Assembly (NCBI GenBank): GCA_963513935.1
Contig: OY740768.1
Span: 78,269,631-78,333,630, forward strand
Reading direction: 5' to 3'
DNA length: 64,000 nucleotides
Source: Aphrophora alni
Lineage: Eukaryota; Arthropoda; Insecta; Hemiptera; Aphrophoridae
Part shown: positions 1 through 64,000 of the stretch, one piece after another
Layout of the letters: each line of letters begins with the position of its first letter
Numbering within the stretch: the first letter of the stretch is position 1
Made by a program: the position numbers and the translations under genes
Notes under the pieces: model-generated
Database searches by the model: none
What the model was told of the DNA's origin: nothing
Seen by the model: the letters and a program-made list of their open reading frames with translations, nothing else

Positions 1-85
1 ATTACTACACACAGTGAGCCCCATTGAACAATTTAGCATTTCCCAAAAATGGAGTATCCTCAATATTACTACACACAGTGAGCCC
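1..85 (+). repeat. Short direct repeat, 21-bp unit twice
   Basis: The 21-mer beginning ATTACTACACACAGTGAGCC occurs exactly at 1-21 and again at 65-85, a 64-bp period. The first copy is cut by the window edge, so this may be the end of a longer tandem array lying mostly outside. No coding potential is seen. Confidence 0.85.
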
Positions 86-2281
86 TTAAATTCAAATTGG
101 TATTAGTCACTAAGAGAGTTTTTAATAATTGTTATTTGAACTGAGACAAGTACTATATTACAACCTAATACTATTTAACAACTTAGTTGTCGACTTTGAG
201 AAAACTCATTTAGGGAGTTAATTACACATTGTTATATATTTAAATCGGTCTTTCTGAGGACCATCTAAGCCAATAATTTTCAGTTATTTATACTAATAAT
301 AAATTCCTAAGCTAGGGATAAAACAGTGTTTGACGCAATAGGAAAAGCAAAAATATATGAAAGAATCTATATTCAATCCCATGCACGCAACCCCCTTCCC
401 CCGTACATGTCACCACTTGCATAAATCTAAATAAAAGTCTACGCCTAACTGTAATAGCAGACAAAATAAAATTATGTACATTAAAAGTTTTACCATCACA
501 GGCAGTATTTGGTTAAGTGTTCTACTATTTGTAGAACTCTATTGAGCTGTTGATAGAAGAGTTCATATTCTTAAATGTTGTTTATTTGCATTTTCCGTAT
601 AATGAATTAATTTGTAACGCTTCTCATTGTAACCCCGATTTATTGGGATAGTATTGTACGTATAACTTATCATTGTTATTGTTGTGTTGAAAGAAAAACA
701 TTTTATTTCAAAAGTTCCTACAAGAATGCTAAAACTAATTGGAAGATGTCAGACACATTTGTTTTGATGTTCTTTCTTTATAAATAAGTCAACTTTTATA
801 ATTAATATTAATGATTTCAACTTATATTTTCCTTATTTAGAAATATCATTAAAAAATATAAGAATTCTTATCCAATCAGCCTCCACTGTTTTAACAGAAT
901 AATGATGTGGGGTTTCAGGGACTAAATATATACAGGAGAATTGTGTGGGGTATCTTAACTACAAACAATCAACACCAAATTAAATCAAAATGTTGAGATA
1001 TTTCGGTTACTCCATTTCAAGTAATATTCATGAAATTTGATCTCTGGACAACTAGGATATAATTTCTAATATTTGAGTTAAAATTAAAACCCACATAAAT
1101 AAATTTCTGATAAAGTTCTGTGGCAAGTTATTCCTTGGAAACAGGATAGGGGTATCTATGTTAATTTGAATTTAGCGACCCTTCCGTTTAACTCTAATTT
1201 AGGTCTGAATCATTTTACAGTATCCCCTAGAAGTTAATATGATTTGTGTTGACAGTATAAAGAGAAATTTAATCTCTACGATGTAAACTAAGTGTTGAAT
1301 ACATAAAATTATATAACAAAAATAGGAGTTTAATTATAAAAATAATAACATAAATAGTTTGTATTAATAATATTTCTATATAATATAAAATCCTACTTTT
1401 CTTGATATATAATTTTTAAAACGTTTGAATTTTAGTTAACACTAATGGTAATATTTGTCCAGTGAATTACCAACAGGCATTAGCTTGATTGAAACAACTA
1501 TAGTTATAATGGTTACAATTTATTATATGTTTTAATATGTAGCTCCAATTTAATTTCATTATTAATCCATACAAGATAACTGAGGTCAAGGATCTGATAA
1601 TGACAGAATAAAACTGTAGAACATAATAATCCTATTGTGTTAATTGTGAATTGTTCGACAAAGATAAGAGGGAAAATGACTTATTAACTAATTATTTATA
1701 ATACATTTTGGATAATATACATATATTATATTTAAATATCATTAAGAGTTTAGACATTTAATTCATAATATACAGAAGTTTTGACCTTCAATAACACTGC
1801 ACGGTTTGAAGAAACATTTTAATCTATAGAATAAGCTTAAGTGAAAATGAAGGAATACTTAGATAGTTCAAATAAATCTTTTTCATTTGTTCACAACATT
1901 TTATCTTTACAAAGCATTTTAAACTACATAAAACTAGATTTCTGGCTCGAAATGTCTTATTTCGTCATCTGTTTCAGTTGCTGAAATGTTTAAGGTTTGT
2001 TTATATACACCCGCTTCTTCAAGTATCCCCATAAAAAAGAATTTAGAAGTTATTAAGTCTGGTGAGTAGATAGGCAGGGCTACCATAAAAGCCTAGGATT
2101 ATAAAATTTGCAGTTATTTTTTCAAATATTAAAATGAATAACGTGTACAGTACCAAAATGGTTTCTTCAAATATTATAAACCTAAGAAATATAGTTTTAC
2201 AGAGTTTTCCATCATTGCCTGGATTTTTTATTAGATCCATTTCATACATATATTTCAAATAGTTGCTGGCCTCTGCTTCAG

Positions 2282-2284
<3 letters not shown>
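86..2284. other. AT-rich non-coding stretch
   Basis: No recognisable gene or repeat family. Open frames are short and match chance for about 70% AT, including one on the minus strand near 2043-2258 that is hydrophobic but has no motif. A G/C-poor spacer or intron. Confidence 0.5.

Positions 2285-2333
<49 letters not shown>
2285..2333. repeat. (AT)n microsatellite, about 49 bp
   Basis: An uninterrupted AT dinucleotide run, perfect over its whole length. It is self-complementary and likely polymorphic in length. Confidence 0.97.
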
Positions 2334-2336
<3 letters not shown>

Positions 2337-3979
2337 GTTATTTCCGAGTAAAATTCAGCTAATACTTTTCAGAAATTTTAAATATTATTCCTAGCGTCCA
2401 ACAGGGGAGAGTTTTTGGAGATATTATTTACGTGCCATAACCCAGAGTGACAGCAACAGTGTTTGTCAACACTCCTTGTTTCTTCTCTGGATATGCCATC
2501 CAAACTACTATTCGGCAAATTACAATCCACTGTCGACCGTGTCAAACAAATCGATTATAAATAAGACTGAGTCAACTCTTGTTATCTTTAACATCAGATA
2601 CTATGATTATTAACCGGTAATTATAAATCCGGAGTTAGTACCAAAAAGCAATGAGGCAAAATATATAGGGATTTCTTAGAGGCTAAACTTTGTTGGGAAA
2701 GTACAGCGAAAAAGATAAAAAGTTCATCTGCCCCTGTAGCATAAGTAAATGTATTAACTCACCGTAATTAGCAATACTTGTGATACATAAAAATTATGTT
2801 TCTAAATTTACTGGTTGTTATTAAATGTATGACCCTAAATAAACACAGTGACAATATTGTTTGTATTTACAACTATATCAATACCGCATATCTTTAGTCT
2901 AAACTAAATGAAACTTGAATTTTTAATTTAAACATACTGGTAATTAATTTTATTTTTGAATAGGAAATGAAGAGGATATTTCATATTATCATTTAGACAA
3001 TTTTTTTTTAAACAACAATTTTAAAACAACGTTGTTTACGGACGTTTTGTTGTAAACGAACTTGTGCTTTACATTTATTTTTTGTATTTCGTTCAAATCA
3101 AGATTTTAATTACATATTAAAGAATCTCCATTCGAAAATGTTTAGAAGTTGCGTAAAATTTTAAATTAACTGTAATAATTTCAGCTAAGGTATGTAAGAA
3201 GTGGTTTTGTCTTATTTACATTCCATGTGCGTCTTTGACATATTATGCAGTGTCATGCAAAGTAGCTTATTGTAAGTCCCGTGCTATTGTTTCACTGCAA
3301 ATTTCATGATTCAAAAACTTGAAGTCTTGAAGTTCATTTTGATATTAGTTCTCGTGAAATTTATCCTGTATTAAATTATTTAATTTCTGTATTATATATA
3401 TGGAAGTGTGTTAACGTCATGAGAATTTTCAAATTTATCTAATTTTAATTTATTAAAAACAATAATTTTTATTGGTGTTTTTTTTATATTTATTACTTTT
3501 TTTATTAATATATTATGTGATATATGTGAAACACGGATTGTTTCCTTTAATAATATACAATGTTTTATAATTTCAATCTCAATAATGATTGAATTTTATT
3601 TATTTATTACTTGGAAATATCCAGATTATTTCATGTTAAATTTAGATCTGTTTAAGTTATTTTTCAACATAAAACTTCGTCATCGAATTTTTATCTTATA
3701 TCTCTTCTATATTTATATCAATATAATTGGTGTTTCTTTTGCGCTTTTTCATTTCAGGCAATTTTCCCCTTATATTTTGAATACCTTATATGTGTTTCCT
3801 TATGTCATAGTTTACGTTTTCTTGAATTTTAATGAGGTCTAAAGGGCTGTTTCAAAAGCAAACATTAGTTTATTTGGTGTATAACGTGTGCTTTTTTAAA
3901 CAGTGGCATTAAAACAAAGCAATATTTCATCAAATAATGTTGAAATTTTTATGTGTTATAGTGAACATAGTCTATATAA
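2334..3979. other. Non-coding stretch
   Basis: Nothing recognisable. T-rich on the plus strand from about 3060 to 3840. The 85-codon frame at 3585-3842 is built mostly of F, Y, I and L codons, as expected from T-richness, and is judged a chance frame. Confidence 0.45.
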
Positions 3980-4039
3980 ATATTATATTATATTATATTA
4001 TATTATATTAGTTTATTAGTATATTATAAATATACTAAT
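3980..4039. repeat. (TATTA)n microsatellite plus palindrome
   Basis: About six copies of a TATTA pentamer at 3980-4010, followed at once by a perfect inverted repeat: ATTAGTATAT at 4015-4024 and its complement at 4030-4039, with a 5-base loop. Confidence 0.9.
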
Positions 4040-5712
4040 AGTCCACTAAAACAATCTATGAAGCCATGAGATTGGAGTAGCTAAATATTTGATTATGAAA
4101 AATGTTTGAGCTTAAATATTTATTACTTCATTATTGAAGTAGGTACCTCTAACTAATTGTAGTATTCTAATTTGTCCTTATTTTAGTATCTTTATTAATT
4201 TTTCTGATACAGTTTTCGGATATGCTGACTTGAATTTAAAAGTTCATGCATATTTCATTGAATAGTCTGAGCATGTTAGTTTATATTTTTTATATCCGTA
4301 TATTGGGCTGATTGGTCTTATGAAATAGATGATTTAGTACGGTTTTGACATATTGTATTACAAGACGTAGTATAATTTGAACCATCTCGAATTAACGTTG
4401 GCTGAATGGTATCTCTTGTCTTTAAAGTAGTTTTTTTTTTTTTTTTTTTTTTTCTTCCCCAATTTCTAATGTCTTTAGTTCATCGACAAAATTTTGTCCA
4501 AATACTATAGTATCATTTAAATGCAAGACATTTTGAAAAAAAGTGTTGGCTAAGAATTTATTTTATTTTATTATTTTTGTTTTTAATATACTTACGTGCG
4601 TTTAGTCCTTGGGGTAGTCTAGCGTACGTTTACATGTTCTATTGGGTACTTACAGTTAATGATTTACTAGCTTCATCAACTTTAAATTGAAAAAATACAT
4701 TCCAAAAATCTATTTTAGGGAAATATTGTTCTTGACTTAGACAGCTAATTACCAACTTAGGAGATGGTAACAAGATATTTTCTGATTTAATATATTAGAC
4801 GACCTTTCGAAAACCGGCTAGTAGTCTGTGCCATCATTTTTTTCCCCTCTTGTTCCTCACTTAAAATCATTCGTTCTTGAGAGCTTTGTCTATAAGATGG
4901 TAAATGACCCATATTTCATTGTGAGGAGTTTGTATTTTTACAAGCGGTATTGTTGTAGAAGTTAAATCTGTTATTTAAAACAAATATATATTTATATAAA
5001 TGTTTAAATATATTAGCTACCTGATTGTGTTGAGTTTCACTAAAATTTTGTGCACATTAGGAAACATATGCCATTTTTCGTTAATGATTTGTGTTTTTTG
5101 TTGAAATTTTGAGTATTTCAACTACAGTGTGTACATATTTGTTTCTATTTATATATTTTTGAAAATATTAGGTTTTTGTATTTATTGGGATATTTTGTGG
5201 ATTTCTTTGTGAATTTTTAAATGTACATAGCCTATAAAAATTACTTTCCTATTCTGCTATGTAAGCAAAGACATTCCTTTTTCTCTTACTTTTTGTCCGT
5301 TTCAAATTCCTCTGAATATTTGTAATTTTAGAGTAATTTTATTATCAAATTTCGTCCTGGTTTTATTATCACCTCATTCTATAATTTAATTTTTATCTCA
5401 GGTGTCTTATTATAAGACTTATTTATACCTTTTTAATTCATGATTCGTCTATATAAATTGTGCAATGTTGTGTGTCGGTCGGAAGAAAATCAATTTTTAC
5501 TTTATGTTCAATAGCAAGTAAATTGTAAAATTACGTATTTAATAATATGCTATAAAGAATAGCCCATTAATGTGAATTCCATATATTTTAATGATGTTTC
5601 AAGCCTTACATAGTAATTATAAATTTCTGTTTATTCTGAATTTATTTTAGCCATCGATTTAACTTGTAATACTGACATTTTCACCCGAATCTATAAGGGA
5701 TTCGATACTGTG
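4040..5712. other. Non-coding stretch with a 23-bp poly-T run
   Basis: A homopolymer T run lies at 4431-4453 and could be the poly-A tail of a minus-strand retroposed sequence, but no retroposed body is recognisable next to it. Nothing else is supported. Confidence 0.5.
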
Positions 5713-6045
5713 ATTTTCAGTTGATTGTATATGAAGTTTTCTTCGTTTTCTTTTTTTATTTATTAAAACGTCAAAGGTGACATCATTACTGTTTTTACGA
5801 GTGACTGACATTATGATAGATAGCGATTTTACTTTTAATAGTATAACTTCTACTAAGTTATAATTTGTGAGCAGTATCCCGACGTGATCTGTATGATTTA
5901 ACATCTTCTTACGAAACTGTTAGGTATTCAGTTGATTGTAAATTTATTTTTATTACGCATAATTTCGTAGTTTTGTTAGTTTTTTTTTTTAAATTGTATT
6001 ACAAACGTAAAAGGTGACATTGCTATTTTTACGAGTTTTCCTCAA
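5713..6045 (-). repeat. Degenerate tandem duplication, period about 215-235 bp
   Basis: Two blocks match: TTCAGTTGATTGTA at about 5715 and 5929, and a longer block (ACGTMAAAGGTGACATYR followed by a TTTTTACGAG segment) at about 5768-5803 and 6006-6038. On the minus strand both blocks translate to a similar RKNSN-VTF peptide. The first lies in an 81-codon frame (5904-5659); the second is cut by stops. It could be a duplicated decayed exon or transposon piece, or simply duplicated non-coding DNA. No family recognised. Confidence 0.55.
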
Positions 6046-8974
6046 GTTGGTGAGATTCGTATTACCTGAGATTGTAGCGTGGAAAACATTGTTGTATTTA
6101 TTTCTTTAGCGAAAGCACTATTTAAATCACTTCAGAGATATTACAGTTAAAGGTGGTTTTAGTTTGAAAGTTGCCTTGAGACTCGCCTCACTCCAGTTAG
6201 TATATTTAATTCACTACTGTAGGATATGTAAACAATTGTCCAACTTGTAAACGTCGTTGTAGCGGGGATATATAATAATTTATAAATGTACATTAACGTT
6301 TCATGTGTAAGATAGTTTATATTTGTTGATTCTGCAACTCCAATAACACAAATAAATTTAGTTTTTGAAAGTGCAACAATATTCAAAACAATGGACAAGA
6401 TCATAAAAATTTGTGAAGAATTTCATAATAGAATATTGAAATAAACAAAGACGAAGGAAATTGTTACAGGAAATTATCACCAGCTGGTACCAAACAATTA
6501 CTCCTCAACTCCCCCTCTCTCAGGATTGCCTCTAGCTGGGACACTTTTCAAAGTCATTTAACCCTCGGGAGTGATGACACTTTTTAATTAACCCTTGAAA
6601 TATATTTCATCGTTTTAAAAAAACAGAAGTTTCAATTCAAAAAAGTTCATTGTGTGCAAATTGAAATAAGGTTGTAATTTCTTAATCTTATTCTGTTTTT
6701 CTTATAATATTAGAAAATTCTTATTCTTATATTAGTCATTTTATACAAGCTAAAATACCTAACTACGCATGGGATCTGATTAATATTATATTATCGTAAG
6801 AATATTAAAATGGTCTTCATAGCTTTTCTCGCATTATCTAATAAATATTAGCTTGAAAAGTAAACATTTATATGTAAATAATTTATTTATGATCCGTTTC
6901 ATACATTCACAAATATACTTATACACTATAGCATTGAAAACCACCTTACACGAATTTTTGCAAATCAAGCAGCATCATATGAAAATTAATGATCATCCGC
7001 TATTATTAGAAATTTGATTGTCCATTTGTATACGTTTATCACAGCAAAAGCAGTTTCTACGCACCTTGAAAAAATTAACAAAATAGTAAAGTTAGAAATT
7101 TAAGAAGGACGAAACAAATCTACGAAGGAAAGGATTACAAGTACGATATCTATTTGTAACCGAGTTCAGTTGCATCAATTATAAGTTAATAAAAAAATAA
7201 TAAAACAGATGAAGATGTAGGACTGAAGATCTGGAAGTGTTGTCAGTTGTACAGCACCTGAAAAATAAGATATGTATGACGGTGTGTCACGAGAAAGATT
7301 TAAATTTATAGTTCAAAATATTGTAGTAAAGTGAAAGGTACACTGGAAACTATTGGGGGAGGAGCAGTTATGACAAGATTTTTGCAAATGGAAGATTCTT
7401 AGGCGACAGGCCGAGGTGAATATATCACACTATAAAATTTTATTTTTTTTATACAGGATTTAAATAAATAGTTTTTAATTTAAATAATAACTTGATAAGG
7501 TAACATTTTCACCAAATTCTATTGGTATAATTTATTCCTCTAACCATAAAATATATTTGTCTTTTTTAGTTTTTTGGTACGCAAGTAAACGTACGCAAGT
7601 ACGTAAGTATATTTTGGATCTTGTCTTAATAACAAAAAATACAGAGTATGTATATTCAACTGAATTAAATATTTTTTCAAATTTTATTTTAATTTCAGAG
7701 TAGATATTCATACTATCAACTAAAATTCAATAGCTAATTTGAAAACACAAATTTGTTTTATTCCTGAGAGACTTTTATTGGTATTTCTATCTCAAATTTC
7801 ATCCTTTTGGTTGTCTTGAATTGATCATTAGTTTATGAGCAACAAGAAACCAGAGGAGAAATTCAGGTGTGGAGATATTGTTGGAAATGGATGGGGTTGT
7901 AAGTACCAGGCAAATTACCGGATGGGAAATGTCAGATGATCAATTGAATACAGATAAATTAAATTTGTCTTTTAAGTTAAAAATCTTGCTAAGGTAAAAT
8001 ATTTTTAAAAAGTACACTAATTTATAACTCTAACTACAATAATTAATATATTTTTCTTTTTCGATTTTTTTCTGGTATCCATGAAACCGGATGATATATA
8101 ACTAAATGATTTGTTTAGATTTTAACATTAGTATATTTCGCCATCTGTCTTTATTAAAAAATTAGACAGAGAGTATACAATGGTAAGGCCAAGTTCATAT
8201 CATAATGTTGTTTAGTTATTTATGTGTTTCTCTTCGTTGTATGTTTGTTTGATTTGTTGGCGACCTTTGAAGGTGAAATAACTGTCTGAAGGTGAAGCAT
8301 ATACTTCAAACTAGTCATAACGGCTTAAAAATCGAAATCACGTTGAAGAGATATTTATAAAATTTCTAACTTGAGTAATTCAAATATGAATATGAAATTC
8401 ATCTATATTATTAACATTGGTTTTTGACTAACCGCTCCGACATTTACAGCTATTTGTCTACAAAAAGTTTCTCTTTACGTACATTATCATTTCCTCTTGT
8501 AGGTAAAACACCAATACAGAGAATCAGTCATCATTTCTTCACAGAACTGATAAAACAAAGCGATAATTATGAAATAAATAAATCTAAAAATGTGTATTTT
8601 ATATTGAATATTTAGTGACCTCACCAATAGGTATTAGAAATAATAAACCATCCCTTTTAAAATACGACATATTCTTTTTGTGAACTATCCTTTATATTTT
8701 AGGGGTAGTTTAGTATGTATAGAAGGTTCTACTATCCCCACTTGCATGCTTGTCGGAGGCTGAATAATTTATAATACGTTTAGTCTGTCTACATAATGAC
8801 ATCTGTTACACTATTGAGATGTGGTTCTACAATAAATGTCAGTATTTAGTGTTATAACTGCATGTTAATTGAGACGTATTGAATGTCTGTATTTAGTTAC
8901 AATTGAATTTATTAAAGTTTACTCACTTTCTGGCAACTATCGCTCTCAGACTGAGAGACAAAACAGAATAAAAA
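6046..8974. other. Non-coding stretch
   Basis: No recognisable gene. A slightly more GC-rich patch at about 6480-6600 and several purine-rich patches at 7080-7400 show no protein match in any frame I read. Frames of 60-81 codons here fit chance. Confidence 0.45.
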
Positions 8975-9126
8975 GAGACGAGACAAGAGACGAAACAAGA
9001 GTCGAGACTATAGACCAGACGATAGATGAGAGGAGAGATGAGACAAGAAATGAAATAAAACAGGAGAGAAGAGACGAAACGAGAGATGAGATAAAAGATA
9101 TGACTGGAGACGAGCCGAGACGAGAG
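8975..9126 (+). repeat. 12-bp purine-rich minisatellite
   Basis: About 12 imperfect copies of a 12-mer with consensus GAGAYGARACRA run from 8975 to about 9126. Because 12 is a multiple of three, the array stays open in one frame and yields a 98-codon frame (8869-9165) with a charged tetrapeptide repeat of the RDET type. The sequence before the array has no signal of a real N-terminus, so the frame is best read as a by-product of the repeat. The plus strand carries almost only A and G, so the duplex is a strong homopurine tract. Confidence 0.88.
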
Positions 9127-9399
9127 AAGTTATTAGAGACAATTGCGAAGTCACAGTATATCTAAAAACGAAATCATGAAGATTAATAATGCAACATAAA
9201 TCATAGTTACATTAAATAAAAACAAGTCATCAAAACAAAGAAGGATTTTTATTTTGTCTATTTTTTTTTGTTTTACAGTAATAAATTAAAAATAATATTG
9301 TATTCTTTTCTGATTATAAAACATATTAATGAAACAATCTAATTTTATTACACGTAAAAACACACAATACATATTGTTTTAAATACCTTCTGAATCACT

Positions 9400-9520
9400 G
9401 CGTCACACTCTTCAGGATCTGTAAGCCTGTAGCACTTGAGGAAGATGACATATTGGTTGAAACCTCATCTTTTATTTAAATTGCACAAATAAAGGTTTTT
9501 TGTGGGAAATTGTGTTTTCA
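9400..9520 (+). mobile_element. Possible LINE 3' tail remnant
   Basis: A segment containing CTTGAGGAAGATGAC, then TTGGTTGAAACC, then an AAATAAAGG end resembles the shape of many arthropod LINE 3' ends (a CCTGAAGATG-type box, a short hairpin, GAAAC and an AATAAA-like end). There is no adjacent coding remnant, so this is only suggestive. Confidence 0.3.
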
Positions 9521-11320
9521 TTCATGTGGTCATCGGTTTTTCCACAAGTAAACATATTTTTACAGGTAATTAAATAAAATAATTTACAAGCTCATTTCAG
9601 GTTATATTTTGGACGGTTACAACTTTTTCCTTATTTACAAAATACAAATAAATAGATTCATAGCATTGTAATGAAATATTTACAATAATGTTATTAAATT
9701 TTCACGTTTTCATTGTAAATAGATACTATGTATAGTGGTGAGAAGAAATACCATAACAACAAAATGTGTATTCCTTTGTTGGCCCTCAGAAGGGTTGATC
9801 TTTTACCTTCACATATTGGTTATTGAACCCCTTAAATGATTGGTCACAAAGTGGCATTCCGTTCCGGAACAAAATCCTTCGATCTACATTCAAGATAAAT
9901 TTTTCAAACAGAGAAGAACACACGTTCAATATTTTTTAGATATAGAGATAGAACTACTTTCTATATTGTTAATAGATAGAATTATATTGTTAAGTAGTTA
10001 ACATATAAATAAATATTGAGCTTGAATTGTGAGATAATTTTAGATAGAATAAAACTCGAACGCAAGGACTTACAAAAATTACATTCACTTAATCAAACTC
10101 GTTTCAAAGACAAAGTCGCCATCCTCAGTGATACATGAGCTACAATAACTAAACTATAATTAACCTAGCCCTGCGCCAACCCACGTATTTATATAAAAAT
10201 AAAGGGTCGTGACCAAAACCTACTTCTATTATTAAGGCATTAACAAGTGTCTTGAGTCATTCTATATAACTTAAAAGTTAGCATCTAACTTATACAATAT
10301 TAGTAAGTAACTAATCCTATATCTAACAATACATTTTATATTTTATTTTATTATAGAATTTAATATCGTAATATGCGATAAATTTTTACAAAGATTATTC
10401 TCGGCTGACATTGCAATATATAATTGAGTACGAAATGATTCTCTAATGTCGTAATAAGTAACACACATAACACTAACCACCATAAACTTTATACTTTATA
10501 TCTAAGTCTCTTCGTATTAAAAGCAAATTAAAATAATAACAAATCAAGTAATAATCGTTAAATATAAAAACATTTATCACACTGAAAAAATTTCACTTTA
10601 AACTGAACTTTGTTATTATTATTTCTACCACTTCTTAAAGTATTATGATTATTTATATAATGACAACTGTTTTGATCAAACTACATTGTTGTAACGAAGT
10701 CAAACTCTTAATTAATACTAAGTTTCACTTAATCGTTTTGTATTTAGTTAATTTACTCCCGAAGAGAGAAAGAAAGTCCCATTATACGCAAAAAGAATAC
10801 AGGGAAAAATTGTTATATTATGTAGGATTGTAAATACTTCAAAATAATCTGCACTAACAGATTGATTACATCTTGATTACATATAAGATTATAGTCATCG
10901 CTGATTGAATAATACATAATCGGATTATATAACTGAATGCATAGAATATAATTAAGATGAATATAATACATAACATGCCTACTGAAAATTATTTTATTTT
11001 TAATAAAACAGTTTAGGTCAAGAGGTATTTAAAAAAAAAAAGAAGAAAATAAACAGCTAAAATTTTTAATTGGAATCAATTTTGAGTAAAATACAGAAAA
11101 ATTAATAAATAATTTGTCTAGACAACGTATATCTGGTAGTCCGGGTTGTCAGAGATGGTTTTCGGCTTTTTTCTTAGAATGGTCTGGACAAACGGATATA
11201 AAATTAGCGTCTTCATATGAAGTTACAACTTAATAAATGTTTGAAATTTTTATTAATAATTAGTAAATATTTTAAAACACTTATTACAGCTTAGAAAATT
11301 TGTGATACCTGAGAGAAAAT

Positions 11321-11346
11321 CTATACCACATCTCTATACCACATCT
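11321..11346. repeat. Exact 13-bp tandem duplication
   Basis: CTATACCACATCT occurs twice in succession without a mismatch, which suggests a recent slippage or repair event. Confidence 0.9.
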
Positions 11347-14300
11347 AACAAGTTACATATATTTGGCGGAAATGTGCTTTTAAATTTCTCGAAACAATGT
11401 GAAAATTTCTTTGTGTTTGTATTGTTTATCCTCTTTGCCTTTGTGCAATTTTCCAGGTTATTGACGCGGAGATTGTTGCTTTTTGCTTTCAAGTATTTCA
11501 TATTTCATATTATAAACACAAACTCAATTCAGTTTCATATTTCTCCAAGGAAGTTCTATACTCATTAAGAAATAAATAGGTGTATAGATTTAGGTATTTA
11601 TTATTTTTATAACAAAAGCAAATGCAATATATTTTAATTATATAACAAAATACCAACGAATTGTAGTACTTTAGCCAGAATAATATTATAAAAGATTAAA
11701 TTTTTACGAAAAATATTTAAATAATATTATCAATATGTAATTCATCAGAACTTATTTAATAAATAAAGCCAACTGTGTTAACATGTAAAGGAAATAACAG
11801 GAGGTCAAAATAACAACATTTATGTAAAAGCATGAATAGGAAGTCAAAAAACAATTTGACTATTTGTATTCAAATTTAAGTAAATACTGTTTGTAACTAG
11901 CAAATTAAGTTATATCGAGGTGAATATAAATATTATCAATATATGGTAAACAATCTGAGGAATGAAAGTTACTTATACAATAACGAGGTTTAGCTATTAA
12001 GCACACAAAGTAAATAATTACAGCTAAATAAAGGTATTTTTTGTGATACTTGTCCTTATTAATTCTCCCCAACAATGTCACATTTTCTCCTATGGAATAT
12101 TGCCTAAAACATATTACCTAAATCAACCGCACACAATCATTGTACAAACTTTTTCACTCCCCCATAATATAACCCAACCAAATATATTCGTCACCAAAGA
12201 TGTTAGTTTAGTAGTAGTCAGTCTAAAAATTAAAATGAACCATGGACACCGTAATGACTAAATATGTTTAAATAATGGTAAACTTGCTTCACTTGTGCCA
12301 TAAACTAATCCTCGTGTAACATATTAGATAAAATCGAGCTTTTCATTAAGGCGATCAATATCTTGCTATTTATTCTTCAACAGTATTTTTTATTTTTTTA
12401 TTTTTAGTTTGCACATAGACTTTGGTAATTATTGTTTACATTTCATTAAAATTTGAACGGAATTGGTAAAGTCAATCTAGATCAATTAGACTACGTATTT
12501 TAGGACAGAATTTTGTTTATTTTTTACCTATAACTCAAGAACCGGTATTTTAAGAGATATGGCAACCATTATATTTTATTTTGGGTCCAAAAATAAGACT
12601 CTTTGCAAAATTAATTAAAATCGTGAAGACTAATTTTTGAAACTCTAATGTTGTGTATTTTTTATAAATTTTAACAACACACATCTAAAATTTTTTTTTT
12701 TTTAAATAAATGTAATGATGACTTTAAAACATATATTTATTTTAAACTTTATTAATTTATAATCATTCTGTACATTAATTGATAAATTATGGAAACAAAG
12801 TAATTAATAACAGTTACCTTTTTCAAATAGAGTAATAAATTTTTTTAGTTTACAAATATAAATTAAATTTTTTCTTAATTGTAATAGGTTAAAAGATTGT
12901 CTGTTTTGACATTGTCAACCAGCTGTAAGGAGTTTTGCAATTATACAATACTCAGGGAGATTCTTTTTACATGTTTATTCTGTCCTTCAGTTCCTGTTGA
13001 GAATTTGGTTTGAATCTTTTTAGAAATATACTTATATACAAAGAGTAGGTTAATTTTATTAAAATAGATTGACTCTATAAATAAAGTTATATTTTATGAT
13101 TTTTTTTAGAGCCGTTTCGAATTTTTTATTTAATATGTTTAAATCTTCAGGATTATTCAAAAGTTTGAGGACACTTTTATAATAATCAAATGAGTAAATA
13201 ATTATAATGAGTATTTAATTTGTTTTTACAATGTAAGGTTAATTTATCTTAATTTTGTACAATGATAAACTTTCCCTGACTGCTTAATAATTCACTTTAT
13301 ATAATTATTCAAAAGTTTTAAAGATAATTAATAATCCCCAAATATTTATATATTATTTTAAAGAAAGTTAATGACAGTTAGACAAAAACTACTCAAACCA
13401 GAGGTTACCACATTACTCCTATCTATAATAGAAAATTTAAAGTAAAAACTTTATTATATATTCCTATCTTTTATTTAAACTTGAAATGTGTTTGAATACA
13501 AAGGATGCAAGTATTATTATTAACAATGTATCATTTGCCATCATGATTAATTTGCCATTGGAGTCTTGGTCCTTATGTGAATTTACAAGTTTTTCGGTGT
13601 ATGGGGACTTACATAGAACATTAAGAAAATGTGTCGTATATCACTCATTACAACAAAGAAATCATTACTGCAAACTCGATTTCGTTGAATTTGAAATAAA
13701 TGATAGAATCTTAACATTCACAAACAGGATTTAGTAGCTTCAAATTCACATCATACGCGGACATTTTGAATATGATGAACTGATGAACTAAATGACACTA
13801 ATTTTTCACCACTCCTTTCTACAATAATGGTACTTTCAAAAATGGTCACTAGATAAATTTAATTAAATTATATATATATATAGCTCCGTTTCAAAATTCA
13901 ATAGATAGCAGTTATATCTAACCTTCAATATAGGCGATTATTTTCAACATTCTTTAAAATGAGGTTTACCAAAAACCATTATTTTACAAAGCCAGACACT
14001 ATTATTCGATTCAAATATGTCAAAAGTTACATCTGCTAATGCAATAAAATTTCACACACTTCGTTCATGCGTTTAAAAAATACAAAAATGTCTCAATACT
14101 TTAGCAAACCACATATAGTATCTTTAAAATGTAACTGGTTAATGACTAAATCTAACAAATTTACGAAACTCGGAACTTTTTAAAAACCATTAATTGTTAT
14201 CTTACATCGTTGGAGGTTTATTTCCTTTTTTTCCCCTGCTTATTGAATTACTCGTCCTTCTTGTTTTTAAATATACGTCCAGTTGCGTAATAGTACATAG

Positions 14301-15079
14301 GCACAGTAAACAATAATATTATATCATTTTTACAACAATTCAAAGAAATTTGTTTTACTAAACTACACTACCACGATTATATAAATTGTTTTAGCTCTTA
14401 TCAATTAATTTGCTTATTTTGAGGTTATTTTTAAATTATTGCTTTAAAAAAGTGCGCGGAACCAATGTAATAATATTTGTATACAGCTACGTTTTTAGCG
14501 TTATTATTATACCATGATAGTTTCATTACAATATAATTTTAGCCCTTAAATATCAGAAGGAATGCAGGAAAATCTACATTCGTCAATTGATGGCGGTATG
14601 TTGCTGTAAAACGATGAAATGATTTTTATAAAGACGCGTTTCTTAAAGAACACTCAACACAGTTTTTTGCAAGGTTTGTATTTCTTTGTAACTGCTCCAA
14701 GACTTAAGTCATGACTTATAAGTGTATGATACTGAAATTATCGTATTTAACACGATTAATACCTTTGTAACTCAAATTACTTAATCACAAATGTTATTGT
14801 TTAATTTTTTAATTGTTGTGTATATTATTAGAAAGTTATGTGTTAAATTTTTCATCTATATACGTATCGGTCATCAGGTTAAAAAGACAATTTGTTTGGC
14901 TAAAAGAACAAATTCCCTCAGACTTTACGTCATCTATTTGTATGTATATTTTTTACTTTTCCTTTTAATAGTTACTGTGAAAACCGCACTAAAATGCTAG
15001 TTTTCACTTTTAAAAGATGTATTCCACAAAATTATTGTAGAAGAAATAGTTATTTCTATTGTAGTACGCTTGTCTGAAC

Positions 15080-15660
15080 GTTACTAACAGGGTTAGGCTA
15101 AGTCTGTCAATTAAATACCTACAATCTGTTAGTTCCAAAGTATTTATATTTAGACCTATATATTCAGTACTATATTACATATACCCTACATGAATTACAC
15201 TAAATAATTAATATTATCAATATTACTCTTATAATCTGTAAGCAAAACACAACCTAAAATAAGGGTGACCTAACCTCTAATGTAAACTAATTACCTAGTC
15301 AACTAGTTTAAACTAATATTTACTAAATTTATATAAATTACACGCTGTAGTCCTATCATATTCAATTTAAGAAATCATTTACCTCTATGAACGTAAACCC
15401 GTAATATAATATATAAATTAGAAACTTAATGTGTTGTCCTCTTGGAATTAATAAGTTATTAATATCTGAGCATCACTTCTTGTAACAAATAGGGTTAGGC
15501 AAAATCACATAAACTTGATTGAACATTGGTTACAATCTCTATTACACAAAGTGATCATATTTTGCCCTATCTATTCATTCATACATGTTTAAACTTTATA
15601 ATAATATCTGACAATCTGTAACAAACATATGCCTGAATAATACTCAACATGTATAGCCAA
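15080..15660. repeat. Degenerate duplication, offset about 400 bp
   Basis: The block at about 15091-15190 (starting AGGGTTAGGC) resembles the block at about 15491-15590: the same AGGGTTAGGC start, followed at similar spacing by CCAAAGTATTTATATTTAGA versus CAAAGTGATCATATTTTGCC and by TATATATTCA versus TATCTATTCA. Identity is low, and a third weak copy may lie between them. No coding. Confidence 0.4.
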
Positions 15661-16049
15661 CTAAACTAATTGAATACCCAATAACTATGCAATGACCTGA
15701 GCTACCATTAGAGACTCATTTATAAGTGAGTACGGGATTGGCATTCCTAAGGGACCCTAGATGGATTAAAACATTTTTTTCATGTATTCATAGGTTAGAT
15801 CCCACTCTTTTATCTCCTCTATCAGGGTTTTCTTGACAAACTGTTTTTCTTTCCGACTCCGACGTTATTAGTGTTCGAGGGCAAGGGGTGTTTATTTTAG
15901 GTTCCTTTCTTTATTATTTTATAAGGCGTTGATGAACGACAGGTATTTTACCTTTGAATGACAAGAAGAAAAACTTTAAAATAGTGACTAATACTACATA
16001 GTTTAAGTTCATAGTGGATTGGGAAGCTAAGTAAAAGAAAATTGCATTA
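15661..16049. other. Spacer downstream of the LINE fragment
   Basis: Lies past the presumed 3' end of the minus-strand LINE at 16.05-17.04 kb. No gene or repeat recognised. Confidence 0.4.
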
Positions 16050-17040
16050 GATTGAAATGAGAGCTTACAGAAATAAACCCCCCTAGTACCGCGACTATTG
16101 ACCTATTGTGCAACTATACGTCGTAATTATAGTTTAGTGGATTAGTCCCCTCTACGAATTTTTAGTAGATAACTCACTAGGTCATTACCAGGATTTTGGA
16201 AACCAATCACCCTATGCTTCATTCTGGCAAAAGACTCACAATCATAGATTATGTGACTTGCAGTTACCTCATCAAACCATCATAGTTTAAACAATGTTTC
16301 CCAATGGTATATTGCAATCCTATGTGAGTGCACCTTCAAACCACAGTCTCCCGTAAAAAGCATGATGGTTCGCCTAAGATGCTCTCTGCTCCAAGATCAT
16401 TACTGCCTGTCCTAAGTCCACCTGAAGGAACTCTCTCTAAAGTAATTTACTATAAGAATGACATCCGAAACTATTTCATCTTTGGTGATGTTGTCTCCTA
16501 ACCTACTTAGTAATGGATGTTCTAGCCACACACGTAGGTATCCGTAATACTTCTGGTTTTATTGGAATCCTCTTACCCACTGCCTCTTCTCTACTCAGTT
16601 TGCGCTTTTGTTCATTATAAGAAGTTCGTGTAATTTCTACTAATTTTGAGATGTTGGAATCCTTTTCTCACTCTTTCAATTGGTGAGTGGGTTCTGCTTT
16701 CAATAGTACCAAGGTCCCGTTGCAATGATTGTGAAGTGAGTTCCACCGGGTTGGGCTACACCCCACTTACACATCCTTTATGTCATCACTCACAGGGTTG
16801 TATGTTTTAAGTTCCCCAAGGTCAGCATTGTTATCGACAGTCCACCAGTACTGAGCTCTGCATACATAGGTGAGCTTAATAAAATGGAGGTCCGCCTGGT
16901 ATCCTGACTCCGTAAGGTGTGCTCCACCTTAGCCACAAAGCTCAAGGCGCAAGCTGTTTCGCCTTGGATTGAAATAAGTAGCGCATTTCACTCCTCCTGC
17001 ATTGATGGTGAAGCTCTAAGTGTTCAGTACAAATAACTAC
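16050..17040 (-). mobile_element. Decayed LINE 3' fragment with RNase H-region tail
   Basis: Read on the minus strand, about 16440-16150 translates with few breaks to a string containing SREHLRRTIMLFTGDC, then VHSHRIAIYHWE, then EVTASHIIYDCESF. This matches the well-known C-terminal pattern of arthropod LINE polyproteins that carry RNase H (I/LOA/R1-like): LSRG-LRR-LTGHC, H-IG, EET-H-L-C. The Cys-x2-Cys before the EET motif is lost. The 3' side (about 16115-16060) has the pyrimidine/GGGGG boundary typical of the UTR of such elements. The rest up to 17040 is richer in GC than its surroundings and is probably the RNase H part, but I could not read it through because of stops and shifts. A dead 5'-truncated copy. 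Confidence 0.75.
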
Positions 17041-19246
17041 AAATAACTTTGTCAATTCCAAAAAAATATTATTTTTGTACCTTGAATTTACTTATTCAGA
17101 GTGTCAGTAAACAGCTGCCTATTCAATTATTATTTTTTGATCCAACTGTAAAAATTTCTACTTATATAATCTGTATTTCGAGTATATTATTTTGTTTATA
17201 TTATGGAGCAATTTAATTGTAAATGGAATTTGTTGTTTTTGGATGTTTATGTTAATATTTTGGATTGTTGAACTATATTTTAAAATTAAATTTGTCAATA
17301 TGAAAGGCGTATCCAAGTCAATAGACATGTCATTGATTCGCACTGAGTTAGTGTCCGTCAGTCCCAATACTATGCAATGATTATTTATTTGTACACAAAA
17401 ATAATAACACCAAAGCGGGGATTTTTATTTTCTTTGTAATAATCATTCATTATTAAAGGAGAATTGCTACATAATTATTAATGCTCATAATTACAAAATA
17501 ATGGGCCAATAGCAACTTTTTATGCAAGCATATTATTGGTGTAGTTCTAAGAGGAACCAAAAATTATTTTATAGCTTGATTCTGGAAAATTTCAATTGAT
17601 GAAGGTCGCTTTCGATAGTTGTTTAAAAATAAAATAGTAAAAATCTAATCAAGTTCTTACAAACGATTTTTATACATTTATTAGAAAATGTGGTTTTGCC
17701 GCCATCTTAGGACATGCGAACGCCTTAATAAATAATAACATCAACGTCTTTTTGGCTAAAGAGTCTAGCTCATTAACGTGATTTCATAACTAAATTTCTT
17801 AACTATATTTCTACTTAACATTTGATGGTGATTTAAAAGAGATATTTAATTAAATTTTAAATCACATAAGTATCATCTTTCCTTTTGAAAAAAATAGTTA
17901 ACACTTTACTTTTGTATGCTTTAAACTCTAAACTTACACTTCTAGATTTTCCAAGATTGGAGAGAGCTTGTTGAAATATGCTACGTGTATTTTATGCATG
18001 TTTCTATGTTACATATAAATGGGAATATCATCTGCAAACTACAATTATTGTATATGACTCGGCAGTACGTGTGATATGTAAGATGTATAAATTGAACAAA
18101 AAGCATTGTGGTTAGCACACTTCATCATGGACGTCCCTTGTAACCATAAGTGTCTGTTCCAGAAAGTTATCTTTCTGTTAGATAAAAATTATGTACTAGG
18201 AATATCTACCTTAAACATATTGGTTTCTAATATATGGAGTATTGCACTGTTGTAAACAATAAATTTTTTTTTTTTTTAATGCAACTATAGTTGTATCTAT
18301 TCTAGTATTCAAAATTGGGATGTAGTAATAAATTGTGAAGATACACATACACTATGTTGTCTTTAGACATACTGCGTAGGTGAATTAATAATATGTATAT
18401 ATTTTACTAACCGTTGTAGACTATTTTTAATCATAGTCATCAAATTTAATCCATTTAATCAAACATGGAATTAGTGACATACTTCAGATTTTCCTTGTTA
18501 TTATAAAATTATGGCTTCAAAATTATGAACCTTAATTTAAAGATGTTAAATTGTAAGTTAGCTTTATTTTCATACCCTGTTTAGAAGGTAAGCAGGCGAT
18601 GCCACGCCCATTGACATGATCTGTGCCGAGGCCAACTGTGATTGTACAGGTGTGTATTGTACCTCTGAAGATGATAGTAGTACTACTGAAATTTACATAA
18701 GGTAGGATAAACATAACTTTATAGTCAGTCTTTGTGGTGTTAGTGTTTTATTGTGGTTTTGGGAAATTTTCTTTTATTTAATCTAAAATGTCGAAATACA
18801 GTCTACAAACCTACAAGGCCTATATATGTTGCGATTGCCGCATCTTCCTCTTTTGTAATTAAACTGTCTATGTCATAAGAATATATTTATTTGCCTATTA
18901 TTCCTCACAAATTAGCACACATCAAATCTTCTTTTTAAATCTCATTTTAAAACATTTAGTAGGAATGTCTTCTTTTGTATTACATATTTTCAGGTTATAT
19001 ACCTGTTTTATAAGAAGCATATTAAACACTAATATGGACATATCGTTTATATTTACGATAAGAGGTTACAATTTTATACAATTAATTAGGCATTTTTGGG
19101 AACCAAATTTATAAATGTTTTATAAAAGTTAAGGAAATGAAAATAGCTACAAAAATACAGATAAATATATATAAGAAAAACTGTTAATTTTCGTTCTAAT
19201 TTAAGATTTGCAAGAATCTACAAAAAAAATATCTCACTCAGTTAGT
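17041..19246. other. Non-coding stretch
   Basis: No gene recognised. A LINE-tail-like segment is given separately at 18590-18720. The frames at 17158-17380 on both strands overlap each other and carry no motif. Confidence 0.4.
18590..18720 (+). mobile_element. Possible LINE 3' tail remnant
   Basis: A GC-richer island ending in CCTCTGAAGATGATAG, a small palindrome around TAGTAGTACTA, CTGAAA and then a GGATAAACATAACTTTATAG end. This order is common at LINE 3' ends in arthropods. No coding remnant is recognisable upstream, so the call is tentative. Confidence 0.35.
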
Positions 19247-19256
19247 GTGACGTCAC
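19247..19256. promoter_or_regulatory. CRE-type palindrome GTGACGTCAC
   Basis: A perfect TGACGTCA core (19248-19255) flanked by G and C, the site bound by CREB/ATF bZIP proteins in animals. The match is seen in the sequence; function is inference. Confidence 0.35.
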
Positions 19257-19530
19257 GGACTAGCTGCCCCACTGCCGATACAAACCAGACAACGGAAAAA
19301 AACTGAACTATCAAAAAGATTAAAATGTTAATTAAAAGGGTTTTTAATAAAAAATAAATTATAAAACTAATAAAATAGAAGAAACTAAGCCTAGGACAGC
19401 TATCAGCACAAAAACTACGGATTAATTCAGCCCAAAACTTAAAAATTAACGAAAGAGACATTCGTTCACTAAAGGGAGAAAATTGGTTACCTTTTTCGGG
19501 AAACATTCCCACAAGAAGGGAGAGCCAAAA

Positions 19531-19563
19531 TTTTACTAGAGTATGTACGATACTCTAGTAAAA
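19531..19563. repeat. Perfect 14-bp inverted repeat, 5-base loop
   Basis: TTTTACTAGAGTAT at 19531-19544 and its exact complement at 19550-19563, with loop GTACG. No run of T follows that would suggest a terminator. It could form a cruciform or an RNA hairpin, or be a transposon tip. Confidence 0.9.
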
Positions 19564-19998
19564 GTCGCCGACGAGGAAGGACGTTATTTTAGTCACTCTA
19601 CATTTTCTAATAGATTTAATAACTTCAATAAGTTTTAACATCAAGAATTTTCTGTGGTAAAGTAAAGTATAAAAATTAACAATTTTGAAAATCAAGAATT
19701 AAGAAGATAAATCTACATGGAAAACTAATAATCAAGGAATCGTAATTACTAGCAGTAATTAAAAACTGTAACAAAACCAGGAGTTGGAAAAGAGATAAAT
19801 TGAAGACACCGTTAACCATCAGCAGCAAGGAACTTCGCAACTTCAAGACCTTCATGATAAGTGTGAAGGTACACTAAATCTATAGAATAATTCGCAAAAA
19901 AGTAAACTCATTTTAATTGACTAAATTCATTGGGGAAATTTTAAATATAACAACTTCAGTTAATTCATTCCCAATTTTTTTTTCATATTTAAAAGTCA

Positions 19999-20034
19999 TA
20001 TGTGACTTTCATATCTCTCTATGAAAGTCACATA
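19999..20034. repeat. Perfect 15-bp inverted repeat, 6-base loop
   Basis: TATGTGACTTTCATA at 19999-20013 and its exact complement at 20020-20034, with loop TCTCTC. It lies about 60-100 bp outside the 3' end of the minus-strand LINE copy that follows. Confidence 0.92.
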
Positions 20035-20079
20035 ACGTATATGATTAGTACATTAGGTAATATAAACAAACATCTATTT

Positions 20080-21240
20080 TATTTTAATTTTCGTAATTTT
20101 AGTTATGTTTACTTTTCAACGATTAAATTAATTTTATGAATCTGGAACATCATTACATGTATGTATTGTCAATATAATCATCAAAGGAAGCTATAAACAC
20201 GACATAAAATGCATTGTAATTACAGACTTCACCGACTTTACGATGCCATTATCTTGCTTCATTTCATCCCTAATGGCGGAAAAGATATCGTAAATCTACT
20301 TTTATTGTTTATGTCTCATAGTTTAATCAGCTTCTCTTACATGTTTCTTGCTACAGTGTTACAATTCAAGAAGAAATGAGTTTAATTGTCTTCTTCAATA
20401 TCAGTAATATAATCTAGGTCAGACTAATTTAATTATATATTGTTTTGTAAAAAGTATCAAAACATCCTTTACTGATTCTTAATGATGTACCACTACCATT
20501 ATCATATTACTTTTTCTACTTCCCTTCTTCAGCCAATATTAAATAAAGATATTCTCCATTACGTCGCATATTTTATTAATTATTATCATTTAGTTCGAAA
20601 TGAAGTCTCAGTAATGTAATCCAACATTCAAGTAGAAATTATGAATAGTTAAACTCATTTTTTAACCGCAAAACCATCATATTATAATTGAGTAATTAAT
20701 CTGTTGAGAGCAACTTTAATATTCCCTTGAAGGGATAATTCTTTCGGTAAATAACTCAAACTTGTAAAAATGATTAATCGAAAATTTAGTCATCTTAATC
20801 CTCGTTATGCTTTACAGATAATTCTTTTTATTTTATAGTAGTCGTTGAGCTGCCACAGTTTCTCCGCTCCAACTTTCCTTCATTCTCTTAACTTCACCTA
20901 CCAATAGGTTTCTTGCTGACATTTATATTGAATTACGTCATTTTAGCCGCACAGTTGACGTACTCTGCGTCATTTTGTAAATGAGGTTGAACTAACACTT
21001 ATTAAAAAAATGAAGTTTAGTTCTTGTTTTCCATTTTCCATTCTGTTTGCATGACCAAAACATATTAATTGATTTTTAAACTTCACTTATGATATCCATG
21101 TTAATCCCTGTTTGACTCCTTACATTACAATATATGCCATCCAGGTATACACCTCTAAATACTTACCTTCTTATCCCTACTTATAGCCATATCATAATGT
21201 TCCTTTCAGGCCTTTTGTAATTTTCCTACCTTCATTTGTT
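20080..21240 (-). mobile_element. Degenerate RTE-like LINE 3' region, copy 1
   Basis: Collinear with 28520-29710 (copy 2): the 200 bp at about 20128-20370 and 28548-28790 match closely, including exact stretches such as GGAAGCTATAAACACGACAT and TTGCTTCATTTCATCCCTAA. On the minus strand at about 21140-21040 the reading QTGINMDIISEV followed by INMFWSCKQNG fits the C-terminal pattern of endonuclease/reverse transcriptase LINEs (IR-x-QxGI-xxII-xx-xxRL-WxGHVxRM). Upstream parts, including the RT catalytic domain, are missing. Many stops; a dead copy. Confidence 0.7.
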
Positions 21241-24200
21241 CACAAGTTTGTCAACATGACTCTACATGTTCTCAAAGCCAAATGCGATGTAGTTTTTAGC
21301 CAACTTGTGAATGAAATTTGAAATAAAAAACAAATAATCATTCCAAAAAAAAATCCATTTAATTTTATTTGGACAGAGTTTCCCCGTTTCCTAAATGGCG
21401 TGTCAAGCCGCCATTTGTAAATCACGAAAGTCCATACTGCTGAACGTAGTTGTACACTTCATTCCTTCAACAACAGCCAAACAAGCAACGTCTTTTTTAT
21501 AATCTGGTATCTCTGGAAGTGAATTATTCATATAGATTTAACTAAAGAAATGTTAATTTATGTTTGTAAAAATGCTTTTGCCTAATCTGTTTCTATTGAT
21601 ATTTATAATCAGCGATTGGTCTTTAATTAATTTTCTTATTAATTTTCAAGTTGTCGTGTAACTTAAATAATGGCTTTTGACTTTTGGAAAACTAATTAAA
21701 CAGTGTTAATTCTGATCTTAAGAAACATTATTTGCATAATAGAATGGTTAAAAAATTTCCTAATAAATGAACATTGTTGATATAAATAAAAAACAAAACA
21801 TTTGTAAAAATTACTATGTAGAACTTTACCATGTGCAATCGCCAAGGTAATTCTATCCTGGCTGAGAACTGACTATCTGACATTAAATAGTTACAGAATA
21901 TAATCAAATGTTTAGAGTAAATTGTATGTTAGAATTTAAGAGAAATTGCAGCTGGTCAAAAATTTGTCAAATAGAAGTTGTAAACTCAGCTGATTAAAAA
22001 ATAAATAAATTACTAAAATTGAAATTTTACGTAATTACTAGTTTTTGGTTAAAGTAAAATGAGAAATAAATAAAACAAAATCCTTATTCTACACTACTAA
22101 TCAAATTTTATTAAATATATTTGTTTAGTTGAAGGAATCAATTTTACAAAATGTTATTTCCACTGAAGTCATCTAAATTCCGTTTTGCATATACACACAA
22201 AAAACAAATTATATTAAATGATTAAAATTGTAAAACGCATAAATTTGTGTATCAAAAAATGTCTACTTAACGGTAGGAGGGTTAAAGATAATTAAATGGT
22301 ATTCGATGGTCAATTACTTTATCATAACAAGACAAATAATACTGTTCCAGTTTTTCTTTGAAAACAAACCCCTTAACAGCGCTTTTGTTGTAGTTAAGTT
22401 TCAGTTTAAATTGTGCTTACGTCTGTACGATTGGACTGGTATTTAAATAATTAAGTAATTAATTAAATTTAAGTGTCATTATTTTTTAACATAAAACAAA
22501 TCATAGCAGATATGACAGCTTTTTGGTAGAAGCGTGGTTTTCAAAGAAGAACTATTGCTGATCAATGTTGATCTTTTGTTTGTTTTCCAAATTAAAATTT
22601 TTAAACACAGCATTATTTAACTTCATTCTTGTTTAACTATGGAGGAGTACTAATTATCCTTAGTACTTGGGATTTCAAAACTACATTATTGGTGGTTGTT
22701 CTTGTTTTCGACGCTTCTTTTATGGCTGATTCACAGAGATCGCCTTTGAGATGGTGGTCAGGATGAAGGGGGGTAATCAGTAGATACTGTGGATTAAATG
22801 GTTATTACATTGAGGAGTCGATTACATGATAATGTCAATCCAGAGTTAGGTTGTTTCACTTCAGGAACCCTCAATCACTAATTGAATCTCGTGAAAATGG
22901 TATTTTGGTCGATTTACCTTAGTCCGAACTTACTCCACAACTTCCTCTTTTAGAATAATTTATTTTGTATTCTAGAATATGTTTGTGAAAAACTATAATT
23001 TTAAAGAAAAGAAAAAGCAATTTACGTATAATTAATATATCTGCATTTTTTAAACTATGTATTGAATTTCGACCAATACATTCCGCGACATATCCAGAGG
23101 TTAGCAGAAAATGTTACGCTCCTGTTTTGCCACAATCAGCATTACCGCTGTATTTAAAAGACAAAGTCAAAATGAACACTGAAAATAACTTATTAATTTA
23201 ACATTTTTGTATTATTTAAGTTATATTTTAAAGTACTAAAAATTAATAAAAGTCCATTGAAATTATTTATTTTACGCTTCTAAATTCTAGAGGAGTTAAT
23301 GTTATTTAATCTAACCAGGAACATGGGAATCGCATCTTAATTACGTCAAGAAAAAAACCATAAACAGTTATTCCTTCAAATGTTTATTTATGTTATAAAC
23401 AATAATATTGTTTACATACCAAATGGAGAAAAATATTCATGAGCTGAAAAATTTTCCTAGAAAATATAGACAAAAATTTTTTTTTACTCTTGTACTTTAA
23501 AAAAAAACAACAAAAAAAACACAGTATTTTACACCAGACTGTTTATGACTCTTATATTTTCTTATTTTCTTTGTGAGCCACAGAAAAATTTGTATTTTCT
23601 GTAACCTTTAATACTGACCATATTTATATATATAAAAAAAAAAAAGTGGAAAACAAGTTCTAAAAATATGTAACACTTTAAAAGTTTATTTAAATTTAAA
23701 CATTCTTGATTTATTTTCTAATTATGTTTCAAAAAATTGATTTCGACTCTTATATTAGAGTTTTCAAACCGTTCTATCTGGGAAAATAAGCCTTTAAGAG
23801 TAAATGTAAAAAATACAAATTTTTATCAAATTATTTTTACATTTTTATTTGTCTAGACGTACTGACAAAGCAGTTCTACCATTATGATAGAGTTAAGTGA
23901 AAGATAGACATCTGCGACCATAGAAAGAAACCTTTATGAATTAAAAACAACTTTGGCAGATCCTATTATCTACTGATCCCTTGCCACATTGTACCGTTCA
24001 TTGCGAGGGCGAGAACAGGACATTAGATAAGTCTATTATCACAATTCTAAGGCTTGTCATCATGATAAGACCCTAATCATACTAAGCAGAAGATCCATTG
24101 TATTGTTTTCCACTGGTCGATGGAGTATCGCAGATCACTTTCTGTTAGCTGTTTAAACACTTCTGCTGTTATCTTCTCTACTGCATCTAAGAGTTTTAAT

Positions 24201-26367
24201 TTTAACCCAGATTATGCTTCAGAGAATAAAAAAATCAACATGGTGACAAATCTGTAAAATATAGAGAAGTTCCATTTTAGTAATATTGTGTTTTTGCTTA
24301 ATCCTGCTTCGGTAAAAGTGTCACTTAAACAAGCCTTTGTAAAACCAAAAGTAACGCCATTTTCCCACAGTTCTGATTCGTATTTTATAATTTTTATATC
24401 AGTTATGATGACTTTGTTTTAATGATGTTTACCTTTGTGCTGTCTGAAAATCCATTCTGATAAAATTACTCCAAAGAAATTAAAACTACAATGGTCTTAG
24501 TTTCAATTTGGACTTGTTTTCACGAGCTTTTTCGTTCTTGTTGATGACGATACTTTCTAGTCTATCGTTTCCACTTAGGATCACAATATAAAATCCAAGT
24601 GTCATCAACGTAATAATTGATTAAGAAGAGTTGAGTTTGGATCAACTTCGTGCACTATGTCAAAGCAAATGCAGTTTTTTTTGCTCAGATATGAAAATTA
24701 TAATGAACAACTTGTGAGAAAATTTTCATTTTGAGATCCTCATAAACACTTATCCACCCAGTGTCTTAGTAATACATACTTGAGCTATTATTGGGACACG
24801 GAATGTGCGGTTTTTTTTTTTAACAATCTGGCTAATTTTATCCTAATTGTTTATATTGCTGAAATTATCGATGGACCAAAGCTTTCATTGTCTTCCATTT
24901 TTTTTACTATCGTTTACTGAAATATTTGTTCCTCTCAAAACATACGTTCTGAGGACATACAGTCTTCTTCGTAAGCTCCAGTATGAATTTTAAAACATCC
25001 CGTTCGAGATTTGTTGAATTCACTGCACCAAATATGTCAAATAGACACGTTGCTGAACTTTGATTAAAAACAGAAGACTAAACGGCGAGACTGCAGGTTA
25101 TTCAAGTTCTCTGTAAAAGAGCTTATAATCAGTTTTCATACTCTTTTCTATGAGGTAGAATAATAGTTTCGTTATTTAACAGACACACTCGTATATAACT
25201 TGGGGATTACTTCTTCCGGTTCAATTTAAGTGACGCATCCTCCAACAGTGGACGACACTAAATATTGCAAATTATATTTTATGTGAAGAGGTGTAAGGAG
25301 GAATCAATCTGAATTTGACAAATTAATCCCTATTCTAATTTCAAATTTTCAATTAATTGATAATTAATTATTTAGGATAATCATCTATGGTCTAACGGAG
25401 TAACATACCACTCACGATAATACGCCTGCGACTGCCCGTTACTAACAACCAAACTAAAACGTATGCCTAAAAATATCGGGGCAAGGTATAACTAAATTAA
25501 ATGAAATATGCTACAGATTTGGCGAAATGCGATGTTCGTACGTATTTTCAGATATGACCGTTAGCTATGTTTGTTAGTATTGTTGTTATTTAACGTCTAG
25601 ACTATTCGTAACCTCAGGTTTGCACGCAGAGTGAATAGATTATTTACAATTCGAAAGTGGTAAGTCGGAATTTTATTTTAATATGTATGCATATCCTTAA
25701 CTTACGTACGTGTAGATTCTTATTTTAGGGCAGTGTTTATTTAAATTAAAAGTTAACGTTTGAAACAATTTTATGAATGTCCATGTGTGGAAAATTTAAT
25801 AGTATAGGTAAACAATGTAGTTGTTACAACTATAGGTCTAATTATATTTTGTATGTTTTATAAACTAGGATCATTTATCAAAATATTTAAGTCTTTAATA
25901 AAATATAAATAAGGAATCAGTAGATTTTTTCCATATTAAAACTCTTTACAATTAAGAATATCATCTTAATTTATTGATGTCTTTGAATAATACAAAAAAA
26001 TATATATGCTTTTATTTTTTTTAAATGTAACAATGGAATTTACTTCACTTTTTTTCTTTTTTTCAAAAAAATATCTGTAAAATGTATATGACTTGAAACC
26101 GATATAATTTGTATTTTACATTGTTTATTTTGTACAAATCTTTGTAATAGAATTTACTTAAAAATCAAATTATAATGTAGTACAACTTTTATTAAAATAC
26201 GTAAAACTTGGCCCAAATTAGTAGGCAAAGTGTAGGTAAAATGTTTGGCCTAGTTTGTGAAAATCATTTCGGTTTTGTGAGCTTTCCATTTAAACTAGGT
26301 TAAATAATTATTTTTCGCGCACAATTTAAACATGTGCCTTTTATAAACTGTAACGACATATTAAAAC

Positions 26368-26370
<3 letters not shown>
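21241..26370. other. Long non-coding stretch
   Basis: No gene confirmed. The part from about 22680 to 25260 is less AT-rich than its flanks and probably holds old transposon sequence, but none of the frames I read gives a secure family match. Frames elsewhere are at chance length. Confidence 0.4.

Positions 26371-26401
<31 letters not shown>
26371..26401. repeat. (AT)n microsatellite, 31 bp
   Basis: A perfect AT dinucleotide run. Confidence 0.95.
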
Positions 26402-26404
<3 letters not shown>

Positions 26405-28519
26405 GACAAATGACAGATTGTATACCGGAAAATAATTTGGAATAAATTATTAGTCATTTTAATTTTTGTATTATAAGGCTTTATATTCAGTGTTAAAATT
26501 GTGAAATAATTAGTTAATTGGACATTGTCGTCGTTATGAAATTTGTATTTATAATTTATTTTAATATAACGTGCATTATTTTCTATTATCTAGGATTATT
26601 GAACATTTAAGTAAGTTAAGTAATTGTGCCTCCTTTTCACCACTTCCTCATTTACTATTTTATGATTAAGTGTTATTGTTTGGTGTTACTATAAATGTTG
26701 ATCTATCTCACTACATAACTTGCCGTTTATTGACTCGTTTAATCTAAACTCAGTATGTAGTATATTGAATGACTGTAATCAATCTTAGATTATCTATGAT
26801 TTTTGTATTTGATCATGGAAAGCGACTTTTGTTACATCCACTTTTAGCAAGAACTTTTATTTTTTTTTATTGTTAAATGATTATATATTACGATATTTAT
26901 GCTAATATTTATATTTATTAAATAATATTGTTTACGTAGGGTTTTTATTCCTAGCTGCAATATTTGTGTACCTTGGAATTCCTAGGTCATCTAGTCCTTG
27001 CATGGATCAACTGTTGTCCTGACGAGAGATTCATTACTTTTACTGTGACACTAGAGACTTGCCCTTATGAAGAGCTCCTTATAATATCAAAAGAGATACC
27101 TATGATGATGGAATGATAAGTGATAGATTATGTTGTACAATATTTCTTTGAGACATGTCCGGCTAAGAGCTATATGTGTGGACGTAAAATTGAATTTTTC
27201 CTAACTAATTTACAATAACGGGTATTTAGTTGAAGGTTTATTACGAGATATTCTTTGTGACTTAGATTTAAATATTAGTAATTTACATTTCTTGTGATAT
27301 GATCTTCTTAGTTCTACAGCAAGACTGTCACCTGTAGTTAGAGTTGCTATATTTAATTTTGTTACATTTCTGTTTAAGTGTAAGAAAATATCCATTTACA
27401 AACAAATAAAAAAACACATCGTGTTCTAGAGATATTTTTATTGGTTCCTTTTGTTGAAATTTTAAGTTTTTATGGTATTGTAATGTCTTAATAATTGGGA
27501 AGCTATTTATAATACTAAGTTTATTGCTGTTTCATTTCGTTATGTTAAAACTATGTTATTTATAAGAAAATATGGCTTGCTGCGGGGTTAGGGATTTGAA
27601 GGGTTGAGTGACTTATTCGCAGTGATAGCCCTTACTGAATAGTCTATTTATTGAGTGGCGTACAAATGTAAACATGAAAAAAAGTGTAATAACAGAAAAT
27701 AAAATTTTGAAGACAATTTACCTTTGACAAGTACAAGACATACAGTACAAAAGATAACCTTCTCTTTTGAACAAGTACAGGACATTTCAACATAGAGCCA
27801 AGCAACACTTCTTAACGAAAGTTTCAATGAAGAAGAAAGTAACCGATGTTATCCTCTACAAATATGTAAATACAAACCTATTTATCCCCTCCTTGTTTGT
27901 CTGTGTGTGGGAGTGGTTTTTCGAAGTTTAAATATTTCATGTATATCATAATCTCAGAAAAAATTCATAAAATACAGACCCCTAGCCATCGAATACTTTA
28001 AAAACTTTAGGGTCTGAAGAGCACAATAGTTGGTCAAGGGAGAACTGATAGGAAAAATGAATGAAAAGGATCGACCCCATGACTAGATGAAGAATGGTCT
28101 ATCCAGGTAGGATACCTCAGTTTTATGTGGGCGTACTTTAATCTGATAGATCTTCTTCTGGATCATCCTTTTGGTGTTTTCCCCTTTGGGTTCGATTAAT
28201 CCTTTCTGTTTGGTCATCTATATTATGTCATATGAAACTACCCCATTAACCCTACATTGGAACATCCTCCACTAGCCTTATTAGGCAACTTTCCTTACTT
28301 TTGCTGGTTGCGTCACTTAAACTATTTGTCCAACGTCGATGATTATCATCAGGATATATACAATCGATCTTTTAAAAAATACTTACAAGAATGAAGAGAC
28401 ACACCTGGATTAGTGGTGTGTTAAACTTATCTTGTAGTAAATTCTAATATCTTCCTCTAAAAAGTACTTAAATCATGAGTTTAAGAATTAGGTAATGTAA
28501 ACAATACTAAAGTTTGTAT
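26402..28519. other. Non-coding stretch
   Basis: Apart from the candidate fragment at 27210-27395 nothing is recognised. GC-richer text at 27890-28340 has no readable coding match. A weak inverted repeat lies around 27978-28016 (GACCCCTA against TTAGGGTC, one mismatch). Confidence 0.4.
27210..27395 (-). pseudogene. Possible coding remnant with a GD..A.E...YH..C motif
   Basis: A 61-codon minus-strand frame contains TTGDSLAVELRRSYHKKCK. That resembles a motif (GD-x-IA-x-EA-x-YH-x-x-C) I recall from uncharacterised transposon-associated insect proteins. The rest of the frame has no match and both ends run into stops. The frame length by itself is not above chance, so the call rests only on this motif. 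Confidence 0.25.
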
Positions 28520-28803
28520 ATATTTTCATTTCTTCAATTATGTTTTTATTAATTTTATGAATCAGGATCATCATTAAGATTCGACTTTAAGTATCGTCAA
28601 TATAACCATCAAAGGAAGCTATAAACACGACATATAACTCAATGTAATTACAGACTTCAGCGACTTTACGATGTCATTATCTTGCTTCATTTCATCCCTA
28701 ATGGCAGTAGGCGACATCGTAAATCCGCCTTTACTGTTTATGTCTCATAGTTTAATCAGGTTCTCATTACGTGTATCTTGTTACATTGAATTCGTTAAAA
28801 AAA

Positions 28804-28821
28804 ATATATATATATATATAT
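28804..28821. repeat. Short (AT)9 run
   Basis: A perfect AT run inside LINE copy 2, absent from copy 1 at the same place, so it arose after the copies separated or was lost from copy 1. Confidence 0.85.
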
Positions 28822-29269
28822 TAAATTTCTTTCCTATTATCATTAATACACAATCTAGGTCAGACTCACTTGAATTAAATCTTAATTTTTATAAAAGTAA
28901 CAAAACACCTATTTATGATTCTTACTGCAATAATCGAATTGCCTTTCTTCAATCTTCAACCAATATTGAAAAAGAATATTTTGAATATTGAGATACTATC
29001 AATTACGTCGTATAATTTATTAATAATAATTTATCTGGAAGAGAAATCTAAACAATTTTACCCGACATTCGAGTTGCATTTAGGAATTAGTTACATTCAT
29101 TTTTAAGCAGTGATATACTTTATATTATAATTCAATAATTATAGTTGCTATATTGATGTTCAGAGCAACTAAATATTGCTTTGTGACTAGATTTTAAAAA
29201 AATTGACAAATAACAGAAGACTTTATTCGTAAAATGATGAATGGAATAGTTATCCACCAATGACGAATA

Positions 29270-29272
<3 letters not shown>

Positions 29273-29318
<46 letters not shown>
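29273..29318. repeat. (GT)23 microsatellite
   Basis: A perfect GT run followed by a short TATATA. It sits inside LINE copy 2. Two forward frames with V-C repeats across it are artefacts of the repeat. Confidence 0.97.
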
Positions 29319-29325
<7 letters not shown>

Positions 29326-29710
29326 CCGGAATTATTCAGGTCTCACCGACTCTCCGCTTCTATTTTCCACTTTTCTCTCTTCCAGCAATCACTTCACCTT
29401 CGTTTTCCTCTTGAAATATATTATTTTAGCCGCACCGTTAATGCACCGCACCGTTAACAATTCCACATTTTCTAACTGAAGTCCAACTAATAATTTTATT
29501 TAGTAGTCCAATCCAAATTTAATCGTTTGTTTTAAACTTTATCTATGATATCCCTCATAATTCCAATTTGAAAACTTATATCACAATTCTTAAGTCACTC
29601 TAAACTAGTCTTAAACTCCTCGTTAATAACTCCTAAAGGTTTTGTAAGATGATGTCCCAAATCTCACTTCCATACAACAATACACTCTGAATCATACACC
29701 TGTAAATTTT

Positions 29711-31129
29711 TGATTGGTATACCTACACATATGATAATATTAGTAATATATTATAAACAATCATTGCTATATAAACAATGTTTTTGTAAATCTCTAAACA
29801 AATTCAAATTCTAAATCAAATTCTAATTTTTGTCACTATTGTTTTTATTTGTATTTTCTGGTTTTGTCTAGTTGTAATGAAAACATTGTTTACCGTCAAT
29901 AGATTTTTATTTCGTACTCATTTGAACAATTAAAGTTTTTTCCTCATTTTACTCGACTAGTAAAATGGCGTAACGATAATATTTCTAACATGTTTGTATA
30001 ATAAATACTTTTAAAAGTTTTCCTTTAAATTGATCTCATATCATAGGTTTGTACTCTAGAAGTTAGAGACTGAGATAAAGAACGCATAAAAGATTTTGAT
30101 TGTTATTTCAACAATTTTATATTGATTTGTGCTTTATTTATGTATACAATTTTATACATAATTGTGTTTAACCTTGTCTTCTAGAGCACTAAACAACTAC
30201 AAAATAGTTATCTAAAATTTAATTACTGTAGTATCAAAATAATAGCACTTTATATATTCCATATTATTTGAAAAGGTTTTTGTTAATTCAAAAAGAAACC
30301 GTTTTATATAACATCGTAAGACATACTTTAAGCATTACCATTGAAATACTTTGTACAATACTAATGGACGTAAATGTCTAAGTTACTTAGAACCTCTCTT
30401 TTTTATTTTATACATTTAAAAAATAATAATACTATAATAAAGCATTAGATTTCGTTATGAAACGTTAAGTATGATACGTTTCTAAAGTAAATTTAAATTC
30501 TATATGACCAAAACCCAACTCCTAATAACCTCTCAGTGATAGCATATCTAGGGTCAAACAAAAGGTTCACTGAATTCCAAATTAACGGTGACACCCTTGT
30601 CGTTCCGAGGAATCCCTTCTATACGACGTTATCAAAAATATAGTTCACGTTGCATTATATTTTACCTATGTATTATCATTTCCTTTAGAGTTGTCCCTAC
30701 TTTCATTTTTGACTTTATACTTAATAAATTGTGACAAAAAATACAGGGTTTCATTATTATTTATATATTGATTTAAGTGTGTTATGACTACTACATTTAC
30801 GGATAAAATTGAATTAGGTTTTTTTTTCATTCATTACCCGCATCAACCCATATCATTGTTTTTCTATTATTTTCAGAAAAATATTTAGTATTCATCAGAA
30901 GCAACTCGTGGATTTTAAACCCAGCACTATCGAATGAAAATAAAGGCATACTAAAATACTTACGTAGTTAATAGTATATAATAATACTAACAGTCCTGAT
31001 GCTCCACCCGCGTATAATTCATCTAGTTTGGAAATGCGTCATGAAGCGTTAAATACTATGGAGCTCTGATTAGTGACTAAATCATCCGCAAACTTTATCG
31101 ATTTCAAAATATATATTATGCATAAAACG
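29711..31129. other. Non-coding stretch
   Basis: No gene or repeat recognised. Confidence 0.45.
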
Positions 31130-31440
31130 TTACAGAAATTCGTGATATATCTAGAAAATCCGTATATTTTATTTTCAAGTAGCAAAAGGTTTTAAATAGA
31201 GAACTACTGCACCTATCTCTTATGATTTCAATTCAAAATAGCGTTTAAATCACACAAAAATGTTATTACAACCAAAATATAAGTTTCGCTTACAATTTAA
31301 AAAAAGAAAATATGAATTACGTTGAAATCTATTTATCTTATTTATTAGGAACAAAAAATTATTTTAACCCTGTAACTAATAAAACGATTTAAAACCAAAT
31401 TGAGTTTCAAATAGCGTTTAATTATACACCAAATTTGTCA
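31130..31440 (+). repeat. Two-unit degenerate tandem repeat, period about 175 bp
   Basis: The block at about 31225-31262 (TTCAAAATAGCGTTTAAATC and following) recurs at about 31400-31437 as TTTCAAATAGCGTTTAATTA and following. Flanking sequence also matches weakly: an AACTA-rich lead-in, then a CACACMAAAWTTGTYATT-like end. It resembles a worn satellite-like or MITE-type repeat. A weak further relative may lie near 12530-12650. Confidence 0.5.
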
Positions 31441-32555
31441 TTGAAAAAAACACATGGTGTCTTTGCAAATATTAGGAAAATACATAAAGTGTAAAGAATG
31501 TAGAAAATTTGGTTTACTCTTGCAGACGAATAAAGAATATCTCTTTTTGATCTTTTGCTAGTATTACAAAGTTACTGGTTCGGTAATGTACTAATGTATC
31601 AAATAAATCTGAATGTATATGTGGACACCGGTTCAAGTTGTAAACGAACTAATTAATAAACAGAAAGAGAAGTTACGATGATTATAAATGAATAGATATC
31701 TTACATTGTTATTATTGGTGATTATTGACTAGTCAAAACAACATTTATCAACTTCCATAATAAATTAAATAAGCTTTTAATCACTATTGCATAGAATTGA
31801 TAATTGTGTACACACACTATATACTAGGTATTAAATAAACACTATTAAGTGACGCGTAAATGGATTGTTCGGCTTCCAAATTAGGTAGTTAATATTAACC
31901 ACTGACACGTTTGTCAATATGGAGAGTTTAGAGAAGAAAGGAAATCTACATACTCACTCGCGGATTTAATTTCATTCTATAATCATATTGTGTCATATAC
32001 TGTAGCGAGGTAGTCTTTCGATCTCCAACAAAACAAAGCGTTCATACTGAACAATAGATTTGAAACTCTTCAGTGGTTTCATTGTGTCTCAATTATATGT
32101 TCATTGAAACGAATACCTACTCTTTATTTTATAAAAATAAGTTGTTGTTTTTTAAATGTAGAATGATCCTTACATCCTACCGAAAGAATCTTCACTTGTA
32201 TATAGGTGTAGATAAACGATAGTGGTATTATATTTTAAGTAGAAAAATCAATGTTACTTTTTCAGTAACTAACCTCTAAAATAATACCACCAATCAATTT
32301 TTGGATCTGGGGTCTAATTTATGGTATTCCTCGATAAATAATGGAACACTTTTTAACAATTTTAGGCATTACATACATCTGTTATAACCTGAGAATAAAT
32401 TATGTTAACATTATATACAAATGTAATACATCCTAGTCCTGTAGGAACTGAAACTGGGATTATCTACTTGTATACTGACGGATTGAAAAGCATCACTACA
32501 GAAGCACTAATAGCACCGAATTAGCCAGACGATTACTCATATGTCATACCCTAGT
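31441..32555. other. Non-coding stretch
   Basis: Nothing recognised. Confidence 0.45.
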
Positions 32556-32831
32556 TTACATCTCACTTGTCATGGCTGAAGAAACATGACATTTACGTAG
32601 CTCTTCAATGGAATATAAAGTCGATATCAGACCTGCGCCCGGTTTCTGAGTTTTTGTTCCATTTAAGTCTCGGCAATCATTGTGGTCGCAGTTCTTAAAA
32701 GAGAGGGAACCGAAAGGTAGAAATCTGCAACCACAGGAAGACACATTAAGTAGCATTTCAAATGAATTCAGGCAAATCCTGTTTTGTACCAAGAATTTTT
32801 TGGCGCAAGGATACGATTGATTCAAAAGCAA
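32556..32831 (-). other. Unrecognised open frame, Cys-rich, 91 codons
   Basis: A minus-strand frame in a local island of higher GC. It holds six cysteines, four of them in a SSCGCRF...NCDHNDCRDL segment, which could suggest a small disulfide or zinc-binding region. The plus strand of the same island is also fairly open (a segment around LKEREPKGRNLQPQED). I recognise no family on either strand. It could be a decayed exon or transposon piece. Length alone is only slightly above chance. Confidence 0.25.
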
Positions 32832-34472
32832 GAACAGGACTAATTGAACTAAACATTCTATTGTTTACGTTCTTGCATAGCCTACAGTCCATATTTAGTA
32901 CGTACTTAAGGATGCAGGGTATTTTCCATTAAACAAATCATTTTATGTTAGCTGTTATAACTTTATTAAACAATTTTGGTGCAAGATATGAATTAAACTT
33001 AATAATAAACGTGAGTTTTGGTTTTGGATTTGAAAGTGCCTTTTAGAATGTAATTATAACTAATAAAGTTAAGTAGGTCAACACTTTTTCTAACGAAATA
33101 TTATGTATTTATTAAACATAAAGGTGCTTAACGGTTCAACTTTCAAAGTCCCAAACATAGGGCTAGACGTTTCTCTCTGTAACTTAAAAAATAACATAAA
33201 TATCAATAACAATTTTTTTAAAATATAAATAAAATATCTTTTCGAACACGATGCACTTCTGCATCAGTAAACTTGTTACTCGGCAGGGACTGGAATTAAA
33301 AGTTAGGTGTTTGTAAGCCGGGCTAAGTTTGAAGGTTAAATTAGACGAACGTTTTACTTTAGGTAATCAGCCAATAATCACTTATTCTACTCTAAATATC
33401 TACCGAAAGCAAGCGATACGTTCCAAAACGTTTTCTCCTGTGTAGACATCAAAATATATATTACAGTATTTATTTTTAAGTTCTAAAATTGCATAATTTA
33501 CAATTATTAAAATATTTGTATTGCAATTCCCTGACTATTGTAAGTTGAAAATAAATTTATATCCACAAAATAATAAAAATATTAAAATAATATATTGCAC
33601 AAGTTAAAATCTGGAGGAAAACGTAAGGAGAATTTTGCGATTCGTTTACTTACAACATTCTATCACGTACAACAAAATATTAACCTAATTGTGCTCTGCT
33701 CATTTAAATAAAATACTTGAAGGGGAAATGATAATACTTTTTGTCAGGATGTCGCAGATGCTGAGATCGTTTAGCACAAGCTGTCAACACCATTAGGAAA
33801 AGTCGTCCTTTTAAGAAGAAGTAAGCTACAAAGTTTGTTGAACTTTCGTCATGTATTGCAGTAGCAATACAAAGTTTCCATTAAATTAGCTCGTACTGGT
33901 GGAACTAATTTAATCCCCTCGCCATTTTCTATATTCTTGTTAGAATCAATTGCTAAGTTGGAGAGATGTATGATAGTTGTAACAGGAGATGTGTACACAG
34001 TGTGTATCCTTTTATGTGATTTCAAATTAATGTGCAACTTAAATTAACGTTAAAAATTAATTGCTCCTTTTACAATTAACTTATGATCCCGGTTAAATTG
34101 ATAATAAGGATCCTTCAAAAAATATAATTTTTTTAGTCCTTACTTTCACTATAATAATAATTTTTTATTACAAAATATTAATAAATAAACACATATTCAC
34201 ATACTTCACACATACTTCAGTCTACTTATAAAACAAAATTACATTGTGCTGTTGAAGTGAGTGGAGTAATCGTAAATATTCGGAGAGCCACTTAAAACAA
34301 GATTGCCTCACGTATAAATAATGGATAGTCCATTATTGCCATATCACATTCAAGATCTACTACAACATTATATATCATCTACCACGATAGTAGAAAATTT
34401 CTTTAATTGTCATAAGTGTAGTTTTTAACATTTGACAATTATCGTAAATTATTAGCATGTTTTATTTGTTTA
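32832..34472. other. Non-coding stretch
   Basis: No gene recognised. The 62-codon minus-strand frame at 33849-34037 has no motif. Confidence 0.45.
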
Positions 34473-34949
34473 TTAATTTATGTGTAGTGCTTTAGACGTG
34501 ACTGTCTTAAATTCGGTTATTCGGGTTCCACTAAAAATGCCGCGAACGAAAATAACAATATTTGTCATGCTTATATCTAATAAATTATAAATGATATAAA
34601 TGTTTTTTGATAGAAGGTTCCTTTCCGTATCAAAAATGCTGAATGACATGTTCGTGTGGCGGTGTGCTTGTGCATGAACCCAGAAAATGGTGTGGACGCA
34701 CAGGGTTTGGACAGTGTAATTTTGTAAACTATTTATGCTAAAGACCGTAGGTACTTTAGTGTAATTTCGGACTGCGAGAGATGAGTTGAAGTGGACGTTT
34801 ATATAGAGGACAACAGGATCTACAAAATTATTATCAATAATAACCGATAAAGCAGTGATAATCCATAGGAGTGCTGAGTTCATAGAAATGTCCATAATAA
34901 AAAAAAATATATAGTATATAATAACACAAATATAAGAACCGTAAATCAT
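34473..34949 (-). CDS. Longest open frame in window, membrane-like, unknown
   Basis: An uninterrupted minus-strand frame of 158 codons from the first ATG (34949) to TAA, or 170 codons if the upstream TTG at 34985 is counted. Residues about 1-22 (MIYGSYICVIIYYIFFFIM) and about 27-40 (ALLWIITALSVII) are hydrophobic enough for membrane segments. Residues about 55-115 are hydrophilic and hold four N-glycosylation sequons (NSS, NYT, NYT, NMS). A last hydrophobic patch follows (NIYIIYNLL). GC here is about 38%, above its surroundings. A back-of-envelope estimate at this composition expects far less than one frame this long per window. No family recognised; a chemoreceptor-like or other membrane protein exon is one guess. 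No obvious polyadenylation signal or splice site was decisive. Confidence 0.35.
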   Translation of the reverse strand: MIYGSYICVIIYYIFFFIMDISMNSALLWIITALSVIIDNNFVDPVVLYINVHFNSSLAVRNYTKVPTVFSINSLQNYTVQTLCVHTIFWVHAQAHRHTNMSFSIFDTERNLLSKNIYIIYNLLDISMTNIVIFVRGIFSGTRITEFKTVTSKALHIN

Positions 34950-37900
34950 TGTAAAGAATAATTCAAACGGAATCAGAAAACACAAATTGATAATTAAATA
35001 GTACTAGAATGGGATTATAAACATCATTAAAAACTGAATTAAGATAAAAAATAAAAACTCTGAAAATAAATAAACTGTATTTTGAAATGAAAAAAGTCAA
35101 ACGAAAATTACTTACTTTTGACCGAAAACTAATTTACTATCGAGATATTTAATCTTTCGCTTTATTACAATTTGCTTTAACCTAGTAGACTTTGGCCAGT
35201 GACTTAAAACGCATAATATTGTGAATTTCTATTTAATGAAATGGTTTTAAAACTTCTTAGTAACTGTAGATGAAAATATAAAACATTCTTTGGAAAAGCA
35301 AGACAAATTATCTGTCACGATATTTATTTGTCAATTAGTATTCACACTCAACGTGAAATTTATAATATCGTAGCGGAGCTTTAATTTTAAGAATAATTCA
35401 CAATACAAATCAAAGAATGATGAAAAGGCAGTTTTATAAAATAACTAGTAATTAGTTTTGAACTATTTCGTTATTGCAAGAGTTCAAGCAGTCTTGTTTA
35501 ATGTAGTGCAGCTGTTCAAGAGAGAGAATGTAAACCAACCTTTTTGTTACAACTTACATAAACAAAAATGAAAGTGTACATAAATAAATATAGTTAAATG
35601 TTTTTATCCATGAAAAAGTATTGTGAAAAGGTTTTCTGTATTCAAGTTACGTATTGTTAATAACTATAGTTTATTTGTTACGATGGCTTGTAAGGCCAAA
35701 CCGTTCATAATAATTAACGATGAATTACCTGGTACAAACCAATAATTTTGTACTAACTATAATGAGGAATGAGTTTATAATGAATTTAATCTTTAACTAA
35801 TTTTATTAACAATTTTGTAAAATATTTTTAATTAATCCTTGTGATATAGACAGCTTTCTATAATTTGTCCGAATCTGTTTTTATCTTGCACTCTTAAAAT
35901 TTGTATGATTTAAAATAATGTAAACATTTTCTTAACTTTAAATAATATTTCATTCATTAAACTCCTAGTAACTGAGAAACTTCTTTTATCTAAATATTTT
36001 TCAAAATTTATTTTTTGCTGTTGATTAGAAAATTTATAAATTATTAGAAATTTGTGAAATCTCAATTTTCACTTGGATTAAAAATAAATTTAATGAATGG
36101 TGCATTTATAGTATTTATTACAAGAAGATTAAATAATAAAAAGTTAATGGAAAATAAAAACGAAAATAAATCTTAATCAAAAGTCTATAATTGAAGTTTT
36201 TCACTCTAGTGTAAAAACGAAAAAATATAAAAAGTTCAAAATTAAAAATAAGTGTAATAATCAATTTAGAAAAGATTAATGTAAATCCCAGGTAAATTAA
36301 TTAAAAATATAACTTGAAAGTGTTAGTGAGATTAAAAGTGTTATGGTATGTTAAGGTGGTGTTACGATGAAAAATCTTAACGAACTCGTGGGTGGTGCGC
36401 TATGAAACTACCGAGTTTCAACGAAAAACAAGTAAAAGTGTGAAATTTAGGAATCCGAAGTTATGCAAAAACCAAATCTCTAATAACAAGAGAACTATAA
36501 CACCTAGAAACATCACTCAAATTTATTGTAATGAAAGCCCTGGATGAGACAAATAAAATGAGGCAACCAAAAGTGAATAGCTCCTGGAAAAGAGTCTGTT
36601 ATATAATTTTTTAACAAAAACAAATAGATATTTGACAGGAACTAGTTGAATGTTACAGGATGGAAAGTTCCCCAAATTCGTGACGTAACATTGGGCGGAG
36701 TTAGAGTACCAACTTAAATCAATATTAAGGTTTATCATATCACATACATATCACTAATAGTGCACACCACGATAAATAAAGGATCAATTATAAGCACAAA
36801 TTAAACTAAAATAGCGAATATGGTGTAATCTACAACAGGGAAGGAAATTGATATGAAAATGCGATACTTTTAGGTTATAAATTGAATAACTCATCCTTCA
36901 GGAGATCTCACTTGAAAATAAATAGTTAACATGAAGTAAGCCAAATCCACGTCATTTTAAATAAAACATAATGCCTTTTAAAATATTTAAATATAAAAAG
37001 AAGTTAAGTGTTGAGATTAATTTAAAATCAGTGAAGTGAGAAGGGAGTGCTAGTAGTAAAAAAGCTGAAGGAAAAAGTGCATAACTTCAACATGATTTAA
37101 GAGGAGTGCTGCAAGGACGGTTGTACGGCCAGAACTAGCTATCCCTATGGATCGGACCTAAATTAAGGACCTTAATGACGCAGAAGGACGCCACAAGAAA
37201 TATCCAGGAAAACTAACGCAGCTGTTAAGGTTTGACATTCCAATTTGAAGTTTTAAAAATGAATTGCCATTAAGAGCAACAATCAAATTATAAATAATCT
37301 ATAATAATTTTTATTATTCTGGGATTTAAAAATTGGTGTGTGATAAAATTTTATTTGTTTAGAATATGCTAATAATTGTTTGTGGATGTTTTAATTTATG
37401 AGTGTTAAGTACAATTAAATTATCGTAAAAGAAACTTGATTCTGACTTCTAATCATACATATACAGAGAGATTAGAATAAGGTCAAGGAAATTCTCAAGA
37501 AAAGATAAAAAAGATGTAATACATAAATAAATAATTAAAGACAAAGAGAAAGAGAAATTTTAGTTTCATTAAATAAAAATAACCACCTGCCCATAAGCAT
37601 AAGAAAATTCATAGCATAAGTAATTATAAAGAGTTTAAGAGTTATAAATAAATAAAAATAAAATTTATTGTGTTTAACAGTTTTTAAACAATAATTGAAC
37701 AAAATTTAAATTTATTTTAACAAATAGTTCCTAATTCACACACACAGGCTTAGAGGCAGCAGCATTAAAGGTAAGATAGATTGTAACGAAACGACATTCC
37801 TAAGAACACACTTGAGAGATTATAACAAATTAGAATCAAACATGCTGGTGTTGTTCTCCCTAAACCAAGGGGCTCAATTAAATTTTATTACTGGAAGCTC

Positions 37901-38349
37901 TAACATAGGTGGTACCAATAGTTTGAGCCCAGCACTGTTGAAAGGATGAAGAAGTATAGGTTAGATACGTGAAATAGCCACTTCCAGTAGACAGTCTCAA
38001 CCGTTTCTATACGTGAACAGGTTCTGTTTATCTTCAATTAAAGAGTTTGAGTTTAGTGCGTTATTAAAAAAAAAGGGGGAAGTGCGCATCTATCTCAGAA
38101 AAAAAATTTTTCCGTTGAAGTACATTAGGTATTTTTTCATTTATTATTATTTTAGACAGAGTCAAAAAATGTGTAAACTTGGGAAAAAGGTTATAAAAAC
38201 GACTCTAAGAACTGATTTAAGCAGTAAACATCACCTAGAACAAAAATCTGATAACCTAGAACAAAATTGTTAAATGTTAAATTTTATTCGACTATATCAA
38301 ATTGTGTGAAACATCTCAACAAGTAAAGTAACAAGTAACCGTCGTTGTT
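34950..38349. other. Non-coding, partly A-rich stretch
   Basis: No gene recognised. The plus strand is A-rich from about 36100 to 36500 and 37250 to 37720. A GC-richer patch lies at 37080-37230 (around CTGCAAGGACGGTTGTACGG) and another at 37830-38000, without readable coding or a recognisable LTR or primer-binding site. The frame at 38013-38273 is Lys-rich and at chance length. Confidence 0.4.
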
Positions 38350-38414
38350 CGGAAACTGACAACCATTACGTAGTCTACATAAAGGAATTTAATTTAACAA
38401 ACATCTATCCGTAA

Positions 38415-38611
38415 TGACGTCACTTGTAGATATACATCGTTTAATATAATTTGTCGTAACGTATAATGACTTATCCTTGTAAAACTAATTGAAGTCCATG
38501 TTCCATTTATTACGTCTTACTTAATAAGGACCCATTAAACATATTTAATGACGTGGTAAAGTTACAGATGGAGCTATTGGGGGTACACATTCTAGATATT
38601 AATTGACGTCA
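38415..38611. promoter_or_regulatory. Cluster of CRE-type TGACGTCA sites
   Basis: Perfect TGACGTCA palindromes at 38415-38422 and 38604-38611, with near-matches between and beside them (TGACGTGG near 38550, TACGTC near 38510 and 38722). In animals such sites bind CREB/ATF bZIP factors. No adjacent gene start is recognised, so this may be an enhancer, a transposon-borne site or chance. Confidence 0.3.
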
Positions 38612-38978
38612 TCCTTCTGAATAAAGTCAATGAAATCTAACTTTTTAATTGCCCGACTATTTGTTATAATTCTATTGACCAGTAAACCATTACATTTATT
38701 GGAATTATCCATTATCTAAAGTACGTCAAATAAACATCACTAACACAAATTCAACAGTCAAAATTTCCCTACTTTACCATTATTTTGGCGGTTTTTAACG
38801 TACTAAAATGCAAAAGTTGTATGGTATATTTACATATTATTTAAAAACATAAGGGCTAATATTAAAAATAAATAACAAATGACTGGCTGTAATATAAAAC
38901 TTCCTTTTAATAAAATAATATTAAATTATTAACTAGATTTTTTGTGTGGTTTCACCTAAGAAACGACTTGCAAGACAA

Positions 38979-39147
38979 ACTAAAAAATCCAATTTTAATT
39001 ACTTACTTAGTTTTCCTTTATATTTTGTGAGGGAGAAAAATTCATCTGGAAGGACCCAATAAAATTAATCATCACTAAACTTGAGGAATATTTCTTTAAA
39101 GATGTTTAAAACAACAAATAGTCGAACAGATCTTTGGTATTTAACAA
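38979..39147 (+). repeat. Near-identical 169-bp dispersed repeat, copy 1
   Basis: Matches 41423-41586 in the same orientation with only a handful of differences: a 5-6 bp deletion near AATAAAATTAATC and a few substitutions. The match begins at ACTAAAAAATCC and ends at TTTAACAA. The sharp ends and high identity indicate a recent event, such as a transposed non-autonomous element or a segmental duplication. No open frame. Confidence 0.92.
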
Positions 39148-40084
39148 GGCATATGCTTGCGTTGCTTAGGCATAAACTCGCTTTAGGGTTAAATAGTATT
39201 TAATTAACATGAGGTTTATAATCGATATGTTCAGAGTCTAGTTTTGGTTTTTGCCAATTATGTTTTACTTTGGAATTTGCACAATAATTAGAATTTTTAT
39301 TCTTCAAATTTCACCAAAATTTGAATTTAAACGATATATTGAGAAATAATGTATTTATTTAGATGATGACAAATATTTGTTGATTTTACCCGTAAATCAC
39401 GAAGCGACATCAATGGAAAGGTGGCGACGAGCATTACTGTTCATGTGAATATTTAGCGGCTACTATTTAGCGAAAATTGATTTTTTTTTTAAATGTGAAA
39501 ATCGATTTTGAGAAATTTGAATTTTTCTTTTTTACTAACGACAGGTACCCAGATATCTCACGTTATCGTATTTAGTAAATTTTGCCCAAAAAGAAAAAAA
39601 ATTGATCTACACGGTTCGGCAGACATAACCAATAGACTTCATTCCCAAAACCACTTTTTATGGATTTCAGAGGATCCCAAGTTAGATAATTCCGCGTGTA
39701 ACGCGACATCGGTTGTTTGTTCCATTATCTCTATACTATGTCTATATAGAATATAATTCTAACATGGTTTTATTTAAAAAATTAATCATCATAAAAATAA
39801 CAAGATGCATATATAAATTTTACGTAGATGTTCCTTAGAGTAAATTTCGAAACCATGTAACAAATTTTACATGTTTATGGAAAAAGAGTTTGACGTTCCT
39901 AAATTCAGTATTATAAAGGTGGTATATTTGACTGCTGAACAACAGAAATACACATAATTTTATTGGAGTAAAATTACACCCCTGGGAAAGTTCTACTCCC
40001 ATTTCTCCCTGTGTTCCACTCCACCATTTTTAAAGATGTGATTCTACTCAAAATTAAATAAACGCCGGAGTGGAAAAATGTATT
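39148..40084. other. Stretch between the two 165-bp repeats, part 1
   Basis: No gene recognised. Contains two TATTTAGCG copies at 39448-39471, a paired GAAAATYGATTTT near 39473-39509, and a GC-richer block at 39540-39720. The frame at 39508-39756 shows no motif. Short inverted pieces (TTCCACTCC near 40013, GGAGTGGAA near 40070) are present. Confidence 0.4.
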
Positions 40085-40318
40085 ACTCTCTGTATTTATT
40101 TATTGATATGAAGCTATGACATAAAACGAAACTAATTCATCAACTAACAATTCTTCTGGCTTTGGCTATTCCTCATACTAACAAAAAAATATGCCAACAT
40201 ATAAATCAAATTCCACGTATTACCAAACTAAAGTATATGAAAATACTTAGATGCATCGGCATCTAATACTCATGATAATTTAAAATACACTTTTGTAGTG
40301 TTATTTATTTCCATGAAG

Positions 40319-40373
<55 letters not shown>

Positions 40374-40440
40374 AATCATCAAATAACAATTCACCTGGCT
40401 TCTGTCTAATCGTGAAACTAACAAAATATATTTGTTTTCT
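40085..40440 (+). repeat. Local duplication of about 110 bp, split by a microsatellite
   Basis: The blocks at about 40090-40195 and 40300-40435 match in order: TATTTATTTATTGATATGAAG versus TTATTTATTTCCATGAAG, then TCATCAACTAACAATTCTTC versus TCATCAAATAACAATTCACC, then CTGGCTT and ACTAACAAAA. In the second copy the two parts are pushed apart by an (AT)20(TG)6 microsatellite at 40322-40372. Confidence 0.7.
40322..40372. repeat. Compound (AT)20(TG)6 microsatellite
   Basis: A perfect AT run to 40361 passing directly into TG repeats. It interrupts the second copy of the local duplication above. Confidence 0.95.
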
Positions 40441-41422
40441 GACTTACAGTTAGCAATCCTTGAATTCAACTCTATTGATTTATTTTATTATTTGTTGCTT
40501 TTATTGACTGATTTGGAGACTTGAAGTTGATTTACTTGATAAACGGTAATTGGAAAAAAAATTAGAGACAATCAATATTTCTTTATTTAGTGTGTTACTT
40601 CGTTATTTTTGAAATCTGTAAAGTATTACCTACTTGTTTATATCAATTGGTTAATTTCTTGAAAAGTGTTTTAAAGTTAATTTTTAATTAGTTATTTACA
40701 AACTTTGCCAGAAATTAGAGAAATATTGTGTGTTTTGACGTAAAATCACTACGCATTTTGGTTGTAAATGTTTTGTTATTTCTGTAGATTATTAACTCTT
40801 TTTATGTAAATTTGTTTAATCTGTTGATTTAATAATTATGTATTTATTGTACAGTTTGAGTTAATAATTTTAAATATATATATATATATATATATTTTTT
40901 TTATGCAATTTTTTATATTTATTATTGTCAGTGGTCAATTTTAAGTTATTGTTTTCTGTTTCACAAGTGGGCACAAGAAATACTTATGCCGGGTTTAGTA
41001 TATATTAGGGTTATATTAAATATATCACTTGTGAATTTTATATTAAATGCAGAGTAGGGAAATTCCTTGGAGTTTGTTTCATTATGTAAACTAAATCTTA
41101 ATGTCAATGTGTCTCTTTTTCCTGCGAAAAAGTCATCACAGAAATAGACTTATAAAGGCTTAACGGAAGTTTGCTTTTGATTTTGGTGAATTTAGTAGCT
41201 AGCCGTTGAATAATAAGGTCTCAGTCAGAAGAAACCAAGAGTTAATAAAGAGAGACATGAGTGGAAAGAATAAAGAGAGGGTTCTAACCCAATCCTAGAC
41301 GAAGAAACGTTGATGAATCTCGGGATTGTCACTATAAGTAAGCGCCTGAAGACAGAATGAGAGTGGATTTTATTCCAGAAAGAACACTCTTCTAATTTTG
41401 TTGTCATGAGTCAATAAGCCAT
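40441..41422. other. Stretch between the two 165-bp repeats, part 2
   Basis: No gene recognised. A short (AT)11 lies at 40874-40895. The 60-codon minus-strand frame at 41225-41407 has no motif. Confidence 0.45.
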
Positions 41423-41586
41423 ACTAAAAAATCCAATTTTAATTACTTACTTAGTTTTCTTTTATATTTTGTGCGGGAGAAAAATTCATCTGGAAGGACC
41501 CAATTAATCATCACTAAACTTGAGGAATATATCTTTAAATATGTTTAAAACAACAAATAGTCGAACAGATCTTTGGTATTTAACAA
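41423..41586 (+). repeat. Near-identical dispersed repeat, copy 2
   Basis: Partner of 38979-39147, same orientation, 2.4 kb downstream and about 200 bp before the jockey-type LINE fragment. It is followed by a small duplication of AACAAAGATAAT at about 41583-41594 and 41601-41612. Confidence 0.92.
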
Positions 41587-41799
41587 AGATAATTTGGTTT
41601 AACAAAGATAATGTGCTAGTAATTTTATTTACTATTATTCAACCTGAGGAAACAAATTAAACACGAGAAGTGACCTTTGTTGAGGAGGTCACGTTGAAAT
41701 CGATGTTGGGATTTACCAAACCAGTTGTGTGAGATTTTAAAGTCGTATATTACTGACATATTTTTTAGAATAAAATATAATGATCAACACTAAAAATTA

Positions 41800-42480
41800 A
41801 TAAGTAACGTAATGGGACCTGTATTTATCTACTATATCTGCGGGACATACCAACGTCTAAAATGGAAACATGGCTACATTGAAGAGGATATATCTGTTAA
41901 TAATGTAGGAAACAGCATAGAAGAAATTACCAAAAATACAAAAAACAACTGCATAACGCCATTGATAATGTAAGTGACTCGTTGAAACGATGCGGAATCA
42001 GGATTATTGAAACTAAATCAACACACATAAATTATATTATCAAAAGAAAATAAATTTTAAAAAACTTTGGAAATCAATGCAAGACACATTTTTAAGAATA
42101 ATACTTAGACCTGAGCCTTTTGATATAAAATAAAGGTGAAAAGGGCACGAATAAAAAACTGTAAGAATTAAACAGTTGATTCATATTTATTGGGTGATTG
42201 GCAGGAATCCTAAACTCTCAGTTCATTACAAAGCTCTGTTATATCGGTTGTTTTTTGTTTGTTTTTTAATGGTTTGGACGTATGGAATACAGCTTTGGGG
42301 ATGTACTAAAAACACTAACGTAAATATTATCAAAAAGTTCCAGAATAAAGTAATGCTTAAATATATCATAGTATTCGTTGAGGAGACAAATATCTAGATG
42401 GTCTGTTCATTCATAAGCTGTTTGAGTTAAATGTGTAAAATTGCAAGTGTGAGTTTGGACTTCGATAAAAGTGGTAGAAA
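41800..42480 (+). mobile_element. Jockey-clade LINE fragment, RT end and C-terminal domain
   Basis: On the plus strand about 41812-41940 reads MGPVFIYYICGTYQR, which matches the (V)LGP-x-LY-x-x-YTADIP block of jockey reverse transcriptases. The following FADD catalytic block is eroded. About 41940-42035 reads NVSDSLKRCGIRI then ETKSTHINYII, which matches the WRIKINETKS-HI-FT block. The frame 42176-42397 reads YWVIGRNPKLSVHYKALLY then VWTYGIQLWGCTKNTNVNI, the classic LIGR-SKLSL-NK-LLYK / WTYGIQLWG-S-N-I-I block. About 42395-42450 continues weakly. Several stops and shifts separate these blocks; it is a dead, 5'-truncated copy. Confidence 0.88.
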
Positions 42481-44136
42481 AATAATGAGTGAATAGATTG
42501 GTGTTTGTAAAACTTCAAAATAAAATCGTTTCTTCAAGGTACAGAGACAGTGATTGAACTTTAGTTCTGTATCTGTAGTATTCGTGAGTGTGGTTTTGAA
42601 GCGAGCATGAAAATGCGTTGTGTGTTAATTTCTCAATTGTATCCGAACGCCTACTTTGTGTTAACGTTTCACATGCCAATCCATACGTATGCATGATTCT
42701 AGTTCTATTATTTAAACTACAGTTTTATGAGTCAATAAATATCTCATTAATACTGTAGTTACAACCAAGATTTTCAAGATTAGATTGTAATTCAGAGCTG
42801 TTCCTTCTAGGTTAATAATATGTTGTCAGGAGTTTTTCTTCTGTAATTAACAATATTGTGTCTTTATAATTTTTTTTGACTTGCATATATATCATCAGCC
42901 TTCTCGGACATTTCATAGTATTGTAAGTAATTGCAACTTCCTGGAAAAACCGTCATAATATTTAACAATTAAGGGTGTTAACAACATATGGAAAACCCAG
43001 ATCTAAGACTTGGGGAAACGTAATTAAAAAATACTAGTTCAACAGTAAAACTCAAAGTTATATCTCGTCTATTCTTTAATAATCGAACACATAGGAATTT
43101 CAATTGAAGAAATAACGATAACTTATTCCATTATTGTAGGTTAAATAATAATAAATATAAGTTACAATAACAAATTATAATGAAGGAGATATATTTGTGG
43201 ATTGTTGACGATTACATCTACAGTTATTTGAAATGGATTTAGTCACGTCTGAAAGTTTCAGTTGCCGGAAGGTGGTTCAACGTATTCAGTAATTTTTAAT
43301 GCTCGACTCTCAGTCCTTCTTTCAGTTAATACTCGTTAAATTACGTGAAATTAAAAGGCTTTTGCTAAATGGATTAAAGTAGTAATTATGCTCCGGGGAA
43401 CGTTGGTACAAAGTTTTCCTTTTAGGAATCTTTGATTATTTTTAAAATGTCGGCATCAATTGTAAACATATTTAAGTTATTTGTTATTAATTAATGAAAA
43501 TGATATTAGGAAGAGGAAATATTTAATAATACATTCCTTACAAGAATATATTATTCGGTATTTTATTTCAACTTTCTCAGCTTCCTTCATGATGCAATAA
43601 AAACAAAAGCGTTGAAGATCACGCTTAAATATGTTATTACAAGCTATTTTATCTAATGGTTTTGATGCTACAACTGCATCATTTAGCTACTTACTTTACA
43701 GAAAGGTTGTAGTTTTTAAAATCATAATCTTACTCTATACTATATACTTATTTTAAAATATATTAATAATTATGAATTGAAATCAGTGATTACTTCATTT
43801 TATTGATGAATTCGTGTCCTGTAATTTGTTACTAATCTTTGTATCTTTGATATTTTGTTATTCATGATATTTTGTTGTAGTAGGAAAATGTAGAATATTG
43901 AATGTTTTAAATAAATCGTTACGATTATCTAGTGAAGACAAATAAACCAAATAAAATACTATATAAAACAATTATTTTCAAAAACAGTATAATTAGTGAA
44001 AGTCTCTAGGAAAAAGCGAATCAATCGGGTTTAAATCATTTTTAAAATAAATAAATAAAATATAGATCTGAGAAAAATAAACTGTGTAAAAACATTAAAA
44101 ATGTTCATACACATCCGTTCACAATCTATATACTAA
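42481..44136. other. Non-coding stretch
   Basis: No gene recognised. Lies between the jockey fragment and the 3' end of the minus-strand pseudogene. Confidence 0.45.
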
Positions 44137-45128
44137 CTAAACAAAACTATTTAACGCTACAAATGCAGCTTGGTAGTTATGGTGAACATACACATCTTTG
44201 TTTTTTAATTGCCTTTCAACTAGAGAATGTACCTCCTTTTGGGTGTGACCCTTTATTAAAAATGTTTGAGTAACAGTAGTACTGTTTTTCATTGTATAGT
44301 GAATCAGTGCGATTGCAAGAAACTGGTTCCTATTCTGGTGCACACATCCATCTATATATATTACTATAGGCAGCTTGGGATCTAAACAATGGTTTTCCAG
44401 GTAGTCTATCAAGCAAGACGCAAATGTACAAACAGATAGGTCCTCTTCAGTTTCATTGAACCAATAACACGTAACCTGATTATTTGGTACGTTATAAATA
44501 GTATAATTAATTATGGCTGCATAACTTGGTCTTATAGTCCATCGCGCTAGCTCTTGTAAAAGGAGTCACTTTGTTTACTTCTAAGTCAACTGTTAAGCAA
44601 TACATTTTACCATGTTTTCCCAGTTTTTTATCGGCTTCTTTTCGTCCCGAGCAGTTTTTTTTTTGTTCCACGTGTGCCTGTCAATCTTCTTTGTTTACGT
44701 CGCCAGCTTTAAATGAACAACACTTATCGCATTGACCTTTTCGTGATGAATATAAAGTAAAATTTTAATCTGCAAACACATAGTCAAACAATGCCTGACT
44801 GACCCATTCTTTCCCTTCATTTTGTACAACTGTCTTCGTAAAATGTGTACAGATGGATTACCAGACTGGCTCTAAGTACAGTTTTGAAGTATTTTTCCTG
44901 CAGTAATGAGCTGGCAACTTTGGCAATTGCCTTAATCATTCCTCGACTTTGTATCTTTTTGTAGCAGTCTTTTCTCTTTTTCTAAAAGTTGTAGGATATT
45001 CAATTTCCATTCTTTTGAATTGGACTTCTTTCTTCTTTTACTATCGGTATCTTGTGTAAAGTTGTTAAAATTTTCTGACATCTGTATTTCATCGGTCAAT
45101 TCTTGACTCTCCACTACGGTTGAGTTGC
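44137..45128 (-). pseudogene. Terminal exon of the pseudogene, DDE-like module
   Basis: The acceptor is a T-rich TTTTTTTCAG. The first 66 codons are open (VESQELTDEIQMSEN to a TAA at about 44932), with a basic KRRKKSNSKEW stretch near the end. A shifted frame then holds HYCRKNTSK (about 44910-44885) and CDKCCSFK (44731-44708), broken by four stops. A third frame, open for 143 codons from 44565 to the TAG at 44137, holds IYIDGCVHQNRNQF (about 44355-44320) and GHTQKEVHSLVER (about 44250-44212). The pattern D-x-x-x-x-QN-N followed by GHTQ-x-E-x-x-HS-x-x-E is what one expects of an RNase H-fold transposase-like core. Compared with the family as I remember it, two residues before VHS (usually an acidic residue plus Ser) are missing. 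Confidence 0.75.
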
Positions 45129-45223
45129 CTGAAAAAAATTACAAACATGTGAAACTATTAGAGTAAATTCAAGTATGCACAATTAACTATTTATTAATTA
45201 TTAACTTTATCATTCAAAATTAC

Positions 45224-45443
45224 CTCTTATTTCATCCTTAGGCTCTGATCCATGTGATTCCACATTTTCTGGATTATAATCTGGGTCTTGACTTTCGACT
45301 ACTTCTTCACCTCATCACTTTGAAACAGGTATTCTACTTCAAAATAACCTGAATTTTTAGTAATGTTTTCATTTTCAAGTGTTTTTAACCATGTTCATGG
45401 TTTTGGCATTGTTTTCCCACATTGTCATTTGTATTTTTACTCT
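45224..45443 (-). pseudogene. Internal exon of the pseudogene
   Basis: Bounded by a long pyrimidine tract and TTTCAG on the 5' side and by AGAG-GTAATT on the 3' side. It encodes an acidic linker with SKNTNDNVGKQCQNHEHG, then after a shift TLENENITKNSGYFEVEYLF, then after a one-base loss VVESQDPDYNPENVESHGSE. The motif VVESQ occurs here and again at the start of the next exon, which suggests an internal duplication of exons in the ancestral gene. Confidence 0.65.
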
Positions 45444-45652
45444 CTGAAAAAAAAAAAATAATAAAAAAAAAAATAAATAAATAAATAAATTTAAAAAATA
45501 ATAAATGTACGTTCATATTTTAGTTACGTCCCAATATTTTAAACGTACATATTAAATGCACCAAAACAGTTTTCAAAAGCCTGATACTTTCTTTTCGCCA
45601 TATCTATTCCATTAAGATCGAAGGCCTGTATAAATGAATTATAATTATTAAT

Positions 45653-45877
45653 TTATAGTATAGCATTATTTTTAAACTTAGGTTCAGTAGTATGATCAAT
45701 AACAACAACTTCTCTCTCATTAAGTAAATCTGTTATTTGGAAAATTTCTGGGTTTTGACCAATATCCAAATTGTTTATATCAAAACCCTCTTCATATACT
45801 ATCTCAACATCATTAATTTGAAGAAGTACTGGCATCAAGTAGGATAGCTTGGTTTTCTTTCTTTCGTGGGTTTTTGT
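45653..45877 (-). pseudogene. Second exon of the pseudogene (3' limit uncertain)
   Basis: Starts after CTGTTTCAG at 45877. In phase with exon 1 it reads DKNPRKKENQAILLDAST and then stops. A second frame overlaps from 45835 (MPVLLQINDVEIVYEEGFDI) and stays open 60 codons to 45653, so a single-base shift near 45840 is likely. The downstream donor is not clear. A further small exon may follow an ACAG at about 45624 (CCTTCGATCTTAATGG). Confidence 0.5.
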
Positions 45878-45939
45878 CTGAAACAGTCAAATGTACATCA
45901 GTTAGTGATACAATAAACATTTCATTATACATACATATT

Positions 45940-46265
45940 TATCAATTTTATGTTGTATTGAAGGATTTAGGTGTCTATGCCTGGTGTTATAATTTTGATT
46001 ATTTGAAGATAAATTATCGTTTTGTTTAACATAATTATAAATTGCTTCGAGCATAAAAAAGAGACTGTACTGTTAGTTAATATTTATAAGTTTTTTAAAT
46101 GATCGAAACATGTATCACTGGGTTTTAGGCCAATTATACATCTGATTGCGCGTTTTTGTATTTTAAGAATTGTATCAATATTTATTTTACTAGAATACCC
46201 CATAGTATTATGGAATACATTGATTCAGTAGGTGCTGGTAATCAACAGGTGATTTATACAAAGTA
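45940..46265 (-). mobile_element. CR1/Crack-like LINE fragment inside intron 1
   Basis: Between exon 1 and exon 2 of the pseudogene and on the same strand, about 46225-46080 reads NTMGYSSKINIDTILKIQ and then KRAIRCIIGLKPSDTCFDHL. In a second frame about 46055-45945 reads FMLEAIYNYVKQNDN and then NNQNYNTRHRHLNPSIQH. This is the familiar C-terminal block of CR1/L2/Crack-type LINEs (QKRAIR-I-GL / LKIL / Y-LE-YV / N-YNTR). One TAA and one shift separate the parts. The element lost everything upstream. Confidence 0.85.
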
Positions 46266-46417
46266 TATTTTTTAGTCTATGTTTCAATTTTTACATTTAT
46301 TTATATAGTATGAAAATAGAAAATACTGCTTACCTTTACATGTTAGTTTAATGGTGTTTTCTTTCGTCAGTCCTTCTACAATATCAACAGCACTAGATTC
46401 CTCCATCGTTTACTAGG

Positions 46418-46843
46418 AATACCACGTATCTATAACCAATATAGGCCTACTTTTGAACTAGAATAACACGTATCTCATACAATTAATTTCAAAATCAATT
46501 TACAATGAAATCATGTCACACATTTATTCAACTTACCCTATTCTGTTTTTGGTTATTTAAGAATGGAAACTGATATACCATAATGTTAATTGCTTTAGAA
46601 AAATATAATAAAACAATGAATAAATCCGGCTTACGGAGATGTGTGTCTTGTTTACAATGCAGCAGAATACAAAATACATGTTATTAAAAGTTGATATTGC
46701 CAACTGCAAGATACGTGGTCCAACATTTCCCTACTTTTATGGCATTTCCCACACTTTATAATATACGAGTTATTAGAATTCTGGTGCGGGGCAGTCATGG
46801 CAACCAAAAAAAAAACATAAAAATGGAAGATACGTGGTATTAG
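46418..46843. promoter_or_regulatory. Four copies of a TACGTG-containing motif upstream of the pseudogene start
   Basis: AGATACGTGGTATT occurs on the minus strand at 46418-46431 and, with one change, at 46461-46475, and on the plus strand at about 46709-46720 (diverged) and 46829-46843. The nearest is 12 bp upstream of the pseudogene ATG. The core TACGTG is the site of bHLH-PAS dimers (HIF/SIM with ARNT) in insects. The pairs face each other. They could be promoter elements or the subterminal binding sites of a transposase. Confidence 0.4.
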
Positions 46844-53516
<6,673 letters not shown>

Positions 53517-53840
53517 TGAGCTTAGATACCTTCCTGGGTGTACGAAAGAGTATTTCATAAGTGTAAGCCTTTGTCGGCAGTTTTAAAGTGGTGCTTCGTA
53601 GACTTGAAGTCTTTCTCTTGGATCCATCCTCATTAAAGCTTTGAATGTAGAATGAATATATTTGACATTCATACGTGTGAAATTTAAGCTGTTTTGTCTG
53701 CTTTTTTCATTTACGTGTGTTTTTTAAGTTGCATCTTTAAACAAATCTCTTTGTGACTTTAGTATACATTTTTATTACAATGTGATCTAAATATATGTAA
53801 AAATGTATCCTGAATTATACACTTACATAGATAAGTAGAA
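53517..53840 (+). repeat. Dispersed inverted repeat, copy A
   Basis: Collinear in reverse complement with 59820-60115. Matching blocks in order are GTCGGCAGTTTTAA, GAAGTCTTTC, CTCATTAAAGC, GACATTCATAC-like, AAGTTGCATCTTTAAA versus AAGTTACATCTTTAAA, and CTTTGTGACTTTA versus CTTTGTGTCTTTA. I judge identity to be about 70%. No coding in either; probably two copies of one non-autonomous transposon or SINE. Confidence 0.75.
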
Positions 53841-54540
53841 TATATTTATTTTTGGGGATCATTGAAATATATTATTTTGTTGTTAAAATTGAATGACAAC
53901 TACAACTATTTAAACATATTGAAAAAAAAACCTACGATAATTATATAGTCCACTAAACGAGAATTAAAATGTCAAAACCCCCTGATTAGGTAAACATTCA
54001 CTTATTTTGATGAAACTAGGTTAAATTGATACGTAATTTAATTTTGGCTAAAGTTAAAGAATTCATAAAATTTAGCAATATATTTATTTTTAATAATTGT
54101 AATGAAAAAGTAAATATAGACGACTTATTAATGAAAATTTAGCTATAAAACAATGATATAAGATTTTTTCAAGGTCTCATATGTTTAAAATCATAATTCA
54201 ACATCTGAATACCTGAAATGTAATAGTTATCCATATAGAAAACTGGAGTACTTACAAATTATGTTTGTTCTATTGTACATTATGTAATAATTGATTATTC
54301 CATGGTAACAAATGTGTTCCTAGGACTATCAGGAGTGAATTAATGGTTTCTTATATATTATATATTAGGAACTGTCATCATTTGATATAAACAAAAACAA
54401 GTGATTTGGAGAGTTTTGTCAACCCTGAGTTATTGTAGTTAAAAAAACACTTAACTAATATTATTAAAAACCCAGTTGTTTTAACACTAGTGTTTTTTAA
54501 ACGTTGTTAATGTAATAAATCCATATGCATATAGTCTCTC
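53841..54540. other. Non-coding stretch
   Basis: No feature recognised between inverted-repeat copy A and the MITE. Confidence 0.45.
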
Positions 54541-54600
54541 TATATATATAGGCTATATATATATATATATATATATATAGGCTATATATATATATATATA
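54541..54600. repeat. (TA)n tract interrupted by GGC
   Basis: Three TA runs separated by two GGC triplets, ending exactly at the left terminus of the MITE. Confidence 0.93.
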
Positions 54601-55094
54601 CCAATTTAACTTAATTGGCTAACATTTTATATATATTATAACAAATACACTTTTGGCTTTTAAAAATGCAAACGAACTTTTATTGTTACAATCTCTCTCT
54701 TTTTATTATTATAATAATTTTTTACAATTGATTTTAATTTAATTTTGATTTGCTAACGATGCACTTATTTAATTACAGCAATAGTCTAATTCCTTAATCT
54801 AACAAATGATATAACTGCAATGTTCCCTAACCTAAATAAATGAAAATACCTGAAATAAATCACAATGACAATTAAACACAATCTAATAAGATTATACAAT
54901 GCTTCTTTAACAATTAAAAAAAGAAACAAAGAGTGTACCAAAATATACACTCTTTGACTGAATTATGTATAATGAATTTAATTTTACTGTAATTTCTTTA
55001 ATTTAAGTTATTTTAGTAATTATGTGCCCAATTTAATTAATTTACTGTCCTGGCTACAATATAAATGGAATATTAGCCAATTAAGTTAAGTTGG
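54601..55094. mobile_element. MITE, 494 bp, terminal inverted repeats, TA target
   Basis: The left end CCAATTTAACTTAATTGGCT and the right end (read in reverse complement) CCAACTTAACTTAATTGGCT match over about 42 bp with six or seven differences. Each end also contains a small palindrome (CCAATT...AATTGG). The element is bounded on both sides by TA, as expected of Tc1/mariner-type insertion, although the left TA lies in a TA microsatellite. The inside is AT-rich, has no open frame, and holds a perfect 11-bp hairpin at 54927-54956. The autonomous partner is not in the window. Confidence 0.88.
54927..54956. repeat. Perfect 11-bp hairpin inside the MITE
   Basis: CAAAGAGTGTA at 54927-54937 and its exact complement at 54946-54956, with an 8-base loop. 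Confidence 0.9.
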
Positions 55095-55254
55095 TAGTGG
55101 GATATAGATACAGGGAGTATTGAAGTGTATTTGTGTCTTGCTTTGTTGTAATGTTGGTAAGTAAACAAAGTTTTATGTCGTTTTCGATCGTAATCATTTA
55201 TTATAAACAAACACTTTCCTACAGAGTGAAGCGTGTTTGCCTCGTAATTTTTTC
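55095..55254. other. Spacer between MITE and inverted array
   Basis: No gene recognised. Confidence 0.4.
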
Positions 55255-56705
55255 AGACACATAACAAGTCAATTTCATTTAAGTTTATATCTGACACTTG
55301 TGTTTCTTGACTTATACAGTAAAACACTAGAACGTTTTATAAACTAACAAAAAATCTACTCAAATAATCTCCACTTACGATTTTACCAAGTTCGGGTGTG
55401 GGTGAAAAATAATAATATATTTTTTTAAACATAGGTTGACCTTAACTTAGACCTTCATATTGGAGCTCGAATTTGGAATTCTCTATATTTCAAAATTATC
55501 TTAGATTTAGTCTATAGATTTAGGTTTTATCCTATTTCTAAAATTTTAAATTTTAGCTCGCAAAAAATCAATTATTGCAGACACAAATACGTCCAATTAC
55601 ATTTTAGTTTATATCTGACAATTGTCTTTCTAGTTGTATGTCGAAAACAAATATGATTTTTATTAAAACATAGGGTATTTTTCGAAAAAAGTTTTAATCA
55701 TTTAAAAAATTTCAATCCCAGTTTTAAATATCATATTTCAATAGCGTATTTTCTGAAACAATTGATCAGAATAAATATATATTTATAACTGTTATTAACT
55801 TTAGCTAACTGTGTCATTTCTACAATATAAAAAATAAAAAAATTTCGGATAATTAAAAATAGCAACTCAAACATATCATATTTTACTTTTGAGTCAACTA
55901 ATAATTGTAATTGTACAGTAATTGTTTTTGTTAATGTAACTTCAAGATGTTTTAAACTTATAGTTGCAAGTTATATAAATATAAAATTTTACGTGTATTA
56001 AATGTTTTTGTTTTCTAAATATGTAAAGTGTTTTACGTAACTAGAATTGCCATATATGAAAATATATATAATTGGATATGTCTATGCATTTGTTTAATTG
56101 TTTGGGAACATCCAAAGATACTAGGAGCTGGTTATTTTCAAGTACATAAACCTTTAAACCACGAAAATTATAAAATTTGTAAAATTCAGAAAAATAGCTC
56201 AAATATGAAGGCCTATGCTTAGGTCATCATATGATTTATTATCTTATTTTTTCTTTCTTTATTATATTTAGTTTTAGGTGGAAGTTATTTGACTGGTCAT
56301 TATTTGAAGAGATTTTTTGTTTTCTCAAAATGTTTTAAGACCTACGACTATATACAAGTGTCAGATTTACACAATAATGTAAAGTACTGCGTATCTGCAG
56401 TAATTTATTGGCCGCTTCCAATCAAGCTACGAGCTAAAAGTTTTGAAAATTGGCAGATTCTAATTTTTAAGACTGAAAATATTTATGAAATTTGGAAAAT
56501 TCAAAATGGCAGCTCTTATATGAAGGTCTATAATTTAGTCATCCAATGACTTTAAAAATTTTGATTTTTTCCCCCACCCTCAATCGCGGTAAAGTTTTAG
56601 ATGGGCGTTATTTTAATAGATTTTCGGTTTTATCAAAATCGTTCTAGCCTTTTACGAACTACGACAAGAAACACAAGTGACAGATATAAACTTAAGGCTT
56701 TGTAC
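55255..56705. repeat. Inverted (foldback) array of about 315-bp units
   Basis: Two units read on the minus strand (about 55255-55575 and 55575-55735), then at least three and probably four read on the plus strand (a weak one at about 55800-55990, then 55990-56240, 56240-56560, 56560-56705). Landmarks are AGCTCNNATATGAAGG at 55452-55467 (minus), 56196-56211 and 56511-56526 (plus, spacing 315), and GTTTATATCTGACA or its complement at 55283, 55607 (minus, spacing 324) and about 56362 and 56681 (plus, spacing 319). The outermost left and right units are the most alike (CAAGAAACACAAGTG then CAGATATAAACTTAA). No credible protein, although two plus frames share a KIQ-SS-MK-Y ending because of the repeat. 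Confidence 0.8.
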
Positions 56706-57559
56706 CTGTCTTGAATGTTTTAATAAACTCTTAGAATTTCTGGAACATGAAATTTTGAAGTAAGTAATAACTAACATTAAAACCACAAACATTCAAAATG
56801 AAAACTTTAACGTAGTTGAATACATTGTAAACTTATGCCTTTCTTTGTTTATTTTGTCAGGCGTAAGGAAATAATTGGTCATCATTTGAACGCAAACTAT
56901 TAGATGGTTATTATTTAAATGTAAATATTTTTTACTTATCTTAATACGATAATTGGTTAAATATTTGATACGGCTTTGACAAGTAACTTACATGTCTGAC
57001 TCTTTATAAAACACTGCAATATTTGGCTTCTTGCTGCCAATTTAAACTGTTATTACAGCATTTGAATTCATTAATTTTTACATTTCAAAACAAAGTGTTG
57101 ATGAAACTTTTCCATTTATTTTGTGAAATAAATGTTACCGACTTCAATATTATATAAATTTTCTGTGATATATCAAGTCTATTTTTCTGGAAAAATGCTT
57201 GCATTTTTAAAATAAATTAAGTTAAATAAGTTAAAATAAATTATCAACTGTAAATCGACAAAAATGTTATTGTAGTTAACAACATTACGAACTAAATAAT
57301 AGTCATAATTTCACATCTTCATTTCCGAAACTTGTATACCAATACCAACCTAAATTAATTGGTTACATTCGATAAATATTGTGGTAGAATATTATTTCAA
57401 ATGTTTAACAAGAATTGTGTTAAAAACTTTGAATTTAAAAATAATATTAGCTAATTATATTTTAGTTATAAACTGCAATAACATAGGGCATACCAAACTC
57501 TCTTAATCTTTTGTTTTCGTTTAAGTCAAATGACGGCAGTCACAAATAGATATTATTGG

Positions 57560-57690
57560 ATGTACAGCGAAGATGGATGAGGAATTAGAGGCGGTTGCAA
57601 CCGTTGGAGCGGGCCACTAAACAATAGCTGAGTGTAAGGCGTTCACACCTGTAACCCAGTCATTACAAGTAGCATAGTGTAATGATAGCT
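57560..57690. other. Isolated GC-rich island
   Basis: About half G+C in a 30% background, with the palindrome CGGTTGCAACCG at about 57591 and a 6-bp stem CATTAC/GTAATG at about 57661-57684. It does not fold as a tRNA by eye and no protein frame is recognisable. Confidence 0.35.
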
Positions 57691-58455
57691 TTTAACTAAT
57701 GGCTATCTTCTGATTACAATGTGGGATTATACATTAAATGTCTTGAAAACTTAACCCAAACTCGACAACAAAGTATGAAAGCGTACAGTTTAATGTAAAC
57801 GTTTATAATTTTACCGCTATGTGTAATTGGAAAATAAAGTATAGACGCATAAATGTTTTAATTTCTCATGATATTATAAATGTTATATTTGATTAATTAG
57901 CACTTCATAATTATTTGTAATTTTAACACTAGAGTACATGCAATATTGAAATTTGACACAAAAAACATTATGTAATGAAATAATTTACAATGGAAAAACG
58001 TATAAAGCATTGTTAAATGTTCACTCTCCATTTTTATGCTTTACATGCACAACAAAGTAAAAAAAAAAAAAAATTAAAAATTCCCACTAGAACAAAATGC
58101 AAGAACATGTTAATAAAATAACACAATAAAACGTTTTGACATCTTTGGTGAAAAAGAAATAATAATTGATAATTCGGTTAAGATTAAACAATCTGCAAGA
58201 AATTAGTAAACTTTTCATGAGATATCTTATCAGGAAATATCTTAAATTTGATAGTATTGTGTGTATTGTGAAACGTATTGTAAGAACAGATTTAAAAAAA
58301 AAATAACATGAGTACTAAAAATTAAATGTAAATGTATTCCTTTAACAATATTGTAAAAAAAATAAACAAATAAAAAATCATAATTTTAAATATTCAATTT
58401 TAGATACCTAATTTTTGCAGCTTCTCAGAGATAGTAATTTAGGTAATCTTCGTTT

Positions 58456-58457
<2 letters not shown>

Positions 58458-58501
<44 letters not shown>
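58458..58501. repeat. (AT)22 microsatellite
   Basis: A perfect AT run, followed by further imperfect TA-rich sequence to about 58550. Confidence 0.96.
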
Positions 58502-58503
<2 letters not shown>

Positions 58504-59819
58504 ATTTGTATATAATATATAAAATTTGAATATATATAAAAGTATATATTACACATTACTGTTTTACAATAACAAACACTTTCTCGGGTAGCGAATGATT
58601 TAACTTGCATACTTTTAGGCCTTGTTTGTGACAAATAGGAGTAAGCAATAATTATTTAAGTTATTTGCTAAGTCTGTTGAACTTTGTTCTAAAATATTAT
58701 TTGCAATTTTATCTAAAAAAGGCCCTTGTGGTGTTATATTTTCTAAATGCTCTATATTATTTATTTAATGAGGTAAAGTGTACAATTAAATAAAACAATT
58801 TTGGTCTGCTAAATCTTGTTTGTTATCTTTTTTTATTTAAATTTTACTATGAATCGTAATTTTGTTGATTTCATCCGCTTATGTGTAAAATTCCAAATAA
58901 TTTTGTTTTGGTACTAGAATGTCAACTTGTTGATTCAGACTATGCCAATTGTGTACCGAGCAGGAGTGTCAGGTCCGCTGAATATGTGTGTCTGTGTTAG
59001 TAAACCTAACCGACTTCGGTAATATAAATATTCTATTCGTGGTTTTGTAAACACGGCTTTTTTCTTTATAATAAATTAAACCTGCAGTAATTTTGAATCG
59101 TTTACGGTATTAAGAGTGTGTGATAATTGTTTAAACAAATAATGTCCACAATTCTCAAAAATGAACATTTATTCATGATAACTGTAATGAGGGTGGATTT
59201 TGGAGCTGCGAATTTTGATATTTATGTAAAAATGATACTAAATTATGCATTCAATCTGTGGAAAGGAAACCATATAAAATCGTAATTTGTTAATTATTGA
59301 CAAATTAAATTTTTTAACAAAATCATATTGTAGATAAAAGTTAGGATGGCTTATTGCTATTTACAGTAATAATAATAATGTGATCATAATTTACAATAGA
59401 ACAACAATAATTGGTACATACTTCAGGTTTTTGGGTGTGGATAATTATTACACCCAATTTATCTAAACTCTTCAATTTTAGGTATATGAAATAAAAAATC
59501 CGCGACAACAAAGTACCTCCTAAATTGAGGTTTCTTGGTTAAATTACTATTTGAAAAAAATATTGCAATTGTTTAGATTATTGATTATCATTATTAGTTT
59601 AACTTTAATTAAAATTGAATTACAAATCAAATTAATCATGTTTCATCAGAGTCGGTGTAGATATAACGTATCTTTATTTTTTATTTTTAATGTTCAAACT
59701 TTATATGTTTTAAATAAACTTTATACATTAACAAATAAATATTAAAAATTTTTTTTACTTGAAGCAAGTTGATTCCCAAAAATCTATTCTACTTACCAAT
59801 TAGTACAATTCATGACAAA

Positions 59820-60115
59820 TTTCTTACGTATATTTATTTTATATCAAAGTGCAACAGAAATATATATTAAAGACACAAAGTAATTCCTTTAAAGATGTAA
59901 CTTGACAAACACACAGAATGAAGAGAATGGACAGAATAAACAGTTTAAATGTAATCAGTATGAATCTCAAAAGTGTTTAGCTTCCAAGCAAGGCTTTAAT
60001 GAGAATGCATAAAACCGAAAGACTTCAGCGCTGTAAAACACAGCATTAAAACTGCCGACGAAACTTCCACTTATGTGGTGGGTCTACTCTTTGTTATACT
60101 CTGAAAGTTGTACAA
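59820..60115 (-). repeat. Dispersed inverted repeat, copy B
   Basis: Reverse-complement partner of 53517-53840. The pair flanks 6 kb that includes the MITE and the inverted array. The two need not be the ends of one element, because the inverted array is not centred between them. Confidence 0.75.
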
Positions 60116-61663
60116 GGCCATTTTAAAAACTCCCATATATTGAAGATGATTTTGCATAAACGATGCACATATGGGTAGTTACTTTTTATAGTTTATTACA
60201 TATTGAAATACTTGTAGTTTTTCAAGTGGTTAATATAAGACTTTTACAATACTGACTGACTACTAATACACTAAGAACTTACAATCGCTTTCGCGCTTTT
60301 ACGTACACAAATACAAACGAACAAGATTACATTACTAAGGGCTAAAAATGTATTATTTTGCGACATGATAACAGAAGTATATACCACAATTAATAATATA
60401 AAATGCAATTGTAATAATAGGCGGTTCATAATTAAAGGGTCTCGAAAAACCAAGATCTTATTATTTCAATAATCCGAATCACGTAGTGTTCTGAAAGAGA
60501 TCGTAGTCATACAAATAATAATTAGAATCATTGGATTATTAGTCTGTAGTGACGGGGACCCCAATGAAGGATGTGAATTTGAGGTAGTCTTCGTTCATCG
60601 TTTATTGGGGTCTCCATTTTTATATTATGAAAATGAAGTAAGATTATAAATATATTCCTTTTATCCCATGCGATTTTTTCCATTGTTTAGAGTTTAGAGC
60701 TTCAAATCAATATTAATTTACTTCTGAAACTGCATCAATTAAATACAGTATAAAAAAGTAAATAAACAAACGATATTTATATTAATGATATTATAAAATC
60801 ATTGTTAGAGAACAAAGAGGTATATAATTAAACGAATGAACAATAATATAAAATGATATGGGCCAATTTAACAAAGAAAATTTAGATTGTTAACTATTAT
60901 TGAATAAATATTAATAATAATGTCATAACAAAATAACACAATTGCATTATAATATATGATAGAAAAGAGAAAGTGGGTATAGAATTTTAGGATTGTAATG
61001 TATCGTTCCTTGCATGGAATTTATTAAACTCTCCTATTAAGAATCTTCATTTTATTGTTTATATTGTCAATAGGTAATTTATTACTAGACTACATAGGCT
61101 ACAACTATAAAAGTTAAAATTATTATTTTCTCATTGAATTTAATAAAAGATCATTTAAATTGAAATGCTTAGGTGAGGGATATTTTGCGTGTACGTCTAA
61201 ACAGTCTCATTATTGTAAAGATATATACTACACATGACGTCATTGATGTACATGCCCAAACGACTGGATAATTTTGATAATCGAAACAATTTATCCCCAT
61301 TGAAATGACCAGATCGACGACTTTCAGAAGACTATATATGAAGGGATGGGAACTTCTGAGTACTTCTATAAACTGTGTAAGGAGTAAAAGTTTTAAAAAG
61401 GACTCGTATTTAAACAAATTATTATCGAATATATCTATTTAATAAGACTTGAATATAGTAAATTCAATGTAAAATACATTGTAGATCGTAGACGCAAGTT
61501 ATTCGGGGAGACCTTCGTGAGCATGAGGTTTATGTGGACCTCGTTTACTCTGGTAGAAACATACACATCTCTCTCTTTCTCTTTGTATCTTTTCACTCAC
61601 ACTACAAATATACACAGACGTGCAATGTTATTATATCATTCATATATATAGTACTGTTAAGAT
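60116..61663. other. Non-coding stretch
   Basis: No gene recognised. Contains a CRE-type TGACGTCA at 61235-61242. Minus-strand frames at 60271-60453 (hydrophobic) and 61169-61417 have no motif. Confidence 0.4.
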
Positions 61664-61800
61664 TGGTTCCTTTAAACTGCTTGGGTTCTTTAATTTTTAA
61701 CTAAATAAATCAGTGGTTCAGTTATCTAATTATTATGGGCTCTTTATTATTTTATACAACTTGACTATTTTTCTTAGTTTTTTATATACTAATTACAAAT
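61664..61800 (+). repeat. Direct repeat, copy 1 (about 130 bp)
   Basis: Matches 63471-63575. Shared strings are TCCTTTAAACT, GGGTTCTTTAATTTT, AACTAAATAAATCAGTG and ATACTAATTA. The copies are separated by 1.8 kb in the same orientation. Confidence 0.82.
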
Positions 61801-63470
61801 ATTTTAATCTTCTTAATTACTAAGAATTCAGAATGTCTCTAATTTTAGTGACTCACAGATCTGATTTTACGTTATAGCGTATAATAACTTGTCTCTGAAA
61901 AATTAAAAGGTTTATACACGACATTTGCTCACCCTCCTTGCCACTCTATTGCTCTTTCGAAGTCTCAATACTCCTAGAAGTCTTTTACTCGCCAAGTCCA
62001 TCTGATTATCTTCAAGCATTCCTGTGGCACCTTCCCTTGATCAATCTAGGCTCAGTGAACAAGATTACTCCCACCCAAGGATTTATATATCTTTGTAGTA
62101 TAAATGATGTCTGCCTTGCTTGTAAGAAAAGCTATTTCATCATTTTTCCAGATCTGTCACAATAATTGTTGTCATTCTGGCTTCTTAAAAAGAATTTGGA
62201 TTATATTCCTAATTAAAACTATCCTAATTCGTAACATCACCGGCGCCCTCAAAACGTCGTCCCGATGTTCACTATACCTAAATATTGCATCACAACTGAC
62301 ATACATACATTATGACAAATCCAATATTGCACAATAATATATTAAAATTACAAGTAATACATTTCATACACATAATTTCAAATATTTAAAAAAATTACAA
62401 TTAGTAAAAAAATATCTAATAGGTCACAACTATAATTGTAGTATAAAATTCAATGTGCATAAGCATTCATGCTACACACATTCTAAAAGTCTTTTGTCAG
62501 CATTTCTTTGCTTAACACTGCTATCTCGACTAATTATAAATACAACCGAAGAACGACTTATGACATAACGTTTGTTTATAATCTTCTCCGATTCTAAATA
62601 CACCTAGATTAAAAATAAACCTCCGTCAAGACTTTATAAATCATTTACCGGGAAGACGGATTCGCAGGAAAGAGAAAGCAAATTTACTTTACGATTTACT
62701 ATATGGAAATAAACAAACTCCATGGAATTTCCCTACTCAGCATGTAATCTAATCTTCGCACAACACTTCATTCATAACAAATCTGGCAAAAGTATTTCTT
62801 TTGCCCACTCAGTCCATTACTTGTGAAACACAAAAGACTTATTTAAATTATACCAATGACAATATTAAATATTTTAACAACCATACCTATATATTCAAAA
62901 TTCATTAATTCAAACTGTATAATACATACAATTTATGCTTAAATCAACGTATTAATCAAATTTACATATAAGAATTAATAATTTTTAAAATAACAAAAAA
63001 TGTATAATCAAGAAGCGTAGAACAAACTGAATAAAAATGATACTTCAAAACATACAATAATTCTCTGAAAGTTTATAAATAACTAATTACAAATCAACTC
63101 TCAAATACAATTCAACAATTTAACCAATTAATATAAAATGTAATCCTTCACAAATTTCAAAACTAACGAAGCAAAACAAATTAAATAAAGATAAATTAAT
63201 TGTCTATAACAAATCTTTCAAACTAACGTTTATAAAATAAATCAACTTTAAGTCTACAATCAATAAATAAAAACAACAAATGATAGAATAATGCAATAGA
63301 GTTTTTAGTAAATACTACGACCTTGGCGAATAAATATTTACCAAAACTCAACAATAATAACTTCAACAAATTATAAAAAATGGTTAAAAACCTTATTAGT
63401 TTAAATCGTTAGTATTTATGTAATTTTAAGTAAAAACTAAAAGCACGGCCAATGCACCATTTATTAGGAA
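61801..63470. other. Segment between the direct repeats
   Basis: A GC-richer part at 61925-62290 holds two overlapping short forward frames without recognisable motif. The part from 62300 to 63400 is strongly A-rich on the plus strand. If the flanking repeats are termini of one element (for example short LTRs), this is its body, but no gag or pol motif is seen. Confidence 0.35.
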
Positions 63471-63575
63471 TCATTCCTTTAAACTAGCTGGGTTCTTTAA
63501 TTTTAAACTAAATAAATCAGTGATTCAGATATCAATAAATGGTTCTTTATGTCACTTTTAGATACTAATTATTTA
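63471..63575 (+). repeat. Direct repeat, copy 2
   Basis: Partner of 61664-61800. It differs by small deletions and scattered substitutions. Confidence 0.82.
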
Positions 63576-63731
63576 TGACATGGTCGGTTTCATGAATAAT
63601 TTTCAATTCACTTTGTTTTTTAGAAATTCAAGTAAGTTATAATTTAAGAATTATTTATTTTTGTTAGAAAATATTGTTCATGTAATTGACTAATTGTAAA
63701 GGAACTCACCCCCACTCCACCTTGTGGAAGC

Positions 63732-63768
63732 GACTAGGTCATTGACCAGGCTAATGACTAGGCTCAAT
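63732..63768. repeat. Three imperfect 12-bp tandem units
   Basis: GACTAGGTCATT, GACCAGGCTAAT and GACTAGGCTCAAT follow each other without gap, in a GC-richer block (63705-63800). Confidence 0.8.
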
Positions 63769-64000
63769 TCCATTGATTGAACTGGCCACAGGAAGGAGTT
63801 GAGAATGAACCTCACTTGTAAAACTGTTTATAAAATTTATAAAAATAGTGTTTTTTAATAGGCAAGCTCTGAGAATGGTAACTATATTACTTAATAATGT
63901 ATTACGTGTTATATTTACGTATTATAGGATGTACATAGGGAAATAAATCTTGTTTTATTGAATTGTGGTTTTCGGTGTTTAGTTTTAATTTTTAATGTAA
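63769..64000. other. Non-coding end of window
   Basis: No feature recognised. Confidence 0.4.

Follow-up and report, generated by a model that had tools for sequence, protein, structure and literature searches.

The window, a 64,000-nucleotide stretch of Aphrophora alni DNA forming part of contig C3, very probably carries a dead copy of a DNA transposon of the cut-and-paste type, truncated at the 3' end and with a DUF7869 protein as its transposase. The copy lies on the minus strand and was delimited against intact relatives (families A to G, below) found in the same genome, a 1.70-Gb assembly of 388 contigs.

Extent and decay of the window copy

The following features were annotated in and beside the remnant:
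44180..46857, minus strand: DUF7869 DNA transposon remnant, from the 5' terminus to the 3' truncation, by alignment to family A
46826..46857, minus strand: decayed 5' terminal inverted repeat (TIR), core CACGTATCTTCC at 46836-46825, by alignment
46334..46406, minus strand: exon 1, MEESSAVDIVEGLTKENTIKLTCK plus one base (phase 1), matching families A, B and C in position and phase
45878..46333, minus strand: phase-1 intron 1, located as in families A-C
45654..45877, minus strand: exon 2 remnant, acidic N-terminal region, with frame shifts near 45814
45129..45223, minus strand: possible 95-nt intron, splice consensus at both ends, flanks without homology support
44510..44971, minus strand: coding remnant with the HYCRK and CDKCC blocks, the putative first catalytic Asp (44587-44585) and four in-frame stops
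44187..44508, minus strand: RNase H core remnant (DUF7869), putative second Asp at 44352-44350
44076..44180, minus strand: start of a different dispersed repeat adjoining the 3' truncation, by genome matches

The coding part aligns with the family A transposase, its core gives a tblastn E-value of 9.5e-85 against an intact relative, and the alignment scores of two conserved blocks were reached by none of 200 shuffles. A sequence-only reading of this DNA had described a decayed but still spliced transposase-like gene; the motifs it listed are all found where it placed them, with HYCRK at 44908-44894, CDKCC at 44731-44717, DGCVHQNRN from 44352 and GHTQKEVHSLVER from 44250. The stops and shifts it saw in the coding parts are equally real, comprising four in-frame stops (44938, 44860, 44767 and 44683) and a frameshift near 44509. 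Furthermore, 9 bases are missing at 44233/44232, which removes GDS of GHTQMEGDSVH and probably cost this copy its third Asp. No working enzyme can come from the window copy. For residues 200-349 (the cysteine and SRR region, family A numbering), none of seven proteins of the relatives gave a match at E <= 1 within 40001-50000, which suggests the loss of some 150 codons near 45000; this deletion we can only infer, as the piece before the gap was recognised by eye.

The range first given for the gene, 44137..46406, does hold these features but is too short at one end and too long at the other. The first base of the family A TIR (position 2018) maps to window position 46857, and the outermost 5' sequence of about 200 bp aligns at 70-73% with the corresponding ends of five elements of family A. 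On the other side, transposase homology fades at 44187-44173 and the dispersed repeat begins at 44180, so the last 13 or so residues of the open reading frame (ORF) previously reported are not transposase. In a genome search for which 40 of 51 candidates were scored, 26 of the 34 listed non-self matches lay within 44180-44048 (query 121-253) at 73-89% identity, and none of these 26 started before 44180. Local alignment of the 3' tails of families A, B and C with 42000-44172 stayed below the block-shuffle maximum, and as the 3' end was not found, the target duplication of the window copy itself cannot be demonstrated.

A search of the assembly that skips common words found no near copy of the window coding part. 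Among 13 non-self matches to the window copy only one exceeded 90%, covering the 5' end and outside flank: the segment 47848-46629, running from 1 kb outside the transposon into its 5' end, is repeated at 93% identity at C7:28362999-28364233, probably through a later duplication of the site.

Introns and the origin of the copy

In each of families A, B and C a short first exon (MQDPASEDSDLIDDILLSLENEDNMIR in family A) precedes a phase-1 intron, and the long frame opens at the acceptor of this intron. In the window copy the ATG lies at 46406, at a comparable distance from the 5' end, with the donor AAAG/GTAAGC at 46334/46333 and the acceptor TTTCAG ending at 45878, and the resulting intron 1 (46333-45878) is also phase 1. 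The letters of exon 1 alone are weak evidence, with 11 of 200 shuffles as good, and the similarity of exon 2 to protein P0001 is likewise weak (7 of 200). Taken together, position, phase and the collinear 5' region confirm intron 1 by homology.

The splice sites had been called intact enough to read, and consensus sequences are indeed present, but homology supports those of intron 1 and not the inner ones. The latter are the donor GAG/GTAATT at 45224/45223 and two TTTTTTTCAG acceptors ending at 45444 and 45129. In none of its frames does the piece 45443-45225 show significant similarity (55, 152 and 173 of 200 shuffles scored as well), and for 45126-44935 the best score was reached by 4 of 200 shuffles and the best placement is not collinear; homology therefore lends no support to the inner "exons" or to their splice sites. 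Introns 2 and 3 were rejected, the frames of seven intact relatives staying open across the region and no other copy of the window coding part being near enough to allow a judgement. The acceptor at 45444 was dropped as unsupported by homology, and 45223-45129 is kept as a possible intron that none of the seven intact frames has. When the seven proteins were set against twelve further loci, six of these proved not to be near-copies of a known family (L007, L008, L019, L020, L021 and L028); they align only from residue 152 or later and hence do not reach the region of introns 2 and 3.

Introns had been taken to argue against retroposition, and intron 1 bears this out. A processed retrocopy or a chance assembly of motifs is refuted by an intron kept at the place and phase seen in families A-C and by the E-value obtained with the intact relative. 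The expectation that relatives would share the introns holds for intron 1 of families A-C; a first exon like theirs was not found in families D, E and F. Two origins had been left standing: a dead DNA transposon copy, or the dead duplicate of a gene that the host had domesticated from this kind of transposase. We consider the latter very improbable: the presence of an intron would fit it, as would the failure to find a close relative of the coding part in the assembly, but the mobile relatives carry intron 1 themselves, the 1.2-kb duplicate on C7 holds only the 5' end with its outside flank, and the copy retains a 5' terminal repeat and subterminal sites that a host gene need not keep. A domesticated transposase would be expected as a gene without terminal repeats, and here the 5' terminal repeat is present. 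The terminal repeat, the subterminal sites and the near-identical relatives all point to the dead transposon copy. Among the closest known elements is family A (L031-L035), with which it shares 66% core protein identity, the place and phase of intron 1, the 5' terminus and the subterminal sites; unlike the full-length copies of that family, it is broken and truncated.

Three sequence features of the surroundings may be recorded here. The letters of 46224-45902, inside intron 1, resemble by eye a LINE reverse transcriptase tail, and another putative tail of this kind (YGIQLWG...KKFQNKVM, also by eye) was seen in an open frame at 42155-42397. A CT/GA dinucleotide array of about 150 bases occupies 47676-47846, where the frames read as pure SLSL and RERE.

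Intact relatives, target sites and subterminal repeats

A genome search with the last ORF listed 150 matches at E <= 0.001 (150 of 872 candidates scored); the best non-self match among those listed has 66% identity over residues 19-131, and 56 of the 150 lie in open frames of 650 aa or more without internal stop. Twenty relatives were taken with their flanks and sorted into the seven families. Pairwise identity is 98.8-99.97% within families A and C-G, with L043 of family D matching in two pieces, and family B matches in two pieces at 87 and 96%. The five family A copies share 99.2-99.5% identity, three of them with a full open frame. Open frames were read in 12 of the 20 relatives, and damaged copies exist (L034 and L037 are split, the former by a stop, and L033 is shortened). 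The elements are 3.48-4.30 kb long, and the long exon of the intact relatives encodes 743-963 aa. All seven families have an imperfect TIR of about 30 bp, the two ends agreeing at 16-20 of the first 20 positions; the search for intact relatives flanked by inverted repeats, which the sequence-only reading had put forward, was thus successful.

Both ends are retained with at most 2 mismatches in 18 of the 20 copies, L032 and L034 having been left out of end scoring for their damaged 3' ends. Identical 4-bp flanks were found in 17 of the 18 scored copies, L035 being the exception, and the duplication is ATAT in 13 of these 17 and TTAT (twice), AGAT or ATAC in the others. With ATAT at most flanks, agreement is also seen in 158 of 306 pairings of flanks from unrelated copies; the informative cases are the five copies with a left flank other than ATAT, four in agreement (TTAT, AGAT, TTAT and ATAC) and one, L035, not. 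Identical 3-, 5- or 7-mer flanks occur in none of the copies, and 6- and 8-mers agree only within AT repeats. Six copies (L041-L044, L046 and L048) lie within AT-dinucleotide repeats, as expected under a strong preference for ATAT targets.

Judged from this target duplication, the superfamily is probably Sola2 or one close to it. Membership in another superfamily, either undescribed or a different one with 4-bp duplications, seems rather unlikely; it draws on the fact that the Sola2 filing was made from the target duplication only, and against it stands the DDD triad of the relatives, a triad that Sola transposases also have. Duplications such as ATAT argue against it too, since passages of PMC3627910 report for Sola2 AT-rich 4-bp target duplications (AWWT; ATAT, AAAT, ATTT), together with an 888-aa transposase and short TIRs of 12-13 and 21 bp. 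The relatives thus resemble Sola2 as described there in their AT-rich 4-bp duplications including ATAT and in their short terminal repeats, with open frames of 743-963 aa to be set against 888 aa (PMC3627910). They differ in that their TIRs are imperfect and about 30 bp long, and 4 of their 17 duplications (TTAT twice, AGAT and ATAC) depart from a strict AWWT.

Copies of the TIR core recur inside the elements, and in the window copy they were located as follows, with offsets counted from the TIR core:
46758..46769, minus strand: subterminal site, offset +67, weak (4/12 mismatches)
46706..46717, minus strand: subterminal site, offset +119 (1/12 mismatch)
46669..46680, minus strand: subterminal site, offset +156, weak (4/12 mismatches)
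46467..46478, plus strand: inverted subterminal site, offset +358 (3/12 mismatches)
46423..46434, plus strand: inverted subterminal site, offset +402 (3/12 mismatches), just 5' of the ATG

In the families, the TIR-internal core is repeated at offsets of about 79-80, 130-131 and 167-169 bp, inverted copies lie at 373 and 416 bp in A-C and at about 382 bp in F and G, and further copies are found 183-194 and 216-226 bp ahead of the 3' end. The window sites are shifted by 12-15 bp relative to these places, and the C7 duplicate has 15 bases there which the window is without. Two further window hits, at 191 and -306, are as weak as the weakest above (4/12 mismatches) and have no matching place. A strict 10-mer search returned 4 sites in the window copy, compared with a shuffle mean of 0.16 and maximum of 2.

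The cores are CCACGTATCT (A, B), CCTCGTATCT (C), CCTCCTATCTGA (D), CCTTGTAACCCA (E), GGTCGTAACTCC (F) and CCAAGTAACTCC (G). With at most 3/12 mismatches, sites stand at two of the three 5' places in families A-F and at one in G; E carries an additional site at 159 and D has one site at the 3' end, and the place near 80 is gained in B, C and G when ten-base cores with up to one mismatch are counted. Of 500 random 12-mers per element, those fitting the three places as well numbered 0, 1, 0, 0, 1, 0 and 0 for A to G. At the three 5' places the own core fits best of all seven in only four families (C, D, E and F); in A and G the core of another family does equally well, and in B the core of A does better. 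The places are kept across the seven families, not every place being filled in each, and the core varies between families while several sites within one share it, most clearly in D, E and F. Kept places whose core differs by family and is shared within one would imply that enzyme and sites co-evolve, and we lean slightly towards DUF7869 transposons carrying a phased array of sites, presumably bound by the transposase, that co-evolve with it. The inverted pair just 5' of the start codon may also regulate the gene. A limited literature search, by title and the opening of abstracts, found no papers on such subterminal arrays.

Protein family, fold and proposed mechanism

The last window ORF matches Pfam DUF7869 (PF25273) at 27.9 bits, above the curated gathering cut-off of 26, so that the profile search of the last exon suggested beforehand did identify a family. 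The threshold is passed by four of the seven intact relatives, the others scoring 25.8, 25.5 and 18.6, and all 50 homologues in the alignment match PF25273 at E <= 0.01. Pfam describes PF25273 as a domain of unknown function, and its model names none. Two homologue searches scored overlapping sets of 337 and 495 proteins, of which the best 120 each were listed. Named homologues among those listed come mostly from insects and molluscs and are labelled uncharacterized, hypothetical or similar, the closest being from a leafhopper (61%) and a planthopper (56%); the family had been thought common in arthropods and poorly characterised, and it is indeed present in many arthropods and nameless. One listed homologue bears a bacterial MAG label (Sedimenticola) and is taken for contamination; bacterial and viral contigs gave 26 and 22 pattern matches, with no relative among them. 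A literature search of limited reach found no paper on DUF7869 or PF25273.

The core of the relatives is predicted to adopt an RNase H fold with three acidic residues, as judged from the predicted model and conservation and in line with the fold proposed from the motifs. Sequence searches against solved structures, with the window ORF and with a 50-row profile, returned nothing relevant, and Foldseek by itself gave no match at E <= 0.001, the best being the HIV intasome (E 0.012). In the Nilaparvata homologue P0010 the DDD triad consists of Asp508, Asp585 and Asp626; because E624 and E633 are likewise invariant, the third catalytic acid is not proven. The catalytic cores of Mos1/SETMAR and of retroviral integrases share about 10% sequence identity with the DUF7869 core and have DDE or DDD triads, that of the relatives being DDD.

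The mode of working is like that of a DDE/D cut-and-paste transposon. The long exon of the relatives specifies an acidic tail, a probable DNA-binding part with cysteines and a helix-turn-helix-like character, and the predicted RNase H core, in which each Asp would contribute to the DDD triad. The most likely binding sites of the transposase are the inverted-repeat core, CACGTATCT in families A-B, and the subterminal copies of this core; it most likely cuts at the CG ends, and the element would then insert into AT-rich sites, mostly ATAT, and duplicate 4 bp. DUF7869 thereby gains a probable function, as the transposase of mobile elements, and its uncharacterized or hypothetical homologues are likely transposases rather than ordinary genes. 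The window copy itself is an ordinary fossil; target choice, DDD catalysis and the repeated sites can be tested directly with the intact copies, which are nearly identical to one another.

Protein P0129, on another contig, has 99% identity to L048 (family G) in the part searched, which would reflect either the same species sample or horizontal spread. The COI of the assembly found its best named matches at 83-87%, under mixed labels of which some are implausible (flies, a plataspid bug, an octopus). It was located at C388:10261-11598 on a contig of 27.6 kb, which is long for an insect mitochondrial genome, and there are 27 COI-like matches in all, many of them on chromosomes.
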